Below, piece by piece: positions 1-64,000 of a stretch of 64,000 nt of DNA. Numbering within the stretch: the first letter of the stretch is position 1; every line of letters starts with the position of its first letter. The notes below the pieces were generated by a model. That model made no database searches. It saw nothing but the letters and a program-made list of their open reading frames with translations, and was not told the origin of the DNA. A program made the translations under genes and the position numbers. Origin of the DNA: Bordetella genomosp. 2 (lineage in GTDB: Bacteria > Pseudomonadota > Gammaproteobacteria > Burkholderiales > Burkholderiaceae_B); NCBI RefSeq assembly GCF_002261345.1, contig NZ_NEVT01000006.1, forward strand, positions 992,001 through 1,056,000, written 5' to 3'.

Positions 1-102
1 GGCGATTTTCTGGCAGAGCATGCCGGTACTGTGGGTGCCGGCCTGCTCGGCCAGTTGATGGCCGCGCGGGCGCGGCGACGCCGATGCCGCCGCGCCGCGG
101 GG

Positions 103-504
103 TCACGGCAGGATGGCGGTCACGCGGATCTCGATGCGCATGGTGGGCAGGCCCAGCGCCTCGACCCCCAGCTGGGTCCAGATCGGCGCATGGTCGGGCA
201 TGTACTGGCGGTACAGGCGCGCCATGGTGGCGTTGACTTCCGGCGGGAAGCCGCCGACGTGATAGGAGTTGACGTGCACCACGTGCTGCCAGCCGGCGCC
301 GGCCGCCGCCAGGGTGCGCTCGACATTGCGGAACGCCTGCTCGATCTCCTCTTCCAGCGATTCGGGAATCTGCAGCTCGTCGTTCCAGCCGCCCTGCCCC
401 GAGATCTCCACCCGGTTGCCGATCTTCACGGCTTGCGAGTAGTGCAGCAGGTCGTACAGGCGCTGGCCGTAGCCGGGGGTCAGAAAGAATTCGGGCTTGT
501 CCAT
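103..504 (-). CDS. RidA/YjgF/UK114-family protein
   Basis: A 133-residue protein of the RidA superfamily, the usual length for this trimeric alpha/beta fold. Family members deaminate reactive enamine/imine intermediates released by PLP enzymes, or serve as accessory proteins in catabolic operons. The family-like core (SGQGGWNDELQIPE, then an amphipathic helix, then a VNSYHVGG strand) is visible. I do not clearly see the R-x-x-V-E element carrying the catalytic arginine of the archetypal RidA: the C-terminal strand reads LPTMRIEIRVTAIL, so deaminase activity is uncertain. It is transcribed leftward toward the window edge and is divergent from the MASE1 sensor gene, with about 225 bases between them. 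Confidence 0.8.
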   Translation of the reverse strand: MDKPEFFLTPGYGQRLYDLLHYSQAVKIGNRVEISGQGGWNDELQIPESLEEEIEQAFRNVERTLAAAGAGWQHVVHVNSYHVGGFPPEVNATMARLYRQYMPDHAPIWTQLGVEALGLPTMRIEIRVTAILP

Positions 505-729
505 GAATTTCCTTGGTTCGTGGGGTGTGCGTCCGCCGGCGCAACGGCGCGAGCGGCAGGGATGCCCATCCTAATGGACGACACACCAGAACAATAGGGG
601 TTTGATCCGACATGTCTGTTCACCTACATGAACAATAGCGGCCGCGCACGGCGCGCTCGAACCGATGACAAGCCGTGAAACGCTGTGCCATACTGCGCGA
701 CGAGCATACGCATCGGGAAACCACTCGGC

Positions 730-1971
730 ATGGCAAGTCCCCTGTTTCGTTTTGCGTTATCGCTGCTCTTCTGGGCGGCGCTCTATATGGCCAGCGGCTT
801 CGTGTCGCTGGAACTCGATGACCCCAGCACCCGCGTCGCCTTCGTCTGGCTGCCCGCCGGCGTGGCGGTATCGGCGTTCCTGCTGACCGGCGGCCTGCGC
901 CGCTGGGCCGTGCTGTTCGCGGCGCTGCTGGCGTCCCGGCTGGTGCTGGATGCCTGGGCCCATCACGACGTCCTGCGTTCGGTGGTCATCGGCTGCATCT
1001 CGCTGGCGGGCGACGCGGCCATCGCCTGGCTGCTGCGCCGCTACGCGCGCCTGGGCGACGACCTGTACGCGGTGCTGGTGCTGATCGGCGCCACGGTGGT
1101 GGTCAGCGCCATCGCGGCGGCGCTGGGGGTCGGCTGGCTCAGCTACCTGCGCACCGTGTCGTTCCTGGACACGGTGTGGGTCTGGTGGGCGGCCAATGTC
1201 ACCGGCGTGCTGGTGCCCGCCATCGTGATCATGAGCTGGACCGACGTAGCCGGCGTGCCGCAGCGCCTGGGCGCGCGCGCGGCCGCGGCCGGCCTGGTCG
1301 CCTGGCTGCTGCTGGGCCTGTGCGCCTGGTATGTGTTCGCCGAAATGACGCCATACACCGGCAAGGCGGCGCTGGTGTTCCCGCTGGCCTGCGCGCCGAT
1401 CCTGCTGGCGGCGGTGATGTCGGTGGCCTGGGGCAGCCGCGGCGGCGCGCTGGCCCTGTTGAGCCTGGCGGCCATCGCCCTGTACTACGCGGCCGACAAC
1501 CGCGGCGCGTTCTTCCCGCACGGGCTGCGGCCGGGCGAGCCGCTGCTGCTGGCGCAATGCTATCTGTCGGCCACGGCGCTGCTGCTGGCTTTCCTGTGGG
1601 TCTACACCAACGGCCGGCGCCCCGGCGGCGCGGCCGCCAATACGCCCGCCGCCATCATGTACCAATACGACCCGGCCTCCGGCGGGCTGGCCTGGGACGG
1701 CGACCCGCAGGCGGCGCTGGGCCTGGATGCCGCGCCGCTGGCCACGCTGGACGAATTGCTGGCGCGCGTCCATCCGGACGACCGCGCCGCGCTTCGCGCG
1801 CATTGGGCGGCCGTCGCGCAAGGGCAGCCGGGCGCGCCGCTGACGCTGCGCGTGGCGGCGGCCCGGGGCTGGGTGCAGGTGCTGGACCGCGGCCCCACCG
1901 CCATCGGCGGCGCGGCCGGCGCCACGGTGGTCGGCACCTGGCAGGTAAAACGGCAAGGGACCTGGCGGTGA
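730..1971 (+). CDS. MASE1-type integral membrane sensor with C-terminal PAS-like domain, no output domain
   Basis: A 413-residue protein. Residues about 1-300 form eight or more hydrophobic segments typical of MASE1, a sensory membrane domain usually placed before histidine kinase or GGDEF/EAL modules. Residues about 310-413 resemble a PAS_3 fold (LARVHPDDRAALRAHW is a typical PAS signature). No kinase, GGDEF or EAL motif follows before the stop, so as it stands the protein senses but has no recognisable output. I chose the ATG at 730 because the only upstream in-frame start is a GTG at 685 whose extra residues look non-coding, and the chosen N-terminus enters the first helix directly. The HdeD-like gene follows after 52 bases on the same strand, so co-transcription is possible. 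Confidence 0.7.
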   Translation: MASPLFRFALSLLFWAALYMASGFVSLELDDPSTRVAFVWLPAGVAVSAFLLTGGLRRWAVLFAALLASRLVLDAWAHHDVLRSVVIGCISLAGDAAIAWLLRRYARLGDDLYAVLVLIGATVVVSAIAAALGVGWLSYLRTVSFLDTVWVWWAANVTGVLVPAIVIMSWTDVAGVPQRLGARAAAAGLVAWLLLGLCAWYVFAEMTPYTGKAALVFPLACAPILLAAVMSVAWGSRGGALALLSLAAIALYYAADNRGAFFPHGLRPGEPLLLAQCYLSATALLLAFLWVYTNGRRPGGAAANTPAAIMYQYDPASGGLAWDGDPQAALGLDAAPLATLDELLARVHPDDRAALRAHWAAVAQGQPGAPLTLRVAAARGWVQVLDRGPTAIGGAAGATVVGTWQVKRQGTWR

Positions 1972-2023
1972 GGACGGCAAGAACATTGCCGGCGGGCCGC
2001 AACGAAGCGAGCGGGAGACGGGC

Positions 2024-3433
2024 ATGATACAGATCGCGCTGCTGTTGTTCGGCGCTGATTTCGTGCGGCGACAGGCGGGCGTGCTGGCCTGGCTGGGCGC
2101 GGCGTGGGCGCTGCTGGGCGTGTTCATCGCCATCGACGGCATGGACGGGGTGCGCTATTTCCCCGTGCACGTGTTCGGCGCGGCGCTGCTGCTGGAAAGC
2201 CTGGTCACGCTCAGCGTGGCCTCGGGCGGCGTGGGCGCGCAGAAGGCGGTGCTGTATTTCAAGGGCGGGCTGTTCTTGTTCATCGCGGTGCTGATCCTGT
2301 CCGGCCGCTCCACCAGCAACCTGTTGCTGGCCATCGTGTTCGGGCTCTCGTACTTCGTGACGGGCACGCTGCAGATGGCCTCGTCCTGGGTAGTGCGCTT
2401 TCCGCACTGGAAACAGGCCTTCGTGGGCGGCCTGGCGCAGTTGGCCTTCGCGGTGTTCCTGTTCCAGCCCTACCCCACGCATTACCACGGCACGCTGTCG
2501 ATGTTCGTCGGCGTGACCCTGCTGGTGGGCGGCCTGAACACGCTGCGCATCGCGCTGCGCGCGCGCCACCTGCGCGAAGGCCGCTCCGTGTTCGACCTGC
2601 TGGCGCCGGGCGACCTGCTGCCGCGCCAGCGGCGGGCGGCGGCGGAAGCCGCCAAGGCCGACGCGGCGGCCGAGGCGGCGGCGCGCGACGAAGCGGCCGC
2701 GGCAGCGCAGGCCGGAACGCCGGCGCAGGCGCAGGCCGGGACGCACGACCCGGTGCAATCGCCCCTGGTGGTGCACGTCTGGACGCCCGAGGGTTCGTCC
2801 AAGAACGCCCCGGTGCCACGTCCGATCGTCAACCGCTATATCGCGGCGGTGGACATCAAGGGCGTGATCTCCACCGGCCACGCGGCCATGGAGATGCCGC
2901 CTTCCACCTACATCAGCCTGTACCCGGCGGTGGACATCGACCGCTCGCCGTCGGAATTCTTCCGCCTGCTCAAGGCCACCCGCGACAACGACGTGCCGGG
3001 CGAATTCCAGCCCGACTACCCGACCGAGTCGGCCGCCTGGTGCCCGTCGACGCGGCAGATCCTGTTCCACAACTACAACCGCGCCGGCCTGCTGCGCTTC
3101 TGGGAAGCCTACCGGCAGGAAGAGATCTACAACCTCACCTACCGCAATTGCTCCAGCAGCGTGTCGTTCGCGCTGGAGGCGGCGCTGGACGGCGTGCTGC
3201 GCGACGACTCGCGGCGCGTGGGCCGCGTGCTGCGCACGCTGCTGATGCCGGAACTGTGGATCGCCGCCCAGGTGCGCAAGCGCGCCACCACCATGGCCTG
3301 GACGCCCGGGCTGGTGCTGGACTACGCCCGCGCGCTGCGCGCCATCGTGCATCCATCCCACGTATCGTGGCTGACCAGCTTCCGCTGGGCGGCCCGCCAG
3401 TCGCGCGCGTCGGCATCCAATTTGGTAGATTGA
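2024..3433 (+). CDS. HdeD/DUF308-like membrane protein fused to putative permuted papain-like (NlpC/P60-LRAT type) domain
   Basis: A 469-residue protein. Residues 1 to about 190 hold six predicted helices like HdeD (DUF308) proteins. An Ala-rich charged linker (about 205-245) leads to a soluble C-terminal domain. There His286 (ISTGHAAMEM) precedes Cys376 (YRNCSSSVSFALEAAL). The order His then Cys at the start of a helix is what circularly permuted papain-like families (LRAT, YaeF, DUF4105) show. This would make the domain a cysteine hydrolase or acyltransferase at the inner membrane; that is inference from two motifs. A GGAG-like ribosome site precedes the ATG. The next gene, a peptide-binding protein, starts 65 bases downstream. 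Confidence 0.6.
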   Translation: MIQIALLLFGADFVRRQAGVLAWLGAAWALLGVFIAIDGMDGVRYFPVHVFGAALLLESLVTLSVASGGVGAQKAVLYFKGGLFLFIAVLILSGRSTSNLLLAIVFGLSYFVTGTLQMASSWVVRFPHWKQAFVGGLAQLAFAVFLFQPYPTHYHGTLSMFVGVTLLVGGLNTLRIALRARHLREGRSVFDLLAPGDLLPRQRRAAAEAAKADAAAEAAARDEAAAAAQAGTPAQAQAGTHDPVQSPLVVHVWTPEGSSKNAPVPRPIVNRYIAAVDIKGVISTGHAAMEMPPSTYISLYPAVDIDRSPSEFFRLLKATRDNDVPGEFQPDYPTESAAWCPSTRQILFHNYNRAGLLRFWEAYRQEEIYNLTYRNCSSSVSFALEAALDGVLRDDSRRVGRVLRTLLMPELWIAAQVRKRATTMAWTPGLVLDYARALRAIVHPSHVSWLTSFRWAARQSRASASNLVD

Positions 3434-3498
3434 CGGCGTCGGCGCCCCGTCGGGCGCCGGCGCGCCATGCGCGCGCCCATTCCAGAAAGGACTCTCTC

Positions 3499-5001
3499 AT
3501 GCGTAGCCTCTGCCTCGCCCTGGCCGCGGCCGGCCTCCTGACCGCCGCCGCCGCCAGCGCGCAAACCACTATGCGCATCGGCCTGCAAGACGACCCCGAT
3601 GTGCTCGACCCCGCGCGCGCCCGCACTTTTGTCGGCCGCATCGTGTTCGCCTCGCTGTGCGACAAGCTGGTCGACATTTCCCCCGACCTGAAGTTCGTGC
3701 CGCAATTGGCCGAATCCTGGAAGACCGCCGACGACGGCCTCAGCCTGACCCTCACGCTGCGCCAGGGCGCGTTCTACCATGACGGCACGCCCATCGACGC
3801 GGCCTCGGTCAAGGCCAACCTGGACCGCGCCATGACGCTGCCCGACAGCAACCGCAAGAGCGAGCTGGCCTCGGTCGCCAGCGTCGAGGCGCCGGACCCG
3901 CGCACCGTGGTGCTGCGCCTGAAGGCGCCCGACGCCTCGCTGCTGTCGCAGTTGTCCGACCGGGCCGGCATGATGCTGTCGCCCGCCACCTTCGAGCAGG
4001 ACCCGGGCCGCAAGCCGGTATGCTCGGGCCCCTACAAGTTCAAGGAACGGGTGCAGAACGACCGCATCGTGCTGGAGCGCTTCGACCAGTACTGGGACAA
4101 GCAGAACTACCACTTCGACGAGGTCGTCTTCACCCCCATGCCGGACACCACGGTGCGCCTGAACAACCTGCGCGCCGGCGGCCTGGACATCATCGAGCGC
4201 GTCGCGCCCAGCGACGTCAAGACCGTCAAGGAAGACCCCAACCTGCGGCTGGCGCCGGTCACCGGGCTGGGCTACCAGGCCATCTCCATCAACATCGCCA
4301 ACGGCGCGCGCGCCGACACGCCGCTGGCCAAGGACAAGCGGGTGCGCCAGGCGCTCGACCTGGCCATCGACCGCGACGTGATCAACCAGGTGGTGGGCGA
4401 AGGCATGTTCCAGCCGGCCTACCAGCCCTTCCCGCCCGCCAGCTTCGCCTACGACAAGAGCGTCGAGCGCAGCGGACGCGACCCCAAGAAGGCGCAGGAG
4501 CTGCTCAAGCAGGCCGGGCACGACCGCGTCAAGTTCGAGCTGACCTACGGCAACAACACCACCATGCAGCAGGTGTTCGAGCTGGTGCAGGCCATGGGCG
4601 CGGAAGCCGGCTTCGACATTTCCCTGCGGCCGCTCGAGTTCGCCTCGCTGCAATCGGCGCTGCCGCGCGGCGACTTCCAGGTCGGGCAGACCGGCTGGTC
4701 CGGGCGCGTCGACCCCAGCGGCAACATCTACCAGTACATCACCTGCAAGGGCAGCCTGAACGACGGCAAGTACTGCGACGCCGGCATGGACAAGCTCATG
4801 GAAGAAGCGCGCAGCGTGGCCGACGAGGGCAAGCGCCGCGAGCTGTACGCGCAGGCCATGCGGAAAATGCAGGAAGACGACCCGCGCATCTACCTGTTCT
4901 ACCTGCCGTGGATCTTCGGCACGCAGGCCAAGGTGCAGGGCTTCGTGCCCTACCCCGACGGCCTGATCCGCCTCAAGGGCGTGACGGTGGCCGGCAAATG
5001 A
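3499..5001 (+). CDS. ABC transporter periplasmic substrate-binding protein, SBP_bac_5 (peptide/nickel/glutathione type)
   Basis: A 500-residue protein with a clear Sec signal peptide (LALAAAGLLTAAAASAQ, cleavage after about residue 22) and the family-5 solute-binding fold seen in DppA, OppA, NikA and GsiB: IGLQDDPDVLDPARA near the N-terminus, then LAESWKTADDGLSLTLTLR. The start has a purine-rich site (AGAAAGGA). No permease or ATPase gene lies beside it, so it must borrow membrane partners encoded elsewhere. Its stop overlaps the start of the gamma-glutamyltransferase gene (ATGA), implying translational coupling. That context favours gamma-glutamyl peptides or glutathione as ligand, which is inference. 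Confidence 0.9.
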   Translation: MRSLCLALAAAGLLTAAAASAQTTMRIGLQDDPDVLDPARARTFVGRIVFASLCDKLVDISPDLKFVPQLAESWKTADDGLSLTLTLRQGAFYHDGTPIDAASVKANLDRAMTLPDSNRKSELASVASVEAPDPRTVVLRLKAPDASLLSQLSDRAGMMLSPATFEQDPGRKPVCSGPYKFKERVQNDRIVLERFDQYWDKQNYHFDEVVFTPMPDTTVRLNNLRAGGLDIIERVAPSDVKTVKEDPNLRLAPVTGLGYQAISINIANGARADTPLAKDKRVRQALDLAIDRDVINQVVGEGMFQPAYQPFPPASFAYDKSVERSGRDPKKAQELLKQAGHDRVKFELTYGNNTTMQQVFELVQAMGAEAGFDISLRPLEFASLQSALPRGDFQVGQTGWSGRVDPSGNIYQYITCKGSLNDGKYCDAGMDKLMEEARSVADEGKRRELYAQAMRKMQEDDPRIYLFYLPWIFGTQAKVQGFVPYPDGLIRLKGVTVAGK

Positions 5002-6821
5002 GCATCGATTCCGGCTACCGCATGTTCACCACCCGGCCCGAGATCCTCGGCACCTTCGGCGTGGTGACCTCGACCCACTGGCTGGCCAGCGGCGCCGGCA
5101 TGGCGCTGCTCGAACGCGGCGGCAACGCCTTCGACGCCGCCGTGGCGGCGGGCTTCGTGCTGCAGGTGGTGGAGCCGCACCTGGTGGGGCCGGCCGGCGA
5201 AGTGCCGGTGGTGTTCCACTCGGCGCGCACCGGGCGCACCGAAGTGCTGTGCGGGCAAGGCCCCACGCCGGCGGGCGCCACGCTGGAGCACTACCGCTCG
5301 CTGGGCCTGGACCTGATCCCCGGCAACGGCCTGCTGCCGGCCGTGATCCCGGGCGCCTTCGACGCCTGGATGATGCTGCTGCGCGACCACGGCACGCTGC
5401 GCGTGCGCGACGTGCTGGAGCCGGCCATCTATTACGCCGAGCACGGCCACGCGCTGATGCCGCGCATCGCCAACACCATCGCCGGGCTGCGCGACTTCTT
5501 CGCGACCCACTGGCCCACCACCGCGCAGGTGTACCTGCCGGACGGCGCCGCGCCGCAGGCCCGCAAGCTGTTCCGCAACCCCTGGCTGGCCGAGACCTGG
5601 CGCCGCGTGCTGCGCGAGGCCGAAGCCGCCGGCGGCGACCGCGAACGCCAGATCGACGCGGCGCGCGACGCCTTCTATCGCGGCTTCGTGGCCGAGGCCA
5701 TCGACCGCTACGCCAGCCGCACCGAAGTCATGGACGAGAGCGGCGCGCCGCACCGCGGCGTGCTGACCGCGCACGACATGGCCGGCTGGTCGGCCAGCTA
5801 CGACGCGCCGGCCACCTACGACTACCACGGCTACACCGTGGCCAAGGCCGGCGCCTGGAGCCAGGGGCCGGCCTTCCTGCAGACCCTGGCGCTGCTCAAG
5901 GGCCTGGACCTGCAGCAGCCCGGCCCCAACGGCGCCGAATTCATCCACCGCGTCACCGAGGCGATGAAGCTGGCCTTCGCCGACCGCGAAGCCTATTACG
6001 GCGACCCGGCTTTTACCTCGGTGCCGCTCGAGCACCTGCTGTCGGACGCCTACAACGACCAGCGCCGCGCCCTGATCGGGCAGCTCGCCTCGCATGAATT
6101 GCGGCCCGGCCGCGTGCCCGGCTACGAGGCCCAGGTGGATCGGGTCATGGCCGTGCTGGCGCGCCTGTCCAGGGTCACGCCGGTGGGCGCGCCCGGCAGC
6201 GAACCCACGCTGGCCGACATGCGCGCCTCCGCCAAGCGCGGCGACACCACGCACGTCGACGTGATCGACCGCTGGGGCAACATGGTGTCGGCCACGCCGT
6301 CGGGCGGCTGGCTGCAGTCCTCGCCGGTCATTCCGGGGCTGGGGTTCCCGCTGAACACGCGGGCCCAGATGTTCTGGCTCGAGCCCGGCCTGCCCTGCAC
6401 CCTGGCGCCCGGCAAGCGCCCGCGCACCACGCTGACGCCGTCGCTGGCGCTGCGCGACGGCCAGCCCTACATGGTGTTCGGCACGCCCGGCGGCGACCAG
6501 CAGGAACAATGGCAGCTGCTGCTGTTCCTGCGCCACGTGCACCATGGCCTGAACCTGCAGGAAGCCATCGACCAGCCCATGTCGCACACCATGCACTTCC
6601 CCTCGTCGTTCTACCCGCGCGACCGCAAGCCGGGCCACCTGGCGGTGGAGGCATCGTTCGGCGCGGAAACGATCGCGGACCTGCGCGCGCGCGGCCACGT
6701 CATCGAGGAAGAACCGCAGTGGTCCATCGGCCGCCTGACCGCCGCCGCCCGCGACCCCGACGGCCTGCTGCACGCGGCCGCCACGCCGCGCCTGATGCAG
6801 GCGTACGCAGTAGGCCGCTGA
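4998..6821 (+). CDS. ggt: Gamma-glutamyltransferase family protein, no signal peptide
   Basis: A 607-residue member of the gamma-glutamyltranspeptidase family of N-terminal nucleophile hydrolases, which hydrolyse or transfer the gamma-glutamyl group of glutathione and related amides after self-cleavage. The processing site is visible as GDTTHVDVIDRWGNMVS, where a Thr would become the N-terminus of the small subunit, and a PSGGW segment follows. The early motif GGNAFDAAVAAGFVLQVVEP is also typical. Unlike E. coli Ggt it has no signal peptide, so it should act in the cytosol on imported substrate. Start and stop overlap with the preceding binding-protein gene (ATGA). Some family members act on other gamma-glutamyl or cephalosporin-type amides, so the substrate is open. 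Confidence 0.88.
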   Translation: MSIDSGYRMFTTRPEILGTFGVVTSTHWLASGAGMALLERGGNAFDAAVAAGFVLQVVEPHLVGPAGEVPVVFHSARTGRTEVLCGQGPTPAGATLEHYRSLGLDLIPGNGLLPAVIPGAFDAWMMLLRDHGTLRVRDVLEPAIYYAEHGHALMPRIANTIAGLRDFFATHWPTTAQVYLPDGAAPQARKLFRNPWLAETWRRVLREAEAAGGDRERQIDAARDAFYRGFVAEAIDRYASRTEVMDESGAPHRGVLTAHDMAGWSASYDAPATYDYHGYTVAKAGAWSQGPAFLQTLALLKGLDLQQPGPNGAEFIHRVTEAMKLAFADREAYYGDPAFTSVPLEHLLSDAYNDQRRALIGQLASHELRPGRVPGYEAQVDRVMAVLARLSRVTPVGAPGSEPTLADMRASAKRGDTTHVDVIDRWGNMVSATPSGGWLQSSPVIPGLGFPLNTRAQMFWLEPGLPCTLAPGKRPRTTLTPSLALRDGQPYMVFGTPGGDQQEQWQLLLFLRHVHHGLNLQEAIDQPMSHTMHFPSSFYPRDRKPGHLAVEASFGAETIADLRARGHVIEEEPQWSIGRLTAAARDPDGLLHAAATPRLMQAYAVGR

Positions 6822-6854
6822 GCCTCGCAGCAAGTGCCCGGGGTCCGCAGGGGC

Positions 6855-6889
6855 AGGTGTCAGACACCCTTGCAGGGTGTCTGACACCT
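6855..6889. repeat. Nested palindromic repeat, copy A1
   Basis: Perfect 16-base arms AGGTGTCAGACACCCT and its reverse complement separated by TGC. Each arm is itself a palindrome, GGTGTC-A-GACACC. It lies between the ends of the convergent ggt and gntR genes. A damaged half copy (GGTCAGACACCT) is at about 6918-6929. Confidence 0.95.
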
Positions 6890-6951
6890 TCAAGTTGGGA
6901 CCGTCGCCGCCACCTCGGGTCAGACACCTGCCGATATCGGAAGCGCTTTCC

Positions 6952-6984
6952 AGGTGTCAGACACCCTGCGGGTGTCTGACACCT
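6952..6984. repeat. Nested palindromic repeat, copy A2
   Basis: 15-base perfect arms of the same element (AGGTGTCAGACACCC, spacer TGC, inverted arm). It ends 15 bases from the stop of the leftward gntR gene, so it would lie in the 3' ends of transcripts from both sides. Confidence 0.95.
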
Positions 6985-6998
6985 TCCTTCCGGACGAC

Positions 6999-7703
6999 TC
7001 ACCCCCGCTTGACGTAATCCGGATACCGCTCGCAGATCTCGTCCACCTGGCTCAGTGTGCCGGACAGGTGCTCGCGCAGGGCTTCCTGCGCGCCGGCGAC
7101 GTCGCGGCGGGCGATGGCGTCGACGATGCGCTGGTGGTCGCCCAGGATGCGTTCGGCCTTGCCGGCCTCGGGCAGGTGCAGGCGGCGCAGGCGGTCGACG
7201 TGGCCGCTGTAGCGCTGCTCCAATTCCCATAGCCCCGCCACCCCGGCGGCCTGGTGCATTTCGCGGTGGAAGGCGCGGTCGGCGTCGAGGAAACCCTGGT
7301 AGCGGTCGGCGCCCCGGTTGGCGCGCTGCATGTCGATATGGGCGCGCAAGCGCTCGACCAGCGCGGGGTCGTCGCGCTCGGCCAGCACCCGCACGATCTC
7401 CAGTTCCAGCGAGCGGCGCAGGAAATGCGCCTGCCGCGCCGCGGCGATATCGATGCGGCTGACCGCGGTGGTGTGCTGCGGATAGATATCCACCAGCCCT
7501 TCGTCGCGCAGTTGGCTCAGCGCGTCGCGGATCGGCGTCTGGCTCAGGCCGAAGGCTTCGGCCAGTTCGCCGCGCGCCAGGGCGGCGCCGGGCTTGAGGT
7601 CCAGCGACACGATCAGCGCGCGCAGCTTCTCGAAGACCTGCGGCGCGGCGTGGCGCGAGCGGTCCAGGCTCAGGTCGGCGGGCAAGGCGGACAACGAGGA
7701 CAT
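6999..7703 (-). CDS. GntR-family regulator, FadR subfamily with FCD ligand domain
   Basis: A transcription regulator of about 234 residues. The N-terminal winged helix (FEKLRALIVSLDLKPGAALA, then LAEAFGLSQTPIRDALSQLR) is followed by an all-helical FCD domain, whose metal and carboxylate-binding His/Asp residues (DADRAFHREMH and a later GDHQRIVDAI) are visible. Such repressors respond to small organic acids. In-frame starts also exist at 7709, 7733 and 7754; I chose 7703 because the protein then begins just ahead of the helix-turn-helix as in relatives. It is divergent from the dehydratase gene, and a 14-base palindrome lies between them, so it probably controls the dehydratase-RraA-Bug operon and itself. 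Confidence 0.88.
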   Translation of the reverse strand: MSSLSALPADLSLDRSRHAAPQVFEKLRALIVSLDLKPGAALARGELAEAFGLSQTPIRDALSQLRDEGLVDIYPQHTTAVSRIDIAAARQAHFLRRSLELEIVRVLAERDDPALVERLRAHIDMQRANRGADRYQGFLDADRAFHREMHQAAGVAGLWELEQRYSGHVDRLRRLHLPEAGKAERILGDHQRIVDAIARRDVAGAQEALREHLSGTLSQVDEICERYPDYVKRG

Positions 7704-7760
7704 GGGCATTCTGGCGACGTGAAGAACCGGCATTGTAACGGCGGGCTGGCGCATTGACGT

Positions 7761-7774
7761 ACTAATATATTAGT
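7761..7774. promoter_or_regulatory. Candidate GntR operator, perfect 14-base palindrome
   Basis: ACTAATATATTAGT is an unbroken palindrome in an otherwise G+C-rich region, placed between the divergent gntR and dehydratase genes, about 37 bases before the dehydratase ATG. Position and symmetry suit a dimeric FCD-type regulator. Binding is inferred. Confidence 0.55.
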
Positions 7775-7810
7775 GTTTTAATCCGTCGACCCTCAACCGA
7801 GCCGCTTTCC

Positions 7811-9544
7811 ATGACCCGCTCTTACGACGACCTGCGCAGCGCCCGCTGGATGGCGCACGACGACCTGCGTTCCTTCGGCCACCGCTCGCGCATGATGCAA
7901 ATGGGCTATGGCCCGCAAGACTGGGCCGGCCGCCCGGTGATCGCCATCATCAACACCTGGTCCGACCTGAACCCCTGCCACAGCCATTTCAAGCAGCGGG
8001 TCGAGGACGTCAAGCGCGGCGTATTACAGGCCGGCGGCTTCCCGGTGGAACTGCCGGCCATCTCGGTGTCGGAATCGTTCGTCAAGCCCACCACCATGCT
8101 GTACCGCAACTTCCTGGCCATGGAAACCGAGGAACTGCTGCGCAGCCACCCGGTCGACGGCGCGGTGCTGATGGGTGGCTGCGACAAGACCACGCCGGGC
8201 CTGATCATGGGCGCCATCAGCGCCAACCTGCCCTGCGTCTACTTGCCGGCTGGCCCCATGCTGCGCGGCAACTGGAAGGGCAAGGTGCTGGGCTCGGGCT
8301 CGGACGCCTGGAAACTCTGGGACGAGCGCCGCGCCGGCAATATCACCAAGCAGGACTGGACCGAGGTCGAAGGCGGCATCGCGCGCAGCCACGGCACCTG
8401 CATGACCATGGGCACGGCCAGCACCATGACCGCCATCGCCGAGGCCATCGGCCTGACGCTGCCGGGCGCCTCGTCGATTCCGGCGGCCGACGTGAACCAC
8501 ATGCGCATGTCGGCCGAATGCGGCCGCCGCGTGGTCGGGATGGTGTGGGAAGACCTCACCCCGCAGCGCATCCTGACGCGCGCCTCGTTCGAGAACGCCA
8601 TCAACGTGGCCATGGCCATGGGCTGTTCCACCAATGCCATCGTGCACCTGGTGGCCATGTCGCGCCGCGCCGGCTGCGCGGTGGACCTGGCCGACTTCGA
8701 CGCCGCCAGCCGCAAGGTGCCGGTCATCGCCAACATCCGGCCCAGCGGCGACACCTACCTGATGGAAGACTTCTACTACGCCGGCGGCCTGCCCGGCCTG
8801 ATGTCGCGCCTGGCCGATGCGCACCTGGACCTGTCGGCCCGCACCGTGACCGGCCGCACGCTGGGCGAGAACATCGCCGGCGCGGCGGTCTACAACGACG
8901 ACGTGATCCGCCCGCTGGACCGCGCCATCTACCAGGAAGGCGCGCTGGCCGTGCTCAAGGGCAACCTGGCGCCGGACGGCTGCGTGATCAAGCCCAGCGC
9001 CTGCGCGCCGCGCTACCTGCGGCACACCGGCCCGGCCCTGGTGTTCGACGACTATCCCAGCATGAAAGCCGCGGTCGAGGACGAGAACCTCGACGTCAGC
9101 GCCGACCACATCCTGATCCTGCGCAACGCCGGCCCGCAAGGGGGGCCTGGCATGCCCGAATGGGGCATGCTGCCGATCCCGGTGAAGCTGGTGAAACAGG
9201 GTGTGCGCGACATGCTGCGCCTGTCCGATGCCCGCATGAGCGGCACCAGCTACGGCGCCTGCATCCTGCACGCCGCGCCGGAAGCCTATGTGGGCGGCCC
9301 GCTGGCCCTGGTGCGCACCGGCGACCTGGTCACGGTGGACGTGCCGGCGCGCCGCATCCACCTGAACGTCAGCGACGCCGAACTGGCCGCGCGCCGCGCC
9401 GCCTGGACGCCGCCGCCCAAGCGCTATGAGCGCGGCTACGGCTGGATGTACGCGCAACACATCCTGCAAGCCAACGACGGCTGCGACTTCGACTTCCTGG
9501 AAACCGGCTTCGGCGCGCCCGTGGCCGAGCCCGACATTTTCTGA
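7811..9544 (+). CDS. IlvD/Edd-family sugar-acid dehydratase (L-arabonate dehydratase-like)
   Basis: A 577-residue iron-sulfur dehydratase. Three cysteines at the positions that bind the [2Fe-2S] cluster in arabonate/xylonate dehydratases are visible: Cys56 (LNPCHSHF), Cys124 (MGGCDKTTPG) and Cys197 (HGTCMTMGTAST). The N-terminal pattern (SFGHRSRMMQMGYGPQDW, then INTWSDLNPCH) resembles sugar-acid dehydratases more than dihydroxy-acid dehydratase of branched-chain synthesis. The expected reaction is removal of water from an aldonic acid to a 2-keto-3-deoxy acid. The next gene is an RraA-like protein 28 bases away, then a Bug receptor, a layout that suggests uptake and breakdown of one sugar acid under the divergent GntR regulator. 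Exact substrate unknown. Confidence 0.88.
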   Translation: MTRSYDDLRSARWMAHDDLRSFGHRSRMMQMGYGPQDWAGRPVIAIINTWSDLNPCHSHFKQRVEDVKRGVLQAGGFPVELPAISVSESFVKPTTMLYRNFLAMETEELLRSHPVDGAVLMGGCDKTTPGLIMGAISANLPCVYLPAGPMLRGNWKGKVLGSGSDAWKLWDERRAGNITKQDWTEVEGGIARSHGTCMTMGTASTMTAIAEAIGLTLPGASSIPAADVNHMRMSAECGRRVVGMVWEDLTPQRILTRASFENAINVAMAMGCSTNAIVHLVAMSRRAGCAVDLADFDAASRKVPVIANIRPSGDTYLMEDFYYAGGLPGLMSRLADAHLDLSARTVTGRTLGENIAGAAVYNDDVIRPLDRAIYQEGALAVLKGNLAPDGCVIKPSACAPRYLRHTGPALVFDDYPSMKAAVEDENLDVSADHILILRNAGPQGGPGMPEWGMLPIPVKLVKQGVRDMLRLSDARMSGTSYGACILHAAPEAYVGGPLALVRTGDLVTVDVPARRIHLNVSDAELAARRAAWTPPPKRYERGYGWMYAQHILQANDGCDFDFLETGFGAPVAEPDIF

Positions 9545-9572
9545 CCCTGCCCGACCCGCTTCCGAGACCGCC

Positions 9573-10292
9573 ATGACCGCCCTGTCCGACACCACTCGCG
9601 CCCGCCTGGCCGCCGTCAGCACCGCCACGCTGTGCACCGCGCTGTTCAAGCGCGGCCTGCGCAACCAGTTCATCCAGGACGTGCGTCCGCTGCATGCGGG
9701 GCTGCCCAACATGGTCGGGCCGGCCTACACGCTGCGCTACATTCCGGCGCGCGAGGACCTGAACCCGATCCAGGTGTTCGAAGACCCCCGCCATCCGCAG
9801 CGCGTCGCCATCGAAGCCTGCCCGGCCGGCGCCGTGCTGGTGATGGACAGCCGCAAGGACGCGCGCGCCGCCTCGGCCGGCTCCATCCTGGTTACCCGCC
9901 TGATGAAGCGCGGCGTGGCGGGCGTGGTCACCGACGGCGGTTTTCGCGATTCCCCGGAAATCGCCCGGGTCGGCATCCCGGCCTATCACCAGCGGCCTGC
10001 GGCGCCCACCAACCTGACCCTGCACCAGGCGCTCGACCTGAACGTGCCGATCGGCTGCGGCGACGTGGCGGTGTTCCCGGGCGACATCGTGGTGGGCGAC
10101 GCCGAGGGCGTGGTGGTGATCCCCGCCGGCATCGCCGACGAGATCGCGCGCGAGGCCGAGGAAATGACCGCCTTCGAAGACTTCGTCACCAGCGAAGTAC
10201 TGGCCGGCCGCAGCATCGTCGGCCTGTACCCGCCCACCGACCCAGCCACGCGCGAGCGCTACGCCGCTTGGCGCGCGCAGCACGGGCGCTGA
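9573..10292 (+). CDS. RraA-family protein (HMG/CHA aldolase or regulator-of-RNase fold)
   Basis: A 239-residue protein of the RraA/demethylmenaquinone methyltransferase-like family. Relatives are class II aldolases of 4-hydroxy-4-methyl-2-oxoglutarate or 4-carboxy-4-hydroxy-2-oxoadipate, oxaloacetate decarboxylases, or RNase E inhibitors. The conserved core GGFRDSPEIARVGIPAY (phosphate/metal-binding GGxRD-like element) and the C-terminal CGDVAVFPGDIVVGDAEGVV are present. Its position between a sugar-acid dehydratase and a Bug receptor favours a metabolic aldolase or decarboxylase role over RNA decay. The ATG at 9573 sits 28 bases after the dehydratase stop. Confidence 0.82.
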   Translation: MTALSDTTRARLAAVSTATLCTALFKRGLRNQFIQDVRPLHAGLPNMVGPAYTLRYIPAREDLNPIQVFEDPRHPQRVAIEACPAGAVLVMDSRKDARAASAGSILVTRLMKRGVAGVVTDGGFRDSPEIARVGIPAYHQRPAAPTNLTLHQALDLNVPIGCGDVAVFPGDIVVGDAEGVVVIPAGIADEIAREAEEMTAFEDFVTSEVLAGRSIVGLYPPTDPATRERYAAWRAQHGR

Positions 10293-10337
10293 CGGCGACG
10301 CCGCGCCCGCCCCCATAACCCAGAGAGGAGACACCCC

Positions 10338-11327
10338 ATGAACCCGATCCGACGGCGCCACCTGGCGCTGACCCTGGCCGCGGCCGCCCTGGCCGCCTGC
10401 GGCCTGCCGGCCCAGGCGGCCGACTGGCCCGGCGACAAGCCCATTTCCTACGTGGTGCCGTTCACCGTGGGCGGCTCCACCGACGTGGTCGGCCGCATGC
10501 TGGCCCAGAAGCTCGGCGAACGGCTGCACCAGAGCGTGGTGGTCGAGAACAAGCCGGGCGCCGCCGGCGCCATCGGCGCGGCCTACGTGGCCAAGGCGCC
10601 GGCCGACGGCTACACGCTGTTCGGCGGCACCATCAGCACCCACGCCATCAATGCCAGCCTGTACAAGAACCTGCGCTACGACCCGGTCAAGGATTTCGAG
10701 CCCGTCTCGCTGGTGGCGACGCTGCCCAACGTGCTGCTGGTCGATCCCAACCTAGGCGTGGACTCGGTGGCCGACCTGATCGCCCTGCTCAAGCGCGAGC
10801 CGTCCAAGCGCACCTTCGCGTCGTCCGGGCCGGGCACCTCCACCCACCTGGCCGGCGAACTGTTCGCCGACACCATCGGCGTGCCGCTCACGCACGTGCC
10901 CTACAAGGGCACGCCGCCCGCCATGGTGGACGTGTCCTCCGGCGCGGTGACCTTCATGTTCGACCAGATGACCGCGGCCCTGCCGCTGTTGCAGAACGGC
11001 AAGCTCAAGCTGCTGGCGGTCACCACGCCGCAGCGCATCGCGCTGGCGCCCGACACGCCCACCATGGAAGAGGCCGGCGTGCAAGGCTTCCAGATGGCGT
11101 CGTGGCAGGCCGTGTACGCGCCCAAGGGCACGCCCAAGCCCATCGTCGACCGGCTCTCGCAAGAGATCGCCGCCATCCTCAAGGAGCCCGACGTGCAGGA
11201 GAAGCTGGGCAAGACCATGGGCATGCAACTGGTCGGCAGCAGCCCCGAAGCGCTGCGCGACCTGATGGCCAGCGAAATCCCGCGCTGGGCCGAAGTCGTG
11301 CAGAAGTCCGGCGCGCAGGTGGATTGA
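10338..11327 (+). CDS. Bug/TctC-family periplasmic receptor
   Basis: A 329-residue tripartite tricarboxylate transporter receptor. A signal sequence (HLALTLAAAALAACGLPAQA) contains a LAAC stretch that could also serve as a lipobox. The family pattern follows: PFTVGGSTDVVGRMLAQKLGE, VVVENKPGAAGAIGA, APADGYTLF. These proteins bind carboxylated or amide ligands in the periplasm and hand them to TctAB-type membrane proteins; none is present here. A strong GAGGAG site precedes the ATG. It closes the dehydratase-RraA operon and probably binds the sugar acid degraded by it. Confidence 0.92.
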   Translation: MNPIRRRHLALTLAAAALAACGLPAQAADWPGDKPISYVVPFTVGGSTDVVGRMLAQKLGERLHQSVVVENKPGAAGAIGAAYVAKAPADGYTLFGGTISTHAINASLYKNLRYDPVKDFEPVSLVATLPNVLLVDPNLGVDSVADLIALLKREPSKRTFASSGPGTSTHLAGELFADTIGVPLTHVPYKGTPPAMVDVSSGAVTFMFDQMTAALPLLQNGKLKLLAVTTPQRIALAPDTPTMEEAGVQGFQMASWQAVYAPKGTPKPIVDRLSQEIAAILKEPDVQEKLGKTMGMQLVGSSPEALRDLMASEIPRWAEVVQKSGAQVD

Positions 11328-11352
11328 CGCACCGGGCGGCAGACAGAACATC

Positions 11353-11385
11353 AGGTGTCAGACACCCGTGGGGTGTCTGACACCT
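11353..11385. repeat. Nested palindromic repeat, copy B1
   Basis: 15-base perfect arms (AGGTGTCAGACACCC and its inverse) with spacer GTG, between the convergent Bug and deacetylase genes. A single-arm copy with one change (GTGTCGGACACCT) follows at 11409-11421. The G+C-rich flank (CGGCCGTAGGGGCA) recurs 36 bases later, indicating local duplication. Confidence 0.95.
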
Positions 11386-11444
11386 ACGGCCGTAGGGGCA
11401 CGGCGGGAGTGTCGGACACCTGCGGCCGCAGGGGCATGGCGGGT

Positions 11445-11474
11445 GGTGTCAGACACCCCTGGGTGTCTGACACC
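11445..11474. repeat. Nested palindromic repeat, copy B2
   Basis: 14-base perfect arms (GGTGTCAGACACCC and its inverse) separated by CT, just past the stop of the leftward deacetylase-like gene. Confidence 0.95.
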
Positions 11475-11506
11475 TGACAATCCCTGTTCCGCGCGGCCCG
11501 TCTTCT

Positions 11507-12328
11507 TTAGAGTTGCGGCGCGGGCATCGTCGGGAACGGCTCGGTCGCCGCGTGCGCGGCGCGCCAGGCCTCGGCCAGCCGGTCGGCCCGATAGAAGGCC
11601 ACGCCGGGACGGCGCCCCAGGTCGCGCAGGAAGTCGGCCACCATGCGCGCGCGCGGCAGCCGGCTGGACCCGACGTCGCCGCGGGTGTGCAGGGTCAGGT
11701 TGACGTAGCCGCCGGCGCAGTACTGCGCGTCGGCCTCCTCGGCCCAGGCCTTGGCGACGCGGGCGTGTGTGTGGCGCTGGCTGTAGAACTTGGCGTCGCT
11801 CAGGTAATCGAACACCGGCAGTTCCACCAGCGCCGCGCCGTCTTGCGCCATCACATACGGCGTGTCGTCGTCCTGCGCGCTGCTGTCGTAGCCATAGCCC
11901 GCCTGCGCCAGGGCCGGCAAGGCGGCTTGCGTGACCAGCCCGTTGGCGGCCCGCCAGCCCCGCGGCGCGGCGCCGGTCAGGCGCGCCAGCGCTTCGCGGT
12001 CGCGCGCCAGCTGGTCCAGCGTCTCCGGCGCGCCGGCCTGGGCGCGCACATAGCCGCGCACCGCCACTTCGTGGCCGCCGTCCAGCATGGCCTGCAACAG
12101 GTGCGGATGCTGGGCAATGTCGGCCGGCATCACGAAGAAGGTGGCGGGGGCGCCGTTCTCCGCCAGCGCGTCGAGCAGGCGCCACAGGCCTTCGCGCGCG
12201 CCATAGCGGCCATAGGAATAACGGCCGAACAGGCCGGCGTTGCCGGCCTCCTGCGCATCGATGGCCGCCACGTCGACGTTGACGCCCACCACCACCGGAC
12301 ACGCGGCCAGTCGTTCGGTCTTGCTCAT
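11507..12328 (-). CDS. Degenerate polysaccharide-deacetylase-like protein (NodB fold, metal ligands lost)
   Basis: A 273-residue homologue of the adjacent upstream deacetylase, sharing the fold and many blocks (GRYSYGRYGAREGLWRLLDAL, ATFFVMPADIAQHP, YGYDSSAQDDDTPYVM). The catalytic elements are eroded. Where the intact paralogue has VDFDGTG this protein has VNVDVAA. The zinc-binding HGYVHE reads RGYVRA, and the RSPSG substrate element reads RAANG. Only a late His (LTLHTRG) is kept. It is therefore unlikely to be a metal-dependent deacetylase and may be a binding or structural partner of the intact copy. Its start overlaps the stop of that gene by four bases, so the two are probably made together. 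Confidence 0.8.
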   Translation of the reverse strand: MSKTERLAACPVVVGVNVDVAAIDAQEAGNAGLFGRYSYGRYGAREGLWRLLDALAENGAPATFFVMPADIAQHPHLLQAMLDGGHEVAVRGYVRAQAGAPETLDQLARDREALARLTGAAPRGWRAANGLVTQAALPALAQAGYGYDSSAQDDDTPYVMAQDGAALVELPVFDYLSDAKFYSQRHTHARVAKAWAEEADAQYCAGGYVNLTLHTRGDVGSSRLPRARMVADFLRDLGRRPGVAFYRADRLAEAWRAAHAATEPFPTMPAPQL

Positions 12329-13197
12329 ACGCGCACCTCTTCATAGCTGTGGGGATCGGCGGCGACCCATTGCTGGATCTCGGACAGCGTGGCGAAATGC
12401 ACGCCCGCGTGGCGCTGGATGTGGCGCAGCGTTTCCTCCGCCGCGCGCACGCGGCTGGGCGTGCCCGAGCCCCAGCCGGCGCGCGGATGCACGGTCAGCA
12501 TGAAGAAGCCGCCCTGCGCATAGCGCGCGTCGAATTCCGCCTTCCATTGCTCGACCACCTCGGACACCGGCGTCATCGAGAAATTGAAGAACGGGAAATC
12601 GTCCAGGCTGTACGTGTTGTTGGGAATCTCGACCATGGTCCGCCCGGCGCCCAGGTCCAGCATGTACGGCGTGTCGGCGTCCTTGTCGCTGCTGTCGTAC
12701 TGGTAGCCCAGCTCGTGCAGCACCGGCAGCGTCACGCTGGTCTTCTGCCCCGACGGCGATCGCCAGCCGCGCGGCGCCTGGCCCAGCAAGTCGCCCAGGA
12801 TGCCGTGCGTCAGTTTCAGGCGCCGCGTTTCCTCGGCCGGCTCGAACAGCGTGCCCTCGTGCACATAGCCGTGCGCGCCGATCTCGTGGCCGGCGCGCTG
12901 GATGTCGCGGATCGATCCGGGCGAGCACTGCGCGTCGTAGCCCGGCACGAAAAAGGTCGCCGGGATGCCCAGGCGCTGGAGCATGTCCAGGTGGCGCGGC
13001 ACGCCGCGCCGCGCCGAATAGCGGCCGGCCGAATGCATGCCGAAGGGCTCCAGGCCCTTGCCGACCTCATTGCCGGTGCCGTCGAAATCGACGGTGTAGG
13101 CGACCAGGCAGCGGGCCTGGCGCGGCCAGGCGGGCTCGGCCGTGCGCGGCGCCTGTCCGGGCAGGCGCAGGCCGCGCGTCAACAGGGGTTGGGACAT
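12325..13197 (-). CDS. Polysaccharide deacetylase-family amidohydrolase (PuuE/PgdA-like)
   Basis: A 290-residue NodB-homology protein. Motif 1 (AYTVDFDGTG) supplies catalytic and metal Asp residues, the zinc motif HEIGAHGYVHE supplies His residues, and GWRSPSG and LTVHPRAGWGS complete the site. It has no signal peptide, which fits cytosolic relatives such as allantoinase PuuE and imidase-like members that open cyclic amides rather than cell-wall enzymes. The ATG at 13197 lies 11 bases before the stop of the C45-type gene. The whole block (C45 enzyme, two deacetylase-fold proteins and probably the two Bug genes) is transcribed leftward and may import and cleave an amide compound. Confidence 0.85.
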   Translation of the reverse strand: MSQPLLTRGLRLPGQAPRTAEPAWPRQARCLVAYTVDFDGTGNEVGKGLEPFGMHSAGRYSARRGVPRHLDMLQRLGIPATFFVPGYDAQCSPGSIRDIQRAGHEIGAHGYVHEGTLFEPAEETRRLKLTHGILGDLLGQAPRGWRSPSGQKTSVTLPVLHELGYQYDSSDKDADTPYMLDLGAGRTMVEIPNNTYSLDDFPFFNFSMTPVSEVVEQWKAEFDARYAQGGFFMLTVHPRAGWGSGTPSRVRAAEETLRHIQRHAGVHFATLSEIQQWVAADPHSYEEVRV

Positions 13198-13208
13198 GGC
13201 GGTTCCTC

Positions 13209-14321
13209 TCAGTCTGCAAACCCGTAGGTGGTGAAGGTGGGATCGACGGCCGGCAACGCGGCCACTTCCATTTCCGCGGCGGCCGGACGCAGCACCACGG
13301 TGGCGACCGTGGCGCTCAGGTTGCTGGCCAGGTTCATGCGCGGCGGCCGGCATACCGACCAGGGCGACGCGTAGTCGTCCAGCAGCGCGGCCTTGACTTC
13401 GGCCACGCCGATCCGCCCCAGGTGCGGCCGCAACAGCGCCTTGACGCGCATGTCGCGGTACAGGGTGTCCGGCGTGGAGGCGATGCCGGCGTCCTTCAGC
13501 TTGCCCAGCGCGACCGGGCTGAGCCAATGATTGGCGTGCACCAGCAGGCCGTCCTCGTCGCGCACCAGGAAGGTCTCGTCGGGCGCGCACTCGAAATTCA
13601 GCGCCACGCCGCCGCGATGGCTGATCATCATGTTGTTCGAGCCCGACTTCGGCGTCACGTAGGCGGCGCGCATGGCCAGCGCCAGGTGTTCCTGTTCGAG
13701 TATCTTGCGGCGGATCAGCGGCAGCGGCACGCCCACGCGCTGGTAGTCCAGGCTGGACTCCAGGAAATTGGCGGTCAGGCCGATGCCGGCCGCGTTCAGG
13801 CCCGAGCGGCCCAGCGCGCCGGCCTCGGTGAAAGTCAGGATGTCCGGGCCGTCGTCGCGGCGGATGCGCAGCACCACGGCGGTTTCGGCGCATTCGTATT
13901 TCCAGTCCCAGTTCTGCGCATGCACCAGCACGCCGCCGGCGGCGGCCTGCGGCAGCACGATCACGCCGGTGCAGCCGTCCAGCTCGCCGGCCCCGATCAG
14001 CCGCTCGCGCAGCGCGGGGCTGGCCGCCAGCTTGAGGATCTCGGTGCGCGCATTGAGCAGCACCACGTCGTCGAAGGGCACGTCGGCGCCCGCCGCGATG
14101 CCGCGCATTTCGGCCACATGGGCGGCGTCGAATTTTTCCATGACGGGCAGGTAATCGCGCACCACCGCCGCCAGCGACGCGCGGTCCAGTTCCAGCGCCT
14201 GCAGTTGCGCGGTGTAGTGGCCGATGCCCTTGTGGATGCGCTCGGCGGCCTGCCGGCCGTATTGCCGGCCGCGCGCCTCGGGCGGCCCCGCGACTTCGAT
14301 AAGAGGAAATGCTGCAGTCAT
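13209..14321 (-). CDS. C45-family autoproteolytic acyltransferase/hydrolase
   Basis: A 370-residue protein resembling acyl-CoA:6-aminopenicillanate acyltransferase (peptidase C45), an N-terminal nucleophile enzyme that self-cleaves ahead of a cysteine. The nucleophile would be Cys117 in ELDGCTGVIV. The family elements AQNWDWKYE and LGRSGLNAAGIGLTANF follow. Many bacterial members hydrolyse or transfer acyl groups on small amides. It has no signal peptide. It is the first gene of a leftward group with two deacetylase-fold proteins, so an amide substrate delivered by the nearby Bug receptors is likely; that is inference. Confidence 0.85.
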   Translation of the reverse strand: MTAAFPLIEVAGPPEARGRQYGRQAAERIHKGIGHYTAQLQALELDRASLAAVVRDYLPVMEKFDAAHVAEMRGIAAGADVPFDDVVLLNARTEILKLAASPALRERLIGAGELDGCTGVIVLPQAAAGGVLVHAQNWDWKYECAETAVVLRIRRDDGPDILTFTEAGALGRSGLNAAGIGLTANFLESSLDYQRVGVPLPLIRRKILEQEHLALAMRAAYVTPKSGSNNMMISHRGGVALNFECAPDETFLVRDEDGLLVHANHWLSPVALGKLKDAGIASTPDTLYRDMRVKALLRPHLGRIGVAEVKAALLDDYASPWSVCRPPRMNLASNLSATVATVVLRPAAAEMEVAALPAVDPTFTTYGFAD

Positions 14322-14370
14322 GTTGCTCCTTGGTTGGCCGCGTCCGCGCCCATGCGGGCCGGGATGCGAT

Positions 14371-15354
14371 TCAGATCAGCTTGGCGCGGCGCAGCAGCTC
14401 GCCGGACGCCTCATAGGTCTGCCGCGCATAGGCGGCGAAATCCTGCGGGTTGCGGTACCACTCGGGCTGGTTCAGCGTCGCCAGCACCCGCTCGATGGCG
14501 GGCTCGGCCATGGCGCGGCGGAACGCCTGGTGCAGCGCCTGCACGATGGCGGGCGGGATGCCCTTGGGCCCGAGCGGCCCCATGGGCGCCGACAGCACCA
14601 GGTCGTAGCCCTGCTCGGTGGCGGTGGGCACCTCCGGCCAGGCCTTGAAGCGGGCCGCGCCCAGCGCCCCCAGCAGCCGCAGCCTGCCGCTCTGGATATA
14701 CGGCACGTAGGTGCCCACCGAATCCATCACCACGTCCACATAGCCGCCCATCAGCGCGGTCGCCATGTCGGCGCCGCTCTTGAAGGGGATATGCTGGAAG
14801 CGTACGCCGTACTGCTCCTGGAAGGGCACCATGGTGACCGGCACGAGCGTGGTGGGGTCGCCCGCGGCATACTGGACCTGGCCCGGCCGCTCCTTGCCCG
14901 CCCGCATGAAGTCGGCGAACGACTGCAGCGGCGAATCGGCGCGCACCACGGCGCAGAACTCCAGGCTGGTCATGCCGATCACATAGGTGAAGTCGTCCAG
15001 CGGCGAGAAGCCGATCTTCGGCTCCAGCCATGGCGCGCGGAAAGTAGAGCCGGTCGACATGGCCAGCGTGTAGCCGTCCGGACGCGCCCGCGCCACCAGG
15101 CTGGCCGACAGGTTGCCGCCGGCGCCCGGCTTGTTCTCGATGATGACCGGCTGCCCCAGGTGCGGCGCGGCCGCCTGGCTCAGCACCCGCATGTACTGGT
15201 CGACCGAGCCGCCCGCGCCGAACGGGCAGAACAAGGTCACCGGCCGCGCCGGAAACCCCTGGGCGCGGGCCGCGCGGCCCGCCAGGCCGAGCGCGGCGCC
15301 CGCGCCCAGCGCCTGCAGCGCGCGGCGGCGCCCGGATGAAACTGGACTTTGCAT
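14371..15354 (-). CDS. Bug/TctC-family periplasmic receptor with twin-arginine-like signal
   Basis: A 327-residue receptor. The N-terminus has an RRR run before an Ala/Gly-rich segment ending in ARAQG, which could be a Tat or Sec signal. Family elements FGAGGSVDQYMRVLSQ, VIIENKPGAGGNLSA and ARPDGYTLAM are visible. It lies 49 bases upstream of the C45 gene and downstream of a second Bug gene on the same strand, so the two receptors probably feed the amide-cleaving enzymes of this block or overlap in ligands. Confidence 0.92.
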   Translation of the reverse strand: MQSPVSSGRRRALQALGAGAALGLAGRAARAQGFPARPVTLFCPFGAGGSVDQYMRVLSQAAAPHLGQPVIIENKPGAGGNLSASLVARARPDGYTLAMSTGSTFRAPWLEPKIGFSPLDDFTYVIGMTSLEFCAVVRADSPLQSFADFMRAGKERPGQVQYAAGDPTTLVPVTMVPFQEQYGVRFQHIPFKSGADMATALMGGYVDVVMDSVGTYVPYIQSGRLRLLGALGAARFKAWPEVPTATEQGYDLVLSAPMGPLGPKGIPPAIVQALHQAFRRAMAEPAIERVLATLNQPEWYRNPQDFAAYARQTYEASGELLRRAKLI

Positions 15355-15436
15355 GACGAATCTTCCTGTCGAAAGAGAATGCTGGCGCGGCCGGCGGCGA
15401 GGCGCGCGGCCTGCGCGTCCCGCGCAGGGCGGCGCG

Positions 15437-16477
15437 CTACGACGGCTTGATGTTGCCGGCCTTGACCAGCCGGCCCCATTTGGCCGACTCCTGGGCGATG
15501 AAGGCGGCCATTTCGTCGGGCGTCGTGTACTGGGTTTCCAGGCCGCCGAGCTTCAGGCTGTCGAAGGCCGGCGAGGCCAGCGTCTGCCGGACCGCCTGGT
15601 TCAGCGCCTGCACGGCCGCCGGCGAAGTGCCGGCCGGCGCCATGATGCCGCCCCAGCCGATCGCCACGATGCCCGGGAAGCCGCTTTCGGCAATGGTGGG
15701 CACATCGGGCAGCACGGGCGAGCGCTCCGCTCCGGTGGTGGCCAGCGCGACGACCTTGCCGGCGCGGATATGCGGCAACTGGTTGATCACCGTGTCCATC
15801 AGCACCGGGAACTGGCCGCCCAGGAAATCGCCCACCGCCGCCGAGGCGCTGCGGTACGGCACGCCGGGCATAGTCAGCTTGGCCTCGCTCTTGAGCAGTT
15901 CGGTGGCCAGGTGGCTGGAACTGCCGTTGGCCGTGATGCCGTAGAAGTACTTGCCGGGATTGGCGCGCACAAGCGCGATCAGGTCCTGGAAGGTCTGTGC
16001 CTCGAAGTCGGGCCGCACCACCAGCACGTTGTTGTACTTGCACACCAGCGAGACCGGCGCGAAGTCCTTCTCGGGGTTGTACGGCAAGTCCGGATACAGG
16101 AACTGGTTGACGGTGTGCGTGCCAGTGATCGCGAACAGCAGCGTGTGGCCATCCGGATCGGCCCGGGCAACCGCCTGCGCGCCGATGATGCCGGCCGCCC
16201 CGGGCATGTTCTTGACCACGACGTTGTGGGCCAGGTGCTCGGCCAGCCCCTTGGCGGCCACCCGCGCCACCACGTCGGTGCCGGCGCCCGGCCCGCCTGG
16301 CACCACCAGCTCGATCGGCTTGGAGCCCGGATAGGCCGCGCCCTGGGCCTGCGCGCGCCCGGCGCCCAGGCCCGGCAGCAACAGCGCCGAACCGGCCGCC
16401 ATGCCGCCCGCCAGCAGGCGGCGGCGCCTGGATGAAAAACCGGCCGCGGCCGTGTGCCTGTCGTACTGCGTCGACAT
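15437..16477 (-). CDS. Bug/TctC-family periplasmic receptor with twin-arginine-like signal
   Basis: A 346-residue receptor, first gene of the leftward block and divergent from a LysR gene. The signal has SSRRRRLLAGG followed by a hydrophobic run and GRAQAQG, a good Tat candidate. Family elements: VPGGPGAGTDVVARVAAKGL, VVKNMPGAAGIIGA and ARADPDGHTLLF. The LysR regulator next door probably controls it through the shared 141-base promoter region. Confidence 0.92.
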   Translation of the reverse strand: MSTQYDRHTAAAGFSSRRRRLLAGGMAAGSALLLPGLGAGRAQAQGAAYPGSKPIELVVPGGPGAGTDVVARVAAKGLAEHLAHNVVVKNMPGAAGIIGAQAVARADPDGHTLLFAITGTHTVNQFLYPDLPYNPEKDFAPVSLVCKYNNVLVVRPDFEAQTFQDLIALVRANPGKYFYGITANGSSSHLATELLKSEAKLTMPGVPYRSASAAVGDFLGGQFPVLMDTVINQLPHIRAGKVVALATTGAERSPVLPDVPTIAESGFPGIVAIGWGGIMAPAGTSPAAVQALNQAVRQTLASPAFDSLKLGGLETQYTTPDEMAAFIAQESAKWGRLVKAGNIKPS

Positions 16478-16573
16478 TGTCTCCCCCTTGCCGCGCCAGC
16501 GCGGCGTCGATTTGTGGTCAGGAGACTTTGCAGGACTTCACTAGGAAAGTAAATCTAGAATAAATTTCTGCTG

Positions 16574-16592
16574 TATAAAGTATTTCTTTATA
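16574..16592. promoter_or_regulatory. Inverted repeat in LysR/Bug divergent promoter region
   Basis: TATAAAG-TATTT-CTTTATA is a perfect 7-base inverted repeat with a 5-base spacer in an AT-rich stretch, 27 bases before the LysR start. It could be a LysR-type binding site or overlap the -10 regions. Function inferred from place and symmetry only. Confidence 0.4.
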
Positions 16593-16618
16593 AAACACCG
16601 TGCGGCAAAGATCCGGCC

Positions 16619-17512
16619 ATGAGCAGTATTCGCGTCCTGCGCAGCTTCATTGAAGTGGCCCGCTGCGGCTCGTTCGCGGCGGCGTCGGAACACGTGTCCC
16701 TGACGCCGGCCGCGGTCGGGCTGCAGATCCAGAGCCTGGAAAACGACCTGGGCTACCCCTTGTTCGATCGCGTCGGCAAGAGCATCACGCTGAACCAGCG
16801 CGGCCACCGGCTGGTGCCGCGCGTGCAGCAGCTGCTGATGCAGTACGACGCGCTGCGCCTGCAGGAGCCCGACCCCAAGGACCTGGCCGGCTCGATCAAG
16901 GTCGCGTCCATCGCCACGTCCATGAGCATGGTGGTCAAGGCCGTGTTGCGCATCCGCAAGCAGTATCCGCGCCTGGCGGTCGAACCCGGCATCAGCTATT
17001 CGGGCGACCTGGTCTCGCGCGTGAAGGAAGGCGAGCTGGACGCCGCCGTGTCGGTGAAGAACGCGCACAAGGTGCCGGCCGGCGTGCTGTGGACGCACTT
17101 GTACCGCGAGCCGCTGGTCTTCATCGCCAGCAAGCAGGCCGCCGCCCGCCCCGCCATCGAGGCCCTGCTGGCCAAACGTCTGTTCCTGCGCGTGTCGCGC
17201 AGCTCGAACACCGGCACGCTGATCGACGAATTCATGCGGCGCCGCCACCTGAAGGCCGGCGAGTTCCTGGAAATGAACGCCATGCGCACCATCGTCGACA
17301 TGGTCAAGGAAGACATGGGCGTCACCATCCTGCCGCTGCCGCGCGGCACCGACTGGGACCGCGACCCGGACCTGCACGTGGTCCGCTTCGACGACCCCAG
17401 CGCGCATCGCAGCATCGGCCTGTTCGAGAACGAAAGCCGCAGTTTCCTGAGCAGCGTGCTGCGCCAATACCTGCTCGACGAGCTGGCCCGCGACGACGCG
17501 GGCCCGCCGTGA
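16619..17512 (+). CDS. LysR-family transcriptional regulator
   Basis: A 297-residue regulator. The N-terminal winged helix (IRVLRSFIEVARCGSFAAASE, LTPAAVGLQIQSLENDLG, YPLFDRVGKSITLNQRG) is standard, followed by a co-inducer domain with two lobes. It is divergent from the Bug receptor gene and probably activates that leftward block in response to the imported compound. The gene ends 22 bases before a nested palindromic repeat. Confidence 0.9.
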   Translation: MSSIRVLRSFIEVARCGSFAAASEHVSLTPAAVGLQIQSLENDLGYPLFDRVGKSITLNQRGHRLVPRVQQLLMQYDALRLQEPDPKDLAGSIKVASIATSMSMVVKAVLRIRKQYPRLAVEPGISYSGDLVSRVKEGELDAAVSVKNAHKVPAGVLWTHLYREPLVFIASKQAAARPAIEALLAKRLFLRVSRSSNTGTLIDEFMRRRHLKAGEFLEMNAMRTIVDMVKEDMGVTILPLPRGTDWDRDPDLHVVRFDDPSAHRSIGLFENESRSFLSSVLRQYLLDELARDDAGPP

Positions 17513-17534
17513 AGATCCAGATCGCCCACATCTC

Positions 17535-17564
17535 GGTGTCAGACACCCATGGGTGTCTGACACC
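17535..17564. repeat. Nested palindromic repeat, copy C1
   Basis: 14-base perfect arms (GGTGTCAGACACCC and inverse) with spacer AT, between the convergent LysR and thiolase genes. Confidence 0.95.
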
Positions 17565-17578
17565 TCCCGCCCCTCTCT

Positions 17579-17611
17579 AGGTGTCGGACACCCGTCGGGG
17601 GTCTGGCACCT
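17579..17611. repeat. Nested palindromic repeat, diverged copy C2
   Basis: The left arm has one change (AGGTGTCGGACACCC) and the right arm is altered (GGGGGTCTGGCACCT). It is a decayed copy 14 bases from C1. Confidence 0.85.
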
Positions 17612-17662
17612 GGCAATACCCGGCCCTCCGGAGAGCCTGTCGTCCGCGGCTGTCCAGTGGCG

Positions 17663-18817
17663 TCAACGCGCAAGAATCACCGTGGTGACCGAGCCGCCGT
17701 CGGTGCCCGCCACGGTGCCGCCCTTGCAGTACGCCAGGCCGGCTCGCGCGTCATCGACCTGTCGCGCGCCGGCTTGGCCGGTCAGTTGCCAGTAGAGCTC
17801 GCAGACTTGCGCCACACCCGTGGCGCCCACCGGGTGGCCGCGCGACAGCAACCCGCCGCTGGGATTGACCGGCAGCTTGCCGCCCACCGAGGTATGCCCG
17901 GCTTGCGTCCACTGCCCGCCCTCTCCCCTGGGAATCAGGCCGATGCCTTCCAGGCGTACGATCTCCGCGATGGTGAAGCAGTCATGCATCTCGACCAGGT
18001 CGATATCGCCCGGGCCTATGCCTGCCGCCTCGTACGCCTGGACGGCCGCGCGGCGCGATATGTCTTCTTCATTCAGATCGTATAGCCCTGTGCGTGCACG
18101 GCCGCTGGCCAGGCCGATCGCGCGGATATGCGGGCGGCCGTCGCGGTTCAACCGCAGCCGTTGCAAGCCGGTCGCGCTGCACAGGACGACTGCGGCCGCA
18201 CCGTCGCTGATCGGGCTGCAGTCCAGCTTGCCCAGCGGGTCGGCGATCGCGCGCGCGCTCAGCACTTCCTCCAGGCTGATGGCGTGCTGATACTGGGCAT
18301 AGGGGTTGTGCATGGAATGCCTGTGGTTCTTGACGGCGACCATTGCGATCTGTTCGCGCGTGGCGCCGTGGTCTGCCATATAGCGTTGGGCGCTCAACGC
18401 ATGCCCGGCCGCCATGACATAGCCCTGCATGGCGTCCAGGTCGGACGGGTCGGGCGTCACGCCGCCCTTGATCCGGTCCGTCATTTTCTCCACCCCCACC
18501 ACGAGGATGACGTCATGGGCCCCCGCCCGGATCGCCATCCAGGCTTCGCGCAATGCGGTCGCGCCGCTGGCGCAATAGTTCTCGTGGTTGCTGATCGGCA
18601 GCCCGTCCAGGCCCAATTCGACGGCCATGCGCTGGCCGGCCACCGGCCCGCCGAACACGTGCCCCACGTATACCGCCTCGATGTCCGAGCGGCGCGCGCC
18701 GGCGTCGTGCATGGCCGCGCGGGCGGCGGCGGCGCCGAGCTGTTCAAGACCGGTTTCCGGACCATACTTGCCAAAGCGCACCATGCCCGCGCCCGCGAAA
18801 TAACTTGCCTGCATCAT
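17663..18817 (-). CDS. SCP2-type thiolase / acetyl-CoA acetyltransferase-like protein
   Basis: A 384-residue thiolase-fold protein of the SCP-x (lipid-transfer) subgroup. The nucleophile Cys is in NYCASGATALREAW, a His in EMHDCFTIAE, and the C-terminal catalytic His in SRGHPVGATG. It would cleave or condense acyl-CoA thioesters, or act as a thiolase-like aldolase when paired with a DUF35 protein, as in ChsH2-Ltp2 of steroid breakdown. The DUF35 gene directly upstream shares a base with its start (TGATG). I chose ATG 18817 (18814 is also possible) over an upstream extension that overlaps DUF35. Confidence 0.88.
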   Translation of the reverse strand: MMQASYFAGAGMVRFGKYGPETGLEQLGAAAARAAMHDAGARRSDIEAVYVGHVFGGPVAGQRMAVELGLDGLPISNHENYCASGATALREAWMAIRAGAHDVILVVGVEKMTDRIKGGVTPDPSDLDAMQGYVMAAGHALSAQRYMADHGATREQIAMVAVKNHRHSMHNPYAQYQHAISLEEVLSARAIADPLGKLDCSPISDGAAAVVLCSATGLQRLRLNRDGRPHIRAIGLASGRARTGLYDLNEEDISRRAAVQAYEAAGIGPGDIDLVEMHDCFTIAEIVRLEGIGLIPRGEGGQWTQAGHTSVGGKLPVNPSGGLLSRGHPVGATGVAQVCELYWQLTGQAGARQVDDARAGLAYCKGGTVAGTDGGSVTTVILAR

Positions 18818-19248
18818 CACGCCCCCCGCGATTGGTCGACCAGTACGAAGGCATATCCGATCACCGGCTTGCCGTCCTCCGTGCCGGCCGCGCACAGCGC
18901 CAGCGCGACACGCTGCCCGATCCGGATATCGGTGTGCGGGGCATGGATCTGTGCCAGCACGCGCACTTCGTCATCCAGGTCCACGTAAGCCAGCACGTAA
19001 GGCGTCTTGCGTCCCGCCGGAGCCTGGTGAATGACGGTGTAGGCAAACACGACGCCCTCGGGGGACAAGGGCACCACGTGCGGCCGTTCGGCGCCGTCGC
19101 CGTCACATTGCGGGCAAAACCCCTTGGCGGGATAGACCTTGGTGCGGCAAGCCGGGCATTGCGAACCCAGCAGTCTGGGCGGGTCGATCTGGAACAACCC
19201 TTCCCGTATGGGTTTATATGGCTGGTCTGCTTCAATGGCGTTCAACAT
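18817..19248 (-). CDS. DUF35 OB-fold/zinc-ribbon acyl-CoA-binding partner protein
   Basis: A 143-residue Zn-ribbon plus OB-fold protein. The rubredoxin-like knuckles CPACRTKVYPAKGFCPQC bind zinc, and the OB part follows (EGVVFAYTVIHQAPAG, VLAYVDLDDEVRVLAQ). These proteins form complexes with SCP2-type thiolases and contact the CoA ester. The ATG at 19248 has a GGAGG site seven bases upstream, which decides it over the longer frame beginning at 19287. It is translationally linked to the thiolase gene and lies downstream of the UTRA regulator gene on the same strand. Confidence 0.88.
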   Translation of the reverse strand: MLNAIEADQPYKPIREGLFQIDPPRLLGSQCPACRTKVYPAKGFCPQCDGDGAERPHVVPLSPEGVVFAYTVIHQAPAGRKTPYVLAYVDLDDEVRVLAQIHAPHTDIRIGQRVALALCAAGTEDGKPVIGYAFVLVDQSRGA

Positions 19249-19311
19249 GAAATGCCTCCAGTGGGCTGGAATGTGTGGCGACGGCATGAAGCAGAACGGC
19301 CTGCGACTGGC

Positions 19312-20055
19312 TCAGCCGCCTCTGCCCTTGCGCTTGAGGTCCACCCGATAAGCGTACCGTCTGGGGTTGAAAAACGATTCCGTCAACTCAATAAAAGCGC
19401 CCGACGTGTCGTAGTAAAGACGCTCGATGAAAATCACCGCATCGCCCGGCGCGCAGCCGATATGCCGCGCGATGTCGGCATCGCAGTTCAGCGCCGTGAT
19501 GTTCTGCTGCACCCCTGCGACGGGACGCTGCAAGTACGCTTCCGCCGCGCCGATAACCGTGCCGGGGCCGTTGGACGGGATGTCCTGCTCCTTCAGGATG
19601 CGGCCCAGCGCCGGCGACACATGGTGCCGCGTATACACAAAGGGCTGCCCATTGAACAAGCGCCTGACCTGCGCGGTCGCGACCTCGACATAATCCAGCT
19701 GCAGCCGCGATGCCACCGACGCATCCACGCGCACCGCGAACGGCTGCACCACGTCCATATCCGTGCCCGGCCACATCGTCAGGTCGTCCATCGAACCGAT
19801 GGACCGCACATAGCGTTCATCGGTTTGCGGCCGGCCCCTGACGTACGTGCCGCTGCCTTGAATCTGGTCGATCAGCCCCTCGGCAACGAGTTGCTTGAGC
19901 GCCAGGCGGATCGTGTGCCGGCTCACCTCGTACTGGCGGCACAGTTCGACCTCTGTAGGCAGCCGTGTGCCGGGCGCAAAACTGCCCCCGTAGATCTGTT
20001 GCCGCAGTTGCTCAGTCAACGTGCGATATGCCGGTACTTCTACTGCTCGTTTCAT
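19312..20055 (-). CDS. GntR-family regulator, HutC subfamily with UTRA domain
   Basis: A 247-residue regulator. The N-terminal winged helix (YRTLTEQLRQQIYGGSFAPG, LCRQYEVSRHTIRLALKQL, GSGTYVRG) is joined to a C-terminal UTRA effector domain with the chorismate-lyase-like fold (VRRLFNGQPFVYTRHHVSP; ERLYYDTSGAFIELTESFF). It is divergent from the CoA-transferase gene and upstream of the DUF35/thiolase genes, so it probably controls both arms of the cluster. Paired CGTACCAATTTG sites in the intervening region are its likely operators. Confidence 0.9.
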   Translation of the reverse strand: MKRAVEVPAYRTLTEQLRQQIYGGSFAPGTRLPTEVELCRQYEVSRHTIRLALKQLVAEGLIDQIQGSGTYVRGRPQTDERYVRSIGSMDDLTMWPGTDMDVVQPFAVRVDASVASRLQLDYVEVATAQVRRLFNGQPFVYTRHHVSPALGRILKEQDIPSNGPGTVIGAAEAYLQRPVAGVQQNITALNCDADIARHIGCAPGDAVIFIERLYYDTSGAFIELTESFFNPRRYAYRVDLKRKGRGG

Positions 20056-20259
20056 ACCTATCCACCCGTGCTTGGTTCGCTCGCGTTATTGCCGAAAGGT
20101 CGCGACATCGTATCAACAACCATGGCCGGCGGCCCGCAGACTCCAGGGCACGCAGCGTTGCGAAACAACCGGGGTGGATGCTCCTTGTCCGTTTGGGCAT
20201 GCGGTGACGACGTTTGCCATGCCACCCACATGCGTTGGGTTGTCAGGATCATAATCATA

Positions 20260-20273
20260 CGTACCAATTTGGT
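20260..20273. promoter_or_regulatory. Candidate UTRA-regulator operator 1
   Basis: CGTACCAATTTG at 20260-20271, containing the odd palindrome ACCAA-T-TTGGT (20263-20273). The same 12 bases recur in inverted orientation at 20447-20458. It lies about 205 bases upstream of the regulator start. Confidence 0.5.
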
Positions 20274-20446
20274 CAACAACTTCAGACTGAAACCAACAAT
20301 TCCCAAAGACATTTAGCTGGCATGCCGCGACCCCCGGCGCTTTGACAGGCAGAATAAACCGTTGAAATTTCTCACTTTTTCATCCTTCAATCCGATTCCA
20401 CCACGGAACCCTCTTCACGGATACGGGTTTTCGCTAAGTTTCAAAT

Positions 20447-20479
20447 CAAATTGGTACGGATGTATTATGCAGACCAATT
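20447..20479. promoter_or_regulatory. Candidate UTRA-regulator operator 2
   Basis: CAAATTGGTACG at 20447-20458 is the exact reverse complement of the site at 20260-20271. It also forms a 7-base inverted pair AATTGGT (20449-20455) and ACCAATT (20473-20479). It lies about 100 bases before the CoA-transferase start. Confidence 0.5.
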
Positions 20480-20576
20480 CGACATCGACCGCCACCGCCG
20501 CACCGGCCGGGCCCGCGCGGATCGATGGCAGCGCATCCAATGCGCGGCATACGCGCAGGTCACTCAGGAACCCGTC

Positions 20577-21734
20577 ATGAAGCCATTGCAGGGCATTCGA
20601 ATCGTTGAACTGGGGCAGTACATCTCTGCGCCCTATTGCGCCATGATGCTTGCCGATCAGGGCGCCGAAGTCATCAAGGTGGAACGCCCCCAGGGCGGCG
20701 ATCCGCGGCGTGATTACGATCCCCTCGTGCGCGCGGGCTCGGGGCAGCTCAGCGGGGGCTTTCTCTCCTACAACCGCAACAAATCGTCCGTGACGCTGGA
20801 TATGTCCCAGGCGCAGGACCGCCAGCGCTACGTCGCGCTGGTCCATACCGCGGATGTCGTGGTCGAGAACCTGCGTCCCGGCGCGGTCGACAAGCTGGGG
20901 GTGGGATACGAGGCCCTGGCGCCCCGTCATCCACGCCTGGTGTATGCGGCCATCAGCGGCTATGGCCGCTCGCCCCGGCGGCGCGGCCCGTACTCGGACC
21001 GGCCCGCCTTCGACACGGCCGTGCAGGCCATGGCGGGCATCATGGATGTGACCGGCGAGGTGGACGGCCCGCCCATCCCCACCGTTACCGGCTTCTGCGA
21101 CATCTTCGCCGGCATTCACGCGGCGTTCGGCGTGCTCACGGCGCTGCGCGCGCGGGACGAGACGGGGCGCGGAACCTTTGTCGATATCAGCATGTACGAC
21201 GCAGCCGCCTCGCTGATGGAGCGCGAGCTGATGCTGGCGGAATTCACGGGCGAGCAACGGCAGCGGGGCCTGGACGCCTACGCGCCGGTTGGCACCTTCA
21301 AGGCGGCGGACGGTTATGTCGCGTTGATTCTGCCCACCGATGAAATCTGGCGCCGCCTGTGCGTGGCCGTGTCCCGCGAAGACCTGTTGACCCGCGGCGA
21401 GCTGCTCACCGTGAAATCGCGATCCCTGCATTTCGGCGCCATCATCCGCCCGGAAATCAACCGCTGGACCGGCAGCAGGACCCGCCGGGAAATTGTCGAG
21501 CATTTCAGCGCGGCGGGCGTGCCGGCGGGCGAAGTGCAAAGCGTGCGCGAGGTGTACGACTGCCCGCACTTGCGCGCGCGCGGCATGTACGTGGAAATCG
21601 ACGATCCCGTCGTCGGCAAGCGGCGCATGATCCGCACGCCGCTATGGCTCGACAACCACGATGACCTGACCTTCGACACGGCGCCCCGGCTGGGCGCGGA
21701 CAATGATCTTGTACAGGCCCTGCAGTTGCCCTGA
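20577..21734 (+). CDS. Class III CoA transferase (CaiB/BaiF family)
   Basis: A 385-residue CoA transferase. The N-terminal CoA-binding part (LQGIRIVELGQYISAPYCAM, GAEVIKVERPQGGDP) and the conserved Asp region (TVTGFCDIFAGIHAAFGVL), which would supply the catalytic aspartate forming acyl-anhydride and CoA-thioester intermediates, are visible. It moves CoA between carboxylic acids without ATP. It starts a rightward operon with two Bug receptors and an MmgE/PrpD protein, so it probably activates the imported acid. The ATG at 20577 has an AGGA site; an in-frame upstream extension to 20451 looks non-coding. Confidence 0.9.
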   Translation: MKPLQGIRIVELGQYISAPYCAMMLADQGAEVIKVERPQGGDPRRDYDPLVRAGSGQLSGGFLSYNRNKSSVTLDMSQAQDRQRYVALVHTADVVVENLRPGAVDKLGVGYEALAPRHPRLVYAAISGYGRSPRRRGPYSDRPAFDTAVQAMAGIMDVTGEVDGPPIPTVTGFCDIFAGIHAAFGVLTALRARDETGRGTFVDISMYDAAASLMERELMLAEFTGEQRQRGLDAYAPVGTFKAADGYVALILPTDEIWRRLCVAVSREDLLTRGELLTVKSRSLHFGAIIRPEINRWTGSRTRREIVEHFSAAGVPAGEVQSVREVYDCPHLRARGMYVEIDDPVVGKRRMIRTPLWLDNHDDLTFDTAPRLGADNDLVQALQLP

Positions 21735-21809
21735 AAACCACCCCGCCAGGCATCTCTCGGAAGCCTGAATAATAGGCGGCTCGTCCGCCGCCACCACGAG
21801 GAGACAATC

Positions 21810-22835
21810 ATGTGCCGGACACGATCAGGCCTGGGCAGTGCGCTGAAGGCGGCCATCGGCTGCATGGCGCTGTCCCTGCTGCCGCTGGGCAGCGCGGCGC
21901 ACGCCGCCAACGGACAGGACTACCCCAATCGCGCGGTACAACTCATCGTGCCGTTCGGGCCCGGATCCACGGCGGACGTTGTCGCCCGCCTGTTCGGCCG
22001 ATATGCGTCCGAACGCTTGGGCCAGCCCGTCATTGTGCAGAACCGTTCCGGCGCCGGCGGCACCATAGGCGTCGAGGCGGTGACCACCGCGGCTCCCGAC
22101 GGCTACACCCTGCTGCTGACCACATCCTCGACGATCGTGATCAATCCCTCGCTCTACAAGAACCTGCGGTACGACGTCGAGCGCGACCTGCAGCCCATCG
22201 CCGAGCTAGGTGTGCTGCCCGCCTTGTTGATTGCCGCGCCCAGCCTGCCCGCGAACAACGTCAAGGAACTGGTGAACTATGTTCGCCAGAATCCCGGCAA
22301 ACTGTCCTATGCCTCTAACGGCCTGGGCAGCTATGCGCACGTGCTGATGGAACTGCTGAAGACCTCGACCGGCATCGAGATGGTGCATATCCCCTATCGT
22401 GGCGGGAACCAGGCCGACGCCGACCTCATCGCCGGCAATGTGCACCTGATGTTCAACAGCCTCGCCGCCGCCGCGCCGCAGGTCGCCGCCGGCCGGCTCA
22501 AGGCCTTGGCCGTCAGCTCCGGCCAGCCGTCGCCGCTCATGCCCGGCGTGCCTGGCATGGGCAACTCGGGGGTACCCGAGCTGGATGACTACGACGTGAG
22601 CTATTGGGTCGGGCTGTTCGCGCCGGCGGGCACTCAACCAGCCATCGTGGAAAAGCTGGTCGCGCTCGCCAACGACTGGGTCGCCCAGCCCCAGACCCGG
22701 CAGGCGCTGTCCGGGCAGAAGATCCTCGCCTCGCCGCCCAAGACGCCCCAGGCCGTGCGCGCAACGATTCAATCCGAAACCAGGCAATGGGCCGAAGTGC
22801 TGAAAAACGCCAAAGTGGAGCCCCAGGCTTACTGA
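21810..22835 (+). CDS. Bug/TctC-family periplasmic receptor
   Basis: A 341-residue receptor with a signal peptide ending near GSAAHAANG. Family elements are FGPGSTADVVARLFGRYASE, VIVQNRSGAGGTIG and AAPDGYTLLL. A GAGGAGA site precedes the ATG. It is the first of two tandem Bug genes behind the CoA transferase, and one or both probably deliver the acid that the CoA transferase activates. Confidence 0.93.
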   Translation: MCRTRSGLGSALKAAIGCMALSLLPLGSAAHAANGQDYPNRAVQLIVPFGPGSTADVVARLFGRYASERLGQPVIVQNRSGAGGTIGVEAVTTAAPDGYTLLLTTSSTIVINPSLYKNLRYDVERDLQPIAELGVLPALLIAAPSLPANNVKELVNYVRQNPGKLSYASNGLGSYAHVLMELLKTSTGIEMVHIPYRGGNQADADLIAGNVHLMFNSLAAAAPQVAAGRLKALAVSSGQPSPLMPGVPGMGNSGVPELDDYDVSYWVGLFAPAGTQPAIVEKLVALANDWVAQPQTRQALSGQKILASPPKTPQAVRATIQSETRQWAEVLKNAKVEPQAY

Positions 22836-22923
22836 ACGCGGCGGGCCAACACGCGCGAGCGCTGCAGATCGATACCCCGCGCCTCATTCCACGCCAATAC
22901 TCGAAAAATCACAGGAGACACCG

Positions 22924-23898
22924 ATGAAACCTGGCCTGCGCAGCCTATTGTGTACCGCGGCCCTGGCGCTGCTCGCTTCGGCCAGCCCCGCCCATGCCGT
23001 TTATCCGGCCAAGCCGATTCGACTGGTGGTCGGTTTCCCGCCCGGCCAGGCCACTGATATTGTCGCGCGGGTATTGGCCAGGCAATTGCAGGGCGCCCTG
23101 GGCCAACCGGCCATCGTCGACAACAAGGCAGGGGCGGCGGGCATCATCGGCGCCGAGGCAGTAGCCAAGGCCCCAGCCGATGGCTACACCTTGCTCGTCA
23201 GCTCGGGAGGCCCCATGGCGATCAATCCGAGCCTCTATTCGAATTTATCCTACGACCCGCTGCGGGATTTCGAGCCGGTCAGCCTCCTGGCGATCGTGCC
23301 GCAGTTCCTGGCAGTGAACGTGGATGTGCCGGCGCAGAATGCCGCGGACCTGGTCAAGCTGGCCAAGGCGGCTCCGGACACATTGAACTATGCTTCTACA
23401 GGCAACGGCGTCACCGGCCATTTGAGCATGGAGCTGTTCAAGCAGGCTCAGGGTATCCGCATGACCCATGTTCCCTACAAGGGAAGCGCGGCGGCAGTGA
23501 CCGACCTGATGGCTGGCCGGGTCAGCGCGATGTTCGATACCGGCCCGGCGCTGCTGCCGCATATGCGTTCGGGAAAGCTGCGCATTCTGGCCGTGGCGAC
23601 CACGCGTCGCAGCTCGGCGGCGCCCGATGTGCCGACCATCGCCGAAGCCGGCCTTGGCAACCTGGACACCCCTTCCTGGGTCGGTGTTCTCGCGCCGAAG
23701 GGCACTCCCAGGGAAGTTATCGATACGCTGCACAAGGCGCTCGCGACGTGGCTCGATACGCCCGAGGTCAAGAATCAGCTCACGGCCATCGGCGCCGAAC
23801 CGGCGGTCATGAACGACGCCGAGTTCTCGACTTACCTGCGCGCTGAAATCGATAAGTGGGCTGTCGCGGTCAAGCTCTCCGGCGCCAGGGTCGATTGA
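22924..23898 (+). CDS. Bug/TctC-family periplasmic receptor
   Basis: A 324-residue receptor with signal LCTAALALLASASPAHA. Family elements are FPPGQATDIVARVLARQLQG, IVDNKAGAAGIIGA and APADGYTLLV. A GGAGACACC site precedes the ATG. It sits 88 bases after a paralogue and one base before the MmgE/PrpD gene, so it is translationally close to the latter. Confidence 0.93.
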   Translation: MKPGLRSLLCTAALALLASASPAHAVYPAKPIRLVVGFPPGQATDIVARVLARQLQGALGQPAIVDNKAGAAGIIGAEAVAKAPADGYTLLVSSGGPMAINPSLYSNLSYDPLRDFEPVSLLAIVPQFLAVNVDVPAQNAADLVKLAKAAPDTLNYASTGNGVTGHLSMELFKQAQGIRMTHVPYKGSAAAVTDLMAGRVSAMFDTGPALLPHMRSGKLRILAVATTRRSSAAPDVPTIAEAGLGNLDTPSWVGVLAPKGTPREVIDTLHKALATWLDTPEVKNQLTAIGAEPAVMNDAEFSTYLRAEIDKWAVAVKLSGARVD

Positions 23899-23899
23899 A

Positions 23900-25294
23900 A
23901 TGGCAACGCTTTCATCCGATCTGGCTGGCTTCGCCACTGACTTTCGCCTGGAAGACGTGCCGACAGAGGTCCGCGTCCGTGCGAAGCACTTGATCCTCGA
24001 CGCGCTGGGCATCGCCATCGCCTGCACCCAATGGGATTTTGCCCGCGTGACCATGGCCGGCCTGCGTGAGTTGGCGGGCCCGGGCGGCGACATACCGGTG
24101 ATCGGCTACGGGCAGTCGCTGCCCTTGCGCGATGCCGTGGTCATGAACGCGCTGTTGATACACGGCCTCGATTACGACGATACGCATCCGGCGGGAGTCC
24201 TGCACGCCACTACGTCGGTACTTCCCGCGATGCTTGGCCTCGCCACGCGCCTGAAGGGTGGCGGACACGACTTGCTGGCCGCCTATATCCTGGGCGTGGA
24301 AGCCACCACACGCCTCGGCGCGGCGGCCAAGGGCGGCTTCCACCAGGTCGGATTTCATCCCACCGGGCTCATCGGCGCCTTCGGGTGCGCCTTGGCTGCC
24401 GCGCGCTTGCTCGGGCTGGACGCTGAGCGGACCGTGCAGGCGCAAGGCATTGCGCTGTCCTTCGCGTCCGGCAGCCTGGAATTTCTCAGCGATGGGGCAT
24501 GGAACAAGCGTTTGCATCCGGGGTGGGCTGGCACGGCCGGCATCACCGCGGCCACGTTGGCCAAGCATGGCTTCGTCGGCACCCGGGCGGTGTACGAGGG
24601 GCGTTTCGGCTTGTACAACAGCCACCTCGGACCATTGGCACACCAATGTGACCTGGCGCTCGCCACGAACGGCCTCGGGACAATCTGGGAAACCAGCCAT
24701 GTGGCCGTCAAGCCAGTCCCGGCCTGCCATTTCGTTCATGCCTGCGCGGATGCGGCAAGCCAGTTACATCGCGCGTGGGACGGCGCCGCTGTCCGGCGCA
24801 TTGTCGCCCGCGTGCCGGCCGGGGTGATGAAAACCGTGTGCGAGCCGATTCAAGGCAAGCGACGTCCGACAAATGTCTACGAGGCGCAGTTCAGCATTCC
24901 TTACGCGGTCGCCATTGGGTTGCGCTTTGGCCGCTTCACCCTGGACGCCCTTGATCCGGCCGCCTATCAGGACGCGGATACGCTTGCGCTCGCTTCGCTG
25001 GTGGAATGCGAGGCTGACCCCGCTGCGGATTTTCCGACTTACTACGGCGGCGAGGTCATCGTGATTCTGGCCGATGGCCGTGTCCTGAAGCACAGCGAAC
25101 CGATCAACCGCGGTGCCGCGTCGCGCCCGATCAGCAACGCCGACGTCGTTGCCAAGTTTCATGACAACGCGGCTCGCGCGGTCGATCCGGTCCACGCCGG
25201 CCGTATCGTCGACGCCGTGCTGTCGCTGGAGCAGCGTAGCGCTTCGGACCTGATGCACCTGATAGGGGTTGGCGCTCGCACGCAGCGCCTGTAA
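23900..25294 (+). CDS. MmgE/PrpD-family protein (2-methylcitrate dehydratase-like)
   Basis: A 464-residue member of the MmgE/PrpD fold, whose known members include 2-methylcitrate dehydratase, cis-aconitate decarboxylase and iminodisuccinate epimerase. Typical elements are visible: [31 protein letters not shown], and [20 protein letters not shown]-like text around residues 150-170. The gene starts one base after the Bug stop. The reaction here is probably a dehydration, epimerisation or decarboxylation of a branched or tricarboxylic acid, not necessarily methylcitrate, because prpB and prpC are absent. Its TAA stop touches the first base of a nested palindromic repeat, and the amidase frame on the other strand runs into its last 136 bases. 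Confidence 0.9.
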
Positions 25295-26925
25295 GGTGTC
25301 AGACACCCGGTGGGTGTCTGACACCTCCCGTGACCTCCCGCGCTCTCCTCTTCTTCCATCGCGCCAGGTGTCAGACACCCTGCGGGTGACCTTCCGCGCT
25401 CTCCTCCTCTTCCATCGCCAGGTGTCAGACACCCTGCGGGTGTCTGACACCTTCCGGCCTCCGCCGCTAGACGGCCCCCCGGCGCGGGCAGCCGGCCCAG
25501 TACGCGCTCCAGCGTCATGCCGATGGCCAGCACGCGGCGGTCCGCGCCCGGCAGGCCATCGATTTCCAGCCCCACCGGCAGGCCGCCCGCGGACAGCCCG
25601 GCCGGCAGCGCCAGCCCCGGCAGTCCGGCATTGCTGCCGGGGTCGGTATTGCGGATCAGCCGCTCGAAATTGGCCGGGCTGCTGGCCTCGGGATTCGCCA
25701 GCATGGGCAGGATCGGCACCACCGGGAACAACAGCCCGTCCAGGTAATGCCGCTCGAAGGTCTCGCGATACGTATCGAGCAGCGCCGCGCGGCCGCCGGC
25801 CATGGCGGCGCGATACGCCGGCAGGACGTCGACCAGCGTGCCGTCCGGCGCCGGCAGCTTGCCCGGCGCCACCATCGTGCGGAAGATCGCCTGCACGTCC
25901 GGGCTGGAAATCTGCGCCAGCACGTCGTCGAACGACACGCCGGTGCCATGCTCGCGCAAGTAGCGGACCAGGTCGGTCCGCTGCTCGTGGATGGCCACCG
26001 GCATGCTCACCGCCGCATTGCGCCCGGCCAGCTCCGGCATCTGCACGTCGATCAGCTGCACCCCGGCATGGGCCAGCCGCGCCAGCGCCCGGCCCGCCAC
26101 GGCGCCGACCTCCGCGTCCAGGTCGCGCCAGAAATAATCGGGCAGCCCCAGGCGGATCCGTGCCGCGGGCGGCGCTTCGCCGACCGGCGGCTCGCCGCTC
26201 AGCAGCGCGTCCAGCAGCACCAGGTCGGCCATGTCGTTGGCCATGGGGCCGGGGGTGTCGCGGGTATGGGAAATGGGCGTGATGCCGTCGCGCGGATAGC
26301 GGCCGATGGTGGGCCGCAAGCCCGTGCCGCCGTTGAAGGAGGCCGGCACCCGCACCGATGCCCCGGTGTCGGTGCCCAGCGCCGCCGGCACCAGGCGCGC
26401 GCCCACGGCCGCCCCGCTGCCGGCCGACGAGCCGCCTGCCACGCGGGCCGGGTCATAGGCATTGCGCACGCCCACTATGCCGGGCACATGGAACGCGGTG
26501 TTGTAGCCGGACGAGCCGAACGCCAGTTCGTGCATATTGGCTTTGCCGACGATGACCGCGCCGGCGTCGCGCAGGCGGCGCACCACCGGAGCGTCGGCGG
26601 CGGGCCGGAAATCGCGCAGCGCGGGCGTCCCGGCGGTGCTGGGCAGGCCCGCGACGTGGATGTTGTCCTTGATGGCAATGGGCACGCCGTCCAGCGGCGC
26701 ACCGGCCTGGCCGGCGCGCCGGCGGCTGTCGCTGGCGCGCGCCTGGGCCAGCGCGCCCGCCTCGTCCACCGTGATGAAGGCGTTCAACGCCGCGTGCGCG
26801 CGTATCCGCTCTAGGTAGACGCGCGTCAGCGCCTCGCTGCTGGCGTCGCCCTGGCTGACCAGGCGCGCCGCCGCAACGGCGGTCAGAGTGTTCAGGTCGG
26901 GCAATGGACGATCGGCGTGGCGCAT
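25159..26925 (-). CDS. Amidase (amidase-signature family, indoleacetamide-hydrolase-like) with abnormal C-terminal run-on
   Basis: The Ser-cisSer-Lys triad of amidase-signature enzymes is present: Lys86 (PIAIKDNIH), Ser166/167 ([12 protein letters not shown]) and the nucleophile Ser190 ([14 protein letters not shown]). The family hydrolyses amides to acid and ammonia. The normal protein ends near residue 484 ([12 protein letters not shown]). Instead of stopping, the frame continues through two of the nested repeats (reading [10 protein letters not shown]) and then antisense to the MmgE/PrpD gene, giving 588 residues. A run of six Gs (Cs at 25475-25480) precedes the change; one G fewer would give PGAV and a TAG stop there. 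The tail is therefore probably an artefact of slippage, mutation or a base-calling error. It is transcribed toward MmgE/PrpD. Confidence 0.85.
25294..25326. repeat. Nested palindromic repeat, copy D1
   Basis: 15-base perfect arms with spacer GGT. It begins at the last base of the MmgE/PrpD stop codon. Confidence 0.95.
25366..25391. repeat. Nested palindromic repeat, truncated copy D2
   Basis: The left arm AGGTGTCAGACACCC and the spacer TGC are intact, but the right arm reads GGGTGACC; about six bases (TCTGAC) are missing. It lies in a local tandem array with a period of about 54-56 bases that includes the flank CGCGCTCTCCTC. Confidence 0.9.
25420..25452. repeat. Nested palindromic repeat, copy D3
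   Basis: 15-base perfect arms with spacer TGC, 54 bases after D2. It lies inside the open reading frame of the amidase on the minus strand, just past that enzyme's normal end. Confidence 0.95.
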
Positions 26926-27007
26926 GGCGGTCTCCTGGCGGGCCGGCGCATGCGGGCCGCGCGCCGGCCCGGCCCATTCTAGGCACGCGGCGCGCCGGCC
27001 GGTATCC

Positions 27008-27760
27008 TCAATCCTGAGGAGGCCGGTGGCCCGCCAGCCAGCGCGCCGCCAGCGCCGTGCGGTTGGCGCACTCGAGTTTTTCCATGGCGTGCTTCAGGTG
27101 CGTGCGCACGGTGGTGAACGCCATGCCCAGTTCCCGGGCGATCTCGCGGTCGCCGCGGCCCTGCGCCACCAGGCGCGCCACCTGCTGTTCGCGCGGGCTC
27201 AGGCGGGCCGCCGCGCCGGCGCGCGCGGGCTCGTCGGCGGCCAGGGCCCGCGCGAAGTACGGCGCCAGCAAGTCCAGCAGCCGCAGGTCGCGCTCGCCGA
27301 AATCCGCCGCGCCCGCCGCGCGCCATAGCCGCAGGTCGCCGACGTCGCGTCCGCGCGCGTCGGCGAAATAGATGTTGACGCCATGGTGCAGGCCGTCGCG
27401 CGCCAGGAAATCGTTGTAAAACTCGGAATGCTCCAGTTCGCGCCGGCCCAGCGCCTCGTCGACCAGCGCGGCGCGGCGCAGCGGCCGCAGGCGGTGCGAG
27501 ATCGGGTCGCGGAACTGGTGGCGCTCGTCGTAGGCACGCAGGTTGACGGGATTCATGTTGTAGCCGGCGCCGTCGACGAACCGCCGCGCCGCGGCGTCCC
27601 AGCGGTACGAGGCGCCGAACTGGCAACGCAGCAGGCGGGCCATGCCCGGCAGCACCTGGGCCCGCAGGCCGGCGCGCGCGTCGCCGCCGGCCAGGGTGTG
27701 GACAATGTCGGCCAATTGCGCCAGTTCGCTGGCGCTCATGTCGTAGATGGCGGAAGGCAT
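27008..27760 (-). CDS. LuxR-family helix-turn-helix regulator
   Basis: A 250-residue regulator. The C-terminal HTH ([40 protein letters not shown]) is typical LuxR/NarL. The N-terminal 170 residues are a GAF-like or unknown sensor and do not match an acyl-homoserine-lactone domain or a receiver domain. The gene lies 82 bases upstream of the amidase gene on the same strand and may regulate it. Confidence 0.88.
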
Positions 27761-27821
27761 GGCGGCTCCTGGCCGCGACAGCGCGCGGCCGCGCCAGTGT
27801 CACATGGCCGCGCCGGCGGCG

Positions 27822-28784
27822 CTATAAGTAGCGTTCCCGATACCCGACCGGCGACATCCCGCAGTATTTGTTGAATACATCGCGAAACGCCTTGGTATCG
27901 CTGTAGCCGACCTCGTACATGACCTCGGCCACACTCTTGCGGGAATTCTCCAACTGCTTCTTGGCGGCCTCGATGCGGATGCGCTGCAGGTATTCGACGA
28001 TGCTGTTGCCGGTGGCCTGGCGAAAGCGCCGTTCCAGCGTGCGGCGGCCCAGCGCGAAGCGGCCGGCCAGGCCTTCGACGGTCAGGCGCTCGGCATAGCG
28101 GGCCTCGATATATTGCTGCACCGCCCGCACCACCTCGTCGGCATGCGCCTTGTGGCCGACGAACACCGAAAACGGCAGCTGGCTTTGGCGGCTCCAGTCC
28201 AGCTGGAAGAACTTGGCGCACCAGATGGCGGTCTCGCGGTCGGTGTATTTCTCGATCAGGTGCAGCACCAGGTGGGCGGCCGAGAACGCCCCGCCGCTGG
28301 TGTACAGGCCCTGCTCGGCCATGACGACCCGGTCGCTGACCCACTGCACCGCCGGGAACCATTGCGCGTACAGGCCCTGCGCCACCCAGTGCACCACCGC
28401 GCGGCGGCCGTCCAGCAGGCCGCCGGCCGCCGCCAGGGCCGCGCCCACGCACAGGCAGGCGACTTCGCCGCCGTTCTTGTAATGGCGCGTCAGCCAGTCG
28501 ATCAGTTGCGGGTTGGCGGCCACCGCCTCGGGGCCCGGCGCCAGCAGCGGCGGCACCACGCAGATGTCCACCGGCCCGGCCTCGTCCAGCACCGCGTCGG
28601 CCTGCACGCTGATGCGGCCGTGGTCCAGCTGCACCCGCGGCGTGGCGGCCAGCAGCCGCACGTCGAAACAGGGCGGGCGGCCCTGCTCCTGCAGATACTG
28701 GTTGGCCACCAGGAAGCCGTGCCGGGCGGTCTCCAGCGAGGCGATATTGGCCCCCACGGGCAGCAGGAAGGCGACATTCTTCAT
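27822..28784 (-). CDS. GlxA-type transcriptional regulator: DJ-1/PfpI domain plus AraC HTH
   Basis: A 320-residue protein. Residues 1 to about 190 form a DJ-1/PfpI (class I amidotransferase-like) domain with a Cys in LCVGAALAAAGGLLDGR at the position of the nucleophile elbow. The C-terminal 100 residues are an AraC/XylS double HTH (LAGRFALGRRTLERRFRQ, VMYEVGYSDTKAFRDVFNKY). The ATG at 28784 gives the standard GlxA N-terminus (KNVAFLLPVGANIASLE). It is divergent from the DUF1428/VOC operon; two direct 9-base repeats 22 bases apart lie between them. Confidence 0.9.
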   Translation of the reverse strand: MKNVAFLLPVGANIASLETARHGFLVANQYLQEQGRPPCFDVRLLAATPRVQLDHGRISVQADAVLDEAGPVDICVVPPLLAPGPEAVAANPQLIDWLTRHYKNGGEVACLCVGAALAAAGGLLDGRRAVVHWVAQGLYAQWFPAVQWVSDRVVMAEQGLYTSGGAFSAAHLVLHLIEKYTDRETAIWCAKFFQLDWSRQSQLPFSVFVGHKAHADEVVRAVQQYIEARYAERLTVEGLAGRFALGRRTLERRFRQATGNSIVEYLQRIRIEAAKKQLENSRKSVAEVMYEVGYSDTKAFRDVFNKYCGMSPVGYRERYL

Positions 28785-28808
28785 GGCGCCAGCATAGCGC
28801 CACATGGC

Positions 28809-28839
28809 TGTCGCAATCCACCCGCAAGATTGTCGCAAT
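28809..28839 (+). promoter_or_regulatory. Candidate AraC-type operator: direct repeat TGTCGCAAT x2
   Basis: TGTCGCAAT at 28809-28817 and again at 28831-28839, spaced 22 bases start to start (two helical turns), between the GlxA-type regulator and the DUF1428 gene. Directly repeated half-sites about two turns apart are what AraC-type activators bind. Confidence 0.6.
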
Positions 28840-28914
28840 TCCCCATCGGCAGCGAGGGGAATTCCCGATACAGTAGTCGTCCGGCCACCCGCCGGCCAAC
28901 CCAGGAGCATCGCC

Positions 28915-29274
28915 ATGGAACAGTACGTAGACGGCTTCCTGCTTGCCGTCCCCAAAGACAAGCTGGACGCCTACAAGGCGATGGCCACCCTCGCCGGCCA
29001 GGTCTGGAAAGAACACGGCGCGCTGGACTACCGCGAATGCGTCGGCGACGACCTGAACATGGACGCGGGCTGCGCCAGCTTCACCGCCGCCGCGGGCGCG
29101 CGCGACGACGAGGTGGTGATCTTCGCCTGGATTCTCTACCCCAGCAAGGCCGACCGCGACCGCATCAACGCCGCCGTCATGGCCGACCAGCGCCTGCACG
29201 AAGGGGCCGTGGAAGGCGTCTTCGAAATGCGGCGCATGGCCTGGGGCGGGTTCCGCACCCTGGTCGCGGCGTAG
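28915..29274 (+). CDS. DUF1428 family small protein
   Basis: A 119-residue protein of the DUF1428 family (YbaA-like), predicted alpha+beta-barrel dimer. It starts YVDGFLLAVPKDKLDAYKAM, ends with FEMRRMAWGGFRTLV, and matches the family in length. No reaction is established that I can cite from sequence. An AGGAG site precedes the ATG. It is divergent from the GlxA regulator and followed by two VOC-fold genes, so it is probably part of a stress or detoxification operon. Confidence 0.88.
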   Translation: MEQYVDGFLLAVPKDKLDAYKAMATLAGQVWKEHGALDYRECVGDDLNMDAGCASFTAAAGARDDEVVIFAWILYPSKADRDRINAAVMADQRLHEGAVEGVFEMRRMAWGGFRTLVAA

Positions 29275-29378
29275 CGCCGCGGCAAAAAAAATCGCCGCCG
29301 CTGTCGATCCAGCGCCCGGCCGATCGTCGTACCCATACAGCGGCCTGCCATCCCGGCGCCGCCCTACTGGAGCCCATC

Positions 29379-29870
29379 ATGGCCACCGTCAAACCCATTC
29401 CCGACGACATGCACTCGCTGACCCCGCACCTGACCTGCGACGGCGCGGCCGAGGCCATCAAGTTCTACGTCAAGGCATTCAACGCCGTCGAGCTGGCGTC
29501 CCTGCCGACCCCCGACGGCAAGATCGCGCACGCCGCGGTGCGCATCGGCGATTCCACCCTGATGCTGTGCGACGCCTTCCCCGAATGGGGCGCCTGCGAT
29601 CCCAAGGCGCTGAAGGGCTCGCCGGTGGTCATCCACCTGTACGTCGAAGACGTGGACGCGGCCATGGCCCAGGCCCAGGCCGCCGGCGCCACCGTGACCA
29701 TGCCCGCCACCGACATGTTCTGGGGCGACCGCTACGGCCAGCTGACCGACCCGTTCGGGCACCGCTGGTCGATCGCCACGCACAAGCAGGACCTCACGCC
29801 CGAGCAGATCCAGGAAGCCATGCGCAACGCGCCGCCGTGCCCCGACATGGCCGGCAAGGGCCAGTCATGA
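29379..29870 (+). CDS. VOC-fold glyoxalase/bleomycin-resistance-like protein (PhnB-like)
   Basis: A 163-residue vicinal-oxygen-chelate protein. The two beta-alpha-beta-beta-beta halves are visible (LTPHLTCDGAAEAIKFYVKA; PVVIHLYVEDVDAAMAQAQA), with DRYGQLTDPFGHRWSIATH at the metal/active site end. The family covers glyoxalases, dioxygenases and antibiotic-binding proteins; the activity here is unknown. The stop overlaps the next VOC gene's start (ATGA), implying coupled translation. GGAG precedes the ATG. Confidence 0.88.
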   Translation: MATVKPIPDDMHSLTPHLTCDGAAEAIKFYVKAFNAVELASLPTPDGKIAHAAVRIGDSTLMLCDAFPEWGACDPKALKGSPVVIHLYVEDVDAAMAQAQAAGATVTMPATDMFWGDRYGQLTDPFGHRWSIATHKQDLTPEQIQEAMRNAPPCPDMAGKGQS

Positions 29871-30349
29871 GCGGCGGCCAGGCGATCACCACGTTCCTGT
29901 GGTTCGACCACCAGGCCGAGGAGGCCGCCCGGTTCTATACCTCGGTCTTCAAGAACTCGCGGCTGGGCGATATCGTCCGCTACCCGGCGGGCACGCCCGG
30001 CCCCGAAGGCTCGGTCATGACGGTCACGTTCACCCTGAACGGCCAGGAATTCGTGGCGCTCAACGGCGGCCCGCACTTCAGCTTCACGCCGGCCATCTCG
30101 CTGGTGATCAACTGCCAGGACCAGGTCGAAGTCGATTACTACTGGGAACGCCTGTCCACCGGCGGGCCAGGCGAGCAATGCGGCTGGGTGCAGGACAAGT
30201 ACGGCCTGTCGTGGCAGATCGTGCCGGTGGAGCTGACCAGCATGCTCAAGCGCGCCGATTCGGCCGCCGCGGCGCGCATCATGAAGGCCGTGCTGGGTAT
30301 GCGCAAGCTGGACCTGGCGGCGATCCGGCGCGCCGGCCAGGCGGCGTAG
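29867..30349 (+). CDS. VOC-fold protein, PhnB/3-demethylubiquinone-methyltransferase-like domain
   Basis: A 160-residue VOC protein starting QAITTFLWFDHQAEEAARFY, with VMTVTFTLNGQEFVALNGGP and CGWVQDKYGLSWQIVP, all typical of the 3-dmu-9_3-mt subgroup. Despite that name these are not methyltransferases by sequence. It overlaps the preceding VOC gene by four bases and ends the DUF1428 operon. Confidence 0.88.
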   Translation: MSGGQAITTFLWFDHQAEEAARFYTSVFKNSRLGDIVRYPAGTPGPEGSVMTVTFTLNGQEFVALNGGPHFSFTPAISLVINCQDQVEVDYYWERLSTGGPGEQCGWVQDKYGLSWQIVPVELTSMLKRADSAAAARIMKAVLGMRKLDLAAIRRAGQAA

Positions 30350-30477
30350 CCGTCCGCTCGGCAGCCCGCATACGGGCCGGCTTGCGCGCGGGCAAGCCCG
30401 GCCCGGATGCGCGGCTTGAACCGGCGCCCATAAACACCTAAGGTGTGCTATTGCGCCACCACGACTCGACCGCCGCC

Positions 30478-31131
30478 ATGTCCGCCTCCGACCGCCCCCA
30501 GACCCTCGGCGAAGAAATCGCCAACAGCATCAGCCATGGCCTGGGCGCGCTGGGCGCCGTGGCCGCGGCGCCGCTGCTGATCGTCGGCGCCACGCGCCGG
30601 GGCGATGCGGCCCTGATCGCCGGCGCGGCCGTCTTCGCGGCCAGCATGTGTTTGCTGTACCTGGCGTCCACCCTGTACCACGCCCTGCCGCGCGGGCGCG
30701 CCAAGCAAGTCTTCAACGTGCTGGACCACTCCGCCATCTATTTGCTCATCGCCGGCACCTATACGCCGTTCGCGCTCGGGCCGCTGCGCGGCCCATGGGG
30801 CTGGACCCTGCTCGGCCTGGTGTGGGGCCTGGCGGCGCTGGGCGTGGCGCTCAAGGCCATGCGGCGGCTCGACCGCCCGGCGGTCTCGCTGGCGCTGTAC
30901 CTGGCCATGGGCTGGCTGGTGGCCATTGCCGTCGATCCGGTCGTCGAGCACGTGCCCGCCGGGGGGCTTTGGCTGCTGCTGGCCGGCGGCCTGGCCTATA
31001 CCGGCGGCGTGCTGTTCTTCGTGTTCGACTCGCGCTGGCGCTACAGCCACTTCGTCTGGCACCTGTTCGTGCTGGCCGGCACGGCCTGCCACTTCTTCGC
31101 GGCCCTGTGGTACGCCGTGCCGCCCGCCTGA
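30478..31131 (+). CDS. Haemolysin III family (YqfA/PAQR-like) membrane protein
   Basis: A 217-residue, seven-helix membrane protein. The PAQR/HlyIII zinc-binding motifs are present: LASTLYHALP, DHSAIYLLIAGTYTPF near the middle and SHFVWHLFVLAGTACHF at the end, giving the conserved S/H...D...HxxxH pattern. Bacterial members are thought to affect membrane lipid composition. I chose ATG 30478 (MSASDRPQTLGEEIANS) over ATG-less extension to 30445. It ends four bases before the convergent amidotransferase gene. Confidence 0.88.
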   Translation: MSASDRPQTLGEEIANSISHGLGALGAVAAAPLLIVGATRRGDAALIAGAAVFAASMCLLYLASTLYHALPRGRAKQVFNVLDHSAIYLLIAGTYTPFALGPLRGPWGWTLLGLVWGLAALGVALKAMRRLDRPAVSLALYLAMGWLVAIAVDPVVEHVPAGGLWLLLAGGLAYTGGVLFFVFDSRWRYSHFVWHLFVLAGTACHFFAALWYAVPPA

Positions 31132-31135
31132 CGCG

Positions 31136-31972
31136 TCAGCCGCCCGCAGGCGCGAAATCGTAGCGCCGCACCTGCCCCCCGCCCGCGATGATGGCGCAGG
31201 CCTCCGGCACTTCCTCCCAGGCGCCCGGCAGTTCGGTCAAGGGCTCCGACAGCAGCATGTAGGTGTCGTCGTCCAGCGCCGCAATGCGCGGCTCGTCGGG
31301 ATACAACTGTTTCAGGTGGCGCACATCGGTATTGTGGAACAGCGAACGCGAATTCGCCTCGCTGGAATAGCGCACCGCGATCAGGCGCTGGCCGTCCAGC
31401 GCGCACACGGTCATGTTCAACGGGTGCGCCACGCCGTGGCGGTGGCCCACCTCCTCCACCAGTCCCGCCATGCGCTGCAGCGCCGGCAGCGGGTCCTTCT
31501 CCAGGCCGAAGCTCAGCGCCAGCAGGAACATCACCTCCGAATCGGTGGAGCCTTCCAGTGACGGAAAGTAGGACGGCGCGATGTGCAGCATCAGCTCGCG
31601 CCGCAACAGCGGGTATTCGCGGATCAGGCCGTTGTGCACGAACAGCCAGCGGCCATGCCGGAACGGATGGCAATTGGTCTCCTGGGCCGGCGTGTCGGTG
31701 GCCGCCCGGATATGGGCCACGAACAGCGACGCCTTGATGGCGCGCGCCGCCTCGCGCAGGTTGCGGTCGTTCCAGGCCGGGTGAATGCTGCGGTAGCGGA
31801 ACGGCGCCTCGTCCGGATCGCGCCCATACCAGCCCACCCCGAAGCCGTCGCCGTTGGTGGTGGTGGCGCCCAGGCGCGCATGCAGGCTCTGGTCTATCAG
31901 GGAATGCCGGGCCTTGAAAATCACGGTCTCCAGCTTCAGCGGACTGCCGGTATAAGCCATCCAGCGGCACAT
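31136..31972 (-). CDS. Class II glutamine amidotransferase-like protein (YafJ/EgtC family)
   Basis: A 278-residue N-terminal nucleophile protein. Cys2 (MCRWMAYTG) is the nucleophile after Met removal, and NGDGFGVGWYGR, VAHIRAATDTP, NCHPF and FVHNGLI form the glutaminase site. Relatives hydrolyse glutamine or gamma-glutamyl peptides, as EgtC does in ergothioneine synthesis, but no ergothioneine genes are here. It has its own AT-rich upstream region shared with sorA. Confidence 0.88.
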   Translation of the reverse strand: MCRWMAYTGSPLKLETVIFKARHSLIDQSLHARLGATTTNGDGFGVGWYGRDPDEAPFRYRSIHPAWNDRNLREAARAIKASLFVAHIRAATDTPAQETNCHPFRHGRWLFVHNGLIREYPLLRRELMLHIAPSYFPSLEGSTDSEVMFLLALSFGLEKDPLPALQRMAGLVEEVGHRHGVAHPLNMTVCALDGQRLIAVRYSSEANSRSLFHNTDVRHLKQLYPDEPRIAALDDDTYMLLSEPLTELPGAWEEVPEACAIIAGGGQVRRYDFAPAGG

Positions 31973-31995
31973 GGTGTCTCTCCCGCTTATTGTTT

Positions 31996-32037
31996 ACTTT
32001 GCGTTTATATATGGATTTCAATAATTGAACTTTGCGT
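31996..32037. promoter_or_regulatory. Direct repeats ACTTTGCGT flanking a TCAAT-A-ATTGA palindrome
   Basis: ACTTTGCGT at 31996-32004 and 32029-32037, 33 bases apart (three helical turns). TCAATAATTGA at 32018-32028 is a perfect odd palindrome placed directly against the second repeat. The block lies between the divergent amidotransferase and sulfite dehydrogenase genes in an AT-rich patch. A TTGACA lies at 32048-32053. The regulator is unknown. Confidence 0.4.
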
Positions 32038-32179
32038 CTTACAACCAATTGACATAAAGAACGGCATTGCCCATGATGACGGCAGCCGCCCCGACGGGCG
32101 ACGGCCGCCGCACGGCGGCCCACCATAACCACAATACCGCGCCAGCCCGCACTGTGCGCGGCGATCACGGAGGCATGCC

Positions 32180-33409
32180 ATGAACACCACTCCCCTCGAC
32201 CCCGCGCGGCGGCGCTTGCTGGCCGGCGGTGCCGGCGCCCTGGCCGCCGCCGGGCTGGGCGCCGCCCCGGGCCTGGCGCGCGCCAGCGAAGCGGCCGCCA
32301 AGGAAGCCGCGCCGGCGGCCAAGCCGCTGCCGGCCTATGCCGCCTGGAAGGACGCCGACAGCGTCATCGTACACAGCGCCAACACCATCGAGACCCGGCG
32401 CGGCGCGTTCGGCGACGGGGTGATCACGCCGTCGCGGGAACTGTACGTGCGCAACAACCTGCCGCCGCCGGACGCCTCCATTCTCGACGACCGCGACGCC
32501 TGGACGGTCGAGATCCAGGGCGTGAAGAACCCGCGCAGCTTCACCCTGGCCGAACTCAAGACACTGGGCGTGGAGACGATGGCCACCGTGCTGCAATGCT
32601 CGGGCAACGGGCGCGGCTTCTTCCCGCACAAGCCCAGCGGCACGCAATGGCAGGTGGGCGCGGCCGGCTGCGTGCTGTGGACCGGCATCCCGGTGCGCGC
32701 GCTGGTCGAGCAACTGGGCGGCGTGGACGGCGACCTGAAGTACATGACCGGCACCGGCGGCGAGAAGCTGCCCGAAGGGCTGGATCCCAAGACCCTGATG
32801 GTGGAGCGCTCGGTGCCGCGCGAGGCCATGCAGGACGCGATGCTGGCGTGGGAGATGAACAACGAGCCGCTCAGCCTCGCGCACGGCGGGCCGCTGCGCC
32901 TGATCGTGCCGGGCTATACCGGCGTGAACAACGTCAAGTACATCAAGCGCCTGGCGTTCACCGCCGACCAGAGCCCGGTCAAGATCCAGCAGACCAGCTA
33001 CCGGATCGCGCCGCTGGACGCCAAGCCCGGCCCCGAACACCCGTCGGCCTGGGCCATGACGCCCAAGTCGTGGATCACCGCGCCCGGCGCGGACGGCGAG
33101 CCGGTCAAGGCCGGCCGCGCGCTGGTGCGCGGCGTGGCGTTCGGCGGCATGCACGCCGTCAAGCGCGTGGATGTGTCGGTCGACGGCGGCAAGACCTGGA
33201 AGCAGGCCGCGCTGGTCGGCCCCGACCTGGGCAAGTACGCCTGGCGCCAGTTCGCGCTGGCCGTCGAGCTGCCCGCCGGCCAGCATACGCTAGCCAGCCG
33301 GGTCGAGGACAGCGAAGGCAACGTGCAGGTCGAGAACCGCGAAGAAAACGCGCGCGGCTACCTCAACAGCAGCTGGCGCGACCACGCGCTGCAGATCACG
33401 GTTTCATAG
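32180..33409 (+). CDS. sorA: Sulfite dehydrogenase molybdenum subunit, SorA-like
   Basis: A 409-residue molybdopterin protein of the sulfite oxidase family. The N-terminus has a Tat signal (ARRRLLAGG, then an Ala-rich run to LARAS), as expected for periplasmic Mo enzymes. The Mo-binding Cys is in TVLQCSGNGRGFF, followed by the dimerisation domain (VDVSVDGGKTWKQA). It oxidises sulfite to sulfate and passes electrons to a cytochrome c, encoded immediately downstream after 14 bases. SoxC-type enzymes are similar, but no sox genes are nearby, and the paired small cytochrome favours SorAB. Confidence 0.88.
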   Translation: MNTTPLDPARRRLLAGGAGALAAAGLGAAPGLARASEAAAKEAAPAAKPLPAYAAWKDADSVIVHSANTIETRRGAFGDGVITPSRELYVRNNLPPPDASILDDRDAWTVEIQGVKNPRSFTLAELKTLGVETMATVLQCSGNGRGFFPHKPSGTQWQVGAAGCVLWTGIPVRALVEQLGGVDGDLKYMTGTGGEKLPEGLDPKTLMVERSVPREAMQDAMLAWEMNNEPLSLAHGGPLRLIVPGYTGVNNVKYIKRLAFTADQSPVKIQQTSYRIAPLDAKPGPEHPSAWAMTPKSWITAPGADGEPVKAGRALVRGVAFGGMHAVKRVDVSVDGGKTWKQAALVGPDLGKYAWRQFALAVELPAGQHTLASRVEDSEGNVQVENREENARGYLNSSWRDHALQITVS

Positions 33410-33423
33410 GAACGGCGGCATCG

Positions 33424-33792
33424 ATGCACAATTCCCAGCAGCACTCCACCCGCCGCCGCGCCGCCGGCTGGCGGCGCATCCTGCCGGCCCTGGCGGCCGG
33501 CCTGTGCGCGGCAGCCGCCGCCGGCGCGGCCCACGCGGCCGACGCCGAGGCGGGCCGCGCGCTGTTCACCAAGGGCGCCACGCCGGCCTGTGCCGTCTGC
33601 CATACGCTGGCCGACGCCGGCGCGGCCGGCACCATCGGACCGGACCTGGACGAACTCAAGCCCGATGCCAAGCGCGTCGCCCTGGCGGTGCGCAACGGCA
33701 TCGGCGTCATGCCGGCGTTCGAGGCGCTCAGCGATGCCGACGTGCAGGTCCTGGCCGACTACGTGGCCGCCGCCACCGGCGCGGCCCAGTAG
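33424..33792 (+). CDS. sorB: Small class I cytochrome c, SorB-like
   Basis: A 122-residue secreted monohaem cytochrome. A signal peptide (LPALAAGLCAAAAAGAAHAA) is followed by the haem motif CAVCH and a distal Met in GIGVMPAF. It probably accepts electrons from the sulfite dehydrogenase upstream and hands them to the respiratory chain. It ends 15 bases before a convergent VOC gene. Confidence 0.88.
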   Translation: MHNSQQHSTRRRAAGWRRILPALAAGLCAAAAAGAAHAADAEAGRALFTKGATPACAVCHTLADAGAAGTIGPDLDELKPDAKRVALAVRNGIGVMPAFEALSDADVQVLADYVAAATGAAQ

Positions 33793-33807
33793 CGGCGCCG
33801 CGCGGCG

Positions 33808-34230
33808 TCAGTCGCGCGGCAGCAGTTGCGGGTTCCAGGCCACTTCCCACAAGTGCCCTTCCGGGTCCTGGAAGTAGCCGGCATAGCCGCCCCAGAAGGT
33901 GTCGGCGGCCGGCTTGACCTCCGTCGCGCCGGCCGCGCGCGCCTGCCGCATGACGCTGTCGACCTCGGCGCGGTCCGACACATTGTGGGCCAGCGCGCAG
34001 TGCGTGGCGCTGGCCGGCCCCACCGGCAAGCCGCTGTCGTGCGCCAGGCTGGCGCGCGGCCACAGGGCCAGCTTCAAGCCGGGCTGCAGGTCGAAAAACG
34101 CCACGGCGCCGTGCTCGAACTCGGTGCCGACGATACCTTGCGTGGGCCAGCCCAGGCCGTCGCGGTAAAAGCGCACGGCCCGTTCCAGGTCGTCCACGCC
34201 CAGGGTGATCAGGGTGATGCGGGGTTTCAT
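33808..34230 (-). CDS. VOC-fold glyoxalase-like protein
   Basis: A 140-residue VOC protein: LITLGVDDLERAVRFYRDG at the N-terminus, GTEFEHGAVAFFDLQPG in the first half and GYFQDPEGHLWEVAWNP at the C-terminal metal position (Glu). Function unknown. It is 19 bases downstream of the phosphotransferase gene and probably co-transcribed with it. Confidence 0.85.
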   Translation of the reverse strand: MKPRITLITLGVDDLERAVRFYRDGLGWPTQGIVGTEFEHGAVAFFDLQPGLKLALWPRASLAHDSGLPVGPASATHCALAHNVSDRAEVDSVMRQARAAGATEVKPAADTFWGGYAGYFQDPEGHLWEVAWNPQLLPRD

Positions 34231-34249
34231 ATCGGTCTCCTGAATGCGT

Positions 34250-35053
34250 TCAAACCGCCAGCGCCGCCGCGGCGCGCGCGGCGACCTGCAGCGTGCCGGC
34301 CGGGTCGGCGTCGTCCTGCAGCATCCACACGGCCGACAGCCCGGCCCAGGCCAGCACCCACTGCAGCAGGCGGCGAGGCTCGATGCCCGACGCGGCCGCG
34401 ACGATGTCCAGACGCCGCTCGAAACGCCCGCGCGCCAGCGCCGTGCGGCGGCTGGGGTTGCAGAACAGGTTGGCATAGTCGAAGCCGCGTTCGCCGTGCA
34501 GGCCTTTCGGGTCGATCGCCAGCCAGCCGCGCGCGCCGAAATCCAGCACATTGCCGTGGTGGATATCGCCGTGCAATACGCCTGGCTGGCGCGGCTCGGC
34601 CAGCAAGGCGCGGGCGTGGCGCGCGCTGTCGCGCAACACCCCGCCATGCCGCTCGGCAGCCAGCCACAGGTCGCGGAACCAGTCGTCGAGCGGCACCAGG
34701 CCGGGCGGCGGCCGGCCGCGCCGCGCGTGCAGGCGCGCCACGGCGCCGCACAGGATGCGGGTCGCCTCCGGGTCGTCGGCGCCGCGGCGCGCCATGGCGG
34801 CCAGCGAGCCGGGGCCTTGCGCCCGCTCCATCAACAGCGCGTCGCCATCTTGGGCCAGCACGCGCGCGGCGCCCTCGCCCGCCCACCACGCCAGCACCCG
34901 CGCGCCCCGGCGCTCTTCCTCGACGCGGGCGATCTTCAGCATGGCCGCGGCGGCGCCCTGGCGCACCGGCAGCAGGCGGCTGGTGGCGGTGCGGATCGGC
35001 GCGCCGTCCGGCTCCAGGCCCCACTGCCGCAAATAGCGGTCGAATATCCTCAA
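34250..35053 (-). CDS. Aminoglycoside/hydroxyurea phosphotransferase-like kinase (APH(6)/StrB type)
   Basis: A 267-residue protein kinase-fold phosphotransferase. The catalytic loop GVLHGDIHHGNVLDFG and the metal-binding LAIDPKGLHGE match the APH(6) streptomycin kinase/hydroxyurea phosphotransferase family. The N-terminal lobe is short. The start is TTG at 35053, supported by a GGAGG site six bases upstream. In the chromosome such genes are often not resistance determinants, so natural substrate and phenotype are open. Confidence 0.82.
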   Translation of the reverse strand: MRIFDRYLRQWGLEPDGAPIRTATSRLLPVRQGAAAAMLKIARVEEERRGARVLAWWAGEGAARVLAQDGDALLMERAQGPGSLAAMARRGADDPEATRILCGAVARLHARRGRPPPGLVPLDDWFRDLWLAAERHGGVLRDSARHARALLAEPRQPGVLHGDIHHGNVLDFGARGWLAIDPKGLHGERGFDYANLFCNPSRRTALARGRFERRLDIVAAASGIEPRRLLQWVLAWAGLSAVWMLQDDADPAGTLQVAARAAAALAV

Positions 35054-35149
35054 GGCTAACCTCCACGGTATGGCCCAGCCATTAAATCATCCTCCAACCC
35101 GAGGGTAGTAACATCGGACGGCGTTTCCCACCCTATCCGGAGTTCAGCC

Positions 35150-36196
35150 TTGAAATACCGAAAACTCGGCCGTACCGATCTCGATGTCAGCCTGATCGGC
35201 CTGGGCACCATGACCTGGGGCGAGCAGAACAGCGAAGCCGAGGCCCACGAACAGCTCGACTACGCCCTGTCGCGCGGCATCAACCTGGTCGACACCGCCG
35301 AGATGTATCCGGTGCCGCCGAAGCCCGAGACACAGGGTCGCACCGAAACCTACATCGGCACCTGGCTGGCCAAGACGCGCCGCCGCCATGACATCGTGCT
35401 GGCCAGCAAGGCGGCCGGGCCGGTGCGCGACCCGAAGCGGCCTGGCCACATCCGCGACGGCAAGACCTTCCTCGACCGCAACAACCTCACCGCCGCGCTG
35501 GACGCCAGCCTCAAGCGCCTGCAGACCGACTACCTGGACCTGTACCAGCTGCACTGGCCCGACCGCAGCACCGCCACCTTCGGGCGCGCCTACCCGTGGA
35601 TCGACGACGACTACACCGTGCCCATCCAGGAAACGCTCGAGGTGCTGCGGGACTTCGTGCGCGCCGGCAAGGTGCGGCACATCGGCGTGTCCAACGAAAC
35701 GCCCTGGGGCGTGGCGCAATTCCTCAAGCACGCCGAAACCCAGGGGCTGCCCCGCATCGCCTCGATCCAGAATCCATACAGCCTGCTCAACCGCACCTAC
35801 GAACAAGGCCTGGCGGAATTCAGCCATCTGGAACAGGTAAGCCTGCTGGCCTATTCACCGCTGGCCATGGGCGTGCTGTCCGGCAAATACCTGGATGGCG
35901 CCCGCCCCGAAGGCGCGCGCCTGACGCTGTACACGCGCTTCACGCGCTACAGCAACGCGCAGTCGGAGGCCGCCACGCGCGAATATGTGCAGCTGGCGCG
36001 CGCCCACGGCCTGTCGCCGACGCACCTGGCGCTGGCCTGGGTCAACCAGCGGCCGTTCGTGGCCAGCAACCTGATCGGCGCCACCACGCTGGAACAGCTG
36101 CGGGAGAACATCGACAGCGCAGAAGTAACGTTGTCGCCCGCCCTGCTGGAAGAAATCGAGCGCATCCACGCCCAGCAGCCCAACCCCGCGCCGTAG
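35150..36196 (+). CDS. tas: NADP(H)-dependent aldo/keto reductase, Tas-like
   Basis: A 348-residue AKR close to E. coli Tas: GLGTMTWGEQNSEAEAHEQL, then DTAEMYPVPPKPETQGRTET with the catalytic Asp/Tyr pair, and LASKAAGPVRD with the Lys. The C-terminal NADP part (LIGATTLEQLREN) is present. The start is TTG at 35150, giving KYRKLGRTDLDVS, the standard N-terminus of the family, with a CCGGAG site upstream. It ends 21 bases before a convergent LysR gene. Confidence 0.9.
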   Translation: MKYRKLGRTDLDVSLIGLGTMTWGEQNSEAEAHEQLDYALSRGINLVDTAEMYPVPPKPETQGRTETYIGTWLAKTRRRHDIVLASKAAGPVRDPKRPGHIRDGKTFLDRNNLTAALDASLKRLQTDYLDLYQLHWPDRSTATFGRAYPWIDDDYTVPIQETLEVLRDFVRAGKVRHIGVSNETPWGVAQFLKHAETQGLPRIASIQNPYSLLNRTYEQGLAEFSHLEQVSLLAYSPLAMGVLSGKYLDGARPEGARLTLYTRFTRYSNAQSEAATREYVQLARAHGLSPTHLALAWVNQRPFVASNLIGATTLEQLRENIDSAEVTLSPALLEEIERIHAQQPNPAP

Positions 36197-36217
36197 CGCA
36201 ACGTCGCCCCGGCGCGG

Positions 36218-37096
36218 CTAGCCCTGGCCAAACAAGTCCAGCAGCCGGCCCAGCGCCGGATTGTGGTTGTCCTGCCGCCATGCCAGGCCGTGCTGGATGC
36301 GCCGGGCATGGCGCGGCAGAGGCCGGAACACCACCCCCTCGATATTCAGGGCCTCGATCTCGCGCGGGATCAGGCCTACCCCCACGCCGGCGGCAATCAG
36401 GCATAACAGCGTCTGTGACGCCTCCGACTCGCGCACCACGCGCGGCGCGAAGCCGGCATCGCGGCAGATGGCTTCCATGGCCTGCCGCAAATGAAAGCCC
36501 TGCCCCGCCGGGTACGCCACGAAGGGCTCGCCCTGCAATTGGCGCAACGCCAGCCTGCGAGGCCGGGCCATCGGATGCGATGCCGGCAGCGCCATGGCGA
36601 ATTCGCTTTCCAGCGACACGCGCGCCTGCAGCCCCGGCCCTTCGATCGGCAAGAAGCACAACGCCGCGTCCAGTTCGTCTTGCAACAGCTTCAGCCGCAA
36701 GGCGCCGGTCGGCAGCGGCCCCTGGATATCCAGCATCACGTCGGGATAGGCTTGCCGCAACCTGCCCAGCAGACGCGGCAGTTGCGCCTGGCTGGCCCGG
36801 CCGGTGTAGCCCAGCCGGAGCTTGCCGGTCTCGCCGCGCTGGGCGCGCCGGCACGCCTGCACCGCTTCGTCGATCTGGCGCGGCAAGGCGCGCACGTGAT
36901 CCAGGAACACCCGGCCGGCGCTGGTCAACGCGACCTTGCGCGTGCTGCGCTCGAACAGGCGCGCGCCCAGTTCGTCTTCCAACTCGCGGATGCGCTGGCT
37001 GAGCGGCGGCTGCGCAATGTGCAGGCGCAGCGCGGCGCGCGTAAAGCTCTGTTCTTCGGCGACGACGATGAAGCTGGTCAAGTGGCGTAATTCCAT
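36218..37096 (-). CDS. LysR-family regulator
   Basis: A 292-residue regulator. The HTH (LRHLTSFIVVAEEQSFTRAA, LRLHIAQPPLSQRIRELE, GARLFERSTRKVALT) is followed by a co-inducer domain close to the aromatic/dienelactone group (BenM/CatR-like length). It is divergent from the 3-hydroxybutyrate dehydrogenase operon with an AT-rich 141-base gap (37097-37237), and is the obvious candidate to control that operon. Confidence 0.9.
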   Translation of the reverse strand: MELRHLTSFIVVAEEQSFTRAALRLHIAQPPLSQRIRELEDELGARLFERSTRKVALTSAGRVFLDHVRALPRQIDEAVQACRRAQRGETGKLRLGYTGRASQAQLPRLLGRLRQAYPDVMLDIQGPLPTGALRLKLLQDELDAALCFLPIEGPGLQARVSLESEFAMALPASHPMARPRRLALRQLQGEPFVAYPAGQGFHLRQAMEAICRDAGFAPRVVRESEASQTLLCLIAAGVGVGLIPREIEALNIEGVVFRPLPRHARRIQHGLAWRQDNHNPALGRLLDLFGQG

Positions 37097-37237
37097 GGCG
37101 TTCCTGTAGCGCGGGCGCGCGGTGCGGAGCGTTTAATAATACTCATGGCATATAAATCGACCGGTAAATATGTATTAGACATCATAATCGCCCCGGCATA
37201 CGCTGTGCCCGATACGTCGATTGATAGGGAGACTTGC

Positions 37238-38026
37238 ATGGCATTGTTGAAGGGACGGGTAGCGCTCGTGACCGGGTCCACCAGCGGCATCGGGCTGGCG
37301 TTGGCGCGGCGCCTGGCGGATGCCGGCGCCCACCTGGTGCTCAATGGCCTGGCCAGCGCTGCCGAGGCCGAGGCGCTGTGCGACCATTTCGCGCAGCAGC
37401 ACGGCGACCGCCCTGAATTCGCGCCTTGCGATTTGCGCGACTACCGGCAGATCGAGCAGATGATCGCCGGCCTGAATCGCCGCCACGGCGCACTGGACAT
37501 ATTGGTCAACAATGCCGGCATCCAGCACGTCAGCCCCATCGCCGAGTTCTCGCCGCAGATCTGGCAGGACATGCTGGCGGTGAACCTGTCGGCCAGCTTC
37601 CACACCATCCGCACCGCCCTGCCCGCGATGCGCGAACGCGGCTGGGGCCGCATCATCAACATGGCGTCGATCAGCGGCCTGCGTGGCCGCGCCGGCAAGG
37701 CAGGCTACAACGCCACCAAGCACGGCCTGATCGGCCTGACCAAGTCGGTGGCTCTGGAAACGGCGCCCACGGCCATCACCTGCAATGCCATCTGCCCCGG
37801 CTGGGTACACACCCCCCTGGTGCAAAAACAGATCGATGCCCTGGCCACCCGCGAAGGACTGGACAACGACGCCGCCACGCAGCGGCTGATCGGCCTGCGC
37901 CAGCCTTCCGGCCGCTTCGTGACGGTCGAGCAGATCGCCGAGCTGGCAGTCTTCTTCTGCTCGCCGGCGGCTGCCGAAGTGCGCGGCGTGGCCTGGGCCA
38001 TGGACGGCGGCACCACCGCACAGTAG
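37238..38026 (+). CDS. 3-hydroxybutyrate dehydrogenase-like short-chain dehydrogenase
   Basis: A 262-residue SDR. The NAD site TGSTSGIGLALARRL, the NNAG element (LVNNAGIQHVSPIAEF), the catalytic Ser (MASISGLRG) and the Tyr-x3-Lys (GYNATKHGL) are in order. The segment ICPGWVHTPLVQKQIDALA is characteristic of bacterial D-3-hydroxybutyrate dehydrogenase. It would interconvert acetoacetate and 3-hydroxybutyrate. The ATG at 37238 has a GGGAGA site. The fumarylacetoacetase gene follows after 14 bases, and that enzyme's product is acetoacetate. Confidence 0.88.
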   Translation: MALLKGRVALVTGSTSGIGLALARRLADAGAHLVLNGLASAAEAEALCDHFAQQHGDRPEFAPCDLRDYRQIEQMIAGLNRRHGALDILVNNAGIQHVSPIAEFSPQIWQDMLAVNLSASFHTIRTALPAMRERGWGRIINMASISGLRGRAGKAGYNATKHGLIGLTKSVALETAPTAITCNAICPGWVHTPLVQKQIDALATREGLDNDAATQRLIGLRQPSGRFVTVEQIAELAVFFCSPAAAEVRGVAWAMDGGTTAQ

Positions 38027-38040
38027 GTAGGGACGAGCCA

Positions 38041-39354
38041 ATGATCGACCATACACACGACGCATCGCGCGCCAGCTGGGTGGCCAGCGCCAACGGCCAT
38101 CCGCAGTTCCCGCTGCAGAACCTGCCCATGGGCGTGCTCGACGGCGCCGACGGGCGCATCGTGGTGGCCATCGGCGACTGCGTGCTGGACGCGCGGGCCG
38201 CCCTGGACGCGGGATTGCTCGACACCCTGGCCCCGCCCGCGCGGCAGGCGTTGCGCGCGCCCAGCCTGAATGCATGGATGGGCCTGCCGCCGCGCGAACG
38301 ACGCGCCATCCGCCATGCCCTGTTCGAGCTGCTGGCCGACGGCCATCCTGCGGCCGTACAGGCCGACCGCCTGCTGCATGCCATGGCCGATTGCCGCCTG
38401 GCCTTGCCCGCGATCGTCGGCGGCTACACGGACTTCTATTGCGGCATCCACCATGCCGTGAAGGCCGGCACGCTGTTCCGTCCCGACAATCCCCTGCTGC
38501 CGAACTACAAGCACCTGCCCATCGCCTATCACGGCCGCCATTCGTCCATTACCGTATCGGGGGAAGCCGTGCGCCGCCCCTGGGGCCAGGTCGCCGGCGA
38601 CGACGGGCCGCGCCTGCAGCCCAGCGCGCGGGTCGATTTCGAACTGGAGCTGGCCATCTGGGCCGGCCCCGGCAACGCGCTGGGCGAGCCCGTGCCCATC
38701 GCCGACGCCCCGGGGCACATCGCCGGCTATGGGCTGTTCAACGACTGGTCCGCGCGCGACATCCAGGCCTGGGAATACAAACCGCTGGGCCCGTTCCAGG
38801 GCAAGAACTTTGCGTCGACCGTCTCGCCGTGGGTCGTCACCTCCGAGGCGCTGGCGCCGTTCCGCCGTGCCGCCATGCCGCGCGACGCGTCCGACCCGCC
38901 CCTGCTCGATTATCTGCACGACACGCAAGACCAGCGGCTGGGCGGTCTCGACATCGAGCTGGAAGTCTGGATCTCCACCCCGGCCATGCGCACCCAGGGC
39001 CTGCCGCCGCATCGCCTGGCGCTGTCGCATGCGCAGCACCTGTACTGGACGCCAGCGCAGATGCTGGCCCAGCACACGCTGGGGGGCTGCAACCTGCGTC
39101 CCGGCGACCTGCTGGCCTCGGGCACCATCTCCACGCCCGACCATTCCGGAGACGGCAGCCTGCTGGAACGGACCTCCGGGGGCCGCAAGCCGGTCACGCT
39201 GCCGTCGGGCGAGCAACGCACCTTTCTGTGCGACGGCGATGAAATCACCCTGCGCGCGCACTGCGGCGGCGCGCAGGGCTACCGGATCGGGTTCGGAGAT
39301 TGCCGGGCGCGCCTGGCGCCGGCGCACCCGTCGCCCTACAGCCGCGACCACTGA
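38041..39354 (+). CDS. fahA: Fumarylacetoacetase
   Basis: A 437-residue FAH of the full-length two-domain type. The N-terminal SH3-like domain is followed by the catalytic domain with GYTDFYCGIHHA, LPIAYHGRHSSI, ARVDFELELAIW (metal Glu residues), GLFNDWSARDIQAWEYKPLG and GKNFASTVSPWVV. It splits fumarylacetoacetate into fumarate and acetoacetate, the last step of tyrosine/homogentisate breakdown. The usual partner hmgA is not in this window, so it may serve a related beta-diketo acid. It lies between the hydroxybutyrate dehydrogenase and a Bug receptor in one operon. Confidence 0.92.
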   Translation: MIDHTHDASRASWVASANGHPQFPLQNLPMGVLDGADGRIVVAIGDCVLDARAALDAGLLDTLAPPARQALRAPSLNAWMGLPPRERRAIRHALFELLADGHPAAVQADRLLHAMADCRLALPAIVGGYTDFYCGIHHAVKAGTLFRPDNPLLPNYKHLPIAYHGRHSSITVSGEAVRRPWGQVAGDDGPRLQPSARVDFELELAIWAGPGNALGEPVPIADAPGHIAGYGLFNDWSARDIQAWEYKPLGPFQGKNFASTVSPWVVTSEALAPFRRAAMPRDASDPPLLDYLHDTQDQRLGGLDIELEVWISTPAMRTQGLPPHRLALSHAQHLYWTPAQMLAQHTLGGCNLRPGDLLASGTISTPDHSGDGSLLERTSGGRKPVTLPSGEQRTFLCDGDEITLRAHCGGAQGYRIGFGDCRARLAPAHPSPYSRDH

Positions 39355-39389
39355 TGCCTCATGCCTATAACCCACAGGAGACCACACCA

Positions 39390-40352
39390 ATGAGAACGAC
39401 CTTGATCGCCACGCTGTCCGCCGCTCTCGGGCTGGCATCGGCCGGCGCATACGCGCAGAGCGGCTATCCGAGCCAGCCCATCCGCCTGATCGTGCCCTAC
39501 TCGGCCGGCGGCGTCACCGACCAGGTCGGCCGCGCGCTGGCCGAGCAAATGGGCCAGCGCCTCGGACAATCGGTGGTGGTCGAGAACAAGACCGGCGCCA
39601 ACGGCACCATGGGCGCCATCCAGATGCTGCAGGCCAAGCCCGACGGCTACACCATCACCATGGTGCCTATCGGCATCTACCGCATGCCTCACATCACCGG
39701 CGCGCCGTACGATCCCGCCCGCGACTTCACCTACATTTCGCAAGTCGCCGGCTACGACTACTACCTGGCCGTCAAGGGCAATTCGCAGTGGCGAACGCTG
39801 GACGACCTGGCGTCCTACGCCAAGAGCCACGCCGACTCGATCTCATACGGCACGCCTGGCGCATACAGCAGCCAGCACATTGCCATGGTGCAGCTCAGCG
39901 AGGCGCTGCAGGTGCAGTGGACGCACATCCCGTTCAAGGGCGAATCGGACGCGCTGGCCGCGCTGATGGGCGGACATATCCAGACGCTGGTAGGCGCCAG
40001 CGGCATCCTGCCCTACATCCAGAACGGCGACGTGCGCGCGCTGGCCACGCTGGGCGAAAAACGTTCGGCCTCGCTGCCGGACGTGCCCACGCTGAAGGAA
40101 GCGGGCTACGACGTGGTGCACACTTCCGCCTTCGGCATCGCGGGCCCGAAGGGCATGCCCGCCGACGTCGTGGCCAAGATCGACGGCGCCATCGGCGCCG
40201 CCATGAAAGACCCGGCCTTCCAGCAGAAGCTGATCCAGCTTGGCGTGTCGCCGCTGTATCTGGACCACCAGGCCTATACCCGGGCGGCGCTGAAAAGCGT
40301 GGAAACCGAGAAGGAAACGATCCGCAAGCTGGGCAATATCACGGGCAAGTAG
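39390..40352 (+). CDS. Bug/TctC-family periplasmic receptor
   Basis: A 320-residue receptor with signal TLSAALGLASAGAYAQSG. Family elements are VPYSAGGVTDQVGRALAEQM, VVVENKTGANGTMG and AKPDGYTITM. An AGGAGA site precedes the ATG. As last gene of the LysR-controlled operon it probably captures the compound whose breakdown ends in the fumarylacetoacetase and hydroxybutyrate dehydrogenase steps. Confidence 0.93.
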   Translation: MRTTLIATLSAALGLASAGAYAQSGYPSQPIRLIVPYSAGGVTDQVGRALAEQMGQRLGQSVVVENKTGANGTMGAIQMLQAKPDGYTITMVPIGIYRMPHITGAPYDPARDFTYISQVAGYDYYLAVKGNSQWRTLDDLASYAKSHADSISYGTPGAYSSQHIAMVQLSEALQVQWTHIPFKGESDALAALMGGHIQTLVGASGILPYIQNGDVRALATLGEKRSASLPDVPTLKEAGYDVVHTSAFGIAGPKGMPADVVAKIDGAIGAAMKDPAFQQKLIQLGVSPLYLDHQAYTRAALKSVETEKETIRKLGNITGK

Positions 40353-40365
40353 CGTGCGGGCAGGG

Positions 40366-41088
40366 TCAGCCCAACAGCTGATCCGCCAACTGGCCGAAAT
40401 CGTCGGCCACCGCATCCCAATCCTGCGCGGGCTGCAGGTCGGAGGTCTGGCCGGGCCCGTGTTCGGTGGGCCGGCGCACGAAGGCGGTTTTCAGGCCGCA
40501 CTGGCGCGCCGCCGCCAGGTCGCCATTGTGCGCGGCCACCATGCCGACCTCGGCCGGCGCCAGGCCCAGCACCTCGGCGGTGCGCAGGTAGGCTTCCGGC
40601 ATCGGCTTGTAGGCCTGCGCCACCTCGGCGCCCAGGATGGCGTCCCACGGCAGGCCGGCGCGCTTGGCCATGTCCAGCATCAGGCGGATGTTGCCGTTGG
40701 ACAGCGGCGCGATGATGTAGCGCGCCTTCAGCCGCGCCAGCCCTTCCAGCGCGTCGGGCCACGGGTCGAGCCGGTGCCAGGCCAGGTTCAACGCGTCCAG
40801 CTCGGCGGGCGGCAGCGCGGCCGGGTCCATGTCCACATCGCGCAGCGCGGCCTCCAGGTTCTCGCGGTGCAGCACGTCCAGCCGCACGAACGGCCGCAGC
40901 CCGCTGCGCACCGCCTCCATGGACGGCGAGTAATGGCTGCGCCACGCGTCGGCGAAGGCCGCCGGATCGATGTCGCGCCGGCCGTGCCGCGCCAGGAACG
41001 GCGCCGCCTCGCGCGCCACGCCGCTGCGCCAGTCGACCACCGTGCCGAACACGTCGAATACCAGCGCCTGTACCTTGTCCCACGCCAT
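40366..41088 (-). CDS. Type II haloacid dehalogenase-like HAD hydrolase
   Basis: A 240-residue HAD protein. The nucleophile Asp is in ALVFDVFGTVVDWRSG, Ser/Asn in APLSNGNIRL, Lys in AYKPMPEAYL, and an acidic motif in VAAHNGDLAAARQCG. This is the pattern of (S)-2-haloacid dehalogenases (DVFGT, SNG, AHNxDL), though the usual second Asp after AH is replaced by Asn-Gly. Substrate unproven. It ends 13 bases from the convergent Bug gene. Confidence 0.86.
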   Translation of the reverse strand: MAWDKVQALVFDVFGTVVDWRSGVAREAAPFLARHGRRDIDPAAFADAWRSHYSPSMEAVRSGLRPFVRLDVLHRENLEAALRDVDMDPAALPPAELDALNLAWHRLDPWPDALEGLARLKARYIIAPLSNGNIRLMLDMAKRAGLPWDAILGAEVAQAYKPMPEAYLRTAEVLGLAPAEVGMVAAHNGDLAAARQCGLKTAFVRRPTEHGPGQTSDLQPAQDWDAVADDFGQLADQLLG

Positions 41089-41106
41089 GTGTATGCTCCC
41101 TCGAAG

Positions 41107-41864
41107 CTAGGTCTTGAGGCGGTAGCCCGTCTTGAATATCCAGCGCACGCCCACCAGGCAGGCCGCCAAGAAGGCCAGCGTCATGCCCAGGCTGATGCCC
41201 ACGCTGACGTCCGACACGCCGTAGAAGCTCCAGCGGAAGCCGCTGACCAGGTACACCACCGGGTTGAACAGCGTCACGGTCTGCCAGAACGGCGGCAGCA
41301 TGTTGATGGAATAGAAAGTGCCGCCCAGGAACGTCAGCGGCGTGATGATCATCAGCGGAATGATCTGCAGCTTCTCGAAGCCGTCGGCCCACACCCCGAT
41401 GATGAACCCGAACAGGCTGAAGGTCAGCGAGGTCAGCACCAGGAAGGCCACCATCCAGAACGGATGCGCGATGCCGAAGTCGACGAACAGGCGCGCGGTG
41501 GCCAGCGTGATCAGGCCCAGGATGATGGATTTGCTGGCGGCCGCGCCCACATAGCCGGTGACGATCTCCACGTACGAAATGGGCGCGGAATGGATCTCGT
41601 AGATGGTGCCGGTGAAGCGCGGCATGTAGATGCCGAACGAGGCGTTGGCCACGCTCTGTGTCAGCAGCGACAGCATGATCATGCCCGGCACGATGAAGGC
41701 GCCGTAGCTGACGCCCTCGATCTGCACCATGTGCGAACCGATGGCCGAGCCGAACACCACGAAGTACAGCGCCGTGGACACCACCGGCGAGGCCACGCTC
41801 TGCATCAGCGTGCGCCAGGCGCGGGCCATTTCGAACAGGTAGATGGCGCGGATGGCGTAGAAAT

Positions 41865-41868
<4 letters not shown>
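41107..41868 (-). CDS. yadH: ABC-2 type transporter permease, YadH-like
   Basis: A 253-residue permease with six hydrophobic segments and the ABC-2 signature region ([36 protein letters not shown]). It would pair as a dimer with the ATPase encoded just upstream; the genes overlap by four bases (ATGA). Exporters of this group move lipids, polysaccharide or drugs; the cargo is unknown. Confidence 0.9.
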
Positions 41869-42791
<923 letters not shown>

Positions 42792-42934
42792 ACGGACCTC
42801 GATATGTCGATGAACGCAATGATTCTACTTGCTCGACATCGACGCATCGTTCCACCAGCGCCACAACTCTATTCCGGCACGTAACCGGTTGTTTTTCCGG
42901 GCGTTTCCCGCCCCGCCCCGGCGCGCCCGGGCGG

Positions 42935-43183
42935 CTAGAAGGTGTCCGGGTCCGGCGCGCCGCGCCACACGCCCGGCGCCAGCCAGGCCGTCAGGGCGCT
43001 CGACATCCCGGCCATCAGCCACAGCACGAAGAACGACACGGTGTAGAACGCCATCCGGCCGGGCTGCCATTGGCCGAGCACGGCCACGTCCATGGGATCG
43101 ATCAGCGCGAAAATCAGCGCGCTGCCCGCCACGGCCGCCAGGAAGGACGGCCAGAGTATCCAGATCAGCAGGCGCCAGCGCAT
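42935..43183 (-). CDS. Small two-helix membrane protein at the end of the cbb3 cluster
   Basis: An 82-residue protein with two hydrophobic segments (WILWPSFLAAVAGSALIFAL; FYTVSFFVLWLMAGMSSALT). I do not recognise a characterised family. It begins 12 bases after the ccoH stop and is last in the cco operon, so an assembly or stability role for the oxidase is possible by position only. Confidence 0.7.
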   Translation of the reverse strand: MRWRLLIWILWPSFLAAVAGSALIFALIDPMDVAVLGQWQPGRMAFYTVSFFVLWLMAGMSSALTAWLAPGVWRGAPDPDTF

Positions 43184-43195
43184 GGCCTGCTCCGC

Positions 43196-43447
43196 TCAGG
43201 GACGGGTGGACGCCGGGCCGACGGCGGGCTCGCCCGCCGGCGCGCCGGCGGGCGGCGCGCCGCCTTCGACGCGCTCGACCACCAGGCCGCGCTTGACCGC
43301 CCCCGCGGTGATGGGCTGGTCGTCGAAGCGCGTCACGGCCAGGTAAATGGTGATGATGCACCCCAGCATGGCCAGCAGCGGCCCGGTCATCAGGAACCAG
43401 GGCCACGGCTCGCGATACCAGGCGTTGGATTGTTCGGGCGTATTCAT
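43196..43447 (-). CDS. ccoH: cbb3 oxidase accessory protein FixH/CcoH-like
   Basis: An 83-residue, single-helix protein (PWPWFLMTGPLLAMLGCIIT) followed by the usual FixH segment ITIYLAVTRFDDQPITAGAV. It is at the short end of the family, ending in a Pro/Ala/Gly-rich tail instead of the full periplasmic domain. FixH/CcoH proteins aid cbb3 assembly. It starts 14 bases after ccoG. Confidence 0.85.
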   Translation of the reverse strand: MNTPEQSNAWYREPWPWFLMTGPLLAMLGCIITIYLAVTRFDDQPITAGAVKRGLVVERVEGGAPPAGAPAGEPAVGPASTRP

Positions 43448-43461
43448 GTGGGGCTCCGGAC

Positions 43462-44871
43462 TCAATCGGGCATGTAGAAACTGGAAGGCTCGCTGCGTTC
43501 GACCAGGCGGCCGTCGGGCGTCTGCGCCCGCGCCTGGACCTGGATGGGGTGCGGGCCCGGCGCCGCGGCGCCGGCCGGCGCGCGGATCACCACTGGCACC
43601 AGCCGGTTGGCGTAGGGTTCCAGCAGGATGTCCGGGCCGGCCTGCCGCTCGGCGTGCACGGCCAGCCCGGGCAGCCCGCCGGCCGCCAAGTGCAGCCGCA
43701 TGGGCGCGTCGGAGGTATTGATGAGCTGCAGGCGGTACACGTTCTCGACCATGCCGCCCGGCACTTCGCGCGCCAGCACGCCGCGGTCGCGGATCACATC
43801 GACCCGCAGCGGGCTGCGCAGCGCCAGCGACGCCACGAAAGCGGCCGACAACGCCAGGATGATCGCGGCGTAGATCAGCACGCGCGGCCGCAGCAGGCGG
43901 GCCCGCGCCTGGCGCGCCGACCAGCCTTCCTGCACGGCGCGCTGCGAGGTGTAGCGGATCAGGCCGGCCGGATACTGCATCTTGCCCATGACCTGGTCGC
44001 AGGCGTCCACGCAGGCGCCACAGCCGATGCACAGGTACTGCAGCCCGTCGCGGATGTCGATGCCAGTCGGGCAGACCTGCACGCACAGACTGCAATCCAC
44101 GCAGTCGCCCAGGCCGGCGGCCCGGTGGTCGGCCTTGCGCGAGCGGCCGCCGCGCGGCTCGCCGCGCCCCTGGTCGTAAGTGACCACGAAGGTGTCCGGG
44201 TCGACCATCACGCTCTGGAAACGCGCGTAGGGACACATGTACTTGCACACCGCCTCGCGCATGAAGCCGGCGTTGCCCCAGGTGGCGAACCCGTAGAACA
44301 GCATCCAGAACCATTGCCACGGCCCCAGCTGCAGCGCCAGCAGCGCCGCGCCCAGGTCGCGGATCGGCGTGAAATAGCCGATGAAGGTGTAGCCCGTCCA
44401 CCAGGCCACGACGATCCAGAGCGCGTGCTTGGCCAGCTTCAGGCGCAACTTGCGCAGGCTCCAGGGCGCGGCGTCCAGGCGGATGCGGGCCAGACGGTCG
44501 CCCTCGACCCTGCGCTCGATCCACATGAAGATCTCGGTGTAGACCGTCTGCGGGCAGGCATAACCGCAGAACAGCCGGCCGGCCACCGCCGTGAACAGGA
44601 ACAGCGACAGCGCCGAAATGACCAGCAGCACCGCCAGGTAGACCACGTCCTGCGGCCACAGCACCAGGCCGAACAGGTAGAACTTGCGCGCGCCCAGGTC
44701 GAACAGCACGGCCTGGCGGCCGTTCCATTGCAGCCACGGCATGCCGTAGAACACCAGCTGCGTCAGGAAGACGAACACCACCCGCCAGCGCGCGAACACG
44801 CCGCTGACCGAGCGCGGGTGGATCTTGCCGCGCACCTCGTCGATCGTGTGTTCAAGCGTATCGGACTGCAC
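43462..44871 (-). CDS. ccoG: cbb3 oxidase accessory iron-sulfur protein CcoG (FixG/RdxA)
   Basis: A 469-residue membrane protein with several helices, a CGYACPQTVYTEIFMW element and two ferredoxin-type cluster motifs (CVDCSLCVQVCP and CIGCGACVDACD), plus a C-terminal immunoglobulin-like FixG domain. CcoG is linked to copper reduction for oxidase assembly. The start is GTG at 44871 with a GGAGGCGAG site. It lies 13 bases after ccoP. Confidence 0.94.
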   Translation of the reverse strand: MQSDTLEHTIDEVRGKIHPRSVSGVFARWRVVFVFLTQLVFYGMPWLQWNGRQAVLFDLGARKFYLFGLVLWPQDVVYLAVLLVISALSLFLFTAVAGRLFCGYACPQTVYTEIFMWIERRVEGDRLARIRLDAAPWSLRKLRLKLAKHALWIVVAWWTGYTFIGYFTPIRDLGAALLALQLGPWQWFWMLFYGFATWGNAGFMREAVCKYMCPYARFQSVMVDPDTFVVTYDQGRGEPRGGRSRKADHRAAGLGDCVDCSLCVQVCPTGIDIRDGLQYLCIGCGACVDACDQVMGKMQYPAGLIRYTSQRAVQEGWSARQARARLLRPRVLIYAAIILALSAAFVASLALRSPLRVDVIRDRGVLAREVPGGMVENVYRLQLINTSDAPMRLHLAAGGLPGLAVHAERQAGPDILLEPYANRLVPVVIRAPAGAAAPGPHPIQVQARAQTPDGRLVERSEPSSFYMPD

Positions 44872-44884
44872 CTCGCCTCCGCCG

Positions 44885-45847
44885 CTACTGCGATGCCGCC
44901 GGGCCCGCTTCCGGTGCGCCCGCGCCGCCGGACCCGTCGGACATGTTCGACAGCCCCCATACCCAGGCCGTCAGGATCTTGATCTGTTCGGGCGTCAGCA
45001 CCGCGTCGTGCGCCGGCATGCGGTTGTCGCGCCCTTCCAGGATGGTCTGCACGATGGTGGCTTCCGAGCTGCCGTACAGCCAGGTGTCGTCGGTCAGGTT
45101 GGGCGCGCCCAGGGCCTGGTTGCCCTTGCCGTCCACGCCATGGCAGGCCACGCAGACATTGCCGAACTCGCGCTGACCGCGGAATACCTTGATCGGGTCG
45201 GCGGCCAGCCCCGACAGCGAGCGCACATAATGGGCGATGTCGCTGGCGGTGGCGGCGTCGATGCTGGCCTTCCAGGGTGGCATGATGCCGTGCCGGCCGT
45301 GGGTGATGGTCTGCTGGATGACTTCGGGCGTGCCGCCGTACAGCCAGTCGGCGTCCGTCAGGTTGGGGAAGCTGCGCCCGCCGCGCGCGTCGGAGCCATG
45401 GCATTGCGCGCAGGTGTTCAGGAACAGCCGCTCGCCGATCTGGCGCGCGGCCGGGTCGGCGGCGATCTGCGGCACCGTCATGGTTTCGAAGCGCGCGTAC
45501 ACCGGCTTGACCTGCTCGGCCAGCTGCGCCTGGTGGCGCCGCACCTCGTCGGCGGTGGTATAGCCCAGCATGCCCTGGAACGCGCCCAGGCCCGGCATCA
45601 GCAGCAGGTAGCCGAGCGCGAACAGGCACAACAGCAGGTACATCCAGGTCCACCAGCGCGGCACGGGGTTGTTCAGCTCGGTGAGGTCGCCGTCCCAGAC
45701 ATGGCCGGTGTCGTCGACCGGCCCCGCGGTCGGGCGCTTGCCCAGCCAGCGCCGCTGCGTGTACAGCAGCCACAGACACCAGGCGATGCCGCCCAGCGCG
45801 ATGCAGGCAATGAAATAGCTCCAGAAGCCGTTGATGAAATCGCTCAT
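44885..45847 (-). CDS. ccoP: cbb3-type cytochrome c oxidase dihaem subunit CcoP
   Basis: A 320-residue subunit with two N-terminal helices (FIACIALGGIAWCLWLLYTQ; MYLLLCLFALGYLLLMPGLG) and two c-type haem motifs, CAQCH and CVACH. It carries electrons from periplasmic cytochromes to CcoO/CcoN. Its start overlaps the ccoQ stop by four bases. Confidence 0.95.
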   Translation of the reverse strand: MSDFINGFWSYFIACIALGGIAWCLWLLYTQRRWLGKRPTAGPVDDTGHVWDGDLTELNNPVPRWWTWMYLLLCLFALGYLLLMPGLGAFQGMLGYTTADEVRRHQAQLAEQVKPVYARFETMTVPQIAADPAARQIGERLFLNTCAQCHGSDARGGRSFPNLTDADWLYGGTPEVIQQTITHGRHGIMPPWKASIDAATASDIAHYVRSLSGLAADPIKVFRGQREFGNVCVACHGVDGKGNQALGAPNLTDDTWLYGSSEATIVQTILEGRDNRMPAHDAVLTPEQIKILTAWVWGLSNMSDGSGGAGAPEAGPAASQ

Positions 45848-46011
45848 GGCCGCTTTGCTCCTAGTTCGGGTCGGTCTTCATCGGGCAAGGCGAACGGCAG
45901 CAAGGCCGACTCGCGGTTGGCGCGCTGCCGGCCGCACGAGTACGCCCACCAGACGATCCCGGCAAAGGTCGCCATGGATACGACGGTCATGATTCCCACG
46001 ATGTACACCAT
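45844..46011 (-). CDS. ccoQ: cbb3 oxidase small subunit CcoQ
   Basis: A 55-residue protein with one helix (MTVVSMATFAGIVWWAYSCG) and a charged C-terminus, the usual CcoQ layout. It was too short to be obvious but sits exactly between ccoO (stop at 46016) and ccoP (ATGA overlap). It stabilises the CcoP association in known systems. Confidence 0.88.
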   Translation of the reverse strand: MVYIVGIMTVVSMATFAGIVWWAYSCGRQRANRESALLPFALPDEDRPELGAKRP

Positions 46012-46015
46012 GATG

Positions 46016-46708
46016 TCAGTCCCCCTGCCCCGCGGCCGGCTGGGCCGCCTGCTGCCGGGCCTGTTCGGCCTCGGTCTGGCGCGCCTTGCGCAGCCCCACG
46101 CCCAGGCCCTGCAGGTAGGCCACCAGCGCGTCTTCCTCGGTCTTGCCGGCGATGGCCTGCGGCGCCGCCTCGATCTCGGCGTCGCTGTAGGGCACGCCCA
46201 GCTTGCGCAACGCCCGCATGCGGTCCTGGACATTCTGGCCGGTCAGCAGCGCGTGCTGCAGCCACGGATACGAGGGCATGTTGGACTCGGGCACCACCAG
46301 GCGCGGGTCGCGCAGGTGGATGCGGTGCCATTCGTCGGAATAGCGTTCGCCCACGCGCGCCAGGTCCGGGCCGGTGCGCTTGGAGCCCCACAGGAACGGA
46401 TGGTCGAACACCGACTCGGCCGCTTCGGAATAGGCGCCGTAGCGCTGCACCTCGGCCTGCAGCATGCGCACCTGCTGCGAATGGCAGCCCACGCAGCCTT
46501 CGCGGATATATACGTCGCGCCCCATCAGGCGCAGGGCGTCGTAGGGCTCGACGCCGGCCACGGCCTGGGTGGTGGAATGCTGGAAGAACAGCGGGACGAT
46601 CTGCACCAGCCCGGCGAACGACACCACCAGGATGCTGGCGACGATCATCAGGCCGATGTTCTTCTCGAGCGTCTGGTGCGAGAAAAAACCGTGTTGCTTG
46701 TTTGCCAT
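46016..46708 (-). CDS. ccoO: cbb3-type cytochrome c oxidase monohaem subunit CcoO
   Basis: A 230-residue subunit with an N-terminal anchor helix, haem motif CVGCH and distal Met in ESNMPSYPW. It is somewhat longer than the family norm because of a Gln/Ala-rich tail. It starts 10 bases after ccoN. Confidence 0.95.
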
Positions 46709-46718
46709 GGGAACCTCG

Positions 46719-48194
46719 TCAGGCGGTGGCGGCAGCGGCGGCGGCGATGCGCTCGCGCGGCTCGGCGGGCGGAATGGCCGGGTTGGCGGCGCGCTGGCCG
46801 CGCACCGTCATCCAGACGTTCCAGGCCATGATGAACACGCCGGACAGATACATGGCGCCGCCCACGAACCGGATCAGGTAGTACGGCAGGCGCGTCTTGA
46901 GTTCCTCCACGAAGCTGTACACCAGCGTGCCGTCGGCGGCGGTGTTGCGCCACATCAGGCCCTGCTGCACGCCGGCGATCCACATGGAGGCGATGTACAG
47001 CACCACGCCCACGGTGGCCACCCAGAAGTGCAACTCGACGGCCTTGATGCTGTGCATGGCCGTGCGGCCGTACAGGCGCGGGATCAGGTAGTAGAGCGAC
47101 CCGAAGGTGATCATGGCGACCCAGCCGAGCGCGCCCGAGTGCACGTGGCCGACCGTCCAGTCGGTGTAGTGCGACAGCGCATTGACCGTGCGGATCGACA
47201 TCATCGAGCCTTCGAAGGTGGACATGCCGTAGAACGACAGCGCGGTGACCAGGAACTTCAGGATGGGGTCGGTGCGCAGGCGGTGCCAGGCGCCCTGCAG
47301 GGTCATGATGCCGTTGATCATGCCGCCCCACGACGGCGCCAGCAGGATCAGCGAGAACGTCATGCCGAGCGACTGGGTCCAGTCGGGCAGCGAGGTATAC
47401 AGAAGGTGGTGGGGGCCGGCCCACATGTAGGTGAAGGCCAGCGCCCAGAAGTGCACGATGGACAGCCGGTACGAATAGATGGGCCGGCCGGCCTGCTTGG
47501 GCACGAAGTAGTACATCATGCCCAGGAAGCTGGTGGTGAGGAAGAAGCCGACCGCGTTGTGGCCGTACCACCACTGCACCATGGCGTCCTGCACGCCGCT
47601 GTAGGCCGAGTACGACTTCCACAGCGAGACGGGCAGCTCGATGTTGTTGAAGATGTGCAGGATGGCGATGGTCAGGATGTACGAGCCGAAGAACCAGTTG
47701 GCCACGTAGATGTGCTTGACCCGCCGCTTGGCGATGGTGCCGAAGAAGACGACGGCGTAGGCCACCCACACCAGCGTGATGAGGATGTCGATGGGCCATT
47801 CGAGTTCGGCGTATTCCTTGCTGCTGGTGTAGCCCAGCGGCAGCGTGATGGCGGCCGCGACGATCACCGCCTGCCAGCCCCAGAACGTGAAGGCCGCCAG
47901 CTTGTCGCTGAACAGGCGCGCCTGACAGGTGCGCTGCACCACGTAGTACGAGGTCGCGAACAGGCCGCTGCCGCCGAAGGCGAAGATGACCGCATTGGTG
48001 TGCAGCGGCCGCAACCGGCCATACGTGAGCCAGGGAATATCGAAGTTGAGTTGCGGCCAGATGAGCTGGGCCGCGATGAGGACGCCGACGGCCATGCCGA
48101 CGATGCCCCACACCACCGTCATGATGGCGAATTGCCTGACGACCTTGTAGTTGAACGTTTCTGGTCGGCCGTCGCCTGTGCTGCGATCATTCAT
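46719..48194 (-). CDS. ccoN: cbb3-type cytochrome c oxidase catalytic subunit CcoN
   Basis: A 491-residue haem-copper oxidase subunit I of the C family. Haem and CuB ligand regions are visible ([48 protein letters not shown]). It reduces oxygen to water at low oxygen tension and pumps protons. AGGAA precedes the ATG, and an FNR/ANR-type palindrome lies 58-71 bases upstream of it. Confidence 0.96.
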
Positions 48195-48248
48195 TCCTTA
48201 TCCCCGACTGCTGCGGAGATGAAATGATGCGTCCCCCTGGAATTGTGC

Positions 48249-48268
48249 GTCTTGACCAAAGTCAAGAC
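48249..48268 (-). promoter_or_regulatory. FNR/ANR-type box upstream of ccoN
   Basis: TTGAC-CAAA-GTCAA (48252-48265) is a perfect match to the FNR-family half-site layout, embedded in 8-base arms GTCTTGAC and GTCAAGAC. Its centre is 64 bases before the ccoN ATG. A class II site centred at -41.5 would put the transcript start about 22 bases before the ATG, with CATCAT as a fitting -10. Confidence 0.75.
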
Positions 48269-48311
48269 TAAGTTGAGCCGCGGGTAGGGGCTTTAGAAAT
48301 AATCGGAGCAT

Positions 48312-48464
48312 TTATGTTTCGCTGGCATCGCGATCGGACAGGATGGACGCCGCCGCGTCGTCGGGTTCGTCGAATTGCCCATTGAACACGGCCCAGCCGA
48401 GCGCCAGCCCGATGACCAGCACGAACAGCAGCGACAGCGGCAGCAACAGGTAGAGGATGGTCAT
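48312..48464 (-). CDS. ccoS: cbb3 oxidase maturation protein CcoS
   Basis: A 50-residue protein with one N-terminal helix (LYLLLPLSLLFVLVIGLALG) followed by WAVFNGQFDEPDDAAASIL, a good match to CcoS (the FDxPEGxA-like element reads FDEPDDAA). It is needed for haem/copper insertion into cbb3 oxidase in known systems. Its start overlaps the stop of the ccoI-derived gene by four bases. Confidence 0.88.
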   Translation of the reverse strand: MTILYLLLPLSLLFVLVIGLALGWAVFNGQFDEPDDAAASILSDRDASET

Positions 48465-49453
48465 GGCATGACCGGGGCGTCGGCGCCCGCCCGCGCGGCG
48501 GCCGGCGACGCCGGCGCCCGGTAGCGGCGATACAGGCGCCACGCGTGCCCCGCCACCGCCAGCGACGACAGCAGCATGGTGATGGCCGCCAGCCAGGGCG
48601 CCACCCACCCGGCCAGCGCCAGCGGGGTCATCAGCAGATGCCAGGCCAGCGAGCCGTAGAGGCTCTGGCGGGCAGTGCGGCGCGCCGCCGCGACCAGTTG
48701 ACGGAACTGGCGGGCATCCAGCTCGGCGCGCCCGGCCGCGGCGTGGGCGGCGGCCAGCGCGGTGGGCACCGCCATGGCCATCGCGCATGGGCAGCTGATG
48801 ACCAGCAGCGCCACCATGACCGGCACGGCATGCGGCGCGTCGAGCGCCGCCCAGGCCGCGCCGGCGGCCAGCGCCAGCGCGAGCTGGGCCGCCACGAAGC
48901 GGGCCGCCACGCGGTCCGCCGCGCGGCCCAATGCGCGGCGCCAGCGCTCCAGCCGGGCATGGCGGCGCGCCCGCGCGCCGCCTTCGCGCGGCGCGATGGA
49001 CTGCCGCGCGCACAGCGCCAGGTAGCGGGCCGTGAGCAGGAAGGCCACGAACATGGTGACCGAATCGAAATAGACTTCGCCGTGGCGCAGCCAGGTGGCG
49101 TGCACGCTCGGCAGGAAGGCGGCGACGATGCCCAGGGCCACGGGCACGTCCATGCCGGCGCGGCCCTGCCGCAGGCTGCGCGCGGCGCCCTGCCAGATGG
49201 GCCAGGCCGAGTACAGCACCACGGGCACCGTCAGGACCAGGCTGGCCCAGTTCATCAGCACGATGGCCCAGTCCAGCGTGGCCAGGGCGTCGGGCGGGAT
49301 GCCGGGATGGCGGACGTAGCCCGGCCAGGCGAACATCATTACCTGCATCATGGCCAGCCAGGCCCACCCCAGGCGCAGCAAGGCATGGCGCCGCGCCCGC
49401 CGGTCGCCGGCGGGCAGATCCGGCGGCACGGAGAAAATGGAACGTCCAGACAT
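48461..49453 (-). CDS. CcoI-derived membrane protein lacking all P-type ATPase catalytic domains
   Basis: A 330-residue protein in the ccoI position, beside ccoS. It aligns to the membrane parts of the CcoI/FixI copper P-type ATPase: first helices (AWLAMMQVMMFAWPGYV), the GMDVPVALGIVAAFLPSVHA pair, YFDSVTMFVAFLLTARYLAL, the CPC helix (ISCPCAMAMAVPTALAAAHA) and the C-terminal pair (PLALAGWVAPWLAAITMLLS, then SLAVAGHAWRLYRRY). There is no HMA domain, no TGE actuator motif, no DKTGT phosphorylation site and no ATP-binding domain; CcoI proteins are usually more than twice this length. ATP-driven copper transport by this chain alone is impossible. The frame is intact and still coupled to ccoS (ATGA), suggesting a retained non-ATPase role. 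I chose ATG 49453 over a GTG at 49471. Confidence 0.8.
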   Translation of the reverse strand: MSGRSIFSVPPDLPAGDRRARRHALLRLGWAWLAMMQVMMFAWPGYVRHPGIPPDALATLDWAIVLMNWASLVLTVPVVLYSAWPIWQGAARSLRQGRAGMDVPVALGIVAAFLPSVHATWLRHGEVYFDSVTMFVAFLLTARYLALCARQSIAPREGGARARRHARLERWRRALGRAADRVAARFVAAQLALALAAGAAWAALDAPHAVPVMVALLVISCPCAMAMAVPTALAAAHAAAGRAELDARQFRQLVAAARRTARQSLYGSLAWHLLMTPLALAGWVAPWLAAITMLLSSLAVAGHAWRLYRRYRAPASPAAARAGADAPVMP

Positions 49454-49618
49454 GTGCCCGATCGTAGCCACGGAGCCCGGCAGCCAATTTGATTGAAATC
49501 AAACTAGCTGCAAGAGCAGACTTTCTTACCACGCCGACCGCGCCGCGCGAGACATCCGCAACGCCCCGGGCTGCCCAGGATCAATACGGGCGCCCATCGG
49601 CGCCGCGATTCACCGCCG

Positions 49619-49645
49619 AAAAAAAGGGGTGCCCGAAGACACCCC
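49619..49645 (-). terminator. Rho-independent terminator of aceA
   Basis: Read on the minus strand, GGGGTG-loop-CACCCC is followed by seven Ts. It lies 38 bases past the aceA stop. Confidence 0.85.
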
Positions 49646-49682
49646 GAATCCACCCTACAACAGCAACTGAAAATTCAAGGCC

Positions 49683-51005
<1,323 letters not shown>

Positions 51006-51111
51006 GAAGATGCTCCTCAGGTAAGGGAAAGACAGAGAATCCGGTGCCGCGCCAATAGCGCCGCGTTGGATAAAAGTCTATTCCTGTGCTGCAGGGCAAT
51101 GTGGCCTTGTC

Positions 51112-51123
51112 TCTTATATAAGA
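51112..51123. promoter_or_regulatory. 12-base palindrome upstream of aceA
   Basis: TCTTATATAAGA is a perfect palindrome 107 bases before the aceA ATG. Symmetry suits a dimeric repressor of the GntR type; binding factor not identified. Confidence 0.5.
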
Positions 51124-51142
51124 CCAAATTCTTTTTCTTTAA

Positions 51143-51168
51143 AAATCAATCAATTAGAAGATTGATTT
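51143..51168. promoter_or_regulatory. 9-base inverted repeat upstream of aceA
   Basis: AAATCAATC at 51143-51151 and GATTGATTT at 51160-51168 form a perfect inverted repeat with an 8-base spacer. It could be a second operator or a hairpin. Confidence 0.45.
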
Positions 51169-51317
51169 CTTATTATGAAAACAAATTGTCCGCTGTGAAA
51201 TGCGGTCGCGCTGCTTTGCAGCAGTCGCTTTCATATGGCGGCACGCTGATTTCACAATCCGGAAGCAACGCCCCCGGTGCCCTACAATGAGGGCTGTGTT
51301 TTTGTCCCGCCTTTCCC

Positions 51318-52139
51318 ATGTCGCTGTCCAATGCCCCGCTGGGCCACAATGTCGCGTATCCCTCGCACTATGATCCCAGCCTGCTGTTTCCCATCGCGCG
51401 GGCGCACAACCGCGCCAGCCTGCAACTGACAGGCCGCCTGCCGTTTGCCGGCGCAGATATCTGGAATGCCTATGAACTGTCCTGGCTCGACGCCCGGGGC
51501 AAGCCGCGGGTCGCCATGGCGCGCTTCACGGTGCCGGCCGACAGCCCCAATATCATCGAATCCAAGTCGTTCAAGCTGTACTTGAATTCGTACAACCAGA
51601 CGCGCCTGGACGGCGCCCGGGCGCTGCGCGACCGGCTGGCGGCCGATCTATCGGCGGCCGCCGGCAGCACGGTGGGGGTGGAACTGATCCTGCCGGAACG
51701 CTTCGGCGCACTGGCCATGGGGGAACTCGACGGGGACTATATCGACGACCTGGACGTGGAGATCGACACCTATACCCCCGACCCCGCCCTGCTGCGCTGC
51801 GCCGATGGCGCTGCCGTCGACGAGACGCTCGCCTCGCGCCTGCTGAAGTCGAACTGCCCGGTAACCGGCCAGCCGGACTGGGCCAGCGTGCAGATCCGCT
51901 ACCGGGGCCGGCCGCTCGACCGGCCCGCGCTGCTGCGCTACCTGGTGTCGTTCCGCGACCATGCGGAATTCCACGAGCACTGCGTGGAGCGCATCTATAT
52001 GGACATCATGGCGGCATGCCGGCCCGAACGGTTGACCGTGTATGCCCGCTATACGCGGCGCGGCGGGCTCGACATCAACCCATGGCGCAGCAATGCCGAG
52101 GCCGCGCCGCCCGCGGACATGCGCACGGCGCGGCAGTGA
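51318..52139 (+). CDS. queF: NADPH-dependent 7-cyano-7-deazaguanine reductase QueF (long form)
   Basis: A 273-residue T-fold enzyme that reduces preQ0 to preQ1 in queuosine tRNA modification. The QueF signature [11 protein letters not shown] binds NADPH/substrate, the nucleophile Cys is in [12 protein letters not shown], and the second half has [12 protein letters not shown]. The length is that of the bimodular E. coli-type enzyme. It ends six bases from the convergent peroxidase gene. Confidence 0.96.
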
Positions 52140-52145
52140 ACCCCG

Positions 52146-53147
52146 CTAGGGCGTGAACGGCTGGGGCCGCGGGGTATCGTCCGCCGAGGGCGGCAGCGCC
52201 GGCAGCTGGATGACCGGCTGTTCCCCCGTGAGCGTCTTCAGGAACGCGACGATCTGGCTGTTTTCCTCGGGCGTGAAGGTGCGCCCCAGTTGCAGCCGGC
52301 CCATGACGTCGACGGCATCGGCCAGGGTGGCGGCCTCGCCGTCGTGGAAATACGGGTAGGTCAGCGCCACGTTGCGCAGCGTCGGCACCTTGAACATGAA
52401 GCGGTCGGCGTCCTGGCCGGTGACGCCCGCCCGGCCTTCGGCCGGATTGGCGGTCTGGTAGGGAGTGACCAGGCCCATCTTCTGGAACGAATTGCCGCCG
52501 GCCGCCGGGCCGTTGTGGCAGGCCACGCAGCCGCTGTTCTTGAACAGGTTGTAGCCGGCCAGCTCTTGCACGGTCAGGGCTTTTGCGTCGCCGCGCAGCC
52601 ATTGGTCGAAGCGCGCGTTGGGCGTGACCAGCGTTTCCTCGAACGCGGCCAGCGCCTGGGTGACTGCGTCGATGGTGATGGCGTCGCTGCCGAAGGCCTG
52701 CTTGAATTCGGCGCGATAGCCCGGGATGGAGCTCAACACCTGGATGGCCAGTTCGTGCGACGAGGCCATTTCGGCCGGGTTGGCGATGGGCCCGCCGGCC
52801 TGCTCGCGCAGGTCCTTGGCGCGGCCGTCCCAGAACTGGGCGATATTGAGGCTGGCATTGAGCACCGTGGGCGAGTTGATGCCGCCCTGCTGCCAGTTGT
52901 GGCCGATGGAGGCTTTCAGGTTGTCCGAGCCGCCCATGCTGAGGTTGTGGCACGAATTGCACGAAATGGCGCCGGACTTGGACAGGCGGGGGTCGAAGAA
53001 CAGCTTCTTGCCCAGTTCGACCTTGGCCGGCTCGGTGACGACGGCAGGCTCGATGGGCTGGATGGGCTCTTGTTGCTGCGCCGGCGCCGGGTGCGCCCAT
53101 AATCCCGCGATGGCCGCGACGGCCCATAGCATGCGTGGTTTGCTCAT
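52146..53147 (-). CDS. Dihaem cytochrome c peroxidase
   Basis: A 333-residue periplasmic enzyme. A signal (MLWAVAAIAGLWAHPAPAQ) is followed by two haem motifs, CNSCH (low-potential) and CVACH (high-potential), and the family blocks GKKLFFDPRLSKSGAISC, NAQFWDGRA-like text and KVPTLRNVALTYPYFHDG. It reduces hydrogen peroxide using cytochrome c electrons. AGGAAAG precedes the ATG at 53147; a longer frame to 53171 lacks such a site. A 9-base inverted repeat is centred about 30 bases upstream. Confidence 0.93.
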   Translation of the reverse strand: MSKPRMLWAVAAIAGLWAHPAPAQQQEPIQPIEPAVVTEPAKVELGKKLFFDPRLSKSGAISCNSCHNLSMGGSDNLKASIGHNWQQGGINSPTVLNASLNIAQFWDGRAKDLREQAGGPIANPAEMASSHELAIQVLSSIPGYRAEFKQAFGSDAITIDAVTQALAAFEETLVTPNARFDQWLRGDAKALTVQELAGYNLFKNSGCVACHNGPAAGGNSFQKMGLVTPYQTANPAEGRAGVTGQDADRFMFKVPTLRNVALTYPYFHDGEAATLADAVDVMGRLQLGRTFTPEENSQIVAFLKTLTGEQPVIQLPALPPSADDTPRPQPFTP

Positions 53148-53162
53148 ATTGCTTTCCTGACA

Positions 53163-53189
53163 AATAACCATTTATTTGGCATGGTTATT
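53163..53189. promoter_or_regulatory. 9-base inverted repeat upstream of the cytochrome c peroxidase gene
   Basis: AATAACCAT (53163-53171) and ATGGTTATT (53181-53189) with a 9-base spacer, immediately upstream of the leader. It does not fit the FNR (TTGAT-N4-ATCAA) pattern. Candidate operator for an oxidative-stress or metal regulator. Confidence 0.55.
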
Positions 53190-53273
53190 ACAGCGTAGCG
53201 CCGCGCAACCGACCTTGCGCGGCGTCAACGGCGACCCGCCGTCATGCAGAAAAGCGGCGCCCTGGCCGGCTGC

Positions 53274-54485
53274 TCAATGGCCGGCTGGCGCGAGTTCGAC
53301 CTTGATCCAGCCGGGCTGCCGCGTGTCGAAGGCGCGGTAGGCGTCGATGGCGGACACCAGCGGCTCGCGCCGCGTCAGGATCGCCGCCGGGTCGATGGCC
53401 CCGGCCCGCACCAGGTCCACCAGCGCGGGAATGTACTTGCGGTGGTTGCAGTTGCCCATGCGGACCGTCAGGTTCTTGTTCATGGCCATGCCGATCGGGA
53501 AGATGCGGTCGGTGGGCGGATAGACCCCGATGATGGACAGCGTGCCCGCCTTGGCCAGCGCGCGCACCGACCAGTCCAGCGCCTGCGCCGGCGCGTCGCC
53601 GGGCTGCCACTGGCCCTTGCGGGGCTGGGCATGCGGCGCCAGTTCGCCGGCATCGCGCTCGTGGCCGGCGATGGCCGGGTCCGCCGCGGCCGGGCCGGCA
53701 TGGGCATGCACGGCGTCCACCCCCACCGCGTCGATGGCGCAGTCCACACCGATGCCGCCGGTCAGCCGCTTGATGGTCTCGACCGGGTCTTCCGCATTGA
53801 AATCGACCGTTTCCGCGCCCTGGGCGCGCGCCATCTCCAGCCGGTCCGGCACCGCATCGACGGCAAAGATGCGGCCGGCCCGCAGCAGCTTGGCCGAGGC
53901 GATGGCGAACTGCCCGACCGGCCCGCAGCCGAACACGGCCACGGTGTGGCCAGGCTTGATATCCGCGAGGTCGGCGCCGAAGTAGCCGGTGGGGAAGATA
54001 TCCGACAGCATGATGGCCTGCTCGTCGCTGACCTCGTCGGGGATGCGCACCAGGTTGACGTTGGCGTACGGCACGCGGGCTTTCTCCGCCTGCAGGCCGT
54101 CGAACGGGCCGGTCTGCCGGGGCCCGCCGTAGAAGGCCGTGCCGGCGTCCTTGCCGTTCGGATTGACAGTGTCGCACTGGGCGTAATAGCCGGCGCGGCA
54201 GTACGAGCAGAAGCCGCAGGCGATGGTCGACGGAATGATGACCCGGTCGCCGATATTGAAGTTGCGCACGCCCGCGCCCAGCCGCTCGATCACCCCGACC
54301 CCTTCGTGGCCCAGGATGGTGCCCGGCTTGACGCCCTCCATGGTGCCGCGGATGAAGTGCAGGTCGGTGCCGCAGATGGCGCTGGAAGTCAGGCGGACGA
54401 TGGCATCGGTCTCGTCCTGCAGGGACGGCTCCGGCACGTCGTCCAGCCGGATATCGCCGATGCCGTGGAATACAACCGCTTTCAT
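53274..54485 (-). CDS. Zinc-dependent alcohol dehydrogenase (formaldehyde-dehydrogenase-like MDR)
   Basis: A 403-residue MDR dehydrogenase. Catalytic zinc ligands Cys (ICGTDLHF) and GHEGVGVIE, structural zinc cysteines (CGFCSYCRAGYYAQC) and the nucleotide site (VFGCGPVGQFA) are in order. A roughly 50-residue insertion after the Rossmann fold (beginning IDAVGVDAVHAHAG) is typical of the glutathione-independent formaldehyde dehydrogenase-like subgroup. Substrate unknown. Confidence 0.9.
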   Translation of the reverse strand: MKAVVFHGIGDIRLDDVPEPSLQDETDAIVRLTSSAICGTDLHFIRGTMEGVKPGTILGHEGVGVIERLGAGVRNFNIGDRVIIPSTIACGFCSYCRAGYYAQCDTVNPNGKDAGTAFYGGPRQTGPFDGLQAEKARVPYANVNLVRIPDEVSDEQAIMLSDIFPTGYFGADLADIKPGHTVAVFGCGPVGQFAIASAKLLRAGRIFAVDAVPDRLEMARAQGAETVDFNAEDPVETIKRLTGGIGVDCAIDAVGVDAVHAHAGPAAADPAIAGHERDAGELAPHAQPRKGQWQPGDAPAQALDWSVRALAKAGTLSIIGVYPPTDRIFPIGMAMNKNLTVRMGNCNHRKYIPALVDLVRAGAIDPAAILTRREPLVSAIDAYRAFDTRQPGWIKVELAPAGH

Positions 54486-54643
54486 GACGCTCTCTCCTGT
54501 GGGAGTCCGGCCGGCGCGATCGCCTGGCGGCAATCGCGCAGTACGGCTGGACAGGCAATGGGAGCGTCGGTGGGCAGCAAGGTGCATGCCCGCCGGGATG
54601 GCGGCCGGGCCGCCGTGGCGGCTGGCGCGCGGCGCGCCGGCGA

Positions 54644-55948
54644 TTATTTCTGGGGGCTGTAATGCTTGCCGGCCGGCGCGGCCGGGGCGGCGCGGCGCGC
54701 CTGCACCGCGATCCATTGCGCCAGCAGCGCCGCGGCCGCGAAGGCCAGCCCGGCGCCCACCCACGGGCCCTGGCTGAGCCCGGCGTCGAGCAGCAGGCCG
54801 AAGGCCAGCGGCCCCAGGGCCGAACCGACGTCCATGCCCGAATACACCAGCCCATAGACCGACCCGGTGGCGCCCTTGGGCGTGACGCGCCGCACCAGCA
54901 TGTCGCGCGAGGGCGCGGCCACGCCGGAGCAGAAGCCGGCCACGCCCACCACGATGGCCGCCAGGCCGGCGGGCACCAGGCCGAGCGCCAGCACGACCAG
55001 TGTCAGGCCGGCCAGGATCAGCGCCACTGTCATGGTAAGTTCCGTGCGAGGGTTGGCCGACACCAGGAAGCCGCCGGCCGCCATGCCCAGCGCCGAAGCC
55101 ACCATATAGCCCGACAACGCCGAGCTGGCGACCACCTTGGAGAGGTCGTACAGCTGGCCCAGCAGCGGGATGGTGTAGTTCTGCACCGAGGACAGCGCGA
55201 TCGACGTGCAGGCGAAGAACAGGAAGGCTCCCCACAGCGCCGGCTTGGACAGCAAGGCGGCCAGCGTGGCCAGCACGCTTTCCTGGGACGCGGGGGCCGC
55301 CGGCGCCTTGGCCTGGGCGGCCCCGGGCGCCGCGGCCTCGGGCGCCGGGCCGCCCAACAGGTCGCGGCCCAGCACGGTCAGCAGCAGCACCAGCGCCACC
55401 AGCCCGGCGGCGCTGAAGGCCGCCACGCGCCAGTCGGCCAGCAGCGTGATGGATGTGATGAACACCGGCGTCAGGGCCCAGCCGAGATTGCCGGTCAGGC
55501 CATGCGTGCTGAAGGCATGGCCCAGGCGCGGCGCGCTGACGCGATGGTTCATGATGGAATAGTCGGCCGGATGGAACACCGAATTGCCGATGCCGCCGAC
55601 CACGGCGGCGGCCATCAGCATCGCGTAGCCGTTGGCCGAGCCGATCAGCACGCCGGACAGGACGAAGCAGGCCAGGCCGAACCACAGCACCGGGCGCGCG
55701 CCGACGCGGTCGACCACGAAGCCCGAAGACGCCTGGCCGATGCCCGACACCACGTAGAACGCCGACACCAGCAGGCCCAGCCGGGCAAAGTCGAGATCGA
55801 ACGCCGTGCCCAGCGACACATACAGGGACGGCAGCACCAATTGAAAGAAGTGCGACGAGGCGTGGGCAATGCCGATCAGCAGAATGGTGAGCCAGTCGCG
55901 GCGGCGCAGTTCGGGGGAATCGAGCGCGGCGGAATCTGCGGAATACAT
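54644..55948 (-). CDS. MFS transporter, Fsr (fosmidomycin-resistance)-like
   Basis: A 434-residue protein with 12 predicted helices in two halves and a charged, Ala-rich central loop (about 195-225). The N-terminal segment LLIGIAHASSHFFQLVLPSL and the loop VDRVGARPVLW fit the Fsr-like group of drug exporters. It stands alone, 158 bases upstream of the alcohol dehydrogenase gene on the same strand. Confidence 0.88.
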   Translation of the reverse strand: MYSADSAALDSPELRRRDWLTILLIGIAHASSHFFQLVLPSLYVSLGTAFDLDFARLGLLVSAFYVVSGIGQASSGFVVDRVGARPVLWFGLACFVLSGVLIGSANGYAMLMAAAVVGGIGNSVFHPADYSIMNHRVSAPRLGHAFSTHGLTGNLGWALTPVFITSITLLADWRVAAFSAAGLVALVLLLTVLGRDLLGGPAPEAAAPGAAQAKAPAAPASQESVLATLAALLSKPALWGAFLFFACTSIALSSVQNYTIPLLGQLYDLSKVVASSALSGYMVASALGMAAGGFLVSANPRTELTMTVALILAGLTLVVLALGLVPAGLAAIVVGVAGFCSGVAAPSRDMLVRRVTPKGATGSVYGLVYSGMDVGSALGPLAFGLLLDAGLSQGPWVGAGLAFAAAALLAQWIAVQARRAAPAAPAGKHYSPQK

Positions 55949-56026
55949 GTCTGCGACGGCCGACGGGCCGTGAAAGCGCGGGCGCCACCGGCCCGCTCGG
56001 TTGGACGGAAGGTCGGGACAGCCGGG

Positions 56027-56599
56027 TTACCGGGACTTCTCGCGGATGGCCGGCCAGGCGCGCTGCAGGTAATACAGCATCGACCAGACGGTCAGCACGG
56101 CCGCGATCAGGATCAGCACATCGCCCACCATCTTGCTGGACACGCCGAACAGCGGCTGGTTGTACAGCAGGCACGGAATGGCGACCATTTGCGCGGCGGT
56201 CTTGAACTTGCCGAGCCGGTGCACGGCCACGCTGGCGCTGGCGCCGATCTTGGCCATCCATTCGCGCAGGGCCGAAATGGTGATCTCGCGGCCGATGATG
56301 ATCAGCGAGATGAAGGCGTCGACCCGCCCCAGGTCGAGCAGCACGATCAGGGCGGCGCACACCATGAGCTTGTCGGCCACCGGATCGAGGAAGGCGCCGA
56401 AGGCCGAGGTCTGGTTCCAGCGGCGCGCCAGCCAGCCGTCGAACCAGTCGGTCAGGGCCGCGATGATGAAGGCCCAGGCGGCCAGGGTATCCCGGGCGGG
56501 CTCGGCCATCCAGGTGTCGGGGATGTAGAACAACCCGACCACCAGGGGGATCATGGCGATACGCAGCCACGTCAGGATGATAGGCACGTTGATTGGCAT
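56027..56599 (-). CDS. pgsA: CDP-diacylglycerol--glycerol-3-phosphate 3-phosphatidyltransferase
   Basis: A 190-residue membrane enzyme that makes phosphatidylglycerol phosphate. The CDP-alcohol phosphotransferase motif is complete: DWFDGWLARRW, then GAFLDPVADKLM. Four or more helices follow. It is 38 bases downstream of uvrC, as in many proteobacteria. Confidence 0.95.
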   Translation of the reverse strand: MPINVPIILTWLRIAMIPLVVGLFYIPDTWMAEPARDTLAAWAFIIAALTDWFDGWLARRWNQTSAFGAFLDPVADKLMVCAALIVLLDLGRVDAFISLIIIGREITISALREWMAKIGASASVAVHRLGKFKTAAQMVAIPCLLYNQPLFGVSSKMVGDVLILIAAVLTVWSMLYYLQRAWPAIREKSR

Positions 56600-56637
56600 A
56601 ATGAGCGTATGCTACATCACTGGCGGAAAAATCTCCG

Positions 56638-58467
56638 TCATCCGCGCAGGGCCTCGTAGATGCGCTCGGCCAGCTCGTGGGAAATGCCGTCCACCGAGGC
56701 CAGGTCCTCGATGCTGGCCGAAGCCACTCCCGAGAACCCGCCGAAGCGCGCCAGCAGCCTCTGGCGCCGGCGCGCCCCGACCCCTTCGATTTCCTCCAGG
56801 CGCGACACATTGCGCGTCTTGGCGCGGCGCGCCCGCATGCCGGTGATGGCGAAGCGGTGCGCTTCGTCGCGCACCTGGGCGATCAGCATCAGCGCGGCCG
56901 ACTCGCCGCCCAGCGCCACCGGCGGCCGCCCGTCGGCGAAGACCAGCGTTTCCAGGCCGACCTTGCGCCCTTCCCCCTTGGCCACGCCCACCAGGGTCTG
57001 GATGTCCAGGCCCAGTTCGGCGAACACTTGCCGCGCCACTTCCACCTGCCCCTTGCCGCCGTCGATCAGCACCAGCCCGGGCATGGGCGCCTCGCCGTCG
57101 GCCACCTTGCCGAAGCGGCGGGTCAGCACCTGGCGCATGGCGGCGTAATCGTCGCCCGGCGTGATACCGGCGATGTTGTAGCGCCGGTACAGCGAAGGCT
57201 GCATGTCGTGGTGCTGGAACACCACGCACGACGCCTGGGTGGCTTCGCCGGCCGTGTGGCTGATGTCGAAGCATTCGATGCGCAGCGCATCCAGCGCGGC
57301 CTCGTCGGTGTCCAGGTCGAGCGTCTCGGCCAGCGCCAGCGTGCGGGCCGCGCGCGCGCCGGATTCGGTCAGCGCCCGGGCCAGCGCCAGCTCGGCGTTC
57401 TTGGCCGCCTGCTCGAGCCAGGCGCGCCGCGCGCCCTGCGGCCGGGTCAGCACGCGCGCGGGACGCGTGCCGGACTGCTCGGCCAGCAGGCCCATCAGCC
57501 CGGCATCGGGCAACGCATGGGTACAGACCAGCACCGGCGGCAGGAGGTTGTCGGTGTAGTGCTGGGCGACGAAGGCCTCGAGCACCTGCGGCGCCTCCTG
57601 GCCGTCGACGTGCACCGGGAAGAACGGCTTGTCGCCCAGGTGGCGGCCGCCGCGCACCATGGCCAGGTTCACGCACACCTTGCCGCCGGCCGACGCCACC
57701 GCGATGACGTCGGTGTCCTCGCCGCTGGCTTCCTCCATGGTTTGCTGGTGCAGCACGCGCGCCAGCGACCCCATCTGGTCGCGCAATGCGGCGGCCTCTT
57801 CGAAGCGCAGCTCGCTGGAAGCCTGCAGCATGCGCTGCTCGATCTCGCCCATGACCTCGCGCGCCTCGCCGTTCAGGAAACGCGCCGCGCGCCCGACGTC
57901 GCTGGCATAGTCGGCGGCGCCGATGGCGCCCACGCAGGGGGCCGAACAGCGGCCGATCTGGTGCAGCAGGCAGGGCCGCGACCGGTTGGCGAACACCGTG
58001 TCCTCGCAAGTGCGCAGGCGGAATACTTTCTGCAGGATCTGGATCGTCTCGCGCACCGCCCATGCGTTGGGAAACGGGCCGAAGAACTGGCCGCGCTTGT
58101 TGGTGCTGCCGCGGTAGTAGGCGATGCGCGGCCATTCATGCCCGGTGATCAGCAGGTACGGATATGACTTGTCGTCGCGGAACAGGATGTTGTAGCGCGG
58201 CCGCAGGCTCTTGATGAGGTTGTTCTCGAGCAGCAGCGCCTCGGCCTCGGAGCGCGTCACCGTGACCTCGACGCGCGCCACCTTCGCCACCATCTGGGCG
58301 ATGCGCGGGCTGGCGAGGTTCTTCTGGAAATACGACGAGACGCGCTTTTTGAGGTCGCGCGCCTTGCCTACATACATGACCTCGCCGTCGGCATCCAGGT
58401 GGCGATATACCCCCGGCAGGTGCGGCAGGTCAGCCAGGAACGATTTGAGATTGAATTCGTCGGGCAT
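56638..58467 (-). CDS. uvrC: Excinuclease ABC subunit C
   Basis: A 609-residue repair nuclease. The GIY-YIG domain ([20 protein letters not shown]) makes the 3' cut, a UVR motif follows near residue 210, the RNase H-like domain makes the 5' cut ([17 protein letters not shown]) and helix-hairpin-helix repeats end the protein ([18 protein letters not shown]). Its start lies 38 bases inside the end of nagZ. Confidence 0.96.
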
Positions 58468-59485
58468 GCTGGTAGCGGCTCTCGGCCTGCAGGGTGTCCC
58501 AGTCGGGCGCGGCGAAGCGCGGCATCAGGCGGCGGATGCGCGCCACCGACTCGGCCGGATGGTCGACCTCCAGGCGGGACAGCAGGTCGTCGGCCAGGTC
58601 GGGCCGGTTGCACACCAGCACCATGTCGCAGCCCGCCCCCAGCGCGGCCTGGGCGCGCGCCAGGATGTCGCCGGCCACGGCGGCTCCTTCCATGGTGAGG
58701 TCGTCGGAGAACACCACGCCATCGTAGCCGAGGCGGCCGCGCAGGATCTCCTGGACCCAGCGCCGCGAGAACCCGGCGGGCTGCTTGTCGACCTTGGGAT
58801 AAATGACATGCGCCGGCATCACCGCCGGCAGCACCGCGTCGCCCAGCCAGGCATAGGGCGCGGCGTCGTCCTTCAGGATGCGTTCGAGCGAGCGCGGATC
58901 GACCGGGATCTCGTGGTGCGAATCGGCGCCCACGAAACCGTGGCCGGGGAAATGCTTGCCGCAGGCGGCCATGCCGGCTTGCGCCAGGCCCTGCGCCAGG
59001 GCACGCGCCAGCATCGCCACCACGCGCGGATCACGGTGGAAGGCGCGGCTGCCGATCACCTGGCTGACGCCGTAGTCCAGGTCGAGCACCGGCGTGAAGC
59101 TGAGGTCGACGCCGCAGGCGCGCAGTTCGGCGGCCAGCACATAGCCGGCCTCGGTAGCCATGCGCATGGCGGCCAGCGGGTCGCGGTCCCAGACCTTGCC
59201 CAGCGCCTGCATGGCCGGCAGCGGGGTGAAGCCGTCGTCGCGGAAGCGCTGCACGCGGCCGCCCTCGTGGTCGACCGCGATCAGCAGCGGCTCGCCGCGG
59301 GCGCGGTGGATCTTGCGCGTGAGCTCGCACAGCTGGCGGCGGTTCTCGAAGTTGCGCGCGAACAGGATCACGCCGCCCACCAGCGGATGCCGCAGGCGCT
59401 GCTTTTCTTCCTTGGTGAGCCGGGTGCCGGCCACGTCGACCATGACCGGGCCCGGCGGCAGCGACGCTTTGTGTTTCTTGGCCAT
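58430..59485 (-). CDS. nagZ: Beta-N-acetylhexosaminidase NagZ
   Basis: A 351-residue cytosolic GH3 enzyme of peptidoglycan recycling that removes GlcNAc from anhydro-muropeptides. The His/Asp dyad loop [20 protein letters not shown] and the nucleophile region [13 protein letters not shown] are visible. It overlaps uvrC by 38 bases and follows acpS after 42 bases. Confidence 0.95.
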
Positions 59486-59527
59486 ACGGATTTGTCCTTT
59501 GATGTCCGGAAAGACGCCCGGCCCGCT

Positions 59528-59965
59528 TCAGGGCTTGCGCTCGACCACCACATAGGCGGCCGCGAGGTCGGATTCGTCGGTGATGGAAACATGGGCGGCG
59601 CCGAAGCGCGGCGCATACCATTCGAGCAGGCTGGGCGCGATCACCAGCACCGGGCGCCCGCCCGGGGCATTGAGCGTCTGCACCCGGGTCCAGGTCATGG
59701 GCATGCGCATGCCCAGCCCGATGGCCTTGGAGAAGGCTTCCTTGGCGGCGAAGCGGGTGGCCAGGAAGCGCACCCCGCGCGCCGCGTCGCGCGCGCGCCG
59801 GGCGTGGAATTTCTGCAGTTCCTCGGGGCCGAGGATCTTCTCGGCGAAGCGGTCGCCGTGGCGCGCCAGGGCGCGCTCGACCCGGTCGATGCGCAGCAGG
59901 TCCATGCCGATGCCGGCGATGCCGCCGGCAGGCGTCGGGATCGGAGGGACGGAGGTATCGGACAT
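59528..59965 (-). CDS. acpS: Holo-[acyl-carrier-protein] synthase
   Basis: A 145-residue phosphopantetheinyl transferase of the AcpS type. The metal-binding [12 protein letters not shown] and the [18 protein letters not shown] motif are present. It activates ACP for fatty acid synthesis. The ATG at 59965 is chosen over a longer frame to 60004. A Pro-rich stretch of about 15 residues precedes the conserved core. Confidence 0.94.
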
Positions 59966-60050
59966 CGGCAGTGGAGCGGGCGCGGCGTGGGGGTCGCGGG
60001 GCAACGGCGCCCCGTACCCGGAATGATACGCGACCGCGCGGACGGGCGTG

Positions 60051-60791
60051 TCAGCGGCCGCGCAGCGCCTGGCCGCGCGCCTGCACCATCAGCGCCTTCA
60101 TGTCGCGCACGGCCTTTTCCCAGCCGTCGAACACGGCCTGGGCGACGATGGCATGGCCGATGTTGAGCTCGGCGATGCCGTCCAGCGCGGCGATCGGCGC
60201 CACGTTGCCGTAATGCAGGCCGTGGCCCGCATTGACGCGCATGCCGTGGCGCAGCCCTTCGGCCAGCGCCGCGCGCAGCCGGTCGAGCTCGCGCGCGACC
60301 TGCTCGCCTTCAGCCTCGGCATACGCCCCGGTGTGCAATTCGATGACGGGCGCGCCGGCCTGGGCGGCCGCCTGGATCTGGGCCGGCTCCGGGTCGATGA
60401 ACAGCGACACCCGGATGCCGGCGTCGCGCAGCCGGGCCACCGCCGCGCTGACGTCCGGCAAGGCGCCGACCACGTCCAGCCCCCCTTCGGTGGTGAGCTC
60501 GGTGCGCTTCTCGGGCACCAGGCAGACATCGCTGGGCCGCACCGCGCAGGCAATGTCGAGCATTTCCGGGGTGATGGCGCATTCCAGGTTCATGCGGGTG
60601 CGCAGCACCGGGCGAATGGCATGCACGTCGGCATCCTGGATGTGCCGGCGATCCTCGCGCAGGTGCAGCGTGATCAGGTCCGCCCCGGCGTCTTCGGCGC
60701 GCAGCGCGGCGGCCACCGGATCGGGATAACTCGTGTGACGCTGCTGGCGCAGCGTCGCCACGTGGTCGATATTGACGCCCAGCTCAATCAT
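60051..60791 (-). CDS. pdxJ: Pyridoxine 5'-phosphate synthase
   Basis: A 246-residue TIM-barrel enzyme that joins 1-deoxyxylulose 5-phosphate and 3-amino-2-oxopropyl phosphate. The N-terminus [16 protein letters not shown] and [17 protein letters not shown] are diagnostic. Its start overlaps the stop of the efflux outer-membrane gene by four bases. Confidence 0.96.
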
Positions 60792-62290
60792 GGTGCTTTT
60801 GCGGATGATACCTGCGTGACTTCGTTCCAGCCGCCGCCCAGGGCCTTGTACAGCTCCACGCGGTTGTTCAGTGCCTCCAGGCCCGCCTGCACCAGCGACA
60901 GCTGGGCGCTGAAGAAATCGACCTGCGCCGTCTGCACTTGCAGGAAGCTGTCGACGCCGCCCTGATAGCGCAGGGTGGACAGCTCCAGCGTGCGGGCGGT
61001 GGAGGTCTGCAGCGAACGCAGCGCATCGAGCTGCGCGCCGTAGGTGGCCTCGCCCGCCAGCGCGTCCGAGACTTCGCGGAAGGCCTGCTGGATAGTCTGC
61101 TCGTACTGCGCCACCGCGATGTTGTCGCGCGCCCTGGCCAGGTTCAGCCCCTCGCGGATGCTGCCGCCGGCGAAGATCGGCGTGGTGATCGACGGCGTGA
61201 AATTCCAGGCGCGCTGGCTGCCTTCGAACAGCGAGCCCAGCGAGGTGCTCGCCACGCCCAGCATGCCGGTCAGCGAGATGGTCGGGAAGAACGCCGCGCG
61301 CGCGGCGCCGATATTGGCATTGGCCGACTTGAGCTGGTTCTCGGCGGCCATGATGTCCGGACGGCGCTCGAGCAGGTCCGACGGCAGGCCGGCCGGCACC
61401 GAGGCCAGCAGCTGGTCGCGGCCGAACTCGGCGGGCGGCGGCAAGTCCGCCGGCAACGGCGCGCCCACCAGCACGGTCAGCGCATTGATGGACTGGGCGC
61501 GCACCCGCGCCAGTTGCGCCAGGTCGGCCGAGGCCGAGTCGAGCAGGCCCTTGGCCTGGTTCAGGTCGAGTTCCGACGCCACGCCGCCGTCGAAGCGGCG
61601 CTTGACCAGGTCGTAGGACTCCTGGCGCGAAGCCAGCGTCTTGCGGGTCAGGTCGAGCTGGACCTCGGCGGCGCGCTGCGTGAAGTAGGCCTGCGCCACC
61701 GCGCCCACCAGGGTGATGTGCACGCTGCGCTGCGATTGCTCGGTGGCCAGGTACTGCTGGTAGGCCGCCTCGGACAGGCTGCGCAGCCGGCCAAACAGGT
61801 CGATCTCGAAGGTGGTCAGGCCGATGCCGGCCTGGAACGTGTTGCCGACCGTATCCGAGCCTGTGGGGCTCATGTTAGCCGGCGTGCGCTGCCGCGTGCC
61901 GTCGATGCCCGCGCCGATGCTGGGCCACTGCGCGCCGCGCTGCACGCCGTACTGGGCGCGCGCCTCTTCGACGCGCTGCACGGCGATGCGCAGGTCGCGG
62001 TTGTTGACCAGCGCCAGTTCGATCAGCTTCTGCAGGCGCGGATCGCGGAAGAACTCGCGCCAGCCGATATCGGCCGCCGGCACCGCAGCCGCCGGCGCCA
62101 CCGCGGCGGCAGGCTGTTCGGACAGCGAGGCCGGCGTGTCGTAGGCGCCGTACTGGACCTTCGGCTGGGCCGGCCAGTCGGCCGACACCGGCGCCTCGGG
62201 ACGGTGGTAGTCCGGCGCCAGCGAGCAACCGGCCAGGGCCGTGGCCACGCACAGCGACAGCGCGGTTCGTTTGTACATCAGGGCGGTCAT
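60788..62290 (-). CDS. Outer-membrane efflux lipoprotein of RND pump (OprM/NodT family)
   Basis: A 500-residue TolC-like channel. A lipobox ([11 protein letters not shown]) at the end of the signal indicates an outer-membrane lipoprotein. Two outer_membrane_efflux repeats follow, with coiled-coil helices and SRTYQ-type strands. It overlaps the RND gene by four bases and pdxJ by four bases, so pump, channel and vitamin B6 enzyme are translationally chained. Confidence 0.93.
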
Positions 62291-64000
62291 TCCTTGCCCT
62301 CCTGCCCAGGGGCGGATTGATCGGAAGCCTTGCCGGAGCCGTCGGCGGCATCGTCGGAGGCCGATTCGCGGGCGCGCTTGGCGGCCTGTTCGGCCTCGAA
62401 CTGCTTCAGCTCGTTGCCGAGCAGGCGCGGCTTGGTCTTGAAGAGGCTCAGCACCACGACGAAGAAGGTCGGCACGAAGATGACCGCGAACGGCGTGGCC
62501 GCCAACATGCCGCCCAGCACCCCGATACCGACGGCGCGCTGGCTGGCGGCGCCGGCGCCCGTGGCGATGGCCAGCGGGATGACGCCCAGGATGAAGGCCA
62601 GCGAGGTCATCAGGATGGGACGGAAGCGCAGGCGCGCCGCCTCGACGGTGGCCTCGTACAGCCCCATGCCGCGCGCGTACTGGTCCTTGGCGAACTCGAC
62701 GATCAGGATGGCGTTCTTGGCCGCCAGGCCGATCACGGTCACCATACCCACCTGGAAGTACACGTCGTTGGACATGCCCAGCACGGACACCAGCGCGACC
62801 GCGCCCAGCATGCCCAGCGGCACCACCAGCATCACCGACAGCGGGATGGCCCAGCTTTCATACAGCGCGGCCAGCACCAGGAACACGACCAGCAGCGACA
62901 GGCCCATCAGGATGGGCGCCTGGTTGCCCGCCTGACGTTCCTGGTAGGACAGGCCGTTCCATTCGTAGCCGAAGCCGGCCGGCAACTGCCCGACCAGGCG
63001 CTCCATCTCGGCCATGGCCTCGCCGGTACTGTAGCCGGGCGCGGCGTCGCCGCCGATCCGCATGGACTCGTAGCTGTTGTAGCGCACGACCTGCACCGGG
63101 CCTTCCGTCCATTTGGCCGTCACGAAGCTCGACAGGGGCACCATGCCGCCTTCGTTGTTGCGGACGTTCATCTTGAGGATGTCGTCGACCTGCATGCGAT
63201 GGCGGGCCTCGGCCTGCACCCAGATGTTCTGCATGCGGCCCATGTTCGGGAACTTGTCGATGTAGGCCGAACCGAGCGCCGTGGAGATCAGCGTGGCGGC
63301 CGCGTCGAAGTCCACGCTCAGGGCGGCGGCCTTGTCGCGATCGATGGTCAGGTTCAGCTGCGGCCCGGCTCCCAGGCCGGTGATGCGCACCTGCGACAGC
63401 ACCGGGCTCTTCATGGCTTCGCCCATCAGCTGGGCGGTGGCCTGCGCGAGCGCCTCGGTGCCCGCGTTGGCGCGGTCCTGCAGCCGGAAGTCGAAGCCGC
63501 TGGCATTGCCCAGCGAGGAAATCGCGGGCGGCACCAGCGTGAACACCTGGGCGTCATGGATGCCCATCAGCTGCTTCTGGAAGGCCGCGAAGGCGATCGC
63601 GCCGGCCGAGTCGCCAGGCCCCTTGCGTTCGGAGAAGTCCTTCAGCGTGGAGAAGGCGATGGCGGCGTTCAGGCCGTTGCCGTTGAAGCTGAAGCCCTGC
63701 ACCGTGATGATGTTCTCGACCTGCGGCAGCCCCATGAAGTACTGCTCGACCTGCTCGATCACGTCGATGGTCCGGTTGGCGCTCGCGCCGGCCGGCAGCT
63801 CGATGTTGCTGACCACGTAGCCCTGGTCTTCCTCGGGCAGGAACGACGAGGGCAGGCGGAAATACAGCCAGCCCAGCAGCACCACCAGCAGCAGGAAGAA
63901 CAGCATCATGCGCCCGCCCTTGTGCAGGATGCGCGAGACCCAGTTCTGGTAGCCGTGCGTGGTGGCGTCGAACTTGCGGTTGAACCAGCCGAAGAAGCCT
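62287..64000 (-). CDS. RND multidrug efflux pump permease, AcrB/MexB family (5' part missing)
   Basis: The C-terminal 570 residues of an HAE1-type RND pump; the frame is open to the window edge (its first visible residues are FFGWFNRKFDATTH). Visible parts are the helix and periplasmic loop after it (PSSFLPEEDQGYVV), the GFGYEWNGLSYQERQAG element and the second set of transmembrane helices (VVPLGMLGAVALVSVLGMSN; GLAAKNAILIVEFAKD). It should work with the channel encoded downstream and an adaptor encoded beyond the right edge. The C-terminus has a charged tail of about 40 residues. Confidence 0.95.
   Translation of the reverse strand, partial: GFFGWFNRKFDATTHGYQNWVSRILHKGGRMMLFFLLLVVLLGWLYFRLPSSFLPEEDQGYVVSNIELPAGASANRTIDVIEQVEQYFMGLPQVENIITVQGFSFNGNGLNAAIAFSTLKDFSERKGPGDSAGAIAFAAFQKQLMGIHDAQVFTLVPPAISSLGNASGFDFRLQDRANAGTEALAQATAQLMGEAMKSPVLSQVRITGLGAGPQLNLTIDRDKAAALSVDFDAAATLISTALGSAYIDKFPNMGRMQNIWVQAEARHRMQVDDILKMNVRNNEGGMVPLSSFVTAKWTEGPVQVVRYNSYESMRIGGDAAPGYSTGEAMAEMERLVGQLPAGFGYEWNGLSYQERQAGNQAPILMGLSLLVVFLVLAALYESWAIPLSVMLVVPLGMLGAVALVSVLGMSNDVYFQVGMVTVIGLAAKNAILIVEFAKDQYARGMGLYEATVEAARLRFRPILMTSLAFILGVIPLAIATGAGAASQRAVGIGVLGGMLAATPFAVIFVPTFFVVVLSLFKTKPRLLGNELKQFEAEQAAKRARESASDDAADGSGKASDQSAPGQEGKE

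Follow-up and report, generated by a model that had tools for sequence, protein, structure and literature searches.

The window analysed here, a stretch of 64,000 nucleotides from Bordetella genomosp. 2, carries on its minus strand a cco gene cluster for a cbb3-type cytochrome oxidase. The gene in the ccoI place encodes a CcoI/FixI protein of 330 residues in which eight membrane helices are present and the heavy-metal-associated (HMA), actuator (A), phosphorylation (P) and nucleotide-binding (N) domains are absent. The stop codon of this short ccoI overlaps ccoS in an ATGA.

49489..49502, no strand assigned: FNR/Anr-type box TTGATTGAAATCAA, a perfect match, about 36 bp upstream of the ccoI start
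48461..49453, minus strand: short ccoI, an ATPase-less CcoI/FixI membrane core of 330 aa
48312..48464, minus strand: ccoS, 50 aa (PF03597, 4.9e-15; TIGR00847, 43.8 bits, cut-off 28.35)
46719..48194, minus strand: ccoN, catalytic subunit of the cbb3 oxidase (TIGR00780, 779.6 bits, cut-off 583.15)
46016..46708, minus strand: ccoO (TIGR00781, 275.2 bits, cut-off 200.65)
45844..46011, minus strand: ccoQ, about 55 aa, between ccoO and ccoP (PF05545, 6.5e-5, under the curated cut-off)
44885..45847, minus strand: ccoP (TIGR00782, 265.4 bits, cut-off 179.95)
43462..44871, minus strand: ccoG, cupric reductase (TIGR02745, 491.9 bits, cut-off 316.7)
43196..43447, minus strand: ccoH, shortened to about 83 aa (PF05751, 1.7e-4, just under cut-off, profile positions 1-36 of 150)

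Domain content of the short CcoI

CcoI is regarded as indispensable to cbb3 oxidase on account of its ATP-driven copper pumping. An N-terminal HMA domain is common, but not universal, in P1B-type ATPases; short CcoI has none, and the CxxC motif occurs in 0 of 28 short sequences. The phosphorylation motif DKTGT is missing from all 28 and present in 20/20 full-length proteins, and GDGxND is likewise found in none of the 28. The actuator-side loop has 35 residues versus 141 in full-length CcoI and contains no TGE, and the second loop, on the nucleotide-binding side, has 51 residues versus 304. PF00122 is the sole Pfam family matched by the 62 short members scanned, and no ATP-binding part is left. 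Judged from sequence, the eight-helix transmembrane arrangement is that of the P1B-type ATPase membrane fold. The initial annotation had described a protein with its helices kept, its soluble domains gone and an ATGA junction to ccoS, and the domain, motif and helix analysis confirms that description; the helices also fit a P1B-ATPase, as the proposed homology to that membrane domain called for.

Short CcoI occupies the same operon place beside ccoS and ccoN as CcoI/FixI, the CopA2-type P1B-1 ATPase of, for example, Rhodobacter capsulatus. The two have in common the eight helices, an MMQVMM-like motif, Cys-Pro-Cys and Met-x-x-Ser, and the short form descends as a single clade from inside the full-length CcoI/FixI tree. 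Unlike CcoI/FixI, the short form has no HMA, A, P or N domain, its Tyr-Asn ligands have become Trp-His, Arg68 has become Asn and Trp267 has become Gly. The stretch from M36 to W69 with the MA-MB turn is about six residues longer (34 residues in 28/28 short proteins versus 27-31 in full-length ones). CopA of Legionella pneumophila (3rfu, 4bbj) differs from short CcoI in being a complete copper-efflux ATPase and no cbb3 assembly factor.

Linkers of almost constant length among short CcoI proteins stand where the soluble domains were.

48920..49000, minus strand: linker at the former actuator domain, residues about 152-178, dN/dS 0.17
48680..48736, minus strand: linker at the former phosphorylation and nucleotide-binding domains, residues about 240-258, dN/dS 0.21

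Such near-constant lengths could dock a partner, and the lost ATPase domains might then come from a soluble protein acting in trans, to give a split P-type ATPase. We regard this arrangement as highly improbable, since a TIGR01525 search of the whole Bordetella genome returned no orphan soluble domain, although smaller or diverged domains would escape such a search. It found four long P-type ATPase frames plus the short ccoI and no full-length CcoI. The metal ATPases over cut-off are frames of 866 and 768 aa, joined by two more distant P-type ATPases. The second-best match to short CcoI in this genome is too weak to register; full-length CcoI proteins of the family score 1e-13 to 2e-40. The possibility, raised at annotation, that a complete CcoI lies elsewhere in the genome was rejected because the P-type ATPases found there fail to match short CcoI well.

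Distribution, origin and conservation

Short CcoI was found in 26 of the 37 family genomes among 61 relatives (mostly one per genus, the window's genome included), and the other short forms of that sample are 50-84% identical to the window protein. Among the remaining 11, the match in G001 breaks at a contig edge, G019, G020 and G033 carry full-length CcoI, and the rest have weak or no ATPase matches. A larger set of 268 genomes of the family, presumably Alcaligenaceae, contains 200 with a CcoI-like match at E ≤ 1e-15. Scores in the short-form range (E ≤ 3e-49) were obtained for 182/268, with frame lengths known for only part of these. Sixteen of the 200 are of the full-length type (frames of 672-858 aa, best E 2e-40), counting G252, whose 367-residue frame near a contig end was classed as full-length by score, and two of the 200 (G124, G275) are fragments adjoining contig ends. 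Weaker matches lie in full-length frames in G183, G193, G194 and G197, and full-length CcoI is carried by 19 or 20 family genomes. A hand count puts the short form in about 30 genus groups within the family.

The 80 named loci were those of 417 that most resembled the short profile; their uniform shortness is therefore partly a product of selection, and the 268-genome count is the less biased one. By title, these 80 all belong to Alcaligenaceae (Bordetella, Achromobacter, Alcaligenes, Pusillimonas, Pollutimonas, Castellaniella, Advenella, Paenalcaligenes and others). Short ccoI is intact in 80/80 and encodes 309-340 aa depending on the choice of start. Its genetic partner, the gene for the 50-residue and presumably unrelated CcoS/FixS, lies downstream in every one of them, with the ATGA overlap in 36, and ccoN adjoins in 77 (one divergent), the other three loci ending at a contig edge. 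The orthologues of the same length beside ccoS that the initial annotation proposed to look for in relatives therefore exist. Two loci (L117, G154) have ccoI and ccoN divergent yet adjacent, which suggests that the linkage survives rearrangement. None of the 131 records from a plasmid search covered 80% of the query, and the open-licence literature, as far as its text was accessible, yielded no report of a short CcoI.

The CcoI tree, built from 297 shared columns of 28 short and 20 full-length sequences, contains one short clade with a support of 100/100 and requires one change; the branch leading to this clade has 0.87 changes per column. The CcoN tree (33 rows, 20 short carriers and 13 full-length) has a matching split with a support of 98/94 and again one change. 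Closest to the short carriers among its full-length rows are G033 and four of the five g65 genomes; the fifth (G222) groups elsewhere, with G019. Both topologies indicate that short CcoI arose once, and horizontal spread is not supported because each tree needs only one change. Among the matches listed from 398 Pseudomonadota genomes (at least about 155), hits outside the family sit in long frames save for a few in f57, and no clear second reduction was seen. The f57 frames come from draft genomes and measure 332, 425, 486, 585 and 637 aa, the 332-aa frame beginning at base 55 of its contig; with these five as the only exceptions among the matches listed, independent reduction elsewhere was set aside. 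One family member, G033 of genus g26 (L153, L216), has a full-length, long-branch CcoI, in contrast to the short-range scores of 25 further g26 genomes. The CcoN of G033 likewise groups apart from the short carriers, a pattern suggesting that the entire operon was replaced.

Short ccoI has a dN/dS of 0.135 (Nei-Gojobori, 28 Achromobacter loci, 377 of 378 pairs used), compared with 0.072 for ccoN (27 loci) and 0.119 for ccoS (28 loci) in Achromobacter. L073, L086, L109 and L116, all with intact short genes, lie outside this set. The value is 0.036-0.091 in the helices, 0.17-0.21 in the N-tail and loop remnants and 0.55 in the C-tail. A recent deletion pseudogene was ruled out by the 80/80 intact loci together with the dN/dS of 0.135, and the initial view that this is a kept protein and not the product of random decay holds up, since relatives share the short form and dN/dS is far below 1. 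In the 268 genomes, ccoN and a CcoI-like gene occur together in 195, ccoN alone in 8, CcoI alone in 5 and neither in 60, from lists compared by hand. The eight with ccoN alone comprise two at contig edges, four in g63 with full-length CcoI under the threshold and two in g22 without a match. G081 and G100 each have two ccoN and two short ccoI genes, with one ccoI beside each ccoN.

These data bear on the idea that cbb3 assembly no longer depends on CcoI and that the short gene is a lingering relic. Passages of a study of Bordetella bronchiseptica (PMC11257404) lend it some color, in that a strain with cco alone was unobtainable and the cco deletion alone had no effect on growth in ambient air. 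The conservation of the gene already makes this reading unlikely, and we give it very little credence: dN/dS is 0.135 for the gene as a whole, with 0.04-0.09 for the helix regions, the gene is intact throughout the best 80 of 417 named loci, and it stands beside each ccoN in the two genomes with two copies.

The box upstream of ccoI matches what we take to be the FNR/Anr consensus, TTGAT-N4-ATCAA. In the window, 0.44 matches with ≤1 mismatch are expected by chance. Among 75 of the 80 named loci (L073, L086, L109 and L116 were left out), the box is perfect in 60 and has ≤1 mismatch in 68, usually at -48 or -49, against an expectation of 1.3 boxes from control stretches of the same loci. It is also present in four of the five full-length g65 loci (three with one mismatch, one perfect; the start of the fifth was misplaced in the test) and absent from five other full-length loci tested. 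The g65 boxes suggest that the box may predate the reduction of CcoI. A second FNR-like sequence, TTGACCAAAGTCAA at 48252-48265, lies upstream of ccoN and has two mismatches to the consensus.

Copper ligands of the membrane core

In copper ATPases, site I is described as Cys, Cys and Tyr and site II as Asn, Met and Ser (passages of PMC12617631; similarly PMC8475189). The corresponding positions were compared in 106 short proteins, the 80 named loci plus 26 sampled genomes, between which species may overlap.

48785..48793, minus strand: Cys221-Pro222-Cys223 in M4, copper site I, invariant in 106/106
48638..48643, minus strand: Trp271-His272 in M5, replacing the Tyr-Asn ligands, His in 106/106, Trp in 105/106 and Phe in 1
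48563..48577, minus strand: Met293 ... Ser296-Ser297 in M6, copper site II, Met293 and Ser296 in 106/106, Ser297 in 104/106

The full-length pair at M5 has Asn in 20/20, preceded by Tyr in 19 and Trp in 1. Short CcoI thus belongs with CcoI by descent, by its cco locus and by its Cys-Pro-Cys and Met-x-x-Ser motifs, and the Tyr-Asn ligands are not found in it. Six positions (7, 68, 138, 267, 271 and 272) have different conserved residues in the two forms, at cut-offs of 90% in short and 70% in full-length proteins. Histidine binds Cu(II) more strongly than Cu(I), according to passages of PMC5552934, so the altered site might not be one for Cu(I).

The initial annotation named a passive conduit, a CcoS/CcoG partner and a scaffold side by side. 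The ligand pattern bears on a scaffold role without copper, in which the protein would stabilize the CcoS/CcoN assembly as a membrane partner and the ligands would be kept only for helix packing. Short ccoI is joined to ccoS in all of the best 80 of 417 named loci, and the shortening of CcoH in the family points to a simplified assembly complex, both of which fit such a role. The invariance of Cys221, Cys223, His272, Met293 and Ser296 in 106/106 proteins and the fixed replacement of the Asn ligand by His, a copper-capable and not a neutral residue, argue against a pure scaffold, which we consider unlikely.

Residues outside the ligand set bear on the side from which copper would reach the site. 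Positions 146 and 180 align with L. pneumophila CopA residues that we take to form the cytosolic entry, and both drift: 146 is Ala in 11/106 short proteins (that of the window included) and 180 is Asn in 34/106. Position 130, aligned with an acid of the same CopA that presumably marks the periplasmic exit, is Asp or Glu in 106/106. Drift at the entry positions with retention of the exit acid fits a site served from the periplasmic side, although Met101, which we assume to be an entry-side residue, is invariant. A passive channel would draw differently on the same residues, with Cu(I) reduced by CcoG flowing from the cytosol down an affinity gradient to SenC, or with import driven by the membrane potential. 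The residues of a transmembrane path are largely kept (Met101, Cys-Pro-Cys, the His/Met/Ser set and the acid at 130), and ccoG is retained in the operon. Outward flow of a cation would oppose the membrane potential, the presumed cytosolic entry is the part that drifts, and the CxxC-bearing N-terminal domain, the expected docking place for CopZ, is gone; we judge a channel of this kind to be improbable.

Proposed copper delivery and the cbb3 oxidase

At the level of sequence, the single origin, the purifying selection, the co-inheritance with ccoS and ccoN, the upstream box of the anaerobic type and the retention and change of ligands are established. The loss of the ATP-using parts, the strong selection on the core and the new His suggest that short CcoI probably hands copper over without pumping it. 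Our preferred reading, to which we give an even chance, is that CcoI lost its motor once, in the ancestor of most Alcaligenaceae, and has since been an ATP-independent membrane copper-transfer factor for cbb3. In its fuller form, which is plausible but falls just short of an even chance, a single conversion, stable across about 30 genus groups, would have turned a P-type ATPase into a copper carrier that needs no ATP, has one ligand replaced by His and feeds CuB. The general exporter CopA would perform the ATP-driven export of Cu(I), and SenC and PCuAC would pick up the copper in the periplasm. Short CcoI, its Cys/His/Met set facing mainly the periplasmic side, would dock with CcoS and CcoN and move copper into the CuB site by ligand exchange. 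Alcaligenaceae would thereby have split the roles, with CopA pumping and short CcoI handing over, the pumping role of CcoI dropped and its hand-off role kept.

A Cu-ATPase over the TIGR01511 cut-off, SenC and PCuAC are each present in 26/26 short-CcoI genomes of the 61 sampled. Most of the other genomes also carry all three, so their presence in genomes with full-length CcoI or without short CcoI makes it permissive and not diagnostic. The earlier suggestion that another P1B ATPase supplies the ATP-driven step is consistent with the first count and is not singled out by the second. A single TIGR01511 match reaches E ≤ 1e-40 in each of G022, G026 and G030. This sole ATPase is separated by 1.2 kb from a SenC-type gene in G030 (L198) and adjoins a PCuAC-type gene in G022 (L199). 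Passages of PMC8475189 state that plasmid-borne copA cannot substitute for ccoI in R. capsulatus, which suggests that CcoI does something besides export or docks specifically. A SenC fusion to CcoI is reported to be functional in vivo in the same organism, and together with the failure of copA to stand in for ccoI this points to a specific hand-off.

The accounts from other bacteria tie cbb3 assembly to an active CcoI. Copper translocation by CcoI of R. capsulatus requires ATP hydrolysis, ATP-dependent copper transport by the protein was shown in vitro, and the deletion is not rescued by copper (passages of PMC8475189). Similarly, copper is reported to fail to restore cbb3 activity in Caulobacter without FixI. 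These accounts raise the question of whether the oxidase is made at all in carriers of short CcoI. Two reduced genomes, G030 (1.73 Mb, one contig) and G245 (1.6 Mb), are both rated 100% complete, and short CcoI is the only CcoI found in either. Their ccoN is the only haem-copper oxidase gene and there is no cydA or bd oxidase match in searches for these two families. With cbb3 as the sole terminal oxidase found and only short CcoI, the oxidase is presumably assembled in both, which speaks against a non-functional assembly. In G022, G247 and G250, cydA is missing too, and each has one additional PF00115 match, a weak one, in a frame of some 754 aa. Of the 23 genomes tested, the remaining 18 encode a bd oxidase, except that G202 has a second strong haem-copper oxidase instead. 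Taylorella has one terminal oxidase, of the cbb3 type, according to passages of its genome paper (PMC3250509). No FNR/Anr-type box was found within 400 bases upstream of ccoI in the reduced genomes G030, G022 and G245. The argument for a working oxidase leans on G030 and G245, and the missing box there counts against the preferred reading.

In B. bronchiseptica, ccoN has the highest transcript among the oxidase loci (passages of PMC11257404), and the cco results described above for this species suggest that in some carriers cbb3 may be conditional or its assembly poor. Passages of a paper on CrpH of Bordetella pertussis mention genes for several copper-assembly proteins, of uncharacterized function, and ccoN as a pseudogene.

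Most cbb3-bearing members of the family that includes Bordetella, Achromobacter and Alcaligenes thus carry a CcoI stripped of every ATP-using part, and in a few of them cbb3 seems to be the sole terminal oxidase. If the preferred reading is true, the hand-off role of CcoI has been separated from its pumping role in nature. What CcoI contributes to CuB besides pumping, a standing question, becomes testable through these proteins, which may also bear on the part played by cbb3 in B. bronchiseptica. ATPase family names misdescribe the short CcoI proteins.

CcoH is short in this family as well. Among 81 short-CcoI loci (the window included), ccoG was found in 72, and in these CcoH measures 66-113 aa, versus 152-209 aa in seven outgroup loci. 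In the full-length set a candidate was found in 14/17 loci, at least one of them spurious, and CcoH is also short (64-77 aa) in family members with full-length CcoI, namely four g65 loci and G033, which suggests that the shrinking of CcoH may predate that of CcoI.
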